Assembly: GCA_947505255.1 (NCBI GenBank)
Contig: CANNKP010000006.1
Location: forward strand, 1 to 40,551
DNA length: 40,551 bases
Reading direction: 5' to 3'
DNA from: Flavobacteriales bacterium
GTDB lineage: Bacteria; Bacteroidota; Bacteroidia; Flavobacteriales_D; Crocinitomicaceae
Below are positions 1 through 40,551 of the stretch, in pieces (the first letter of the stretch is position 1; the number at the start of each line of letters is the position of its first letter). The notes under the pieces were generated by a model. The model was not told the DNA's origin and did not search any database. It was given only the letters and a program-made list of their open reading frames with translations. Both the position numbers and the translations under genes were made by a program.

Positions 1-1
1 A

Positions 2-355
2 AAATTGGACCAAGCACAATACAGAGAATTAGAAGCTTTTGCTAAGTTCGGTTCAGATTTGGATAATGCAACTAAATCAGTATTGGATAAAGGTGCTCGT
101 AACGTTGAGATTTTAAAGCAACGTGAAGGAGATCCTTACCCAGTTGAAAAGCAAATTGCAATTATATATGTTGGAACAAAAGGATTGATGCAAAAAGTTC
201 CAATTAATAAAATTAAAGAATTCGAAACTGAATATTTGAACTTCTTGGAAGCGAAACATTCTGATGTACTAGTAGCATTAAAAGCTGGTAAATATACAGA
301 CGAGATTACGGATACTTTGACGAAAGTAGCAAAAGAATTAGCTGATAAATATTAA
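2..355 (+). CDS. atpA: ATP synthase F1 subunit alpha, C-terminal end (partial)
   Basis: Only the last 117 codons are in the window; the reading frame is open from base 2 and the TTG at 5 is not a start. The residues match the C-terminal helical domain of F1 alpha: LDQAQYRELEAFAKFGSDLD, then the ILKQ..GDPYPVEKQIAIIY segment that packs at the bottom of the alpha3beta3 hexamer. The subunit carries non-catalytic nucleotide sites in the membrane-peripheral F1 head of ATP synthase. The stop at 353-355 is followed 65 bp later by atpG on the same strand, so the two are almost certainly co-transcribed. Identification rests on family recognition and on the atpG neighbour. Confidence 0.95.
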   Translation, partial: KLDQAQYRELEAFAKFGSDLDNATKSVLDKGARNVEILKQREGDPYPVEKQIAIIYVGTKGLMQKVPINKIKEFETEYLNFLEAKHSDVLVALKAGKYTDEITDTLTKVAKELADKY

Positions 356-362
356 ATAATTT

Positions 363-402
363 GGAATTTGTGATTCAGGATTTAATTCTGAATCACAAAT
401 CC
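363..402. repeat. Near-perfect inverted repeat between atpA and atpG
   Basis: Left arm ggaatttgtgattcag at 363-378 pairs with ctgaatcacaaatcc at 388-402 with one bulged base; the loop is 9 bases. The inner words gattcagga and tcctgaatc recur again around 374-408, so the whole 65-bp spacer is built from the same few words in both orientations. There is no T-run after the stem, so it is not an obvious terminator. It could stabilise or process the atp mRNA between the two cistrons. Function is inference. Confidence 0.75.
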
Positions 403-420
403 TGAATCCCGAATTAAAGG

Positions 421-1296
421 ATGGCAAGTTTAAAAGAAATACGTAATAGAATTACTTCAGTTGGTTCAACTATGCAAATCACTTCAGCAATGAAGATGGT
501 TTCTGCTGCAAAGTTGAAAAGAGCGCAGGATGCAATTGTAAAAATGCGCCCTTATTCTGAGAAATTGCAAGAAATTCTTGGTAATTTAAGTGCTACTCTT
601 GATCTATCAGAAAATGCTTTTTCTGAAGAAAGAGAAATTAAAAACGTATTAATTATTGGGATTACTTCTAACCGTGGTTTGTGTGGGGGATTTAACAACA
701 ATATTATTAAACACGTAAATCATTTAGTGAACGAAGAATTTAAAGGAGCAAATTCACATGTAATTTGTCTTGGTAAGAAAATTAAAGACGCATATAAAAG
801 ATCTGATTCCTATTATATCAATGATGTGATTGCTCCAGTAGAGGATATCTTTAATCAGTTGACGTTTGACAATAGTTCAATCATCGCTGTTGATGCAATG
901 AATCGGTTTACATCTAAAGAATTTGATAAAGTAATAGTTGTTTATAATAAGTTTGTCAATGCAGCAACTCAAATTGTAACAACAGAACAATTATTACCAA
1001 TTGTTTCAAAAGTTACAGAGGATACTGTATCAAATGGAGATTATATTTTTGAGCCATCAAAAGAGGAAATAGTACTTGATTTAATTCCTAAATCGTTGAA
1101 AGTACAATTATTTAAAGGATTATTAGATTCAAATGCTTCTGAACATGGAGCTCGAATGACAGCTATGCACAAAGCAACTGATAACGCACAAGAAATGCAA
1201 AAAGCGCTTAAATTGAGTTATAATAAAGCGCGTCAAGCAGCAATTACAAACGAAATTTTAGAAATCGTTGGTGGTGCAGAAGCATTGAATTCATAA
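421..1296 (+). CDS. atpG: ATP synthase F1 subunit gamma
   Basis: Full-length 291-residue gamma subunit, the central stalk that rotates inside alpha3beta3 and couples proton flow to ATP synthesis at the cytoplasmic membrane. The N-terminal helix MASLKEIRNRITSVGSTMQI and the C-terminal helix ending ITNEILEIVGGAEAL are the two conserved coiled-coil strands of the family; the GITSNRGLCGGFN segment near residue 80-92 is the family signature. The ATG at 421 directly follows an aaagg tract. It is the second gene of an atpA-atpG pair. A strong terminator follows at once and neither atpD nor atpC comes next, in line with the split ATP synthase operon known in Bacteroidota, where atpDC lies elsewhere. 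Confidence 0.97.
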   Translation: MASLKEIRNRITSVGSTMQITSAMKMVSAAKLKRAQDAIVKMRPYSEKLQEILGNLSATLDLSENAFSEEREIKNVLIIGITSNRGLCGGFNNNIIKHVNHLVNEEFKGANSHVICLGKKIKDAYKRSDSYYINDVIAPVEDIFNQLTFDNSSIIAVDAMNRFTSKEFDKVIVVYNKFVNAATQIVTTEQLLPIVSKVTEDTVSNGDYIFEPSKEEIVLDLIPKSLKVQLFKGLLDSNASEHGARMTAMHKATDNAQEMQKALKLSYNKARQAAITNEILEIVGGAEALNS

Positions 1297-1319
1297 GAAA
1301 ATTCAAATGATTTTTGAAG

Positions 1320-1350
1320 AGCAGAATTGGAAACAATTCTGCTTTTTTTT
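1320..1350 (+). terminator. Rho-independent terminator of atpG
   Basis: Stem agcagaattg (1320-1329) with loop gaaa and caattctgct (1334-1343), followed by an eight-T run to 1350. It lies 24 bp after the atpG stop, so it should end the atp transcript before the repeat-rich GIY-YIG locus. Confidence 0.9.
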
Positions 1351-1377
1351 ATTTCCCCCTTTGGAAGGCAGCGCTCC

Positions 1378-1409
1378 CTGCTCGAACTGACAGTTAATGT
1401 ATCGAGAAC
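1378..1409. repeat. Modular palindromic repeat, copy R1 (upstream of GIY-YIG gene)
   Basis: Two modules recur across 1378-2046. Module a is gttctcgatacg and module b is ctactcgaactgacg; a' and b' denote their reverse complements. R1 carries a b-variant ctgctcgaactgaca (1378-1392) and an a'-variant tgtatcgagaac (1398-1409). It ends 40 bp before the GIY-YIG start codon, so the nuclease gene has copies on both sides. Confidence 0.85.
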
Positions 1410-1449
1410 ATGTTTTTTACTTATCTTCAAGTAAATCTAAATTATCACA

Positions 1450-1782
1450 ATGAAACTAATGTATGTTTACATACTCAAATGCAGCGATGGGACCTTTTAC
1501 ACAGGAGTAACAAATAATCTAAATCGTAGATTCAAAGAACACGAATCAGCACTTCATGAAAATTCATATTCTGCTCGTAGGCTTCCATTAGAATTAGTTT
1601 ATTATACTGAGATCTATGGTCCTTTAACTGCTATTAAAAAGGAAAAACAAATTAAAAAATGGGCACAAGCCAAGAAACTTGCTTTAATAGAAGGAAGGTA
1701 TGAGGATTTACCAAATTTAGCGAAAAAGAAGCGTGTTCTCGATACGTCCGCTAAGCTCCCTACTCGAACTGACGCTTCTTAG
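1450..1782 (+). CDS. Small GIY-YIG domain nuclease-like protein with repeat-encoded tail
   Basis: A 110-residue protein with a stand-alone GIY-YIG domain (UPF0213/YhbQ-like). VYILKC at 6-11 is the GIY strand and YTG at 18-20 the YIG strand. LNRR at 24-27 holds the catalytic-type Arg, H31 follows, and the Glu of KKEKQIKKW (about residue 65) fits the metal-binding Glu. Members of this superfamily cut DNA; the targets of these tiny versions are poorly known. An alternative ATG at 1459 gives MYVYILKC. Residues 96-110 are encoded entirely by repeat modules a and b, and the TAG stop at 1780-1782 lies in the first 51-bp tandem unit. Copies of the repeat lie on both sides of the gene, which suggests that gene and repeat move or are maintained together. 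Activity is inferred from motifs. Confidence 0.85.
   Translation: MKLMYVYILKCSDGTFYTGVTNNLNRRFKEHESALHENSYSARRLPLELVYYTEIYGPLTAIKKEKQIKKWAQAKKLALIEGRYEDLPNLAKKKRVLDTSAKLPTRTDAS
1735..1774. repeat. Modular palindromic repeat, copy R2 (inside GIY-YIG 3' end)
   Basis: Module a gttctcgatacg is exact at 1735-1746 and module b ctactcgaactgacg is exact at 1760-1774, with a 13-bp spacer. This copy is translated as the last 15 residues of the GIY-YIG protein. Confidence 0.9.
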
Positions 1783-1856
1783 AACTCGATTGAGTGAGCA
1801 GTTGCGCTCCCTACTCGAACTGACGCTTCTTTGAACTCGATTGAGTGAAATGTTGC
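1755..1856. repeat. 51-bp tandem duplication carrying module b
   Basis: Units 1755-1805 and 1806-1856 are both 51 bp long and differ at only four positions (47/51 by eye). Each starts gctccctactcgaactgacg, continues into a degenerate a-like word around gaactcgattgag, and ends gttgc. The first unit contains the GIY-YIG stop codon; one of the four differences removes that stop triplet from the second unit. Confidence 0.88.
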
Positions 1857-1865
1857 TGCACCCGC

Positions 1866-1900
1866 TGTCAGTTCGAGTAGGCGATAGCCGTATCGAGAAC
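1866..1900. repeat. Modular palindromic repeat, copy R3 (inverted)
   Basis: Module b' variant tgtcagttcgagtag at 1866-1880 and module a' cgtatcgagaac at 1889-1900, spacer 8 bp. This is R2 in reverse orientation, so R2 and R3 can pair with each other over the intervening tandem duplication. Confidence 0.88.
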
Positions 1901-1959
1901 ACAGCGGTCTTATTAAAATTAGTTTTCCTTCCCGAAATAGAGGTGATTCCTATGATTTG

Positions 1960-2060
1960 TTTTGTTTACGCGTCAGTTCGAGTAGACCACCTTGTTCTCG
2001 ATACGGGCAGAGCCCTACTCGAACTGACGGTGGACGTATCGAGAACTAGCGTAAACAAAA
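1960..2060. repeat. Compound palindrome R4 with four modules inside a 12-bp inverted repeat
   Basis: Order b' (1971-1985), a (1994-2005), b (2015-2029), a' (2035-2046). Both b'/b (15 bp) and a/a' (12 bp) are perfect inverted pairs, interleaved rather than nested. The block is bracketed by ttttgtttacgc at 1960-1971 and its exact complement at 2049-2060. The right-hand arm is the last coding stretch of the minus-strand hydrolase gene, whose TAG stop (2046-2048) touches the a' module. The block sits between convergent genes and could also stop or protect transcripts from both sides. Confidence 0.88.
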
Positions 2061-2807
2061 ACCCAAAACCGCATCAACAAATGCCTCAGGAGCCTCAGCA
2101 TGTACCCAATGACCAGCATTTTTAATTGTTACAATCTCAGAATCCGGAAATTGGTCCTCAAGTTGTTCGATATCTTCATCAAGAATGTAATTTGAAAGTT
2201 CACCGCGAATGAATAGGGTAGGAAGCATAACTTCTTTTTCTGGAAGTGCCGATAAGACATTCTCCATTTCTCGCTCTAGAACGCTTAAATTCATTCTCCA
2301 AGCCAATTGACCTTTCCCTTTCCAATATAAATTCTTTAAAAGAAATTGACGAACACCATCGGAGTCTATAAATAGCTTTAAAATGTCTTCTGCTTCACTG
2401 CGAAGTTTGATTTTATTCAAATCAATTGCATGCATTCCGGCAAGGATATGTTGGTGGTGCATTGGGTATGCTTTAACACCAATATCTACAACAATTAATT
2501 TCTCTAAATATATTTTATGTTTTTGTGCAAAAAGCATAGCTACTTTCCCTCCCATGGAATGGCCTATTAAGAGAATGTTTTTCAAGTTGTGATCATCACA
2601 TAATTCTTTTAGATCTTCAACCATTAAATCATAGGAAAATTCATCACTCCAATCTGAATGACCGTGATTGCGCAAATCAACAAGAATCACACGATAGTAT
2701 TCTGCGAATTTCTTGGCATGTGTTTGCCAATTGTCAGAAAAGCCAAACAAGCCATGGAGAATAATCATTGGTTGACCAGCGCCAAGTTCACGGAAATGTA
2801 AATTCAT
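2046..2807 (-). CDS. Alpha/beta hydrolase (YbfF-like esterase family)
   Basis: 253 residues, the usual length of small alpha/beta-hydrolase esterases. The oxyanion loop is HGLFG at 18-22, the nucleophile elbow GHSMGG at 82-87 with Ser84, and the catalytic His is in GHW at 232-234 near the C terminus. DLRNHGHSDW at 44-53 is the conserved strand-4 loop. There is no signal peptide, so it should act in the cytoplasm on acyl esters; the substrate cannot be told from sequence. It is convergent with the GIY-YIG gene. The last codons lie in one arm of a 12-bp inverted repeat and the stop codon abuts palindrome module a', so the 3' end may have been reshaped by a repeat insertion. Confidence 0.9.
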   Translation of the reverse strand: MNLHFRELGAGQPMIILHGLFGFSDNWQTHAKKFAEYYRVILVDLRNHGHSDWSDEFSYDLMVEDLKELCDDHNLKNILLIGHSMGGKVAMLFAQKHKIYLEKLIVVDIGVKAYPMHHQHILAGMHAIDLNKIKLRSEAEDILKLFIDSDGVRQFLLKNLYWKGKGQLAWRMNLSVLEREMENVLSALPEKEVMLPTLFIRGELSNYILDEDIEQLEDQFPDSEIVTIKNAGHWVHAEAPEAFVDAVLGFCLR

Positions 2808-2846
2808 TCAATTAAAAAAATAGATGTGATTTAAATAAATGTAGAA

Positions 2847-3350
2847 TTATTGGACTATTCCAACTAAAATATCAATCAAATTAGGAATTGCAATTCTTGT
2901 TTCTGAAACTTCAATTGTCTCTATTTCTTCTTGAGAATTGTATGTCTTGTCTGTTGAATTAAAACTTGACGAAACAATTGCTTCAGAATTCATTTTCCCA
3001 ACCTTGAATTGTTTCTCATTCATAGTAGTAATTATTCTTACCATTTCATCAGCAGTAATGATATTTGTATCAAAAGAAATTTCAGCTTTTTGAATCTTTT
3101 TATTTTCATCAAAATCGATGAATTGAACGCGTGCAACTCCTTTGGTTGCTTTTAATTCTTTACGAATACTTCCACCGCATCCCATTTCGCAGGTCATGCC
3201 TTCAATTTCAATTGATAAAATTCGATTAGCAATGACTTTAGCACTCGTTTCATTATGGCCTTTTTCAGTCCTAAGATGAATTACTTTTGGTTCCGAATTA
3301 CAAGAGCCTAGAATCAAAGCGGAAGAAATAACAAGTGCTAAATTTTTCAT
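2847..3350 (-). CDS. Lipoprotein with heavy-metal-associated (HMA) domain
   Basis: I start it at the ATG at 3348-3350, giving 167 residues that begin MKNLALVISSALILGSC, a clear lipoprotein signal with lipobox LGSC (Cys17). An upstream in-frame start at 3392 would bury this signal and would lie upstream of the -7 box at 3372-3379. The HMA-like fold spans about 45-113 and carries GMTCEMGC at 51-58, so the two metal-type cysteines are spaced C-x3-C instead of the classical C-x2-C. The remaining 50 residues are low-complexity and unrecognised. The likely role is binding copper or another soft metal at the outer or periplasmic face. There is no P-type ATPase or CopZ gene nearby. Confidence 0.8.
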   Translation of the reverse strand: MKNLALVISSALILGSCNSEPKVIHLRTEKGHNETSAKVIANRILSIEIEGMTCEMGCGGSIRKELKATKGVARVQFIDFDENKKIQKAEISFDTNIITADEMVRIITTMNEKQFKVGKMNSEAIVSSSFNSTDKTYNSQEEIETIEVSETRIAIPNLIDILVGIVQ

Positions 3351-3371
3351 TACGTTCAAATTGAATTGCTT

Positions 3372-3379
3372 CAAAGATA
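3372..3379 (-). promoter_or_regulatory. -7 box for HMA lipoprotein gene
   Basis: On the minus strand TATCTTTG matches the Bacteroidota TAnnTTTG element and ends 21 bp before the chosen ATG. It lies inside the longer reading frame, which supports the shorter start. Confidence 0.55.
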
Positions 3380-3483
3380 ATTCAAATGACAAGAGAATAT
3401 TAAAAATATATGTTAAAATTAAAGCGTGTATCTCAGACCATTGATCAGGTGCTAAATTCAGAGATTATTTAACAACTAAACTG

Positions 3484-3491
3484 TATATTTG
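3484..3491 (+). promoter_or_regulatory. -7 box for engB
   Basis: TATATTTG fits TAnnTTTG and ends 15 bp before the ATG at 3507, leaving a very short leader. The same bases would be translated if the TTG at 3489 were used, which argues against that start. Confidence 0.6.
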
Positions 3492-3506
3492 CAAAAAAAT
3501 AATTCA

Positions 3507-4097
3507 ATGAAAATCAAAGAAGCAGCTTTCGTAGTCTCTAATACAGATCACAAATTATGTCCAACTGATGGAATGCCTGAATTTGCATTTATCGGCCGTT
3601 CGAATGTGGGAAAATCTTCGTTGATTAACATGCTTGTTGGAAATAAAAATCTTGCAAAAACATCTGGAAGACCAGGAAAAACACAGCTTATCAATCATTT
3701 TATTATAAACAAAGAATGGTATTTGGTCGATTTACCTGGATATGGTTATGCAAAGGCTTCAAAACAATCGCGTGCTCAATGGGAGAAATTTATTTCTGAA
3801 TATTTAACCCAACGAGTTCCATTATTGAATGTTTTTGTTTTGTTGGATTCTCGTTTAGAACCGCAGCAAATAGACTTAGAATTCATGAATTGGTGCGGAG
3901 AAAAGCAGATTCCTTTCTCAATGGTTTTCACGAAAATCGATAAATTGTCATCATCCGCTCTTGCAAAAAATTTAATGAAATACAAGAAAGAAATGTTGAA
4001 ATATTGGGATGCTTTACCTCCGATATTTACTACTTCTGCTACATCTGCTTTCGGTCAAGAAAAAGTATTGAATTATATTGAGCAGATATTGAAATAG
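3507..4097 (+). CDS. engB: Ribosome biogenesis GTPase EngB/YsxC (YihA)
   Basis: 196 residues from ATG 3507, the normal length of the EngB family. It is an essential-type TRAFAC GTPase that helps assemble the large ribosomal subunit. Motifs in order are G1 GRSNVGKSS at 30-38, the switch-I segment TSGRPGKTQ at 52-60 typical of EngB, G3 DLPGYGYA at 75-82, G4 TKID near 140, and G5 TSATSAFG near the C terminus. The extra N-terminal residues from an upstream TTG (3489) are not conserved and overlap the -7 box. It is transcribed divergently from the HMA lipoprotein gene with about 155 bp between start codons. It is followed by the repeat-rich spacer before glyS. Confidence 0.96.
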   Translation: MKIKEAAFVVSNTDHKLCPTDGMPEFAFIGRSNVGKSSLINMLVGNKNLAKTSGRPGKTQLINHFIINKEWYLVDLPGYGYAKASKQSRAQWEKFISEYLTQRVPLLNVFVLLDSRLEPQQIDLEFMNWCGEKQIPFSMVFTKIDKLSSSALAKNLMKYKKEMLKYWDALPPIFTTSATSAFGQEKVLNYIEQILK

Positions 4098-4335
4098 TTA
4101 TTTAGTTGCGAGGTACAAGTTATTAGTTGCGAGTTACAAGTTGCTAGTTTTTGAACCAATACAAGTTATTAGTTGCAAGTTGCAAGTTGCTAGTTTTTGA
4201 ATAATACGATTTGTTGTATTCCCAACCAACTTGTAATTAGCAACTCGCAACTTTTTTCAACTTGTAATTAGCAACTAGTATTTTTTTTAACAAGCAATTA
4301 GCAACTTGTAATTAGTAATTTTTGCAACTTGTAAT
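4098..4335. repeat. Mosaic repeat tract upstream of glyS (agttgcaagtta family)
   Basis: About 240 bp are made almost wholly of variants of tattagttgcaagttacaag and its complement cttgtaattagcaactcgc. Two direct copies begin near 4121 and 4167 and share the word ttgctagtttttga. From 4228 the same words continue in inverted orientation, with at least four variants of caacttgtaattagcaac up to 4335. Long hairpins are possible between the two halves. The last inverted word runs straight into the glyS -7 box. The same family recurs just after glyS. No reading frame or terminator-like T-run stands out. Confidence 0.88.
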
Positions 4336-4343
4336 TACATTTG
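4336..4343 (+). promoter_or_regulatory. -7 box of glyS, apparently leaderless
   Basis: TACATTTG at 4336-4343 fits TAnnTTTG and only four bases (cccc) separate it from the ATG at 4348. Known spacing for this promoter class would put the transcript start on or beside the A of the ATG. No TTTG was found at the usual -33 distance. Confidence 0.55.
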
Positions 4344-4347
4344 CCCC

Positions 4348-5886
4348 ATGGAAATTAAAGAAGACAAATTAAAGGAAGTTATCTCCCACGCGAAAGAATA
4401 CGGATTTGTATTCCCTTCTTCAGAAATATATGACGGACTTGCAGCAACATATGATTATGGGCAACTAGGTTCTGAATTAAAAAATAACATAAAAGCATAT
4501 TGGTGGAAATCAATGGTGCAAATGAATGATAATATTGTTGGAATCGATTCAGCAATTTTTATGCACCCAACTATTTGGAAAGCTTCTGGACATGTAGATG
4601 CATTCAATGATCCTTTGATTGATAATAAAGATTCTAAAAAGCGTTACCGCGCTGATGTTTTACTCGAAGATCATATTGAAAAAATCCGTCAAAAGATTGA
4701 CAAAGAAGTTGAGAAAGGATTAAAACGTTTTGGTGACGATTTCAATGAAACAGAATTTCGTTCAACGAATCCAAATGTATTGCGAAATAAAGAGAAAATC
4801 AATGAGATTGAAGATCGCATGCGTGATACTTTAGGAAACAATGATTTGGAAGGACTTTATAATTTAATTGTTGATTTGGAAATTGTTTGCCCAGTATCAG
4901 GTTCAAGAAATTGGACAGAAGTGCGTCAATTCAATTTAATGTTTTCTACAGAATTAGGTTCTGTGGCAGGCGATGCATCAACGATTTATTTGCGACCAGA
5001 GACGGCTCAAGGTATTTTTGTCAATTTCTTAAACGTTCAAAAATCTGGACGTATGAAGATTCCTTTTGGAATTGCACAAATTGGTAAAGCATTTAGAAAT
5101 GAAATCGTTGCACGTCAGTTTATCTTCAGAATGCGTGAATTTGAACAAATGGAAATGCAATTTTTTGTTCGTCCAGGTGAAGAAATGAAATGGTATGAAT
5201 ACTGGAAAGAAGCTCGAATCAAATGGCACAAAGCGTTAGGATTAGGAGATACTAATTACCGTTTTCATGACCATATAAAATTAGCTCATTACGCAAATGC
5301 TGCTGCTGATATCGAATTCAATTTTCCAATGGGATTCAAAGAATTGGAAGGAATTCACTCAAGAACAGATTTCGATTTAAAACAACACGAACAGTTTTCA
5401 GGTAAAAAATTACAGTATTTTGACCCTGAATTGAATCAAAACTATGTTCCTTATGTTGTAGAAACGTCTGTAGGATTGGACAGAATGTTTTTATCAATAT
5501 TAAGTGCTTCTCATAAAAATGAAACCTTAGAAGATGGTTCTGAACGCTCCGTTTTGAGTTTGCCACCAGCTTTAGCTCCTTATAAAGTTGCTGTAATGCC
5601 ATTAACGAAAAAAGATGGTTTACCTGAAAAAGCAGAAGAAGTTTTAAATCTATTGAAATTTGATTACAATTGTCAATACGACGAAAAAGATTCACCAGGA
5701 AAAAGATACCGTCGTCAAGATGCTATTGGAACGCCATATTGTGTTATGATCGATCATCAAACAATGGAAGATAATACTGTAACAATTCGTGATCGTGACA
5801 CCATGTTACAGGATCGTGTTGCAATTTCGGATCTTTATAGAATTATTGATGAGAAAGTGAATATGAGAACGTTGTTGGTTGGTTAA
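4348..5886 (+). CDS. glyS: Glycine--tRNA ligase, single-chain (alpha2) type
   Basis: 512 residues of the archaeal/eukaryotic-like homodimeric GlyRS found in Bacteroidota, not the alpha/beta heterotetramer. It charges tRNA-Gly in the cytoplasm. The N terminus FPSSEIYDGLAATYDYGQLG is the family signature for the glycine site. YLRPETAQGIFVNF, then FRNEIVARQFIFRMREFEQ (class II motif 2), and GLDRMFLSIL (motif 3) follow in order. The anticodon-binding domain covers about the last 110 residues, starting near PPALAPYKVAV. The ATG at 4348 gives the expected N terminus. The gene stands alone, with a copy of one repeat family on each side and a promoter that seems to leave no leader. Confidence 0.97.
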   Translation: MEIKEDKLKEVISHAKEYGFVFPSSEIYDGLAATYDYGQLGSELKNNIKAYWWKSMVQMNDNIVGIDSAIFMHPTIWKASGHVDAFNDPLIDNKDSKKRYRADVLLEDHIEKIRQKIDKEVEKGLKRFGDDFNETEFRSTNPNVLRNKEKINEIEDRMRDTLGNNDLEGLYNLIVDLEIVCPVSGSRNWTEVRQFNLMFSTELGSVAGDASTIYLRPETAQGIFVNFLNVQKSGRMKIPFGIAQIGKAFRNEIVARQFIFRMREFEQMEMQFFVRPGEEMKWYEYWKEARIKWHKALGLGDTNYRFHDHIKLAHYANAAADIEFNFPMGFKELEGIHSRTDFDLKQHEQFSGKKLQYFDPELNQNYVPYVVETSVGLDRMFLSILSASHKNETLEDGSERSVLSLPPALAPYKVAVMPLTKKDGLPEKAEEVLNLLKFDYNCQYDEKDSPGKRYRRQDAIGTPYCVMIDHQTMEDNTVTIRDRDTMLQDRVAISDLYRIIDEKVNMRTLLVG

Positions 5887-5975
5887 TAGTTATTAGTTGC
5901 AAGTTACCAATTGCTAGTTTTTGAACCAATACGAGATGTTGAATTCCAACCCAACTTGTAACTTGCAACTTTTTT
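5887..5975. repeat. Repeat copy downstream of glyS, hairpin-forming
   Basis: The arms agttgcaagttac (5895-5907) and gtaacttgcaact (5958-5970) are a perfect 13-bp inverted pair, followed by a T-run (ttttttg), so this copy could serve as the glyS terminator. The loop word at 5911-5932 is identical over 22 bp to 4141-4162 upstream of glyS. The copy fills the space between glyS and the convergent small membrane protein gene. Confidence 0.85.
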
Positions 5976-5979
5976 GAGA

Positions 5980-6201
5980 CTACCAAGTCGCTTTTCCAAT
6001 TAATTTTCGAACTCCTAGGATAATAAGCAAAACCCATGGGGTTCCATGCATAACAAGATCGAACCAATCCATACCAGCCATTGGACGACTGTGATAAATA
6101 TTCATCAATTGTTTCCAAATATGTGCATGCGGAAAAAAGGGCGCTAAACCAAGAGTTAAGGATGCTATAAGAGAAAATTGGAAAAGATTTTTTTCTTTCA
6201 T
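5980..6201 (-). CDS. Small two-helix membrane protein, unknown function
   Basis: 73 residues: MKEKNLFQFSLIASLTLGLA is a first hydrophobic helix (about 7-22), a short polar stretch follows with His and Trp (HAHIWKQ), then a second helix around 49-62 (LVMHGTPWVLLIILGV) and a basic tail. The composition and the conserved-looking HSRPMAGMDWFDLVMHG segment suggest a real gene; I recognise it as a type of small protein seen in Flavobacteria but know of no function. It lies on the opposite strand to glyS, 49 bp downstream of the sterol-desaturase gene start-to-stop direction, and may share its transcript. Confidence 0.65.
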   Translation of the reverse strand: MKEKNLFQFSLIASLTLGLAPFFPHAHIWKQLMNIYHSRPMAGMDWFDLVMHGTPWVLLIILGVRKLIGKATW

Positions 6202-6250
6202 TAGTTGAATTTGAAACTAAAAATTAGGTGTAATTTGAACTATTGTAGTC

Positions 6251-7123
6251 TCATTCTTTGAATGGCTCTACTTGTAAATCAATGAAACTTTTAGGATATT
6301 TTTCAATTCCGTCGAATCCAAGTTTAATGTCGCGACCATCATGTGGAATATAATTTGTTTTAAACAGATAATCCCAAATACTTAACGTTATTCCGAAGTT
6401 CATTCCATTAGGATGTTCCTTCGGTATTTCTTTCGCATGATGCCAAATATGCATTTTCGGATTGTTGAGAATATATTTTAATGGGCCATAATCCAATGCA
6501 ATATTCGCATGATTTAAATGTCCAATTAATATAGTGAAGGCATGTAAAAAGAACGTATATTCCAATTTAAAATTCAGTAGCCATGACATGAATGCGAATA
6601 ACCCTATTCTGTAAATAATGGTTTCCATCCAGTGATAACGTAGATGCGCCGCAAATCCCATTTCAGTAACAGAATGATGTACTTTATGAAATTTCCATAG
6701 CATAGGGAATTTGTGCAGAGTCACATGAATAGACCACTGAACAAAATCTGCCAGCAGGAAAAAAATCGGAAATTGTATCCATAATGAAAGACCAGAAAGA
6801 TCAATAATCCCTGATTTTGGAATACCGATCAAATTGACAAAATTCCCAAAGTATCTTGCACTTAAAGACGAAAGGGCTGCGAATATCAAAAGATTGAAAA
6901 TGTAAAAATTGAAAAACATGTAAAATGCATCTAGCCAAAAGTCTTTTCTAATGATTCTTTGCTTTTTTCTCCATGGTAAAGCTATTTCTAGAATCCAGAC
7001 AGCAATTGAAACGTAAATTAGATAGTAGAAATAATTATCATACTCAAATGGATGAGTAATCGTATTCCAAAGATAATTAGCGTAATTTTTATAAAGGTGA
7101 ACTACCGTTTCAAAAAAACTCAT
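6251..7123 (-). CDS. Sterol desaturase / fatty acid hydroxylase family protein
   Basis: 290 residues with several membrane helices (about 35-50, 66-85, 115-130, 170-205). The His clusters of the di-iron family are all present: HVTLH 133-137, HKVHH 146-150, HLRYH 160-164, HLNH 202-205 and HIWHH 225-229. These enzymes hydroxylate or desaturate lipids in the membrane using O2 and a di-iron centre. The substrate could be a sterol-like lipid, fatty acid or carotenoid; the window does not decide. A -7 box lies 16 bp upstream of the ATG at 7121-7123. Residue spacing is ordinary for the family. Confidence 0.92.
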   Translation of the reverse strand: MSFFETVVHLYKNYANYLWNTITHPFEYDNYFYYLIYVSIAVWILEIALPWRKKQRIIRKDFWLDAFYMFFNFYIFNLLIFAALSSLSARYFGNFVNLIGIPKSGIIDLSGLSLWIQFPIFFLLADFVQWSIHVTLHKFPMLWKFHKVHHSVTEMGFAAHLRYHWMETIIYRIGLFAFMSWLLNFKLEYTFFLHAFTILIGHLNHANIALDYGPLKYILNNPKMHIWHHAKEIPKEHPNGMNFGITLSIWDYLFKTNYIPHDGRDIKLGFDGIEKYPKSFIDLQVEPFKE

Positions 7124-7139
7124 AAGTGTTAATTTTCGT

Positions 7140-7147
7140 CAAATGTA
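7140..7147 (-). promoter_or_regulatory. -7 box for sterol-desaturase-family gene
   Basis: TACATTTG on the minus strand, 16 bp from the ATG; it fits TAnnTTTG exactly. Confidence 0.55.
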
Positions 7148-7199
7148 CGGGCTGTTTTTAAAATTAACTGTAACACTGGTTACAAAAGTGATGTTAGTT

Positions 7200-7520
7200 T
7201 TAATTAGACTTTTTTTTCTCTTGCCCAATTTTAATTCTATAAGCAATTAAAGCTGGGATCCCTAAAATAAAAAGTGCTGCAAAAATATAACCCTTTGGTG
7301 TCAAATAATAATCCGCAATTTCTTTAGGTAAATTTTTCCCGTATTCTAAACCTGATACAAAATGCAAACTCAACGGTCTTGGTTCAACCATTGTTGATAT
7401 TCCAGATTTGTAAACTATTGCTCCGTCAAATAAATTTATTGGCAGCAGAAAAAGTGGTATTCCAATTAATAAAATACCGATGAGGAAGATATGAAGCGGT
7501 TTTAAAAGAAATTGTTTCAT
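7200..7520 (-). CDS. Small membrane protein, unknown function
   Basis: 106 residues with two hydrophobic helices, about 11-28 (IFLIGILLIGIPLFLLPI) and 75-92 (YIFAALFILGIPALIAYR), separated by about 45 soluble residues that probably face outside the cytoplasm. The tail KIGQEKKKSN is strongly positive and should be cytoplasmic. I do not recognise a family. A TAnnTTTG box 16 bp upstream of the ATG at 7518-7520 supports expression. It lies upstream of the sterol-desaturase gene on the same strand, but that gene has its own -7 box, so the two need not be co-transcribed. Confidence 0.7.
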   Translation of the reverse strand: MKQFLLKPLHIFLIGILLIGIPLFLLPINLFDGAIVYKSGISTMVEPRPLSLHFVSGLEYGKNLPKEIADYYLTPKGYIFAALFILGIPALIAYRIKIGQEKKKSN

Positions 7521-7536
7521 AAGAATAATAAAAGCT

Positions 7537-7544
7537 CAAAGGTA
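7537..7544 (-). promoter_or_regulatory. -7 box for the 106-residue membrane protein gene
   Basis: TACCTTTG on the minus strand ends 16 bp before the ATG at 7520; exact TAnnTTTG match. Confidence 0.5.
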
Positions 7545-7638
7545 CTTTATTTCAACTATTCATTTATTTTTAATTCAAAGGATTTATTGACCAAAACAAT
7601 CTTTGTGTCAAATTCTCGTTATTTTAGCGCTTAACAAG

Positions 7639-9192
7639 ATGAATTTATACTCGAACAAACAAAAGTGGAAAATAGTACTCCTGATCTTTGCATTGGTCAT
7701 GATTGGTGCTTCGTTATTTATTTCCAATAAAATTGTCAGTAAAGTGGGCGACCGTGAGCGCGAAAGAGCTACACAATGGGCCGATGCGATCAAGAAAAAA
7801 TTGGAATTAGTTCGGTTAACGGATCAAACTTTCTCTCAATTAAGAATAAAGCAACGCAAAGAAATTACGCTTTGGATTGATGCAACTAAAGAGTTATCAA
7901 AAGCAACACCGCTCGATCAAATACCGGATTATACGTTTCCATTAAAAATAATAAACGAAAACAAAGACATTCCGGTGATCTTACTAGATAACGAACGCAA
8001 AATCTCAGGGCACATCAACTTGGATTTTGATACAACCGAAATGCGGAAATTGCATCCAAATGCAACATCATTGGAATTAGTTAAACATTTTGAGGATTCG
8101 CTTTTAATTCTTTCTGATAAATGGAAAGCTGTAAATCCATCTTTTACGATTGAGGTGTACGAAGGACTTTTTATGACATATGTTTACAATGATTCAAAAG
8201 AAATTGTAAAGTTAGAAAAGGATCGAAATGCACTGGTAAATTCATTTAATCAGGAGCTAATTAATAATGAAGGGTTGGTTCCTGTTTTATTGGTTGACGC
8301 TGTTACAAATAAAGTAGTAGGAAGTAATTTGGATAAGGAAAAACTGAATGATTTTAATTTGGCGAAAACAATTACAGAATTAAAGCTTCAAAATGAACCG
8401 TTGTTAATCGATTTTAAAAATGGGGAAAAGAACTATTTGTACTTTGATGACAGCCCCGAATTAAAGCAATTACAGTATTTCCCTTACATAATTTTCTTTA
8501 TTATCAGTTTATTTATTTTGATTGGATATCTCATTTTCAGCACGTTTAGAAAAGCGGAGCAAAACCAAGTTTGGGCTGGAATGGCGAAGGAAACGGCGCA
8601 CCAATTAGGAACACCGCTTTCGTCTTTGATGGCATGGACTCAATTGTTAGAAGGTCAAAACATTGATCCAATGATAACTATTGAGATGCACAAAGATTTG
8701 GATCGTTTGGAAAAAGTAACGGATCGTTTTTCAAAAATTGGTTCTGGCGCTAAATTAACGGAAGGTGATTTAAGTGCTACAGTAAAAAGCGTACTCGATT
8801 ATTTAAGAGCTAGAATTTCTACAAAAGTTACATTTGAATTTATTTCGGATGAACCAATTATTGCGTTACACAATGCGCCATTGATGGAATGGGTGGTGGA
8901 AAATATTTGTAAAAATGCTGTTGATGCCATGGAGGGAGATGGACGACTAATTGTCACAGTGCACAAATCACCTGAATGGGCACATATCGACATCAAGGAT
9001 TCAGGGAAAGGGATTAATCCAACACAACTTAAAACGATTTTTCAACCCGGCTTTTCAACAAAAAAACGAGGCTGGGGATTGGGTTTATCGCTTGTTAAAC
9101 GAATTGTGAAAGAATACCATCATGGGAAAGTATTTGTGCTCGAATCGCAAATGGATGTTGGCACAACGTTTAGAATTTCTATACCACTTTAA
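7639..9192 (+). CDS. Membrane sensor histidine kinase (orphan)
   Basis: 517 residues from ATG 7639, whose product starts MNLYSNKQKWKIVL; the upstream TTG at 7603 adds an unlikely leader. TM1 is about 11-28, an extracytoplasmic sensor region runs to about 279, and TM2 is about 281-302. The kinase core follows directly: H box AKETAHQLGTPLSS with phospho-acceptor His321, N box ENICKNAVDAM around 422-432, G1 DSGKGI around 453, G2 GWGLGLSLVKRI around 477. The HQLGTPLSSL form of the H box is common in Bacteroidota. No HAMP or PAS domain stands out. No response regulator lies nearby, so the partner and signal are unknown. Confidence 0.93.
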   Translation: MNLYSNKQKWKIVLLIFALVMIGASLFISNKIVSKVGDRERERATQWADAIKKKLELVRLTDQTFSQLRIKQRKEITLWIDATKELSKATPLDQIPDYTFPLKIINENKDIPVILLDNERKISGHINLDFDTTEMRKLHPNATSLELVKHFEDSLLILSDKWKAVNPSFTIEVYEGLFMTYVYNDSKEIVKLEKDRNALVNSFNQELINNEGLVPVLLVDAVTNKVVGSNLDKEKLNDFNLAKTITELKLQNEPLLIDFKNGEKNYLYFDDSPELKQLQYFPYIIFFIISLFILIGYLIFSTFRKAEQNQVWAGMAKETAHQLGTPLSSLMAWTQLLEGQNIDPMITIEMHKDLDRLEKVTDRFSKIGSGAKLTEGDLSATVKSVLDYLRARISTKVTFEFISDEPIIALHNAPLMEWVVENICKNAVDAMEGDGRLIVTVHKSPEWAHIDIKDSGKGINPTQLKTIFQPGFSTKKRGWGLGLSLVKRIVKEYHHGKVFVLESQMDVGTTFRISIPL

Positions 9193-9204
9193 TCAATAAC
9201 AACG

Positions 9205-9227
9205 CCACTGAGCTTGTCGAAGGGTCC
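9205..9227. repeat. Short dispersed repeat with core ctgagcttgtcgaagg
   Basis: The word cactgagcttgtcgaagg lies between the convergent ends of the kinase and the 1345-residue cargo gene. A related word in opposite orientation occurs at 27684-27704. Such words are common as dispersed palindromic-half repeats in Bacteroidota and other genomes (from memory, not checked). Confidence 0.65.
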
Positions 9228-9243
9228 TTTAACCTTTTGTAAA

Positions 9244-12200
9244 CTACATATTCTGAAAGTCAACTGTTCTCATTGTAACAAACGCTTTTAATATTCTTTC
9301 TCCAATCCCAGGAACATCTATATAAATTAAATAAACCCCCGAAGCGACAGCAATATTTGCATGATTATTTAAATTCCAATCTAGATACGTAACAGGGCTA
9401 TCCTTGTCGTATGATTTAACAAGTCTACCTTGAACATTGTAAATTCTTATAAAACATTTTTCTGGTAGATTCGTGATTTTAATTCGGGTGTCCAATTTTC
9501 CAGTTTCATATTCCGAATAAGCATTATATGGATTTGGAACAACATTTATAAGTTTCAAAGCATATATCAACGCTTGATTACTATTGGTTGTTGTTCGAAC
9601 TGCCGCCATGTTCCAAGAATACATCGGTTTTCCGTTATTCGTTCCCGTTGCTGAATAATTTTTATATTCTTTATTGATGCGCAGACGAATATGAACATCA
9701 GTTGAAAGCAATTGCTGACCATTTTTCAACAAGGGATATGTAATCCAAGTCAAACTACCGTAAAGTTCTCTTTTAGCTGTAGAAGAATTTGCTTCAACTT
9801 GCAACATTTTTTGATATAACGCATTTGTTGTAACATTTTCCCCTTCGTTTGGCACGTACGCAGGGAAATTATACCCAGAGATGAAATTATTAATTTCGGC
9901 AATTTTATTGCTGTATACATAAACAGGATGCATTCCACCCATAACTGGTTCACCAACTGAATTTACAAGTTTAGCCGATGGATTCCATATCATATCTGCA
10001 CCATTTTCTGAACCTAAAAATGAATTTTCTCCAAATGCCATATATAAACGTGCTCCTGTTTCCAAATCTATGGCATATCCAGGAAACCAGCTCATTCCAG
10101 TACCAGTTCCATCGGGTAATCCATAGCGGTTAACACTGAAACTTTTTCGCATTCCACCTGGCGCAGCGCCTCCAACATTTAATGTAATGTCTCTACCAAG
10201 TTCTATCACTGGGCAACGTGTCCATTTTGATTTATCGTTCGTGAATACAATATCAACACTTGGTGCGTAGCTGATAGAAGCGTAATTTCTTGCAGTGCCA
10301 GGATTTGTTGCATTAAAATAAGCCAAGGGCATATAGTCACCTTGATACCCAACTAAACGGTGAGGAGCAATACCACCATTTAATAACGCTGAAAATTTCT
10401 TACCATCATCAAGACCAACTTCATCCTTATAATTACAAGGATTAAGATAATTTGCAGCATTCGGTAAACAGTCATAAGGATCTACTAAAGGATCTGTGTT
10501 AGGAATATAATCTCCTGAACGAATCCAATTTGTCGGGTAAAAAGCATTATTATCTTCCACAAAACTCAACCATGGTTTGGAGGAATCCGCAAATTCAATT
10601 GTTGCTTCAATCATTTCTGTTGTCCTATCATATGGGGCACCAATTCCCGTATAATTTGTTTGTTGAATCTGAACGGAAATTCCCCATTGTGCTATAATTT
10701 GTTCGTTGTTGTTTTTAATAGTTAATTCTGAAGTCATAGAATCTAATAACGGACCGTTTTCATAGGAATACCTATAGATCACCCAACTGGATGTATCCGC
10801 CCCGTTTGTTGAAGAACTTGAGTAGTCTTTGAATTTACATTCGAAATAGCCATCTGCAACATTTAAAGGATCGACAACTTTTATTTGCAAAGGACCACCA
10901 TTACTTGCATAAACTAATTTATTTAAAAAGCCATTTTGCAAAATACTACTCGTTGATGCATCTGTTAATTCTAAGGAATGATTTCCATTCCCATAACCAT
11001 CCAAACGGGTAATTTCAGGAGATTGACCGTAATCTAAATAATGCAATGTTCCACCAGCTTCTGGAAGTGGATTGTGTGGAATCGCTTCAATCGCTTTTAC
11101 TTCACCACTGGCAGCTTTTCTGCAAGGTAAATAGCGTTTTTGCTGACCATCAAGTGCAGCAGGATCATTTGGATTGTAATTCTTGAAATCATTGTAGGCA
11201 TAAGCAATTGCCATGTAGTAATACCTTTTGAAATTGACCAATTTGGTAGTTCCTTGTGCAAATAAATCTGCTTTAACGCTGAAACTATGGCGAATACCTT
11301 GGTCGTCACCATCAACTCTTTCGATAGGGATACTCGCGCTTAAATCTTCGTCAAATTCAAAATTAATGATTTTTGATATACCATCTTCAATATCACATTG
11401 TGCTACAAGTCGCGCTTTTTCAGGGTTAGCAAGATCCGATAATGAAACTTGTTTGTTCTGTAACTGAAAGATTTGATACCCTTGAAAACGATAAGTTTTA
11501 TCAGCATTTGGATCCGCACTTACAATGAATGGATCTTTTTCTTCATATTGCTCTTTATAATTATTGGAGTTGGAAGAATTGGACAAGGTGAGAATCAACT
11601 CATTTTCTAATTCTTGAATATGTAAAGCTGGGGCATGAGGTCCATCCATCACTTTAAAGCAATTTTCAAATAGTGATTGTGCCTTATCATCTGCTTGTCG
11701 CAGTTTTAAAACAGAAGCAAATGGATCACCACTTGTTGCTCGAGCCCAAACAACTCCAACTGTAATATTGTTTACAGCGCCTGGTTTTAAGATAAAAGGC
11801 CCAGCAGATTCAACGAATCGTCTATCATTTGGAACATTATTTGAAGTTACTTCTGTCCATGGTGCTTGTGGATTACCGCCAGTTCCCCAGCCTAAAGGGT
11901 CAGTATCGCCTGGAAACATAAATTGACAAGGCATATTTGGATTCGCTTGATTGTCGGATATATGACCACTTCCTCCATAATAAAAAGGAGTACCATCCTT
12001 CCAAAAGCCACTTAAATAACTATAGTAATCGGCGGCATTGATTGGGTCCGTTTGACTTGGATCAGCTCCATTGGTGGTGTTTGAGTAATACAAAAATCGA
12101 CGCATTCCAAATCGTTCGTTGTCAATTACTCCATCACCAAATCCAATACCATTCAGCGCTTCATTGTACCCAATTCCATAAGCATTATCAATCCCATCAT

Positions 12201-13281
12201 CATCTTGATATGGACCTTCAAAAAAATCTACTCCAACAGCTGGAGGAGAAGCACCATATCCTTTGTAACCAGAGTTGTCCGAATCAAGATTGTCGCCATT
12301 ATAATAATAACCTAATCCACGATTAACATCACAGCCAACATAATCGTCGTAAGGATCACCAAGTGCTCCATCGGTAAAAAATCCAAAGTAGGTGTTAAAG
12401 AGTGTTTGAGTTCCCCGATTAATCAATTCATAATTGTAAAAAGTCATATTGTTGATTTCATCGTTGGAAGCAAATGAAAAAGCTTGAGCACGAATTTCCA
12501 TTCCAATCGGATCAGCTCCTGTTTCAGTATGAATATTTCCTTTATCATTCATTACCCACCAATAATTTATATCACCATAAAGTGAAACTGCTCTATCAAC
12601 TTTACACTCTTTGGATTTTTCAATGTCATGCCATGGATAATCTCCATCCATGTAATTGTAATTTCCATCTTGATTTCTATCATAAAAAGGTGCTAAATAA
12701 TAATCTTGACCTTGAGAAATATCGCCATGTGCGGGCCATTCTTTGATGATATTTGGGATTTTATATTCTGGAAACAACTCATTTTGAGTACTAGTACCAT
12801 TTGCAGCGTCATCAACACCAGCTTGAAACCAAGCATTGAATTCACGCACTAAATCTTGGGTTGTAACAAAATGTTTATCGTATTTACTGCAATTTTCATA
12901 TGTTGTCTCTGCAAACACTTTTGACAAAGGACCAGTCCAATAGTCTTGACCAGTTCTATAACGCAATGCAGCAAGTTTCAATTGATTATTTACATCCGTT
13001 CCGCCTAACCAAAGTGCTGCTGTAAATAATGCCATGATTCCAGAATTTTTTGGAATTTCATACTGCGAATAATTTTGATTGGGAACTTGCCACAAATTTC
13101 CAGCAGTATGCACCATTGCCCGCACATTATTCAAATCCAGATAGGTCGTTGTGGTAGGAGGTGTGCACTGAGCCGCTTTTAGAGAATTTTGTTTAATTAT
13201 TACCTTTTCTCCACCGCCATATGGTTGCCCAAGAACAGTGAATAAGCTAAATAAAGTAAGTAGTAAAAAAATGAATTTCAT
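9244..13281 (-). CDS. Very large secreted protein with T9SS type A sorting domain
   Basis: 1345 residues. The N-terminal signal peptide MKFIFLLLTLFSLFTVLGQ should be cleaved near residue 18. The body is rich in Asn, Gly, Tyr and Asp, with many Asp-rich turns (for example DRNQDGNYNYMDGDYP) that may bind calcium. The motif GIMALFTAALWLGG near residue 82-95 recurs in large secreted Bacteroidota proteins as far as I recall. The last ~85 residues are the sorting domain: VVPNPYNAYS, then IRIYNVQGRLVKSY, then GVYLIYIDVPG, which directs passage through the type IX system and possibly attachment to the cell surface. No enzyme motif is recognised. It has its own unit, set off upstream by a terminator at 13346-13376. 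Confidence 0.88.
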   Translation of the reverse strand: MKFIFLLLTLFSLFTVLGQPYGGGEKVIIKQNSLKAAQCTPPTTTTYLDLNNVRAMVHTAGNLWQVPNQNYSQYEIPKNSGIMALFTAALWLGGTDVNNQLKLAALRYRTGQDYWTGPLSKVFAETTYENCSKYDKHFVTTQDLVREFNAWFQAGVDDAANGTSTQNELFPEYKIPNIIKEWPAHGDISQGQDYYLAPFYDRNQDGNYNYMDGDYPWHDIEKSKECKVDRAVSLYGDINYWWVMNDKGNIHTETGADPIGMEIRAQAFSFASNDEINNMTFYNYELINRGTQTLFNTYFGFFTDGALGDPYDDYVGCDVNRGLGYYYNGDNLDSDNSGYKGYGASPPAVGVDFFEGPYQDDDGIDNAYGIGYNEALNGIGFGDGVIDNERFGMRRFLYYSNTTNGADPSQTDPINAADYYSYLSGFWKDGTPFYYGGSGHISDNQANPNMPCQFMFPGDTDPLGWGTGGNPQAPWTEVTSNNVPNDRRFVESAGPFILKPGAVNNITVGVVWARATSGDPFASVLKLRQADDKAQSLFENCFKVMDGPHAPALHIQELENELILTLSNSSNSNNYKEQYEEKDPFIVSADPNADKTYRFQGYQIFQLQNKQVSLSDLANPEKARLVAQCDIEDGISKIINFEFDEDLSASIPIERVDGDDQGIRHSFSVKADLFAQGTTKLVNFKRYYYMAIAYAYNDFKNYNPNDPAALDGQQKRYLPCRKAASGEVKAIEAIPHNPLPEAGGTLHYLDYGQSPEITRLDGYGNGNHSLELTDASTSSILQNGFLNKLVYASNGGPLQIKVVDPLNVADGYFECKFKDYSSSSTNGADTSSWVIYRYSYENGPLLDSMTSELTIKNNNEQIIAQWGISVQIQQTNYTGIGAPYDRTTEMIEATIEFADSSKPWLSFVEDNNAFYPTNWIRSGDYIPNTDPLVDPYDCLPNAANYLNPCNYKDEVGLDDGKKFSALLNGGIAPHRLVGYQGDYMPLAYFNATNPGTARNYASISYAPSVDIVFTNDKSKWTRCPVIELGRDITLNVGGAAPGGMRKSFSVNRYGLPDGTGTGMSWFPGYAIDLETGARLYMAFGENSFLGSENGADMIWNPSAKLVNSVGEPVMGGMHPVYVYSNKIAEINNFISGYNFPAYVPNEGENVTTNALYQKMLQVEANSSTAKRELYGSLTWITYPLLKNGQQLLSTDVHIRLRINKEYKNYSATGTNNGKPMYSWNMAAVRTTTNSNQALIYALKLINVVPNPYNAYSEYETGKLDTRIKITNLPEKCFIRIYNVQGRLVKSYDKDSPVTYLDWNLNNHANIAVASGVYLIYIDVPGIGERILKAFVTMRTVDFQNM

Positions 13282-13345
13282 AAAAGGTTATTATAAGTAC
13301 CAAATTAGGGATAATTCTTTTAAAATAAATAGAAATGATTGAGAT

Positions 13346-13376
13346 AAAAAACCTCGTGATTCTGTCACGAGGTTTT
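13346..13376 (-). terminator. Terminator after the 515-residue T9SS gene
   Basis: Stem aaaacctcgtga (13348-13359) / tcacgaggtttt (13365-13376), loop ttctg. Read on the minus strand it ends in a T-run, and it lies 26 bp beyond the stop of the gene at 13402. Confidence 0.9.
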
Positions 13377-13401
13377 AAGAGAAGGCTAATAATTAACCAA
13401 T

Positions 13402-14949
13402 TTATTTGATAATAATCGGTTTAATTGAAATTCCTTTATCAGTAATTATTTTAATATAATAAACACCAGCCTCATGCTCAGTGATATTTATATCGATCAT
13501 TTTTGATTCAACTTTCTTTGTTATAATTTTTTGTCCTAAAACATTTACAATTTCAAGTTTTGTGCTTAAATCAGTTATTTCATTAGCAAAAATAATTTGA
13601 AAAATTCCTGAAGACGGGTTTGGTTGTATTGAAAAATTAACTCCAGAAAGATCCGTTAATCCGAGTTGGCTCCCAACAGTAGCAGTTGCTGTAACAGAAC
13701 AACCATTGCCATCAGTCATAATAACAGTGTATGTTCCAGCCGGAACATTTCCTAGATCATTATTATCATTATTATCACCTAATCCGTCATTGCTCCAATC
13801 GAAAGTAAATGGAACGATACCTGAAAGTATGGTTAAACTTATACCTCCATCGTTTCCGAACATTTCGTTTTGAGGTGTAATTGAAATTGTTGGACTCAAT
13901 ACCGTAGTTAGATTAACAAAATCAGTATTTGTACATCCATTTAGTAATTCTGTTCCGATTACTGTAAATATTCCAGGGCCAACAACAGTAAACGGAGTAC
14001 CATTAATTACTCCATTGTCCCATGAGTAGGCATTTGCGCCTGATCCCGTGAATGTTACAGTTTGTCCAACACAACCTGGATTCAAATTAACTAAAGCATC
14101 AACAACAGGTAATGGATTGACAAGAACTGTTTGAGTTGAAGAACAAACCACTGAAGGGATAAATGCTACATAATCATTTGTAAGACTTGGCCATGCTGAT
14201 GAGTTTCTGCCTGGGACTGCTAAAGCAATTGTACCATTGATATTTTCAATTCCCAATGTACCTGGACTAACGCCATTTGAATATTCTGTATTAACTTCAA
14301 TTATATTTGTAGTTTCACTCAGTACTATTTGTGTTTTAACCATAGGTGTTCCCATGCTGCAGCAGAAATCAACATTGAAAAAATTAACAACTAATTTTTG
14401 ATTGGGCGCAACACCTGTTGTAAAGTACTCAATTGTTGCGCCACCAGGAGGATACATGTCATCCCATGAAAATGCAATTAAGTTATTCGGTGTTGCAGTT
14501 TGTGGAATTAATTGGCCACTGCAACATCCTGATGTAAAATCGTTATTGAAAGTTAAAAAGCCATTTGAACTAATTTGAAAATTAGTGTAATTATTTCCAA
14601 AAAAACTAAAAGAAAAACCAATTGGTAACAGCACAGAAACTTCATCATCAAATAAACTAACAGAAGTTCCAGTTCCTGGAATAAGCGCATATGTCCCAGT
14701 TTGATCAATTACATATCCTGATCCTTCTATGTAGTTAATTGTATGTGTTCCAGGTCCAGAAAGGGATGGGTTGAATGTATTTCCAGTAATTCCAGGTCCA
14801 GCAAAATATCCACCACCAGAAGGAACTAAGGTGCTAGGAACATCGTTTGCACAATAGATAGTATTTAATCCCGTAAATGAACATTGAGCTTGAATATGAT
14901 TGACAGTTAAAAACAAACCGCCAAATGTTATAAGTAGTAATTTTTTCAT
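13402..14949 (-). CDS. Secreted T9SS type A cargo protein with SprB-like repeat
   Basis: 515 residues with signal peptide MKKLLLITFGGLFLTVNHIQAQ. A beta-sandwich-like region (about 80-255) contains LPIGFSFSFFGNNYTNFQISSNGFLTFNN, split here by motif as a nidogen-like/immunoglobulin-type pattern often seen in Flavobacteria. Ig-like modules follow. Around residue 405-425 VPAGTYTVIMTDGNGCSVT is the hallmark of an SprB repeat. The sorting domain is the last ~80 residues, with IQPNPSSGIFQI, LEIVNVLGQKI and AGVYYIKI. Function is probably surface adhesion or gliding; that is inference. It follows a small secreted protein gene by 5 bp and is likely the second gene of that unit. Confidence 0.88.
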   Translation of the reverse strand: MKKLLLITFGGLFLTVNHIQAQCSFTGLNTIYCANDVPSTLVPSGGGYFAGPGITGNTFNPSLSGPGTHTINYIEGSGYVIDQTGTYALIPGTGTSVSLFDDEVSVLLPIGFSFSFFGNNYTNFQISSNGFLTFNNDFTSGCCSGQLIPQTATPNNLIAFSWDDMYPPGGATIEYFTTGVAPNQKLVVNFFNVDFCCSMGTPMVKTQIVLSETTNIIEVNTEYSNGVSPGTLGIENINGTIALAVPGRNSSAWPSLTNDYVAFIPSVVCSSTQTVLVNPLPVVDALVNLNPGCVGQTVTFTGSGANAYSWDNGVINGTPFTVVGPGIFTVIGTELLNGCTNTDFVNLTTVLSPTISITPQNEMFGNDGGISLTILSGIVPFTFDWSNDGLGDNNDNNDLGNVPAGTYTVIMTDGNGCSVTATATVGSQLGLTDLSGVNFSIQPNPSSGIFQIIFANEITDLSTKLEIVNVLGQKIITKKVESKMIDINITEHEAGVYYIKIITDKGISIKPIIIK

Positions 14950-14954
14950 GATTA

Positions 14955-15257
14955 TTATTTTATTTCTTTAGCAATTGCATTTTCAAATCTCCATAATTCT
15001 TCTTGTAAGAATTTTACCATTTCAGGATTTTCTTTGTTTTCCATTAATTTTTGTTTTGTTTTGTCGATTTTGTCTGCTTTTTTAGCTTCAAGCTCTTCTT
15101 TGTTTGCAAAAACGGCAGGATAACCATCTACTGGTTTTCTCGATTGAAATAAATCAGTTTCAATAGCTGAATTAGGTTTCACAATTTGTTTTTCTGTCTG
15201 TCCAAATACAAGAGAACTTAGTGAGAAAAAGCCTATTATTAACATTGTTTTTTTCAT
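14955..15257 (-). CDS. Small secreted protein, unknown function
   Basis: 100 residues with a clean signal peptide MKKTMLIIGFFSLSSLVFGQ (cleavage after residue 19 or 20). The mature part of about 80 residues is charged, rich in Lys and Glu, and predicted helical (NKEELEAKKADKIDKTKQKL). No family is recognised. It ends 5 bp upstream of the start of the T9SS cargo gene on the same strand, so the two are probably one operon and might act together. Confidence 0.75.
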   Translation of the reverse strand: MKKTMLIIGFFSLSSLVFGQTEKQIVKPNSAIETDLFQSRKPVDGYPAVFANKEELEAKKADKIDKTKQKLMENKENPEMVKFLQEELWRFENAIAKEIK

Positions 15258-15469
15258 AGGAATTTAACGTTTAATGTTTAATGTTTCATGCAATTTAAGC
15301 AATAATAAACTGAATTAACGAAAAATTAAATTTTTTAATGAAAACTAACCTCTGAAGCTTCTTCGCAAATGCAATCAACGAAATCCCGCTCCTGGCAATT
15401 TGATTTTACATTTATACTTTTTACAAAATGTTTAGAATTTATTTACAACTTAGATAAAACTTGCTTAAA

Positions 15470-16735
15470 TTATTTCCCTAACCTCCGCGTAAATTCCACC
15501 AACAAACTTGTAATATCAGAGTACTCGACAAAACTCAAATTCTCAAATGTATCATATACGTCGTGGTAGTTTTTATTGGGTCCCATAGTGTAAATAAAAA
15601 AAGCTGGAACGCCTTTTTGGGTAAACCAATAGTGATCGGAATTTGCAGCTGGCCCTCGGGCTTTGACCACCGTTAAAAGTTGTTTTTCTTCATTTATTTT
15701 CTGCAATTCTTTGAATTCTTTTTCGAAAAGTGTCGCATTTACAACAGTAATTCCTTCTTCACCACTTCCCATGATATCAAGGTTGAGTAAAAACGCAATT
15801 TTATCTAATTTCAATAAAGGATGTTCAACAAAATAGTGAGATCCAACTAATCCTGCTTCTTCTCCTGCAAATGCAATGAATAAAATGTTGTAATCAACGG
15901 GATTTTCTTTGAAATAATTGGCCATACTGATCAACATCGCTGTGCCACTGGCATTATCATTTCCACCAGGGAAATAAGTACCAGATCCCATACGACCCAA
16001 ATGATCGTAATGAGCAGAATAAACGACCGTTTTCCCACATTTTTTCTTTCCAGGTAAATAGCCAAAAACATTTCGAGAAGTATAGTTTTGAATCAATTTT
16101 GCATCAATCTTTACAGCAAGTTCTTCTCCGAAAACAAAGGCATTAGCTTGAATTTGAATTAAAGGAAATTTTAATTGTTCGGACGCTACAGACCATGTAA
16201 ATTTTCGATCCATTACTTCAATAACAGGTAATATTCCAGCAATCATTTCTGTCAAACCTGCCAATCTTTTCAATGTATCAGCAGAAAGGTGAGCAAAATC
16301 AAATGCAATAGAATTGTATTTGCCTTCTTTTAGTAAATCCATCAATTCTTGTGTCAATTTGGATTCATCTAAAGCAGTAGCGACTGAAATTCTTTTTGGA
16401 TTAAAAACCATATTACAACCCGCACTTGCTGGGTCAACTAAAAAATGTACGCCTGGAATAAGGGTTTTTTTACCAATTTCAATCGACATTTGATCAGGAA
16501 ATGTATTGACATCCAGCGAAAATGACTGAAAATAAGAATGTTTTAGTGGTTTTAATCCAATTTTTTGGAATTCTGAAACAATGAATTCAGCAGCAATAGA
16601 ATCACCTTTATTGACATAACCACGACCATGAAATTCAGGAGAACAAAGCGTTTGTGTTATTCTTCTAATTTCTTCAATTTGTCCAAATGCAAGTTGACAG
16701 AATAATATGAAAAATAACAGAATGCTTTTAAACAT
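15470..16735 (-). CDS. Secreted M28-family zinc aminopeptidase
   Basis: 421 residues from ATG 16733-16735, beginning with signal peptide MFKSILLFFILFCQLAFGQ; the longer reading frame to 16807 has no sensible leader. The zinc ligands of M28 peptidases are all visible: HYDHLG near residue 240, GNDNASGTA near 260, AGEEAGLVGS near 288, LNLDIMG near 317 and NYHDVYDT near 390. These enzymes remove N-terminal residues from peptides outside the cytoplasmic membrane. The start codon overlaps the end of the upstream gene by 8 bp in the string ATGTTTAA, which indicates translational coupling. Confidence in the family is high, in the substrate low. Confidence 0.94.
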   Translation of the reverse strand: MFKSILLFFILFCQLAFGQIEEIRRITQTLCSPEFHGRGYVNKGDSIAAEFIVSEFQKIGLKPLKHSYFQSFSLDVNTFPDQMSIEIGKKTLIPGVHFLVDPASAGCNMVFNPKRISVATALDESKLTQELMDLLKEGKYNSIAFDFAHLSADTLKRLAGLTEMIAGILPVIEVMDRKFTWSVASEQLKFPLIQIQANAFVFGEELAVKIDAKLIQNYTSRNVFGYLPGKKKCGKTVVYSAHYDHLGRMGSGTYFPGGNDNASGTAMLISMANYFKENPVDYNILFIAFAGEEAGLVGSHYFVEHPLLKLDKIAFLLNLDIMGSGEEGITVVNATLFEKEFKELQKINEEKQLLTVVKARGPAANSDHYWFTQKGVPAFFIYTMGPNKNYHDVYDTFENLSFVEYSDITSLLVEFTRRLGK

Positions 16736-17540
16736 AGCGTCTTTTGATTTTATGCACAAATTCTTCAACTGTTTCGCTGGCATTATCCCAGTTATATTGA
16801 TTTGCAAAAATGGATGCTTTAATCAGCGCCTCATCTAATGAAGAAAAATTATCTATTGCCTTTATTGCTTCTGAGAATGCTTCGCTTGACCCATCAAACA
16901 ATTCATTGATGTATTGTAAACGCTCATTTAATCCAAACGCACCAATTAAAGTTACAATTTTCGCACTGCTTATTTGGTTGTAAGAAGACATATCTTTTTT
17001 AGTGAATTTATCAAGAAAGGCTCTATTTTCATCACTCGTTGGTGTCAATGTAACTTGTTCCATGATTATTTTTTCTTCATGAATACCAAAATCATCTGTG
17101 TGAGTTGATGTTACAGAAACATGTTCAATTGCATTTTCCTCTAATGTTTCCTCTTGAACTTCTTCAACCGTATCATCGAACAATGAAAAATCAAATGATG
17201 GATTTTCTGCCACTATCTCTTCTGTATTGATTTCAAAGTTTTCAACTTCCTCCTTTTTCTCCTCCAATTGTTCAGTTGGAATATCAAGTTCTAATTCGGA
17301 AATTTCTCGCTCTTGCTCTTCGATAAAAGAATTGACGATCATAGGTTCTTCCACTACTTTTTCACCAAATACTTTTTCTTCGAATGCTTTGTAACGAAGA
17401 ACTACAGCACGTTCGTAAATTTCTTTTGCATTTTCGACAAGGGATTCTAATTCCTCTTGTGTTAGTTTTCCTGCGTTTAAATTCGCTAATGCCGCTTGAA
17501 TGGCTGAAATATTTGATTCAAAAGTATTGTTTGTTGCCAT
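16728..17540 (-). CDS. Acidic conserved Bacteroidota protein, unknown function
   Basis: 270 residues from ATG at 17540 (MATNNTFESN); the in-frame ATG at 17567 adds nine unlikely residues. Three parts are visible: an N-terminal helical segment (1-65), a very acidic, probably disordered middle (70-190, many Glu and Val), and a C-terminal helical domain (about 200-265) with KIVTLIGAFGLNERLQYINELFDGS, a pattern I recall from uncharacterised Bacteroidota proteins. No signal peptide, so cytoplasmic. Its stop overlaps the start of the M28 peptidase gene by 8 bp, suggesting coupled expression, though a functional link is not evident. Confidence 0.82.
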   Translation of the reverse strand: MATNNTFESNISAIQAALANLNAGKLTQEELESLVENAKEIYERAVVLRYKAFEEKVFGEKVVEEPMIVNSFIEEQEREISELELDIPTEQLEEKKEEVENFEINTEEIVAENPSFDFSLFDDTVEEVQEETLEENAIEHVSVTSTHTDDFGIHEEKIIMEQVTLTPTSDENRAFLDKFTKKDMSSYNQISSAKIVTLIGAFGLNERLQYINELFDGSSEAFSEAIKAIDNFSSLDEALIKASIFANQYNWDNASETVEEFVHKIKRRYV

Positions 17541-17719
17541 GTGTTTAAAGTATCTATTTTTCAACATTTTATAAAAGTTGCTAACGTTGTACGTGCTAGA
17601 AAGAACAAAATTACCGACTTTTAGGCTGTAAAGTTACCGTCGAAGTTTGAACGAGCAACTATGCTTTGTAGAAACTTCTCTTCGTTGATTTGTTAATAAC
17701 CTAATATTAAAAATAGCGC

Positions 17720-18304
17720 ATGTTTTTAGAACAATTTCCAGGAAATGGAAGAATGAATGGTTGGATTGAAGTCGTTTGTGGATCAATGTTTTCTGGTAAA
17801 ACAGAAGAGTTAATTCGTCGATTGAAAAGAGCTCAATTCGCAAATCAAAAATTACTCCTTTTTAAACCAATTATTGACAACAGATACAGTGAAGATAATG
17901 TTGTGAGCCATCAAGGTAGCAGTTTGAAAGCTGTTGCTGTTAATGACTCAAGAGAAATTCTTCAAATCTGGACCAATGAAATGGTTGTGGCTATTGATGA
18001 AGCTCAGTTTTTTGATGAAGGAATTGTTGAAGCATGTAATATTCTTGCATCCAAAGGTGTGCGTGTGATATTAGCAGGATTGGATATGGATTATTTAGGG
18101 GTGCCTTTTGGACCAATGCCAAAATTATTGGCCATTGCAGAATATGTTACGAAAGTGCATGCAATTTGCGTTTCTTGTGGTAACTTAGCTCAGTTTTCGC
18201 ATCGCACGGCAAGTGAAAAAGAACAAGTTTTGGTAGGTGCTATCGAAAAATACAAACCGCTTTGCCGCACGTGCTTTAATATCAAACACATTGAAATTAA
18301 ATAA
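17720..18304 (+). CDS. tdk: Thymidine kinase
   Basis: 194 residues, the normal length for type II (TK1-like) thymidine kinase, which phosphorylates thymidine in the dTTP salvage pathway. The P loop GSMFSGKTEEL is at 21-31, the DEAQFF metal/base motif near 93-98, and the lasso/zinc part carries CVSCG and CRTC, supplying four zinc-type cysteines. ATG 17720 is used; a second ATG at 17753 (MNGWIEVV) is possible and would give a more typical N terminus. The 3' end overlaps or touches the murF-alr gene, so the two are probably co-transcribed. Confidence 0.95.
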   Translation: MFLEQFPGNGRMNGWIEVVCGSMFSGKTEELIRRLKRAQFANQKLLLFKPIIDNRYSEDNVVSHQGSSLKAVAVNDSREILQIWTNEMVVAIDEAQFFDEGIVEACNILASKGVRVILAGLDMDYLGVPFGPMPKLLAIAEYVTKVHAICVSCGNLAQFSHRTASEKEQVLVGAIEKYKPLCRTCFNIKHIEIK

Positions 18305-20597
18305 AACATATTCTGATTTTGGTAAAACAATAAAAGGCATTTCTTTAACTGGAGAAGCTACGTTTATTGTCGATCAAATTGTTTACGACACACGCAAAAT
18401 AGTGCAGGAAGAAAGAACTGTTTTTTTTGCATTAACTGGTGAATTCAGGAATGGACATGCTTTTATAGAATCTGCTTATTCCAAAGGAATTAGGATGTTT
18501 GTCGTTTCAAAACCTGTTGATTTAGATAATTTTCCAGAGGCACATTTTATAAAAGTAAAGGATTGTTTAATTGCTTTACAAGATTTGGCGAAAGCCCATA
18601 GATTACAATATGATTACCCGATTATTGCAATAACTGGAAGTGCCGGTAAAACAACGGTCAAAGAATGGTTATATCATTTATTGAGCCCGAGTTTACGCGT
18701 TACTAGAAGTCCAAAAAGTTACAATTCTCAATTGGGTGTTGCATTATCTTTACTTGAAATGCATGCCGATTGTGATGTTGCCATTATTGAAGTTGGAATT
18801 TCTAAACCAGGAGAAATGGGACGTTTGGCAGAAATTGTTCAACCTACAATTGGCGTATTTACTTCATTTGGTCGCAGTCATGAAGAGAATTTCAAAACAA
18901 CGGAAGAGCATTTAAAAGAAAAATTGAGTTTGTTCTTCAACGTCCAAAAGACATTTTATCCGTCGAGTATTCAGCTTACATTAGAACAAAATAAAACAAT
19001 CAATGGTGTTAGTTTAAAGCCAGAACTTTTTAAAAAAGAACTTGCATGCGTTTCCTTTGATGATTTAGCCAGCAGGAGTAATGCTTTGGTGGCTATAGCA
19101 TTGGCAAAATTATTTTTGGAAGACACAAAAGTTTTGAAAGAGCGCATTTCTACTTTGCCTCAATTGGCATTGCGCATGGAAACGTTTGAAGGAATTGATT
19201 CAAACACGATTATTAACGATACCTATAATCTTGATTTAGATGCATTGAATCATTCGCTTGAATATCAAATGCGTGTTGCTAATAATCGTAAAAGGATTGT
19301 TATTATTGGCTTAGATGAGGATAATTATTACAGAAAAACGGAAGTTGAGAAGATTGTAAAGGCTTACGATCCAGATCAATTATTTATTATAAGAAATAAC
19401 GAAAAGTTAAAATATAGTTTTGAAAATTCTGTTGTTTTAATCAAAGGAACTCGAAAAGCTGATATGCAACGTTTAGCAAAACAGTTCCGATTGAAGAATC
19501 ATAAAACGTTTGTAGAAATTGATTTAACAGGAGTTCGTCACAACATATCCATGTATAAATCTATGCTTAATCCAGAAACAAAAATTCTTGCGATGGTAAA
19601 AGCACAATCATATGGTTCTGGTGTAGAAAAAATGGCAGCCTTTTTTGAACACCAAGGAATCGATTATTTAGGCGTTGCATATGCAGATGAAGGAGTTGAG
19701 TTGCGAAAACAAGGGATTAAATTACCAATTTTAGTCATGAATGCTGAAGAGGATGGTTTTGAAGATTGTATCAATTACCACCTGGAACCATCAATTTACT
19801 CGTTCAATCAACTAGATCATTTCATTAAAGAATTAATTTTTCAAGGTCAAACAGCTTACCCAATTCATTTGAAATTGGATACTGGAATGCGTCGACTCGG
19901 ATTTGAGGTAAAAGATATTCCTCAGGTTTGCGAAATTTTACAAGCGCAGCCTGAAATTCGTGTTAAATCTGTTTATTCTCATTTGGCTGATTCTGATAAC
20001 CGCCGCGATAAACGATTTACAGAACATCAAATCAAACAATTTCATCAAGGAACACACGTGTTGAATCACCAGTTGAATTATCATTTTGATAGACATATAC
20101 TAAATTCTGAAGGCATAGCAAATTATCCGAATGCCCATTATGATATGGTTCGTTTAGGAATAGGAATGTATGGAATAACGTCAAATCCAACGTTTAAACA
20201 GAAATTACAGCCAGTATTGAAATGGTTAAGTGCGATTTCTCAAATCAAGGAACTTTCAAAAGGTGAAAGTGTTGGATATAGTCGCACATTTATTGCCGAT
20301 AAACCGACTAAAATTGCCATTATTCCCGTTGGGTACGCCGATGGATTCAGACGCAACTTAAGCAATGGAAAAGGCGGAGTCTATATTCATGAAACGTTTT
20401 GCCCAACAATCGGTAGAGTTTGTATGGACATGATCATGGTAGACGTTACTAAATTGAATGTGAAAGAAGGCGATAAAGTGGTTATTATTGGTGGAAAGCA
20501 AACCATTGAGAAATTTGCGAGTCAAATGGACACAATTCCCTATGAAGTTATGACAAGTATTTCAAAAAGAGTGCATCGCGTTTATTTGGAGGAGTAA
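18291..20597 (+). CDS. murF-alr: Bifunctional UDP-MurNAc-tripeptide:D-Ala-D-Ala ligase / alanine racemase
   Basis: A fusion of MurF (about 1-400) and Alr (about 405-768), a known arrangement in Bacteroidota. Alr makes D-Ala, and MurF adds D-Ala-D-Ala to the peptidoglycan precursor in the cytoplasm. MurF motifs are YDTRK near 34, the ATP loop AITGSAGKTT near 112-121, and NDTYNLDLD near 305. The Alr part begins VEIDLTGVRHNI; the PLP lysine is Lys437 in AMVKAQSYGSG (the usual NAYG is altered to QSYG). The catalytic-type Tyr is in VGYSRTF near 662, and CMDMIMVD follows. I chose the TTG at 18291 by comparison with family N termini; it overlaps tdk by 14 bp. The GTG at 18237 is the other candidate, and neither is an ATG. 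Confidence 0.93.
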   Translation: MKLNKTYSDFGKTIKGISLTGEATFIVDQIVYDTRKIVQEERTVFFALTGEFRNGHAFIESAYSKGIRMFVVSKPVDLDNFPEAHFIKVKDCLIALQDLAKAHRLQYDYPIIAITGSAGKTTVKEWLYHLLSPSLRVTRSPKSYNSQLGVALSLLEMHADCDVAIIEVGISKPGEMGRLAEIVQPTIGVFTSFGRSHEENFKTTEEHLKEKLSLFFNVQKTFYPSSIQLTLEQNKTINGVSLKPELFKKELACVSFDDLASRSNALVAIALAKLFLEDTKVLKERISTLPQLALRMETFEGIDSNTIINDTYNLDLDALNHSLEYQMRVANNRKRIVIIGLDEDNYYRKTEVEKIVKAYDPDQLFIIRNNEKLKYSFENSVVLIKGTRKADMQRLAKQFRLKNHKTFVEIDLTGVRHNISMYKSMLNPETKILAMVKAQSYGSGVEKMAAFFEHQGIDYLGVAYADEGVELRKQGIKLPILVMNAEEDGFEDCINYHLEPSIYSFNQLDHFIKELIFQGQTAYPIHLKLDTGMRRLGFEVKDIPQVCEILQAQPEIRVKSVYSHLADSDNRRDKRFTEHQIKQFHQGTHVLNHQLNYHFDRHILNSEGIANYPNAHYDMVRLGIGMYGITSNPTFKQKLQPVLKWLSAISQIKELSKGESVGYSRTFIADKPTKIAIIPVGYADGFRRNLSNGKGGVYIHETFCPTIGRVCMDMIMVDVTKLNVKEGDKVVIIGGKQTIEKFASQMDTIPYEVMTSISKRVHRVYLEE

Positions 20598-20611
20598 AAA
20601 TTGCTGCTAAA

Positions 20612-20705
20612 CTCACTGATTTTGAGTGTGAGAGTATCTTTCTGTCAACTAATTGAAATTAGTGAGAGTTCGTGTAATTAATGGACAGACTTTTTTCTCA
20701 GTGAG
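20612..20705. other. Nested dyads between convergent genes
   Basis: Three nested inverted pairs fit together: ctcactga 20612-20619 with tcagtgag 20698-20705; tctgtc 20641-20646 with gacaga 20684-20689; actaat 20648-20653 with attagt 20658-20663. A T-run (20691-20696) follows the middle stem. It may be a bidirectional terminator or a structured RNA element; the pairs are short and chance is possible. Confidence 0.4.
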
Positions 20706-20711
20706 GTAAAT

Positions 20712-21278
20712 TTATTCTGACAGCAACCGAATACAAATTTCCCTATATTCCCAAATTTCATCAAAAGTTAACCCTAAATCAGGATTTCTCCCCACCCACT
20801 TATTCAAATATTCTTTGTGAATCATTTCTTTCCATTCGCCTATTTGGTGTGGTTCGCAACGTTGTTCTCGCACCAATTTTGGTTCAATGAATTCCAATCG
20901 ATTTGTAGGTGAGGTGAAATCGAAACGCTTTCCATTATAACGAAAAAAACAATGCATTTCAGGAATGTAAGTAAAAGGTTTGTCATGAAAATACGTCGTT
21001 AATTGCGGATGTGTTGCGGGACTCATCATGAAAATCGCCGCAATTAATTCGATTTCTGGATGCTCATTTTCTTCGACTAGGGAAGCTAACAAGCCATGTT
21101 TTGAAGAACAAGTCCCTTTCTTCTCAATTAATACCAATGAATTGTTTGTTCTATTAGATATGCGTCCGTAGGGAAGATTCTGAATATAGGAACATGCCTC
21201 CTTAAAGGTGAAAACCCCTTTTTCATTAAATAATTCACTTACAATTCCCTTTTCTAATGAGAAATCTGGTAGCTGCAT
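20712..21278 (-). CDS. Transglutaminase-like fold protein, unknown function
   Basis: 188 residues, no signal peptide. I see a Cys-His-Asp order that fits a papain/transglutaminase-type core: Cys57 in KKGTCSSKHGLL (54-64), His109 in EMHCFF, and Asp120 in KRFDFTSP. The Cys at the head of a helix after GT and the His on a following strand are typical of that fold. The family itself is uncharacterised as far as I know, and hydrolase or ligase activity is inference. It starts 5 bp after the end of the LEA-like lipoprotein gene on the same strand and is convergent with murF-alr. Confidence 0.7.
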   Translation of the reverse strand: MQLPDFSLEKGIVSELFNEKGVFTFKEACSYIQNLPYGRISNRTNNSLVLIEKKGTCSSKHGLLASLVEENEHPEIELIAAIFMMSPATHPQLTTYFHDKPFTYIPEMHCFFRYNGKRFDFTSPTNRLEFIEPKLVREQRCEPHQIGEWKEMIHKEYLNKWVGRNPDLGLTFDEIWEYREICIRLLSE

Positions 21279-21283
21279 ATAAT

Positions 21284-21751
21284 TTATCGTTGTGAACCCA
21301 ATTGCAAGTTTTTACCCGAAATGGTTTTAGTTTCATCAATAGCAATCTTTTTTGAAAAAATCCAAACTCCACCTTTCACTTTGCCTATTAAATGGACCTT
21401 TACATTTTCTTTATTTGCGTATTTCAAAGCAGTTATCATTGCTCCATCCGCTAATTCAGCGCGTAAATCCATCGATAAAGCACTTTCTTGTTTGGCTTTC
21501 ATCTTAACCTTTTTCTCGAGGAAAATTTTGCCCATGTATTGATTTTCAATATACACATCTAAATTTGAAGGTTTGATTTTTATACCAAACCAATTAGGAT
21601 TAGACACAATAATATCAGCGGTTAATGAAATTTTCTTCCCTTCAATTCCACCCATTTTTACGCCATTTGAACTGATAAATTCAGGTTCTTCAAAGTTGGC
21701 ACAGGATGAAAATACAAGAGTAAGGATTGAAATGAAGAATATTTTTTTCAT
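21284..21751 (-). CDS. LEA type 2-like lipoprotein
   Basis: 155 residues from ATG 21749-21751, starting MKKIFFISILTLVFSSC with lipobox FSSC (Cys17). The mature part resembles a water-stress/hypersensitive-response (LEA14-type) beta-sandwich: SLTADIIVSNPNWFGIKIKPSNLDVYI is the typical strand-turn with NPN, followed by ENQYMGKIFLEKKVKMKAKQES. In bacteria such lipoproteins sit in the envelope; their role is not established. It lies 36 bp after the M20 peptidase stop region on the same strand, and 5 bp before the transglutaminase-like gene, so a three-gene unit is plausible. Confidence 0.75.
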   Translation of the reverse strand: MKKIFFISILTLVFSSCANFEEPEFISSNGVKMGGIEGKKISLTADIIVSNPNWFGIKIKPSNLDVYIENQYMGKIFLEKKVKMKAKQESALSMDLRAELADGAMITALKYANKENVKVHLIGKVKGGVWIFSKKIAIDETKTISGKNLQLGSQR

Positions 21752-21787
21752 AAGAATCAAAAAAGAATCGAAAAACGACCAGTTATT

Positions 21788-23176
21788 TTATTTAGACAAA
21801 TCAGCAAAATTCTTGTAGAAATGAGGAATCGTTTCAATCCCTTTATAGAAATTGAATAAACCATAATGCTCATTAGGTGAGTGAATAGCATCACTATCCA
21901 ATCCAAATCCCATGAGGATAGTTTTCAATCCTAATATTTTTTCAAACATTGCAACAATTGGAATACTTCCTCCACTTCTAACTGGAATTGGTTTTTTATT
22001 AAATGTTGTTTCATATGCCATTGATGCAGCTTGATATGCTATAGAATTAGTAGGCGTAACAACTGGCTCACCACCATGATGTGGAACAACTTTTACACGA
22101 ACACTTCCTGGTGCAATTGCATTAAAATGATCAGTAAATAATTGTGTGATTTCATGTGGATCTTGATCTGGAACTAAACGCATTGAAATTTTCGCAAACG
22201 CTTTGGATGGAATAACAGTTTTCGCTCCTTCACCTGTATAACCTCCCCAAATACCATTTACATCTAAAGTAGGACGAATTGATCCACGTTCCATTGTTGA
22301 ATATCCCTTTTCACCTGAAATATCTGCAAGATTCAAGGCTTCACAATATTTTTCTAAAGAAAAAGGTGCTTTTGCCATTTCGGCTCTTTCTTCATCCGTT
22401 AAGTCGACAACTTTATCATAAAATCCTGGGATAGCAATTCGGTTATTTTCATCGTGCATGGAAGCAATCATTTTTGTTAGAATATTGATTGGATTTGCAA
22501 CACAACCGCCATACAAACCAGAATGCAAATCACGGTTAGGTCCTGTCACTTCTACTTCTACGTAACTCAAACCTCTCAAACCAGTCGTAATTGCTGGTAC
22601 ATCATTTGCAATCATTCCAGTATCTGAAATAAGAATGATATCTGCTTTTAATTTCTCAACATTATTTTCAACAAAAATGGCAAGGTTGGTACTCCCAATT
22701 TCCTCTTCTCCTTCAATCATAAACTTAACGTTGCATGGCAATTCCCCAGTTTTTAACATTGCTTCCATTGCCTTGACGTGCATAAACATTTGACCTTTGT
22801 CGTCACATGCACCTCTTGCGAAAATGGCTCCTTCAGGATGTACAGCCGTTGTTTTAATTACTGGTTCAAATGGAGGGCTTGTCCATAAATCAATTGGATC
22901 TGCAGGCTGAACATCGTAGTGTCCATAAACCAGAACAGTTGGGAGTGTTGCATCAATAATTTTTTCTGCATACACAACGGAGTAACCTGCTGTTTTACAA
23001 ATCTCAACATTATCCAAACCAATAATAGTCAAATGATTTGCAACTGATTCTGCCGTTTTATGCACATGTTCTGCATATGACGCATCTGCAGAAACCGATG
23101 GTATTTTTAGTAAATCAACTAATTCTGAAAGAAATCGATCTTTATTTTCTTGGATAAAATTTTGTGTTGCGTTCAT
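21788..23176 (-). CDS. M20-family dipeptidase/peptidase
   Basis: 462 residues, typical for the M20 (CPG2/carnosinase-like) metallopeptidases. Metal ligands in order: YGHYDVQP near 87, RGACDDKGQ near 125 (bridging Asp), EGEEEIGS near 155 (general-base Glu plus ligand), SDTGM near 184, and the final His in AIHSPNEHYG near 433. The dimerisation domain lies about 195-365 and contains DLHSGLYGGCVANP. There is no signal peptide, so it should act on dipeptides in the cytoplasm. Its neighbours are not peptide transporters. Family assignment is firm, substrate is not. Confidence 0.94.
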   Translation of the reverse strand: MNATQNFIQENKDRFLSELVDLLKIPSVSADASYAEHVHKTAESVANHLTIIGLDNVEICKTAGYSVVYAEKIIDATLPTVLVYGHYDVQPADPIDLWTSPPFEPVIKTTAVHPEGAIFARGACDDKGQMFMHVKAMEAMLKTGELPCNVKFMIEGEEEIGSTNLAIFVENNVEKLKADIILISDTGMIANDVPAITTGLRGLSYVEVEVTGPNRDLHSGLYGGCVANPINILTKMIASMHDENNRIAIPGFYDKVVDLTDEERAEMAKAPFSLEKYCEALNLADISGEKGYSTMERGSIRPTLDVNGIWGGYTGEGAKTVIPSKAFAKISMRLVPDQDPHEITQLFTDHFNAIAPGSVRVKVVPHHGGEPVVTPTNSIAYQAASMAYETTFNKKPIPVRSGGSIPIVAMFEKILGLKTILMGFGLDSDAIHSPNEHYGLFNFYKGIETIPHFYKNFADLSK

Positions 23177-23309
23177 ATTATTGGCTTGAAATTAGATTTC
23201 AAAAATCGGAATTTTTCCTGTATAAATTGGTTGTAAAATATTTTTTATCGAAATTCGTGCAACCAAAATCAAGATTACCAAGTCTATAAGGTAATTGAAA
23301 AATGAAATC

Positions 23310-25577
23310 ATGAAAAAAAACATAATTTTAGGACTTTTATTGACAGTATTTTCATATTGTTCTTACAGTCAATTGGCGGTTACTTCTGGTGCGTTGACTC
23401 CACAGCAATATGTTGAAAATGTGCTTATTGGGCCGGGTGTAACAGTATCAAATGTGCAATTTAATAATAACTTATCCTATACTGGTAATCAAATTGGGCA
23501 ATTTAATTATGTTGGTAATCAAATCCCATTTGCTTCTGGATTAATTTTAGCTAGTGGAGGAGTAGCAGGTGCTATAGGTCCAAATAATTCAGGAAGTAGC
23601 ACAGTAGCTCCAACAAATCCAACTTTATCGAATGATGCGCAATTAAATTCTATTGCAGGGTTTGCTACTTATGATGTTGGAAAATTAGAGTTTAACTTCG
23701 TTCCTGTTGGAAATACTGTTTCCTTTAGCTTTCTTTTTGGTAGTGAGGAATACAACGAATATGTATGTGGATCTGTAAATGATGTTTTCGGATTCTTTGT
23801 TTCTGGTCCAAACCCCTTAGGAGGAAATTATTTAAATACAAATCTTGCTTTGGTGCCAAGTACTATTGGAACAACGAATATTCCGATTTCAATTAATACC
23901 GTGAATAACGGTTCTGTGGGAAGTAATGGTTCCGCAACTAATTGTTCAACATTAGATCCAAACTGGACTGCAAACAATGTATATTTTTCAGGAGCACCAG
24001 GACCAAATTTTCAGGCTGATGGTATGACTGAACTTATAAATGTTCAATTCAATGTAGTATGCGGGGAGACCTATCAATTTAAATTTGCTGTAGCCGATGG
24101 TGGTGATGCTGCTTTTGACTCATGGGTGTTTTTACAATCAGGGTCATTTAGTTCTGATGCAGTTGAAATTGCTGTAGCAACAGTTTCTGGTGACACCAAT
24201 GTTTACGAAGGTTGTACGGATGCTAATTTAATGTTTATTAGACCCCAAACGCAATTGACAGATACACTAGTAATTAATTATACAATTGGTGGAACAGCAA
24301 CCGAAGGTGTTGATTATAACAACCTAACTAATCCAATTACTTTTCTTCCAGGAGAAGATACAATCGTATTAACAATTCTTCCTACTTTTGATGGAATGTC
24401 TAATGATAATGGTGAATTTATTATTATTACTGCAATGACAATTTCGGCTTGTGGTGACACAATAATATCTTCAGGCACATTGTATATTTTAGATTCAATT
24501 CCAATTCCAATTACAGAAACAGATATATTTGCACAGTGTCAAAATGATTCAATTCTGGTTTCTGCGAATGCTGTGGGTTTATTCCCACCTTATACTTATT
24601 CTTGGACTGGAGGCCAAACAGGTCCCTCTGCATATTTCCCAACAATTATGGGGGCAATGACAGGAGCTGTGGATTATTATGTAACAGCAACAAATTCATG
24701 TGGTTATTCAAATGTTGATACAGTTACAATAACATTAAATCAAACACTTGTTGTTGATACGATGATAATGGGGCCTGCAACGTGCGAACCTGTTGGATTT
24801 GTGTCAGGAATGGTATCTGGTCAAACGGGTGTTCCATCCTATCAATGGACAGGTCCAGGTGCAGGAAACCCAGCATTTATTGACGCTTCTGTTTGGCAAA
24901 ATTTATCATCTGGATGGTATTATTTCAATGTATTTGATAATGTTTGTGAAGTACACGACAGTATTTTCGTTGATATATTGAATCCACCAATTGCCCAATT
25001 TATAGGCTCTCCAACTGCTGGTTGTGATCCTTTGACAGTTCTATTTACAAATAGTAGTCAAAATGCAACTAACTATGCCTGGGATTTTGGAAATGGAAAC
25101 ACATTGAATGTGCCAAATACGGCTTCTCAAACACAAATTTTTTCTAATAGTACAAATGTTCAATTAATTGCTTCTCAAGGAAACTGCGCTGATACAGCTT
25201 TTGTTTCTATTATAATCAGTATTTGTGGTTGTATGGATCCATTAGCTACTAATTATAACCCAGCCGCTAATTTTGATGATGGTTCTTGTACATATCCATT
25301 GCCAACAGTTGAAGTGCCAAACGTATTTACACCAGGTGGGGATAATGTGAATGATCAATTCTTTTTGACAACAACGAATTCAACTTCTATCGAGTTGACA
25401 ATATTAAACCGTTGGGGAAATACATTATACGAATCTACAGGTATTAATCCAGCGTGGAATGGTAAAACTCAAAATGGATCTGAAGCAAATGAAGGTGTTT
25501 ACTTTTATAAGTATAAAGTGAATGGTTATAACGGACAATTTTTAGAGGGACATGGATTCTTACACTTAGTTCGATAA
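23310..25577 (+). CDS. Choice-of-anchor L protein with T9SS type B (gliding-type) C-terminal domain
   Basis: 755 residues from ATG 23310; an upstream TTG (23295) only adds MKNEI. Order: signal peptide MKKNIILGLLLTVFSYCSYSQ; choice-of-anchor L domain (about 25-280) with its hallmark FLFGSEEYNEYVCGSVNDVF; a Calx-beta-like domain (about 283-390, GGTATEGVDYNNL, FLPGEDT); Ig-like segments; a PKD domain (AGCDPLTVLFTNSSQNATNYAWDFGNG region); a calcium-type module GCMDPLATNYNPAANFDDGS; and a gliding-motility-associated C-terminal domain with VFTPGGDNVNDQF, ILNRWGNTLYES and GVYFYKYKV. It is probably displayed on the surface as an adhesin. It has its own terminator and no clear operon partner. Confidence 0.92.
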   Translation: MKKNIILGLLLTVFSYCSYSQLAVTSGALTPQQYVENVLIGPGVTVSNVQFNNNLSYTGNQIGQFNYVGNQIPFASGLILASGGVAGAIGPNNSGSSTVAPTNPTLSNDAQLNSIAGFATYDVGKLEFNFVPVGNTVSFSFLFGSEEYNEYVCGSVNDVFGFFVSGPNPLGGNYLNTNLALVPSTIGTTNIPISINTVNNGSVGSNGSATNCSTLDPNWTANNVYFSGAPGPNFQADGMTELINVQFNVVCGETYQFKFAVADGGDAAFDSWVFLQSGSFSSDAVEIAVATVSGDTNVYEGCTDANLMFIRPQTQLTDTLVINYTIGGTATEGVDYNNLTNPITFLPGEDTIVLTILPTFDGMSNDNGEFIIITAMTISACGDTIISSGTLYILDSIPIPITETDIFAQCQNDSILVSANAVGLFPPYTYSWTGGQTGPSAYFPTIMGAMTGAVDYYVTATNSCGYSNVDTVTITLNQTLVVDTMIMGPATCEPVGFVSGMVSGQTGVPSYQWTGPGAGNPAFIDASVWQNLSSGWYYFNVFDNVCEVHDSIFVDILNPPIAQFIGSPTAGCDPLTVLFTNSSQNATNYAWDFGNGNTLNVPNTASQTQIFSNSTNVQLIASQGNCADTAFVSIIISICGCMDPLATNYNPAANFDDGSCTYPLPTVEVPNVFTPGGDNVNDQFFLTTTNSTSIELTILNRWGNTLYESTGINPAWNGKTQNGSEANEGVYFYKYKVNGYNGQFLEGHGFLHLVR

Positions 25578-25593
25578 GAAATATACTGCATAA

Positions 25594-25630
25594 AAAAAGG
25601 TCCCAATTGTTCTTCAATTGGGACCTTTTT
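25594..25630. terminator. Bidirectional terminator between the choice-of-anchor L gene and hflX
   Basis: A perfect 16-bp stem aaaaaggtcccaattg (25594-25609) / caattgggaccttttt (25615-25630) with loop ttctt and T-runs on both strands. It serves the two convergent genes. Confidence 0.95.
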
Positions 25631-25641
25631 GTTTTTACTTC

Positions 25642-26841
25642 TTAGTATAAAAAGTTGTTGTAAGGATATCGAATTTTAAATACTCGTTTTACCTCTTCAT
25701 AAATTACCGTTTTCAATTCTTCAATATTTTCCTTGTCTTGGGCTGAAATAAAAACGCAATTCGTGTTATTCATTTTTGCCATCCATGACTTCTTTAATTC
25801 TTCTAAAGAAAAGTTTTCTTCCTTTCGAGGATTTGGATCATCTTCAATTTGCTCAACGGCTTTATATGCATCAATTTTATTAAAAACTAAAATAACAGGT
25901 TTTTCCGTCTTGTCAAGTTCATTGAGAGTTTCATTCACCACATTATATTGATCTTCAAAATTTGGATGTGAAATATCAATGATGTGAATCAATAAATCAG
26001 CTTCTCTGACTTCATCTAACGTTGATTTAAAGGATTCAACCAACTGATGAGGTAACTTTCTAATAAATCCTACAGTATCTGTCAAAAGGAACGGTAAATT
26101 CTCAATTACTACCTTACGAACAGTTGTGTCGAGCGTTGCGAATAATTTGTTTTCAGCAAAAACGTCAGATTTCGAAAGCAAATTCATGATTGTACTTTTC
26201 CCAACATTCGTATAACCAACAAGAGCAACTCGAACTAATTGGCCGCGATTACCTCTTTGAATAGACATCTGTTTGTCAATTTCTTTTAGTTTCTCTTTCA
26301 TTAAAGAGATTCTTGTTTGAATTATTCGGCGATCAGATTCAATTTGAGATTCTCCTGGTCCCCTCAACCCAATTCCTCCTTTTTGACGTTCTAAGTGAGT
26401 CCACAAACGTGTTAATCGGGGCAACATATATTGGAGTTGAGCCAATTCCACTTGTGTTTTAGCATGAGATGAACGCGCTCGACTAGCAAAAATATCTAAG
26501 ATTAGGATGTTTCGATCTAGTATTTTACACTCTAATTCGCGTTCAATATTTCTTAATTGAGAAGGAGTAAGCTCGTCATCAAAAATGACTAATTCAATAG
26601 AATGTTCTTTAATAAATTCTTTTATTTCTTGTAATTTTCCCGTTCCAACAAAAGTTCTTGGATGGATCATTGGTAATTTTTGTAAGAATTTCTTTATTGT
26701 TGTTGCTCCAGCCGTTTCCGCCAAAAATTCAAGTTCATCTAAATATTCTAGCGCAGTTTCTTCCTTTAAAGAAGGAGTGATAACTCCAACTAAAATACAA
26801 TTTTCTTCAACCGCATCAACGGTTACATGTCCTTCTTGCAT
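25642..26841 (-). CDS. hflX: Ribosome-associated GTPase HflX
   Basis: 399 residues. The HflX-specific N-terminal domain ends with the glycine-rich signature GGIGLRGPGESQIE (155-168), followed by a helical linker and the GTPase domain: G1 GYTNVGKST 209-217, G3 DTVGFIRKLPHQL, G4 NKIDAY, and a G5-like ISAQDKE. HflX splits or rescues stalled ribosomes under stress in other bacteria. It starts 4 bp after the cytochrome c gene, and the three minus-strand genes from 27624 to 25642 look like one transcript. Confidence 0.96.
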   Translation of the reverse strand: MQEGHVTVDAVEENCILVGVITPSLKEETALEYLDELEFLAETAGATTIKKFLQKLPMIHPRTFVGTGKLQEIKEFIKEHSIELVIFDDELTPSQLRNIERELECKILDRNILILDIFASRARSSHAKTQVELAQLQYMLPRLTRLWTHLERQKGGIGLRGPGESQIESDRRIIQTRISLMKEKLKEIDKQMSIQRGNRGQLVRVALVGYTNVGKSTIMNLLSKSDVFAENKLFATLDTTVRKVVIENLPFLLTDTVGFIRKLPHQLVESFKSTLDEVREADLLIHIIDISHPNFEDQYNVVNETLNELDKTEKPVILVFNKIDAYKAVEQIEDDPNPRKEENFSLEELKKSWMAKMNNTNCVFISAQDKENIEELKTVIYEEVKRVFKIRYPYNNFLY

Positions 26842-26845
26842 AACT

Positions 26846-27175
26846 TTATCTCATTCGAAGAACATATTCTGTAACAGCAGTAATGTTCTTTTTAGATCCT
26901 AATAATTCTTTCATAGGGGGCATTCCGTTTTTACCCTTTTCAATGCGAGATTCAACTTCTGCTTTAAGTAATGTTGACTTTGTTAAATCTTTCGCTCCTG
27001 CGGCACCTAATTTACCGTCGCTACCATGACAAGCAGAACAGTACTCAAAGTATAGTTCTTTAGCAGAAACTGGAGTTTCTGTTTCATCTCCATCCGTTCT
27101 TTGTATTGTTCCATTCGAACTACAAGCAAAACAAGTAAGAAAAAGAAAACTAGAAATGCAGATTTTTAAAACCAT
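26846..27175 (-). CDS. Lipoprotein c-type cytochrome
   Basis: 109 residues. A lipoprotein signal precedes Cys18 (TCFAC). The heme motif CSACH is at 46-50, and the GMPPM segment near residue 83-87 can supply the axial Met. One heme, low-potential class I style fold. The small size and lipid anchor fit an electron carrier at the periplasmic side of a membrane. The start codon overlaps the end of the upstream membrane-protein gene by 10 bp, so the two are likely partners in electron transfer; that role is inference. Confidence 0.9.
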   Translation of the reverse strand: MVLKICISSFLFLTCFACSSNGTIQRTDGDETETPVSAKELYFEYCSACHGSDGKLGAAGAKDLTKSTLLKAEVESRIEKGKNGMPPMKELLGSKKNITAVTEYVLRMR

Positions 27176-27624
27176 GCTCCACCTAATGCTTCTCTAAAAG
27201 GCCAAGGAATAAACGCAAGAATTAAAATTAATCCTATTGTGTACCACGTCAGTATTTTTGTGTGCTTCAAATCATTCGTTGCTGCTTTTTCAGCCTTTTT
27301 GCGCCCAATAGTGATTATAACAATCGCTAAAATCATTCCTACTAGATGCTCCATTCCGAAAAAGCGATACATTCCACCTGCTAAATCACTTGACATCCAT
27401 CCCTTTTGAAAAGAGATTTTATGTTTATCATTTAAGAAATACAAAACTAATCCAATCAATAATTGCGTATGTAAACTAATCATTGTGAATAGATTAATCA
27501 TTTTATCTTTTTTCACATATGAATTTTTCCCTTTTGACATTAGAGCATTGAGGATGGCTACAATTAATAGTATTAGAGCTATCCATCGCAATCCTGAGTG
27601 TGTGGGTAATAATCCGTTATACAT
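27166..27624 (-). CDS. Four-helix membrane protein (cytochrome-b-like), unknown
   Basis: 152 residues from ATG at 27622-27624, giving MYNGLLPTHSGLRW; the longer frame to 27696 reads through repeat and promoter DNA. Four hydrophobic helices (about 14-29, 47-66, 92-108, 127-142). Conserved-looking His residues lie at the helix starts, as in THSGLRW, MISLHTQLLIG, GMEHLVGM, which could ligate heme b. Such proteins are annotated as cytochrome-B-like in Flavobacteria from memory. The overlap with the cytochrome c lipoprotein gene supports a redox pair. Confidence 0.8.
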   Translation of the reverse strand: MYNGLLPTHSGLRWIALILLIVAILNALMSKGKNSYVKKDKMINLFTMISLHTQLLIGLVLYFLNDKHKISFQKGWMSSDLAGGMYRFFGMEHLVGMILAIVIITIGRKKAEKAATNDLKHTKILTWYTIGLILILAFIPWPFREALGGAWF

Positions 27625-27638
27625 AATTTCTTTTTTTA

Positions 27639-27646
27639 CAAAAATA
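27639..27646 (-). promoter_or_regulatory. -7 box for the cytochrome/hflX unit
   Basis: TATTTTTG on the minus strand ends 14 bp before the ATG at 27624; exact TAnnTTTG match in an AT-rich tract, so a chance hit is possible. Confidence 0.45.
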
Positions 27647-27683
27647 CATAAAATACATACAAAAATTAAGGAAAAAGGAAGAT

Positions 27684-27704
27684 GGTCCTTCGGCAAGCTC
27701 AGGG
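27684..27704. repeat. Short dispersed repeat, inverted copy of the 9205 word
   Basis: The word ggtccttcggcaagctcagg matches the complement of the 9205-9227 word (ctgagcttgtcgaagg) with one base change (g for a). It lies between divergent genes, upstream of both start codons. Confidence 0.6.
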
Positions 27705-27818
27705 AGCTTTTACCTTTTTTAAAGGCACCTGGGTTTCAGAGAATAATATAAGTTTAGATAGAAATTCGAAGAAATCGACTGTTTTGATTAAATTCACGGT
27801 CTATTTTAGTATATAAAT

Positions 27819-30800
27819 ATGAAGTTATTTTTGCTTTTATTCTCGTTAATCGCTTGTTTCTCTTGGGGTCAACTAATACCTCAAAATGGAACTGTGGATT
27901 CCAAACCAAAATACATTGCATTTAAAAATGCGAGAATTTTGGTTTCTCCTACAAAAACAATTGAAAATGGAACAATTCTGATTGAAGGCGATAAAATTAT
28001 TGAGGTTGGGATGTTAGTTTTTCCGCCAGATGATGCAATAATTGTTGATTGTGAAGGCAAAACGATTATAGCTTCATTTATTGAAACAATATCTTCGGTT
28101 GGTTTACCAAAGTACACTGTGACTTCTCATTCATCAAGGCCTCAACTAGAAAGTTCAAAAAATGGCGCCTATTATTGGAATGAATCAATTCATCCTGAGG
28201 TAGATGCTAGTAGTCTGTACCAAATTGATGCGAAAACAAATGATGTATTGCTAAAAATGGGTTTTGGACTTGCTTTAGCTCACGTAAATGATGGAATAGC
28301 CCAGGGATCTGGTGCTTTAGTATCGTTGGGAAATGAAAATGAAAACAAACAAATAATTAAAGGGCAAAGTGCTCAATTTTACTCTTTTGAAAAGGGAGTT
28401 TCTCAACAAACGTATCCTTCATCGCAAATGGGATCAATTGCTTTGTTGCGTCAAACCTTTTATGATCTTAAGTGGTATATTGAAAGTAAAAACGCTGAAA
28501 CAAATATCTCTTTAGATAAAATGCAGCAGTCAATTTCGTTGCCGTTCATATTTCAAACCTTTGATAAATGGGAAATTTTACGTGCTGAAAAGATTGCTAA
28601 TGAGTTTCAATATGAATTTAATTATTTAGGATCAGGAAATGAATATCAAGCGGTAAGTGATTTGAAAAAAATTAAAAATTATATTGTTTTACCACTAAAT
28701 TTTCCTGAACCTTTTGACGTTAAAGATCCATATTTGTCAAGACAAATTCCATTATCAGATTTGAAGCATTGGGAATTAGCTCCTTCAAATCCATTCATCC
28801 TAAGACAAAATAATATCCCTATTTGCTTTACAAGTCAAGGTCAGAAATCAGCTGAAAGTTTTTGGATAAATATTAGAAAATCAATTGAACGAGGTTTATC
28901 TGAAACCGATGCGTTAGCCGCTTTGACCATTGAACCTGCTAAATTATTGAAAGTTGATTCAGATTTTGGAACCATAGAAAAAGGGAAAAAAGCAAGTTTT
29001 ACGATTTATTCATCGAATCCTTTTATAGGGGAAGCAAAATTACTTGAATCTTGGCTTTTAGGAGAGCAAAAGTTGATGGATATTTCTGCGAAACACGATG
29101 TTACTGGCAAATACAATATATTAATAGATGGAAAAAAATATCCAATTGAAATTAGTGGAGAAGGAGATAAGTTGACAGGAAAAATTCAAACAATGCATCA
29201 AAAATCAAATTTATCCTACGATACTTTATTTCCAAAGATGTCTGTTCAACTGATTGATGATGATATTACGCTTCAATTCAATATTGATGACGATAATTGG
29301 AAGGGAAGTATGAGTTTACATGGAAAGGTTAGCAGTAAATTTGGCGTTTTTGAAGGGGAAGGAATGGCTCCAACCGGGAAGTGGATTCAATGGTCTGGAA
29401 TAAAAAATGATCGAATAGAAAAGAAAAAATCTGATTCCAAAGATGTCAAGATTGATTCGTCTTATAATGCTAAAATTTGGTTTCCAAATATGGCATATGG
29501 CTTTGAAAAGAAACCTTCGAATGAAACAATTGTTATAAGAAATGCTACTGTTTGGACGAATGAGGCGCAGGGAGTGCTAAAAGATGCAACTGTAATTGTT
29601 TCAAATGGTAAAATTTCATTTGTAGGAACAGGAAATTTTACAATCCCGAACTATGCTAAAGTTATCGATGCGAAGGGAAAATTTGTAACATCTGGAATAA
29701 TTGATGAACATTCACATATTGCCATTTCAAAAGGCGTAAATGAAGGGGGACAAGCAATTTCTGCAGAAGTTAGTATTGGTGATGTTGTTACTCCAGACGA
29801 CATTGACATATACAGACAATTATCTGGAGGCGTTACTGCTGCTCAATTATTACACGGTTCAGCAAATCCGATTGGAGGGCAATCAGCATTAATAAAGTTA
29901 AAATGGGGTTTTTCTCCAGAGGAAATGCTTATTCCAAATGCCCCAAAATTTATTAAATGTGCGCTCGGAGAGAATGTGAAACAATCAAATTGGGGAGACA
30001 ATAATTCAATTCGATTTCCACAAACAAGAATGGGTGTTGAACAAATTTTTTACGATGGTTATATGCGCGTGCAAGCATATGAAAATGAATGGTTAAACTA
30101 TTCAAAAAGCACATTAGATAGTAAAACCGCACCTCGAAAAGATTTAGAATTAGAAGTGTTATCCGAAATATTTCGATCGGAACGTCATATTACGTGTCAT
30201 TCTTATGTGCAATCTGAAATCAACATGTTAATGCATGTTGCAGATTCATTGAATTTCAAGGTTAATACGTTTACACATATTTTGGAAGGATATAAAGTTG
30301 CTGATAAAATGCTAGCTCATGGTGTTGGTGCCTCGACTTTTTCTGATTGGTGGGCCTATAAATTTGAAGTAAACGATGCGATCCCTTATAATGCTGCAAT
30401 AATGAATGAAATGGGACTTGTTGTTGCAATTAATTCTGATGATGCTGAAATGGGAAGACGATTGAACCAAGAAGCTGCTAAAGGTGTTAAGTATGGTGGA
30501 ATGACAGAAGAAGCGGCGTGGAAAATGGTGACTTTGAATCCAGCAAAATTATTGCATTTGGATGATAGAATGGGAAGTTTGAAGGAAGGAAAGGATGCTG
30601 ATATTGTTGTTTGGACAGCTAATCCTTTGAGTATCGAAGCCAAAGTTGAAATGACAATTGTAGATGGAATGATTCTTTTTGACAGTCAAAGAGATTATTT
30701 AATGCGATCACATAATCAGAAAGAAAAAGCTAGAATTATTTCTAAAATGCTTGAATCTAATGAAAAAGGAGAGGAAAGTAAACCTTTTTTCAAAAAGAAA

Positions 30801-30863
30801 ACAAGACATTTTCATTGCGACACACTAGGTGAGGAGGGATCAGAAGAAGAAAATACCCATTAA
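27819..30863 (+). CDS. Secreted double amidohydrolase-family protein
   Basis: 1014 residues with signal peptide MKLFLLLFSLIACFSWGQ. The N-terminal half (about 25-420) has an amidohydrolase-like frame (FKNARILVSPTKTIENGTIL, then EKGKKASFTIYSSNPF) but no HxH where the metal site should be: it reads ASFIETISSVG. The C-terminal half (about 560-985) is intact: His631-x-His633 in DEHSHI, His794 in CHSY, His820 in THILEG and Asp874 in INSDDAE, followed by the GSLKEGKDADIVVWTANP closing motif. It resembles imidazolonepropionase-like hydrolases that act outside the cytoplasm; the substrate is unknown. The next gene, 10 bp on, encodes another amidohydrolase-like protein. Confidence 0.9.
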   Translation: MKLFLLLFSLIACFSWGQLIPQNGTVDSKPKYIAFKNARILVSPTKTIENGTILIEGDKIIEVGMLVFPPDDAIIVDCEGKTIIASFIETISSVGLPKYTVTSHSSRPQLESSKNGAYYWNESIHPEVDASSLYQIDAKTNDVLLKMGFGLALAHVNDGIAQGSGALVSLGNENENKQIIKGQSAQFYSFEKGVSQQTYPSSQMGSIALLRQTFYDLKWYIESKNAETNISLDKMQQSISLPFIFQTFDKWEILRAEKIANEFQYEFNYLGSGNEYQAVSDLKKIKNYIVLPLNFPEPFDVKDPYLSRQIPLSDLKHWELAPSNPFILRQNNIPICFTSQGQKSAESFWINIRKSIERGLSETDALAALTIEPAKLLKVDSDFGTIEKGKKASFTIYSSNPFIGEAKLLESWLLGEQKLMDISAKHDVTGKYNILIDGKKYPIEISGEGDKLTGKIQTMHQKSNLSYDTLFPKMSVQLIDDDITLQFNIDDDNWKGSMSLHGKVSSKFGVFEGEGMAPTGKWIQWSGIKNDRIEKKKSDSKDVKIDSSYNAKIWFPNMAYGFEKKPSNETIVIRNATVWTNEAQGVLKDATVIVSNGKISFVGTGNFTIPNYAKVIDAKGKFVTSGIIDEHSHIAISKGVNEGGQAISAEVSIGDVVTPDDIDIYRQLSGGVTAAQLLHGSANPIGGQSALIKLKWGFSPEEMLIPNAPKFIKCALGENVKQSNWGDNNSIRFPQTRMGVEQIFYDGYMRVQAYENEWLNYSKSTLDSKTAPRKDLELEVLSEIFRSERHITCHSYVQSEINMLMHVADSLNFKVNTFTHILEGYKVADKMLAHGVGASTFSDWWAYKFEVNDAIPYNAAIMNEMGLVVAINSDDAEMGRRLNQEAAKGVKYGGMTEEAAWKMVTLNPAKLLHLDDRMGSLKEGKDADIVVWTANPLSIEAKVEMTIVDGMILFDSQRDYLMRSHNQKEKARIISKMLESNEKGEESKPFFKKKTRHFHCDTLGEEGSEEENTH

Positions 30864-30873
30864 TATTTATAAC

Positions 30874-32154
30874 GTGAAATATATTAATTTAATAATTATT
30901 GTTGTTTTCATTGGTCAATTTTCTGCTCAAGAAAACCAATCTATCTTGCTTTTGAATGGATATTTGCATATTGGCAATGGCGAGGTAATAGAAAGCGGAT
31001 TAGTCGGTATCAAAAATGGTAAAATTGATTTGGTCCGAAATTCATTGGCTTACACCTATAATAAGGAGGATTGGGATACGATCATTGATCTTCAGGGGCA
31101 GCATATTTATCCGGCTTTTATCGCTCCTAATTCTACTTTAGGATTAACTGAGATTGATGCGGTCAGAGCAACACGAGATTTTGATGAGGTTGGACAATAT
31201 AATCCCCATATTCGCTCTCAGATTGCTTTTAATGTTGAATCGAAAGTTATTAGTACTGTTAGAACAAATGGTGTTTTACTTGCTCAAGCAACGCCCCGAG
31301 GAGGAGATATATCTGGAACTTCTTCCATTATGGCATTGGATGGTTGGAATTGGGAGGATGCGACAATTTTAAAAGACGATGGAATTCACCTCAATTGGCC
31401 AATTAGCGCTGGTCAAAGCGGAGTATCTAATGAAGTGAATACCGTAAAAAATAAAGAAAATTATTCAAAAGAAAAGCTGGCAATATTTCAGTTTTTTGAA
31501 ATGTCATTGAAATATGCTTCATTTTCAGAAAAAGACCAAAATGATGTGAGATTGAATGCAATGATTGATTGTTTTAAAGGCAATAAGCGCGTATATATTC
31601 ATGCAGATGAATTGCAACAACTTCAAGATGCCATTGATTTTTCAATACATTTTGACTTGCCTTTTCCAGTTATTGTGGGTGGTTATGATAGTCATTTAGT
31701 TACTCGAAAATTGAAAGACGCAAACATTCCAGTAATGTTGGTTAGAACTCATAGTCTTCCCCAAAATGAGGAAGATGCAGTTGATTTCCCATATCATTTA
31801 CCAGCAATGCTCCAAGAGGCGGAGGTAAAATTTTGTTTACAAAATGAAGGCGCCATGGAAACAATGAATGCACGCAATTTACCTTTTCAAGCCGGAACAG
31901 CTATGGCTTATGGATTAACAGAAGAACAAGCAATTAGAAGTATTTCTTTGAGCACGTGTGAAATTGTCGGAATTGATAGAGATTTTGGCAGTATTGAAGA
32001 AGGAAAATCAGCTACATTATTTGTTTCCCAAGGAAATGCCTTGGATATGCGCACCAATCAAGTAAATGTCGCAATTATACGAGGGTTATTTATGCCAACA
32101 CGTAACTTCCAGCAAGAATTGTATGAGAAATATACGAGAAAGTATATGAAATAA
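30874..32154 (+). CDS. Secreted amidohydrolase-like protein lacking the metal-binding HxH
   Basis: 426 residues from the GTG at 30874, which gives the signal peptide MKYINLIIIVVFIGQFSAQ; the earlier GTG at 30829 would overlap the upstream gene by 35 bp and bury the signal. The overall frame is that of composite-domain amidohydrolases (LLLNGYLHIGNGEVIESG, then the closing FGSIEEGKSATLFVSQGNALDM). Where HxH is expected the protein reads YPAFIAPNST, and where the late Asp is expected it reads LQNEGA. It is therefore probably a non-catalytic partner or has a changed mechanism. It forms an operon with the 1014-residue gene, whose N-terminal half is degenerate in the same place. Confidence 0.87.
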   Translation: MKYINLIIIVVFIGQFSAQENQSILLLNGYLHIGNGEVIESGLVGIKNGKIDLVRNSLAYTYNKEDWDTIIDLQGQHIYPAFIAPNSTLGLTEIDAVRATRDFDEVGQYNPHIRSQIAFNVESKVISTVRTNGVLLAQATPRGGDISGTSSIMALDGWNWEDATILKDDGIHLNWPISAGQSGVSNEVNTVKNKENYSKEKLAIFQFFEMSLKYASFSEKDQNDVRLNAMIDCFKGNKRVYIHADELQQLQDAIDFSIHFDLPFPVIVGGYDSHLVTRKLKDANIPVMLVRTHSLPQNEEDAVDFPYHLPAMLQEAEVKFCLQNEGAMETMNARNLPFQAGTAMAYGLTEEQAIRSISLSTCEIVGIDRDFGSIEEGKSATLFVSQGNALDMRTNQVNVAIIRGLFMPTRNFQQELYEKYTRKYMK

Positions 32155-32155
32155 A

Positions 32156-32179
32156 AAAGAGAAGCTTTCACTTCTCTTT
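32156..32179. terminator. Bidirectional terminator between amidohydrolase and T9SS genes
   Basis: Stem aaagagaag (32156-32164) / cttctcttt (32171-32179), loop ctttca, with A/T-runs on both sides, between convergent genes. Confidence 0.75.
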
Positions 32180-32201
32180 ATCTTATACTTTCGCTTAATG
32201 C

Positions 32202-33935
32202 TTATTCGATCAATAATTTTCTAGACCATTCCATGTGTTGACTTTTCATTCGAAGAATAAAGTATCCACTTGGAATCTCACTTATGTCAAGCGTCATCTT
32301 TGTAGAATTTGTCCAATCCCATTCTTTAACAATTCTACCTGTTAAATCTGTTAATTGAACATGTTCGAAATCCGTATCTTGATTAATCTCTATCGTGACA
32401 GTTTCTGACGCTGGATTAGGGTAAATGTTCCAGTTAATAAGATTAGTCTCTGTTATTCCCAAGTAAACAGCATAATTAGTTGATGTATAAACACAACCAA
32501 AAGAATCTGCTATAGCAACTGAATAGTTACCTGTAATCATTGCTGCAATTGTATCATTAGTCTGACCATTAATTTCAAAAGCATTTAGATTCCATTGAAT
32601 CGTGAAGCCAGATGGGACATTGTTTGCGATTAATTCTCCATTTGAGCCAATAGAAATTGTTGGATTAACTGAAGGATTACAATATACAGCTGTCATTGTG
32701 TCTGAGAAACTAACACAGCCAGTATTGTTAATAGCAATTACATGATAAACACCTGATTGAGGCACAACATAAGAAGTCGTGGTTGCACCATTTATTGGAC
32801 TATCATTGAAATACCATTGGTATCCATAACCTAAATCAGGAGTTGATAATGTATGCGTTGGACTATCATAAGAAACTATTGGCGTTGGCGGATAACCATA
32901 AACATGCACAGTATCTGCAGAAATTACTATTGGACTCGGATTAATAACTTGATGCGTTATTGAATAAGAAATAGAAGAAGTTCCAGCGGTGCAACCTCCA
33001 CAACCAGTCAAGTTTAAAGTATGATCTCCCATGTAATCGTCACCAAAAAAAGCAATTTCACCAGCTGTGTCATCTGCTTCCCAAATTTCAATCAAATAGA
33101 TATTTGCTGGGTTTAGAACAATACTTGTTGGCCAACTTACTGGAGGATTAGTATCCATAATTATTGTGGATTGATAGATTGGATTGCCATTTTCCTTTAA
33201 AATAAAAAACGCATCTGCACTTTCAAATGAAGGGAAACCACCGCCATAATTACTCATTGAATTTATCGTAACACTCGTCAACGTGTAGACATCAACAATT
33301 GCAAGGTTATCAAAAGCTTGATATTGCACTAAATAATCACCAGGAACATTGTAAATTTGAGGAACTGGATTCTCTACTGTTGAAGTGTTCCCATTTCCAA
33401 AATTCCATGTGTAAGCGAGTAAACCTGGGTTGTTATTCGTAAAATCTACCGTTATTGGCGAGCATCCAGCAGCACCTGTCATAGAAAAACCTGTATTAGA
33501 AGTGATGACATTGCTTGGTAAAATTTCTAAATATATTTGAAAAACAAACGGATAATTATTTAGCACAGTTAAATCTGCAAGCACTGTAACATCTACGGCA
33601 TATTGCCCAGCTAATAAAGGCGTCCCACTGATGTTTACACATCCATATTGACTTACTTGTGGGTTATAATCACAGTTTGAAGCAAAATTGCTACACTGCC
33701 AACTCAAACCTACTGGTAAAGAAACTGAAAGTATATGGAAATTAGTAAAATCATAGCCCATAGTATCTAATGGCATGAAAAAAGTCACGTCTGTGCCGTA
33801 GGTTTGACCTACATTGCCTGTTGGCAAAGTATCTGGGTATATCCCAGTTTGGTTTTGCGAATAGTCGATGGTGCAAACTTGTGAAAAGCTATTTAATGAA
33901 AGAAACAATAACAGCGTAGTGTAAATTTTTTGCAT
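32202..33935 (-). CDS. Secreted T9SS type A cargo with PKD domain
   Basis: 577 residues, signal peptide MQKIYTTLLLFLSLNSFSQ. A PKD domain covers about 155-225 (AGCSPITVDFTNNNPGLLAY, then TWNFGNGNTST, then VPGDYLVQYQAFD). A second Ig-like module around 355-420 has YQWYFNDSPINGATTTSYVV. The sorting domain is the last ~75 residues: WNIYPNPASETVTIEI, VQLTDLTGRIVKEW, IPSGYFILRM. No enzyme domain is visible. It is likely a surface or secreted structural or adhesive protein. Single-gene unit, convergent with the amidohydrolase genes. Confidence 0.9.
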   Translation of the reverse strand: MQKIYTTLLLFLSLNSFSQVCTIDYSQNQTGIYPDTLPTGNVGQTYGTDVTFFMPLDTMGYDFTNFHILSVSLPVGLSWQCSNFASNCDYNPQVSQYGCVNISGTPLLAGQYAVDVTVLADLTVLNNYPFVFQIYLEILPSNVITSNTGFSMTGAAGCSPITVDFTNNNPGLLAYTWNFGNGNTSTVENPVPQIYNVPGDYLVQYQAFDNLAIVDVYTLTSVTINSMSNYGGGFPSFESADAFFILKENGNPIYQSTIIMDTNPPVSWPTSIVLNPANIYLIEIWEADDTAGEIAFFGDDYMGDHTLNLTGCGGCTAGTSSISYSITHQVINPSPIVISADTVHVYGYPPTPIVSYDSPTHTLSTPDLGYGYQWYFNDSPINGATTTSYVVPQSGVYHVIAINNTGCVSFSDTMTAVYCNPSVNPTISIGSNGELIANNVPSGFTIQWNLNAFEINGQTNDTIAAMITGNYSVAIADSFGCVYTSTNYAVYLGITETNLINWNIYPNPASETVTIEINQDTDFEHVQLTDLTGRIVKEWDWTNSTKMTLDISEIPSGYFILRMKSQHMEWSRKLLIE

Positions 33936-34054
33936 AAAAAGTTAGATTTTAAAAGCTAAAAATACAATTATATTTTTATAATTGATTGAATACGTTATTA
34001 AAAATAATACAGATTTAGACTATTTTTAAACTTGTAATTCTTGTGTATTTTTTC

Positions 34055-34062
34055 TAATTTTG
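34055..34062 (+). promoter_or_regulatory. -7 box of the superoxide dismutase gene
   Basis: TAATTTTG fits TAnnTTTG, with a TTG-containing word (34031-34035) about 19-20 bp upstream as a possible -33 element. The leader to the ATG at 34108 would be about 40 bases. Confidence 0.6.
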
Positions 34063-34107
34063 ATTCATTCAAAATAAGGATTTATTAATTTTTAAAACAT
34101 AGAAAAC

Positions 34108-34707
34108 ATGGCTTTCGAATTATCAAATTTACCATATGCATACGATGCTTTAGAGCCTCATATTGATGCTAGAACAATGGAAATACACCATTCAAAACAT
34201 CACCAGGCTTATACCACAAATCTGAATGCTGCAATCGCTGGGACAGATTTAGAAGGTAAATCAATTGAAGAAATATTAGTTGCTGGAAAAGACAAGCCAG
34301 CTGTTCGAAATAATGGTGGAGGTTTTTGGAACCATAATTTATTTTGGGAAATCATGTCACCAAATGCTGGTGGAGAGCCAACAGGTGATTTATTAAATGC
34401 TATTAATACTTCATTTGGTTCATTCGCTGCTTTTAAAGACGAATTTGCAAAAGCTGGAGCAACACGTTTTGGTTCAGGTTGGGCTTGGTTATGCGTAGAA
34501 GGAGGAAAATTAGTAGTTTGTTCTACTGCCAACCAAGATAATCCATTAATGGGTGAAGGTTGCAATGGGACTCCAATTCTAGCAATGGATGTATGGGAAC
34601 ATGCTTACTATTTGCATTATCAAAATCGTAGACCAGATTATATTAACGCTTTTTTTAATGTAATTAATTGGGAAGTTGTGGCTAAGAAATTTGCTGCTGC
34701 AATCTAA
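34108..34707 (+). CDS. sodA: Superoxide dismutase, Mn/Fe family (Mn-type signature)
   Basis: 199 residues. Metal ligands are His in [10 protein letters not shown] (about 30), His in WNHNLFW (about 77), Asp in AMDVWEH and the following His (about 161 and 165). Outer-sphere residues point to Mn: the residue three before the second ligand Asn-His is Gly rather than Gln, and the late Gln is present in TANQDNPLM. Cambialistic Mn/Fe use is known in Bacteroidota, so metal preference is not certain. The enzyme removes superoxide in the cytoplasm; there is no signal peptide. It has its own promoter and terminator. Confidence 0.95.
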
Positions 34708-34727
34708 TAATTTAAAAGTTATTGTGA

Positions 34728-34757
34728 AAGGGGATGATTATTCATCCTCTTTTTTTG
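34728..34757 (+). terminator. Terminator of sodA
   Basis: Stem around ggggatga / tcatcctc (34728-34737 with 34742-34751, one G-T pair), loop ttat, followed by a T-run to 34756. A possible upstream start for the next gene (34734) lies inside this hairpin and is rejected. Confidence 0.88.
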
Positions 34758-34802
34758 TGCCATTTTTTTGTTTTTGCGTTACAGTTTGCAAAAAGTAGAA
34801 AT

Positions 34803-35672
34803 ATGAAGAAAATGACTTTCTATACATTGTTGAGCTTGTTAAGTTTTACATGGATAATAATGGGTTTTAAACCTGCTGAGGAAATTATTGATTTAAAAAC
34901 GGCTATTGCCAATAAAATAATTACCGTTGAATTTATCTCAACTGGCGCTTATTCAGGTGAATCTCTGATGATGAAAGTGAAGAATTTAAATGCCAAGAAA
35001 TTGAATATTCGAATCAGTGCCGGAACATATTTTGATGCTCCAAATGATGATGAACAAAACCTAATAATTCCTCAAGAGGATTTACTTGTTATTGAACCAA
35101 AAGCAACAAAAGAGAAATTATTAAACGGATTTTGTACAAACATGAAAAATGCGGCTCCTAATAGTGGCGAACATTTCATCCTTGGGACTATTAACATCAA
35201 AGGTATGGCTGATTTTTTAGGGATCATTAAAGGAAAAAAAATGGAAAATTATACCGTGCAATCAGCGATATGGGCATTAACCGATCAGGAGCCCGTTTCA
35301 AACATAGATGGAGGAAATACTGCTGAGGTTGATGTGTTACGAAAAGAACTTTTTAAAATTACTGGACAAAAAGAAACGTGGTATAAATCAAGACAAGCAT
35401 ATGTCGTAAATGAAGATAGACAAATCAATACGGAAACGTTAACTATAAATGGTAAATTGAATTTTCAAACAATAAAAGGAGCTGCTATTCACGAAGAAAT
35501 TTATGATTCAGAAGGCAAAATGCTTTTTAAATTATCTGAAACAATTGCCAAATTAGGAGGTGATGTTGGATACGAATTTAACCTTAAAGTTAAGGGTTGG
35601 AAAAAAGGAAATTATGAAATCCGATTAATGGATGGGACTAAATTGGTTAAGAAATTTGATTTTATCGTTTAA
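34803..35672 (+). CDS. Secreted protein of unknown function
   Basis: 289 residues from ATG 34803 (MKKMTFYTLLSLLSFTWIIMGFKPAEE), an N-terminal signal sequence cleaved near residue 22. The mature part has a beta-rich first half (ITVEFISTGAYSGESLMMKVKNL, then LNIRISAGTYFDAPNDDEQN), a middle TVQSAIWALTD pattern that recalls thioester-like or TQXA-type modules only weakly, and a C-terminal beta-sandwich ending GNYEIRLMDGTKLVKKFDF that looks like a short carbohydrate-binding or FlgD-type fold. I do not recognise a family. Its stop codon overlaps that of the convergent NifU-like gene inside GTTTAAAC. Confidence 0.72.
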   Translation: MKKMTFYTLLSLLSFTWIIMGFKPAEEIIDLKTAIANKIITVEFISTGAYSGESLMMKVKNLNAKKLNIRISAGTYFDAPNDDEQNLIIPQEDLLVIEPKATKEKLLNGFCTNMKNAAPNSGEHFILGTINIKGMADFLGIIKGKKMENYTVQSAIWALTDQEPVSNIDGGNTAEVDVLRKELFKITGQKETWYKSRQAYVVNEDRQINTETLTINGKLNFQTIKGAAIHEEIYDSEGKMLFKLSETIAKLGGDVGYEFNLKVKGWKKGNYEIRLMDGTKLVKKFDFIV

Positions 35673-35929
35673 ACAAAACTTGGCAAATTGATTGCTTCAA
35701 CTGATTTAATTTCTGGTGCAATTTTTTTAATTGATTCTTCTAATCCAGCTTTTAAAGTCATTAAGCTCATTGAACAATCACTACAGGCGCCCAATAAACG
35801 AACTTTAACTATTCCATCATCAGTTATTTCAACCAATTCCATGTCACCACCATCGGCAATAAGAAACGGACGTAATTCTTCTAATGAAATATTGATTTTT
35901 ACAGTTAATTCTTCTTTGTTCAATTTCAT
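35669..35929 (-). CDS. NifU C-terminal-domain (Nfu-type) Fe-S protein
   Basis: 86 residues consisting only of the NifU C-terminal domain. RPFLIADGGDMELVEI is the conserved entry and GACSDCSMS carries the Cys49-x2-Cys52 pair that binds a bridging Fe-S cluster in a dimer. It should act as a cytoplasmic Fe-S carrier. Its ATG overlaps the end of the mrp gene by four bases (ATGA), so the two are translationally coupled and probably work together in cluster delivery. Confidence 0.94.
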   Translation of the reverse strand: MKLNKEELTVKINISLEELRPFLIADGGDMELVEITDDGIVKVRLLGACSDCSMSLMTLKAGLEESIKKIAPEIKSVEAINLPSFV

Positions 35930-37014
35930 AGTTCTTGTTTCTGAATTACGTTTGGCTTTGCAACTTTAACGTTTTCAACAAAAATACGAACTAATTCATC
36001 AAATGCTTCTGAAGTTGAAGTGTTTTCTTGAAAAACTGCTGGTTTCCCTACATCGCCTGCTTCTCGAACACTTTGCACAAGTGGAATATGTCCTAAGAAA
36101 GGCACATTCATTCCTTCAGCTAAATTTTTAGCACCGTCTCTACCAAAAATATAATAGTTGTTTTCTGGCAATTCTGCGGGTGTAAACCACGCCATATTTT
36201 CTACAATCCCAATAATTGGAACGTTGATTGAATCCATTTTAAACATATTCACGCCTCTTCGTGCATCAGCTAATGCCACTTCTTGGGGTGTAGAAACGAT
36301 TACGACTCCATCCAACGGAACAGTTTGAACAAGTGATAAATGGATATCTCCCGTTCCTGGAGGTAAATCAATTAATAGGTAATCTAATTCGCCCCAATAA
36401 GCATCGGTAAACATTTGTGTTAAAGCTTTGGCTGCCATTGGCCCTCTCCAAACAACTGCATTGTCTTTCTCTGTGAAAAAACCAATGGAAAGAAGTTTGA
36501 TTCCGTAACTCATAACTGGGTTGATTTTTTGCGCACCCTCAACATCAATCATTGTTGGACGCTCATTTACAACATCAAACATAGTTGGCATTGATGGTCC
36601 ATATATATCCGCATCAACAATTCCTACCTTATAACCTGCTTTTGCTAGTCCACCAGCTAAATTTGCCGTAACAGTAGATTTCCCAACTCCACCTTTACCC
36701 GATGCAATTGCAATAATGTGTTTTACTTCAGGCAATATTTTCCGTCGTACTTGTTTAGACTCAGTTGGAATTCCTTTTACAAGGCAATTAACACTAGTTT
36801 CTTTTCCAAAAACACGTTTCAAATTGAATTCTACTGCTTCTTGCATGCGTTTTTTAGAATGCATGGCAGGATTCGATACATGAACTGTAAGTTGAATTAT
36901 TCCATCACTTATTATTAGTTCTTCAACTAAGTTTAATGAAACGATGTCTTTTTTATAATCAGGTTCAATAATTGAACCTAGCACTTCTAATATATTTTCT
37001 CTTGTCAAATCCAT
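35926..37014 (-). CDS. mrp: Mrp/NBP35 (ApbC) family Fe-S carrier ATPase
   Basis: 362 residues from ATG 37012-37014 (MDLTRENILEV). The N-terminal MIP18-like (DUF59) domain covers about 1-85. The deviant Walker A GKGGVGKST is at 106-114, followed by DADIYGPSMP, LLIDLPPGTGD and VSTPQEVALADARRG of the ParA/MRP fold. The C-x2-C pair that holds the cluster in the classical Mrp is absent: the region reads ENMAWFTPAELPENNYYIFG. The adjacent NifU-like protein might supply the cysteines (inference). A longer start at 37032 lies inside the -7 box and is less likely. Confidence 0.95.
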   Translation of the reverse strand: MDLTRENILEVLGSIIEPDYKKDIVSLNLVEELIISDGIIQLTVHVSNPAMHSKKRMQEAVEFNLKRVFGKETSVNCLVKGIPTESKQVRRKILPEVKHIIAIASGKGGVGKSTVTANLAGGLAKAGYKVGIVDADIYGPSMPTMFDVVNERPTMIDVEGAQKINPVMSYGIKLLSIGFFTEKDNAVVWRGPMAAKALTQMFTDAYWGELDYLLIDLPPGTGDIHLSLVQTVPLDGVVIVSTPQEVALADARRGVNMFKMDSINVPIIGIVENMAWFTPAELPENNYYIFGRDGAKNLAEGMNVPFLGHIPLVQSVREAGDVGKPAVFQENTSTSEAFDELVRIFVENVKVAKPNVIQKQEL

Positions 37015-37019
37015 TACCT

Positions 37020-37027
37020 CAAAATTA
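37020..37027 (-). promoter_or_regulatory. -7 box of mrp, apparently leaderless
   Basis: TAATTTTG on the minus strand is followed by only five bases before the ATG at 37014, so the transcript should begin at or next to the start codon, as for glyS. Confidence 0.5.
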
Positions 37028-37032
37028 AGCAT

Positions 37033-37059
37033 AAAAAAAGGTTGTCAATGCGACAACCT
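37033..37059 (-). terminator. Terminator of the 37080-37691 lipoprotein gene
   Basis: Stem aggttgtc (37039-37046) / gacaacct (37052-37059). On the minus strand it is followed by a seven-T run (37033-37039 as A on the plus strand), 20 bp after the lipoprotein stop and just upstream of the mrp promoter. Confidence 0.85.
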
Positions 37060-37079
37060 CTTTTCAATTTTATAAAAAT

Positions 37080-37691
37080 TTATTTACTTGGCTTGAACGA
37101 TTGAATTGATTTTGCCATTAATTCAATTATCATTTTTTCATTTCCTTCATCTCGACTTCTTAATTCATATGTTATGCCATTGATAACCTTTTGACCATAA
37201 ACATGATACGAATTGTGTTTCACACCAACTTTAGAAGAAGCATTTTTTAATCCTTTTACAATCAATATGCGCTCATAAACTATTAAATCTTTTTCGTCAA
37301 TTAAATAATTGATTTTGAAAATTTCTTGTTTTTTCAGTTCTTTCTTTTTGTATTCAACCATATCAGTATAGTCTCCGTAATCTTCGATATGAAGGTTGAA
37401 ATTTGGACCTACTTCAATATCCCAAAGAAAATTACCCTCGGCATGTATAACTTCAGGTTTTGTTGATGCGCCAATATTTGCGGTTTCATCCGGCAACATA
37501 ATGGTTGCTGGAATATTGAATTCTTTTAAACTAATACCTCTAAATTCATAATAATCCTCATCAAGAGTAATTGTATCTTTCCCAGAATTTTCTGTATCAC
37601 CTGAACTTCCGCAAGATGAAATGCTCAGAATAATAAATAAAATTATAAGTGGTGAAAAGGACAAAATGCGCTTAGGAGTTATTTTTTTCAT
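37080..37691 (-). CDS. Lipoprotein of unknown function
   Basis: 203 residues from ATG 37689-37691 (MKKITPKRILSFSPLIILFIILSISSC), a lipoprotein signal with lipobox ISSC. The mature part opens with a Gly/Ser linker (GSSGDTENSG) typical of lipoproteins carried to the outer membrane, then a beta-rich region with DDEYYEFRGISLKEF-like and FLWDIEVGPNFNLHIEDYGD segments. No family recognised. The alternative ATG at 37724 adds eleven residues ahead of the signal and is less likely given the -7 box at 37734-37741. Single-gene unit with its own terminator. Confidence 0.75.
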   Translation of the reverse strand: MKKITPKRILSFSPLIILFIILSISSCGSSGDTENSGKDTITLDEDYYEFRGISLKEFNIPATIMLPDETANIGASTKPEVIHAEGNFLWDIEVGPNFNLHIEDYGDYTDMVEYKKKELKKQEIFKINYLIDEKDLIVYERILIVKGLKNASSKVGVKHNSYHVYGQKVINGITYELRSRDEGNEKMIIELMAKSIQSFKPSK

Positions 37692-37733
37692 TTGATTTAA
37701 ACTTTCTAAATAGATTGTAATCATTTGCTTTCA

Positions 37734-37741
37734 CAAATATA
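37734..37741 (-). promoter_or_regulatory. -7 box of the 37080-37691 lipoprotein gene
   Basis: TATATTTG on the minus strand, with a TTTG word 22 bp upstream (plus-strand around 37764-37767) as a possible -33 element. Leader about 40 bases. Confidence 0.62.
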
Positions 37742-37778
37742 AAAGATTTTTACTTCTATTTTTCAAACAAAATGCGTC

Positions 37779-37786
37779 TATCTTTG
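37779..37786 (+). promoter_or_regulatory. -7 box of the MerR-family gene
   Basis: TATCTTTG fits TAnnTTTG and lies 79 bp before the ATG at 37866. The long leader could hold regulatory sequence. Confidence 0.5.
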
Positions 37787-37865
37787 TTTTAAATTAAATG
37801 AATTTTGTTTTTCTACATTAATTAAATTGAATAGGATTCGTTGATACCATTTTCTTAACATTATT

Positions 37866-38735
37866 ATGGCTGAATATAAAATAAAAGATCTTGAGATTTT
37901 AACAGGAATCAAAGCTCACACTTTGAGGATTTGGGAGAAGAGATATGGGTTAGTTTCTCCAGAAAGAACAGATACTTTGATTCGTACTTATACTGATAAT
38001 GAACTTTCTATTTTGTTGAACGTTGCCATGCTAAATAAAAGTGGGATTAAAATTTCCAAAATAGCAACAATGAATTCAGCTCAAATATCAGATAAAGTTT
38101 GGGAGCTAAATTCAACACCCTCTTCAGATTATTCTACTGAAAAATTAATATTAGCCTTATTAGAATTAAATGAATTTTTATTCAAAGAAACACTTCAAAA
38201 ATTAATTGATGAAGTAGGATTAGAAAAAACTTTTTCAGACACATTAGTTCCTTTTTTGGGTAGAATTGGAGTTATGTGGCTTGTAAAAACGATAAATACT
38301 ACTCAGGAGCATTTTATTTCAAATTTAATTAGACAGAAAGTAATTTCTGAAATTGACAAGTTGCCATTGCCAAAAAGTACAGATGCTCCTATCATGTTGT
38401 TTTTACCTGAGCATGAATGGCATGAATTAGGATTACTATTTTACCAATATGTTCTGCGCAGTAAGGGGATTCCAACGATTTATTTTGGCCAAAGCTTACC
38501 ATATGATTCATTAATAGAATGCATTGAGCAAATTAATCCCAAAGCCTTGGTGACATCTCTATTAACTGGAGTAGATGAGAAGTTTATAACGTCATACTTT
38601 AAACAATTGAAGAAAGAATCAAAGGGTCTTCCGATATACGCAGGTGGTTATCAAATCAACATGCATATAGAGATTTTGAAAAATGAAGTTGTTGAAATAA
38701 AAGAAATTTCAGATATTCATACAAAAATCAAGTAA
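37866..38735 (+). CDS. MerR-family regulator with B12-binding domain (CarH/LitR-like)
   Basis: 289 residues in three parts. The MerR DNA-binding domain is at 1-70 (LTGIKAHTLRIWEKRYGL, then RTYTDNEL). A four-helix B12-binding cap follows at about 92-165, with the W-x9-EH motif: Trp138 then Glu148-His149 (MWLVKTINTTQEHF). The Rossmann B12-binding domain (about 174-289) has ExHxxG as E184-W-H186-E-L-G189. In CarH these are the adenosylcobalamin contacts of a light-controlled repressor. Here all are present, so light sensing is plausible though unproven. No carotenoid gene is adjacent. The 3' end overlaps the convergent 136-residue gene by 8 bp. Confidence 0.9.
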   Translation: MAEYKIKDLEILTGIKAHTLRIWEKRYGLVSPERTDTLIRTYTDNELSILLNVAMLNKSGIKISKIATMNSAQISDKVWELNSTPSSDYSTEKLILALLELNEFLFKETLQKLIDEVGLEKTFSDTLVPFLGRIGVMWLVKTINTTQEHFISNLIRQKVISEIDKLPLPKSTDAPIMLFLPEHEWHELGLLFYQYVLRSKGIPTIYFGQSLPYDSLIECIEQINPKALVTSLLTGVDEKFITSYFKQLKKESKGLPIYAGGYQINMHIEILKNEVVEIKEISDIHTKIK

Positions 38736-39138
38736 TAATTACTCCTTTTTTTCCGAGAATAACAATTTCCTTCATTTTACTTAAAGAAATTGTTTCTGGC
38801 AGGAAAATATATTTTTTATCATACATTACATCATTTACCCAAAAACTTACAAGAAATTCATTCGCTAAACCAAAGACTTCTTCCATTATCGGCTCAATTT
38901 TAGCCGCTTCATTTGGGAGCATAACTTCAATACAATGTCGAAGAGTAGATGTTTTAACACGTTCTCCCGTATTTGCATTTTCGCCATAACCAGTGCTAGT
39001 TATGATAATGCCTTCCATGATATCATCACGAAGATTTAATAAATAAACATTGAAGATTTCGATATTTTCTTCATTGAAATCTTGTACAACTGCAACGCCA
39101 ACATTTTCAACCTTTGGCCCAAATAATCCTTCTTTCAT
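38728..39138 (-). CDS. Conserved small protein, unknown function
   Basis: 136 residues, no signal peptide or membrane helix. The sequence alternates strands and helices (VENVGVAVVQDFNEENIEIFNVYLLN is at the start, then EGIIITSTGYGENANTGERV, then KYIFLPETISLSKM). I recall similar short proteins in Bacteroidota without known function. It begins 15 bp after the serine hydrolase gene on the same strand and may be co-transcribed with it and lipB. Its stop overlaps the end of the convergent MerR-type gene by 8 bp. Confidence 0.75.
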   Translation of the reverse strand: MKEGLFGPKVENVGVAVVQDFNEENIEIFNVYLLNLRDDIMEGIIITSTGYGENANTGERVKTSTLRHCIEVMLPNEAAKIEPIMEEVFGLANEFLVSFWVNDVMYDKKYIFLPETISLSKMKEIVILGKKGVIIT

Positions 39139-39153
39139 TCTTAATAATTCTTT

Positions 39154-40407
39154 TTATGAAGCTAATTTTCTACCTAAGCGAAGAAATTTAAAAAAATCCG
39201 TTGGATGACCAATTTTGGCTTCATTTCGTTTGTAGTAATCTTTGTTTTTCTTTTGCTCTTCAGGAATTACAAAGTTATCGTTTCGTTTTAATCCAAGGCG
39301 GACTATCACCAAATTTTCAGTTGGAATAGAAATAATATATTGACCTTTAATTCCTCTACAATAATAAATTGGATTTTTTTCTCCCTGATAGGTCCAAATA
39401 TGTAAGCCATAACGCTTATTTGGCACATTTTCCTCTGTGGTTAAATTCGGGATTTTACACAGCTCTTTCATATACCACAGTGGAATAACTTGTTGTTTAC
39501 CGTATCTTCCTTCTTGTAAAATTAATTTACCAAGTCGTCCAAAATCACGGGCAGTTGCATATAAACAACAAAATGATTTTTCATCTCCGTTTTCCTTATC
39601 AAGACTCCAGTAAGCTTCATGCTCAGTGCCGATTCGATTCCAAATTTTTTCTTGTGTATATTCTGAAACACTTTTCCCTGTTGCTTTTTCAACAATAAAA
39701 CCTAGAAGTTGAGAATTCCCACTTTGATAATTAAAAGCTTTGCCTGGAGGTGTAATTGCTTTTTGACGAGTGACTAATCTATAAAGATTGGACCCATAAT
39801 AGGATTCAGCATTGTCAGACAAAGGATTTGATGCGCTTTCCTCCCAATCCAAACCAGACGACATCATCAGTAAATGACGAATAGTTATTTTTTCTTTCCC
39901 ATTTGTGCTGAATTCAGGAATATAATTGAATACAGGTTCGTCTAAGCTTTTAATTTTGCCTTCATCAACTGCAATTCCGACTAACAAAGCAACAACGGTT
40001 TTGGCAGCTGAAAAAGAATTTGAAACAGTATTTATAGCATGTTTATCAAAGTATTTTTCATAAACAATAGAGTCACCTTTGAAAACTAAAAATGCACGCG
40101 TTTCTAAGTTATTCATGAAGCTTAAATCAAGCGCTGATGGCTGTTTTTTGTTAAAATTTGCAGAAGGAATCCATTGAATAGTGGAATCTGATTTTGCCAG
40201 TGTAGTACGAGGAAAAATGTCTAGTTCATATATACTTGGACCAGATTGCCCTGCCAAATAGGTATGTCGAATGCCCTTATAAATGTAAAATCTACCTGAC
40301 AGAATAATAAAAATATTTGCGAAAATGATTACAGCTAAAACAGTAAATAAAAAAAAACGAACTGTTTTTTTCAAAAGGCCAATTATTTTATTCGGAGTAG
40401 ATGCCAT
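39154..40407 (-). CDS. Membrane-anchored serine hydrolase (beta-lactamase class C-like)
   Basis: 417 residues. One N-terminal helix (about 16-37) anchors it, with the catalytic domain outside. The nucleophile motif S-x-x-K is SAAK at 133-136 (SFSAAKTVVALLVG), followed by the conserved region IPEFSTNGKEKITIRHLLMMSSGLDW, and a YQSGNSQLLG segment that takes the place of the second catalytic Tyr. This family includes esterases, DD-peptidases and D-aminopeptidases, and drug resistance cannot be inferred. The start ATG overlaps lipB by 20 bp. Confidence 0.92.
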   Translation of the reverse strand: MASTPNKIIGLLKKTVRFFLFTVLAVIIFANIFIILSGRFYIYKGIRHTYLAGQSGPSIYELDIFPRTTLAKSDSTIQWIPSANFNKKQPSALDLSFMNNLETRAFLVFKGDSIVYEKYFDKHAINTVSNSFSAAKTVVALLVGIAVDEGKIKSLDEPVFNYIPEFSTNGKEKITIRHLLMMSSGLDWEESASNPLSDNAESYYGSNLYRLVTRQKAITPPGKAFNYQSGNSQLLGFIVEKATGKSVSEYTQEKIWNRIGTEHEAYWSLDKENGDEKSFCCLYATARDFGRLGKLILQEGRYGKQQVIPLWYMKELCKIPNLTTEENVPNKRYGLHIWTYQGEKNPIYYCRGIKGQYIISIPTENLVIVRLGLKRNDNFVIPEEQKKNKDYYKRNEAKIGHPTDFFKFLRLGRKLAS

Positions 40408-40551
40408 AAGTATATTGGAATTGGTCAGCTAACTTTTCTTTCAAGATTGTTGCGACTTCATCCATATTTAAGGCATATCCCAATTCTCTTTGCATGGAAG
40501 TTACAGCTTTATCATCAATTCCACAAGGAATAATGTGAGAAAAATAGGATA
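40388..40551 (-). CDS. lipB: Lipoyl(octanoyl) transferase, C-terminal end (partial)
   Basis: The frame is open to the end of the window on the minus strand and gives the last 54 codons, with FSHIIPCGIDDKAVTSMQRE, then ALNMDEVATILKEKLA, ending QYTYGIYSE at the stop 40388-40390. The HIIPCGI...AVTSM core is the LipB C-terminal motif with its catalytic Cys. LipB attaches octanoate to lipoyl domains. It overlaps the next gene by 20 bp. The start lies beyond the window. Confidence 0.88.
   Translation of the reverse strand, partial: SYFSHIIPCGIDDKAVTSMQRELGYALNMDEVATILKEKLADQFQYTYGIYSE

Follow-up and report, generated by a model that had tools for sequence, protein, structure and literature searches.

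Hairpin repeat units accompany small GIY-YIG nuclease genes in Flavobacteriales and resemble REP systems

Small GIY-YIG nuclease genes of Flavobacteriales are accompanied by copies of a hairpin-forming repeat unit, and this partnership is general in the GIY-YIG loci of the order that we compared. One such locus lies in the window (the whole stretch of 40,551 nucleotides analysed here), where the gene and its repeat set sit between an atpG-like gene and a hydrolase-like gene. We think it likely that they form a REP-like system, in which the small GIY-YIG protein would be a structure- and sequence-specific nuclease of the surrounding unit, folded as a single strand.

Results

The original prediction had placed two short modules, a and b, in both orientations around a gene for a 110-residue GIY-YIG protein. 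The gene is confirmed (Table 1), and the clustering of the modules at 1378-2046 is real, found where it had been described and far above chance in shuffle controls. Module a (GTTCTCGATACG, at most two mismatches) matches seven times in the window, with 1.06 matches expected by chance and no more than four in each of 100 shuffles; five of the matches are at the locus, at 1735-1746 and 1994-2005 on the plus strand and at 1398-1409, 1889-1900 and 2035-2046 on the minus strand. Module b (CTACTCGAACTGACG, at most three mismatches) has six matches in the window, starting at 1378, 1760, 1811, 1866, 1971 and 2015, with 0.38 expected by chance and at most two in shuffles. All six matches of b lie at the locus. 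The exact sequence GTTCTCGATAC is found six times in the genome assembly of the window, five times at the locus and once elsewhere, where it reads by eye as coding sequence.

Table 1. Features of the GIY-YIG locus and its neighbours, in positions of the window.
Feature	Positions	Strand	Remarks
ATP synthase gamma subunit gene, neighbour	421-1296	+	borders the empty site of congeners on the left
Partial unit, module b then a'	1378-1409		by eye, against 2015-2046 and locus L007
GIY-YIG nuclease gene, 110 aa (P0001)	1450-1782	+	PF01541, E 1.4e-15
Complete unit, GTCAG-TTC-GAGT..TATCGA-GAA-C	1735-1773	-	overlaps the 3' end of the gene
51-bp tandem duplication (1755-1805/1806-1856)	1755-1856	+	bears a second copy of module b
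Complete unit	1867-1900	+	
Outer unit of nest	1972-2046	+	loop filled by the unit at 1994-2028
Inner unit of nest	1994-2028	-	stem GGGC/GCCC
Alpha/beta-hydrolase-like gene, neighbour	2046-2807	-	named by eye; borders the empty site on the right

The original prediction had described a and b as two modules. We reject them as separate modules: each forms one end of a single hairpin unit, whose middle is a variable stem. The varying order of modules, which had suggested building blocks, is explained by units that sit within the loops of other units. In the window the outer unit of such a nest is bordered by the inverted arms TTTGTTTACG and CGTAAACAAA, and the partial unit at the left end of the locus resembles the right half of such a nest. 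Module b at 1811-1825 is a lone half inside the tandem duplication, of which the sister locus L007 has more copies than the window. DNA folding energies of the window units are mixed, with z of -3.25 for the nest and of -1.73 and +0.87 for two others.

The protein P0001 is a bare GIY-YIG fold in which Pfam recognizes the GIY-YIG domain alone, and its AlphaFold2 model has a mean pLDDT of 83.7 with a low-scoring tail. Its core spans residues 1-96; residues ~96-110 are encoded by the flanking unit, the last ~15 codons of the reading frame lying within the repeat, and the proteins of relatives stop near residue 96. Y7, Y17, G19, R27, H31 and E65 are invariant in an alignment of 48 sequences. The closest solved relatives belong to UPF0213, the group of B. 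subtilis YazA: by sequence, 1zg2 (BH0048, E 6.4e-17) and 1ywl (EF2693, E 5.1e-13) match best, and fold comparison again places them nearest, 1zg2 at the top, at TM-scores of only about 0.5-0.6. In tblastn, the window protein is 41% identical over 76 aa to a GIY-YIG protein of N. gonorrhoeae and 32.5% identical to YazA.

To describe the unit across relatives we used 108 loci, namely the best 80 of 122 relatives from named genomes and 28 further loci from the order, the latter left from 30 fetched after dropping L099, which occupies the contig position of L007, and L101, which is the window locus itself. Both sets consist of best scorers that are related to each other, and are not an even sample. 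The units follow the plan GTCNN-XYZ-GAGT-(variable stem-loop)-TAYCGA-X'Y'Z', of which we count 526 in 99 of the 108 loci, with a pattern shaped on the same loci. The two foot triplets, XYZ and X'Y'Z', are complementary in 481 of the 526 units, compared with a mean of 393 and a maximum of 405 in 2000 shuffles; with one row per locus and type, 115 of 154 are complementary (shuffles: mean 72, maximum 87). The TTC/GAA type makes up 440 of the 526, and other types are ATC/GAT, GTC/GAC, CTC/GAG, CCT/AGG, AGC/GCT, ATT/AAT and TCT/AGA; the ACT/AGG type (8 units) departs from strict pairing. At the fourth foot pair, the 442 TTC units have C:G in 164 cases, G:C in 198, C:C in 39, G:G in 2 and other combinations in 39. 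Since 45 of 91 loci hold both the C:G and the G:C state, shared ancestry alone is insufficient to explain this covariation. The foot is only 3 bp long in nine loci that have C:C at this position.

Next to the foot, the GA step is conserved in sequence, with a pyrimidine before and a purine after GA in 519 of 526 units. YGAR is the context expected of tandem sheared G.A pairs, and from it we infer that the conserved GA/GA step takes a non-Watson-Crick G.A geometry. The inner part is highly variable (355 distinct sequences among 442 units) and yet keeps its ability to pair: in units with an inner part longer than 24 nt, positions 1-7 of the inner stem are pairable, G.T allowed, in 0.87-0.98 of units, a fraction to be read beside the 0.80-0.90 that shifted registers also reach at three positions because the inner stems are T/A-rich. 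Inner regions also fold better than shuffles of their own letters (mean z -3.66); of 145 tested, from 150 sampled, a fraction of 0.69 fell at the 5% level or below it. The base preceding GTC is C in 368 and T in 138 units (506 of 526 together), and neighbouring units are inverted relative to each other in 239 of 301 cases. A TCGA/TCGA stem was rejected as the general structure, its letters being absent from the CCT, ACT and AGC families; in the TTC, ATC and GTC families this pairing is a local alternative, drawn by folding in some units.

The original prediction proposed to ask whether modules cluster around GIY-YIG genes in related Flavobacteriales, and an excess is what we find. A fully complementary unit lies within 500 bp of the GIY-YIG gene in 96 of the 108 loci, and in 74 on both sides. 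Near the gene, units have a density of 2.88 per kb, 13 times the 0.22 per kb of the remaining DNA of the loci, and the reversed pattern, used as a control, has no match at the 108 loci. Twelve of the 108 loci have no unit in precisely this form. Among GIY-YIG paralogues lacking the TTCTCGATA module, some carry units that keep the plan but differ in their letters, as in L117, where GTC/GAC and CCT/AGG units surround the paralogue, and several loci hold two triplet types. Unit orientation relative to the gene is mixed, with 59 units in the same and 32 in the opposite sense on the 5' side, and 36 and 56, respectively, on the 3' side.

The association extends to whole genomes. Among 399 Flavobacteriales genomes, 39 have the TTC unit: 15 of the 28 that have a close GIY-YIG gene and 24 of the 371 others (Fisher p 7e-10), where close means a GIY-YIG match of at least 113 bits, a cut chosen post hoc in the gap between 113.7 and 108.8 bits. 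Unit type is also clustered on the protein tree, with 16 changes against a shuffled mean of 23.7 and none of 200 shuffles as low, for nine labels (including "none") on a tree of 106 of the 108 loci. This tree, built on 97 columns, is poorly resolved, with 11 of its 102 branches starred; near-copies add to the clustering, and the GTC and CCT labels taken alone are unclustered.

Presence and absence of the locus can be compared at the junction between the hydrolase-like gene and the gene at 421-1296, which we take to be atpG. The genus has 25 hydrolase loci, of which 20 have a readable junction; gene and units are present there in two (the window and genome G133) and missing in 18, among them contig C204 of the window's own bin and genome G276, whose hydrolase is 92% identical. 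Target-site duplications are unreadable at these junctions because the flanks have diverged. The bin itself holds two versions of the atpG-hydrolase region, one with the GIY-YIG gene (C6) and one without (C204), with hydrolases 91% identical, perhaps from mixed strains or species.

Nests differ between related places as well. In L007, the right end of the locus holds just one unit, in place of the window's nest of a unit within the loop of a second. A near copy of the window nest (86% over 81 bp), with a different middle stem, lies beside an engB-like gene of genome G348, and G133 has a similar nested cluster at its engB-like junction, where the window and G276 have none. We count six distinct nests across the sequences compared. 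Together with the presence or absence of the gene-unit block, nesting suggests from sequence comparison that gene and units have moved, and their transposition would be one reading of this pattern.

Other junctions deserve mention. In L009, L010, L011, L012 and L021 (Maribacter/Muricauda-type), the GIY-YIG gene and its units precede a RecJ-like gene (by eye), and in most of these an OsmC-like gene lies ahead of the GIY-YIG gene, forming one conserved junction. Small GIY-YIG genes of another subfamily adjoin tRNA-like genes (by eye) in L140, L149, L144, L150 and, in the window's genome, L093 and L094; in L140, L149 and L094 a second, partial copy of the tRNA end is present on the far side, as if they were inserted at the tRNA end.

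Genomes with units and no close gene, which the original prediction had counted as evidence against it, do occur to some extent: among the 24 of 371 mentioned above, G023 has 18 copies, G060 17 and G282 11, and some of these multi-copy genomes are highly complete. Twenty lower-scoring GIY-YIG loci in 15 of the 24 genomes have no such unit nearby; they are a partial selection that leaves out UvrC-sized and some other matches and includes L145, truncated by a contig end. Three of the 20 have an internal stop, and these have no unit. To look for a decayed gene, 24 of the 95 GIY-YIG proteins were compared by tblastn (E 0.01) with 20 stretches around units, 19 from these genomes and one from G133; only the unit-encoded tail matched, and no gene remnant was found. 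It follows from these genomes and from the lack of remnants in them that units can outlive a close gene or exist without one. This may be persistence after loss of the enzyme, as in REPs, or another enzyme may serve the units. In the 19 gene-free stretches, 32 of 35 units lie mostly outside open reading frames of at least 110 aa, which cover 77% of the sequence. A unit-like sequence occurs at the same place inside one long reading frame in L197 (4382-4420, G348) and L199 (3187-3225, G133), and may be a chance resemblance or a unit captured in frame; these make up two of the three units placed inside reading frames.

In the genome of the window, the whole-unit pattern has one match, at this locus, and as the assembly (260 contigs) is 69.3% complete, copies may be missing from this count. 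The loose core GAGT..TATCGA is without excess there (65 matches vs 93 for the reversed control), and a scan for one form of short GAG..CGA hairpin found none at the GIY-YIG loci L092-L095 of the same genome. This genome has another dispersed hairpin repeat with a GAG..CGA core, of the GCACTGAGTTTATCGAAGTG type, at 11 places (at most two mismatches; G000:C98:8226-8467, C115, C95, C30, C32, C183, C241), and the five GIY-YIG matches of the genome are on contigs other than those of this repeat.

Several known kinds of element were considered and rejected. The three Rfam matches are weak and none reaches the gathering score, phage records gave zero matches at E 1e-5, and no PADLOC family matched at E 1; one viral contig matched the unit pattern.

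Discussion

Neighbouring units are inverted, the foot covaries and a presumed non-Watson-Crick step is conserved, all of which points to a folded single strand as the form that is recognized. We hypothesize that the unit folds into a foot helix whose base pairs, 3-4 or more, are specific to the lineage (TTC/GAA in the window), followed by a conserved tandem G.A step (5'-Y-GA-R-3' on both strands), a conserved GTAY bulge on the 3' side and the variable apical stem. The GIY-YIG protein would bind this fold and nick it at or beside the GA/GTAY junction, presumably when the strand is exposed in replication, repair or DNA uptake. Nicking, combined with strand joining, replication slippage, repair or recombination, could then spread units and nest them in one another, and this spread might occasionally carry the GIY-YIG gene along.

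The parallel with REP/RAYT drawn by the original prediction holds, in that a small nuclease gene is flanked by inverted, hairpin-forming repeats that are also dispersed. The two systems differ, as far as the cited part of PMC6006769 describes REP/RAYT, in the enzyme, GIY-YIG here and Y1 HuH there, in the foot, where our units lack the GTAG tag and have a GTC-type tag by construction of the pattern, and in the variable apical stem and ability to nest of the window-type unit. A second comparison is with CGTC-tagged REPs, which the cited portion of the survey by Di Nocera et al. 2013 (PMC3733652) describes as including TGTC and CCTC variants, as having an 8-9 bp stem behind the tag and a 4-5 nt loop, as forming inverted dimers that are mostly intergenic, and as apparently without a dedicated transposase. 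Window-type units share with this description the CGTC or TGTC at one end, the inverted pairs and the mostly intergenic position, and depart from it by the 3-4 bp foot, the GA step, the variable stem and the GIY-YIG gene. A literature search, judged mainly by titles, gave no title pairing GIY-YIG genes with REPs, and we do not claim that this pairing is unpublished.

Outside the order, we looked at 25 GIY-YIG loci from 48 records of a plasmid collection, picked for spread and not at random. Hairpins tagged like CGTC-REPs lie within about 320 bp of the gene in nine of the 25. Both flanks carry them in Azospirillum, two Sinorhizobium, Shinella, Rhizobium CIAT894, Neorhizobium and Neisseria gonorrhoeae, and a single flank does in R. 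tumorigenes and Photobacterium. Tagged hairpins also occur farther out, five in Neisseria, five in Photobacterium and three in S. meliloti, and for Photobacterium nearness means little because they are common there as well. Four more loci have repeats recognized by eye (Planktothrix, Spirosoma, Methylobacterium bullatum and Sphingomonas parapaucimobilis), and those of Planktothrix and Spirosoma read stem-GAG-loop-CGA-stem, the same core as in window-type units. The remaining 12, including B. subtilis YazA, have no convincing repeat, a single untagged-looking scan match being present in three of them. Unlike the window gene, YazA and the corresponding Radiobacillus gene belong to a conserved operon, and tagged hairpins are absent there.

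Small single-domain GIY-YIG proteins of Neisseria and their homologues, named Ssn, are reportedly site-specific nucleases of single-stranded DNA with a short repeated genomic target, and many homologues are said to have a target of their own. We take this family to be the likely parent of the system in the window. As in these accounts, P0001 is a small single-domain protein with conserved catalytic residues. Its gene is accompanied by repeats, which are putative targets. Unlike in the accounts of Ssn, the hairpin is longer, with a covarying foot, a GA step and a variable apical stem, the units pair inversely and nest, and gene and units are present or absent together. GIY-YIG homing endonucleases, by comparison, recognize a long, unique site within a conserved gene and carry an extra domain for DNA binding; we rejected this type for a protein consisting of the GIY-YIG domain alone with multi-copy hairpins in its flanks.

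The kinship with Ssn leads to the alternative that we weigh most seriously, and that we nevertheless consider rather unlikely: the enzyme would police single-stranded DNA, the units being target marks cut during uptake or recombination, as is reported for Ssn of Neisseria, and their spread a by-product of recombination. The shared superfamily, the CGTC-tagged hairpins around the Neisseria protein that resembles P0001 over 76 residues, and the persistence of units in genomes without a close gene are all consistent with it. However, the presence or absence of gene and units as a block, and the nesting, suggest movement of both.

Orphan genomes, and units that lie away from the gene and mostly outside reading frames, would also be expected if some other transposase moved the units, as common non-autonomous repeats or terminator hairpins, and the GIY-YIG gene were a passenger in intergenic space rich in repeats. 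We regard this as improbable in view of the enrichment of units at the gene and of units with the same plan and different letters around GIY-YIG paralogues. A role of the units at the RNA level, such as that of a leader or terminator of the GIY-YIG gene or of an RNA substrate of its product, is hardly to be believed: G.A steps are stable in RNA too and one window unit overlaps the 3' end of the gene, but orientation relative to the gene is mixed, Rfam gave no match at the gathering score and units also occur away from the gene.

Returning to a REP-like system with a GIY-YIG nuclease, a bolder version of it can be put forward only tentatively, as something that we would not yet bet on. Mobile hairpins of the REP type would then have GIY-YIG nucleases as a second class of driving enzyme, independent of the first; in Flavobacteriales, the unit, folded as a single strand and marked by a tandem G.A step and a foot specific to the lineage, would be nicked and copied, also into the loops of other units, and foot letters and protein would have changed together into several orthogonal pairs.

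REPs are widespread in bacteria, and the CGTC super-family is without a named enzyme in the cited portion of the 2013 survey (PMC3733652); a GIY-YIG driver, if true, would supply the enzyme for repeats listed there as having none. The defined pairing of gene and repeat, with a structural code that can be read, opens binding, cutting and mobility to direct tests, and the natural nuclease-hairpin pairs, of which there are several and which may be orthogonal, are candidate single-strand tools.
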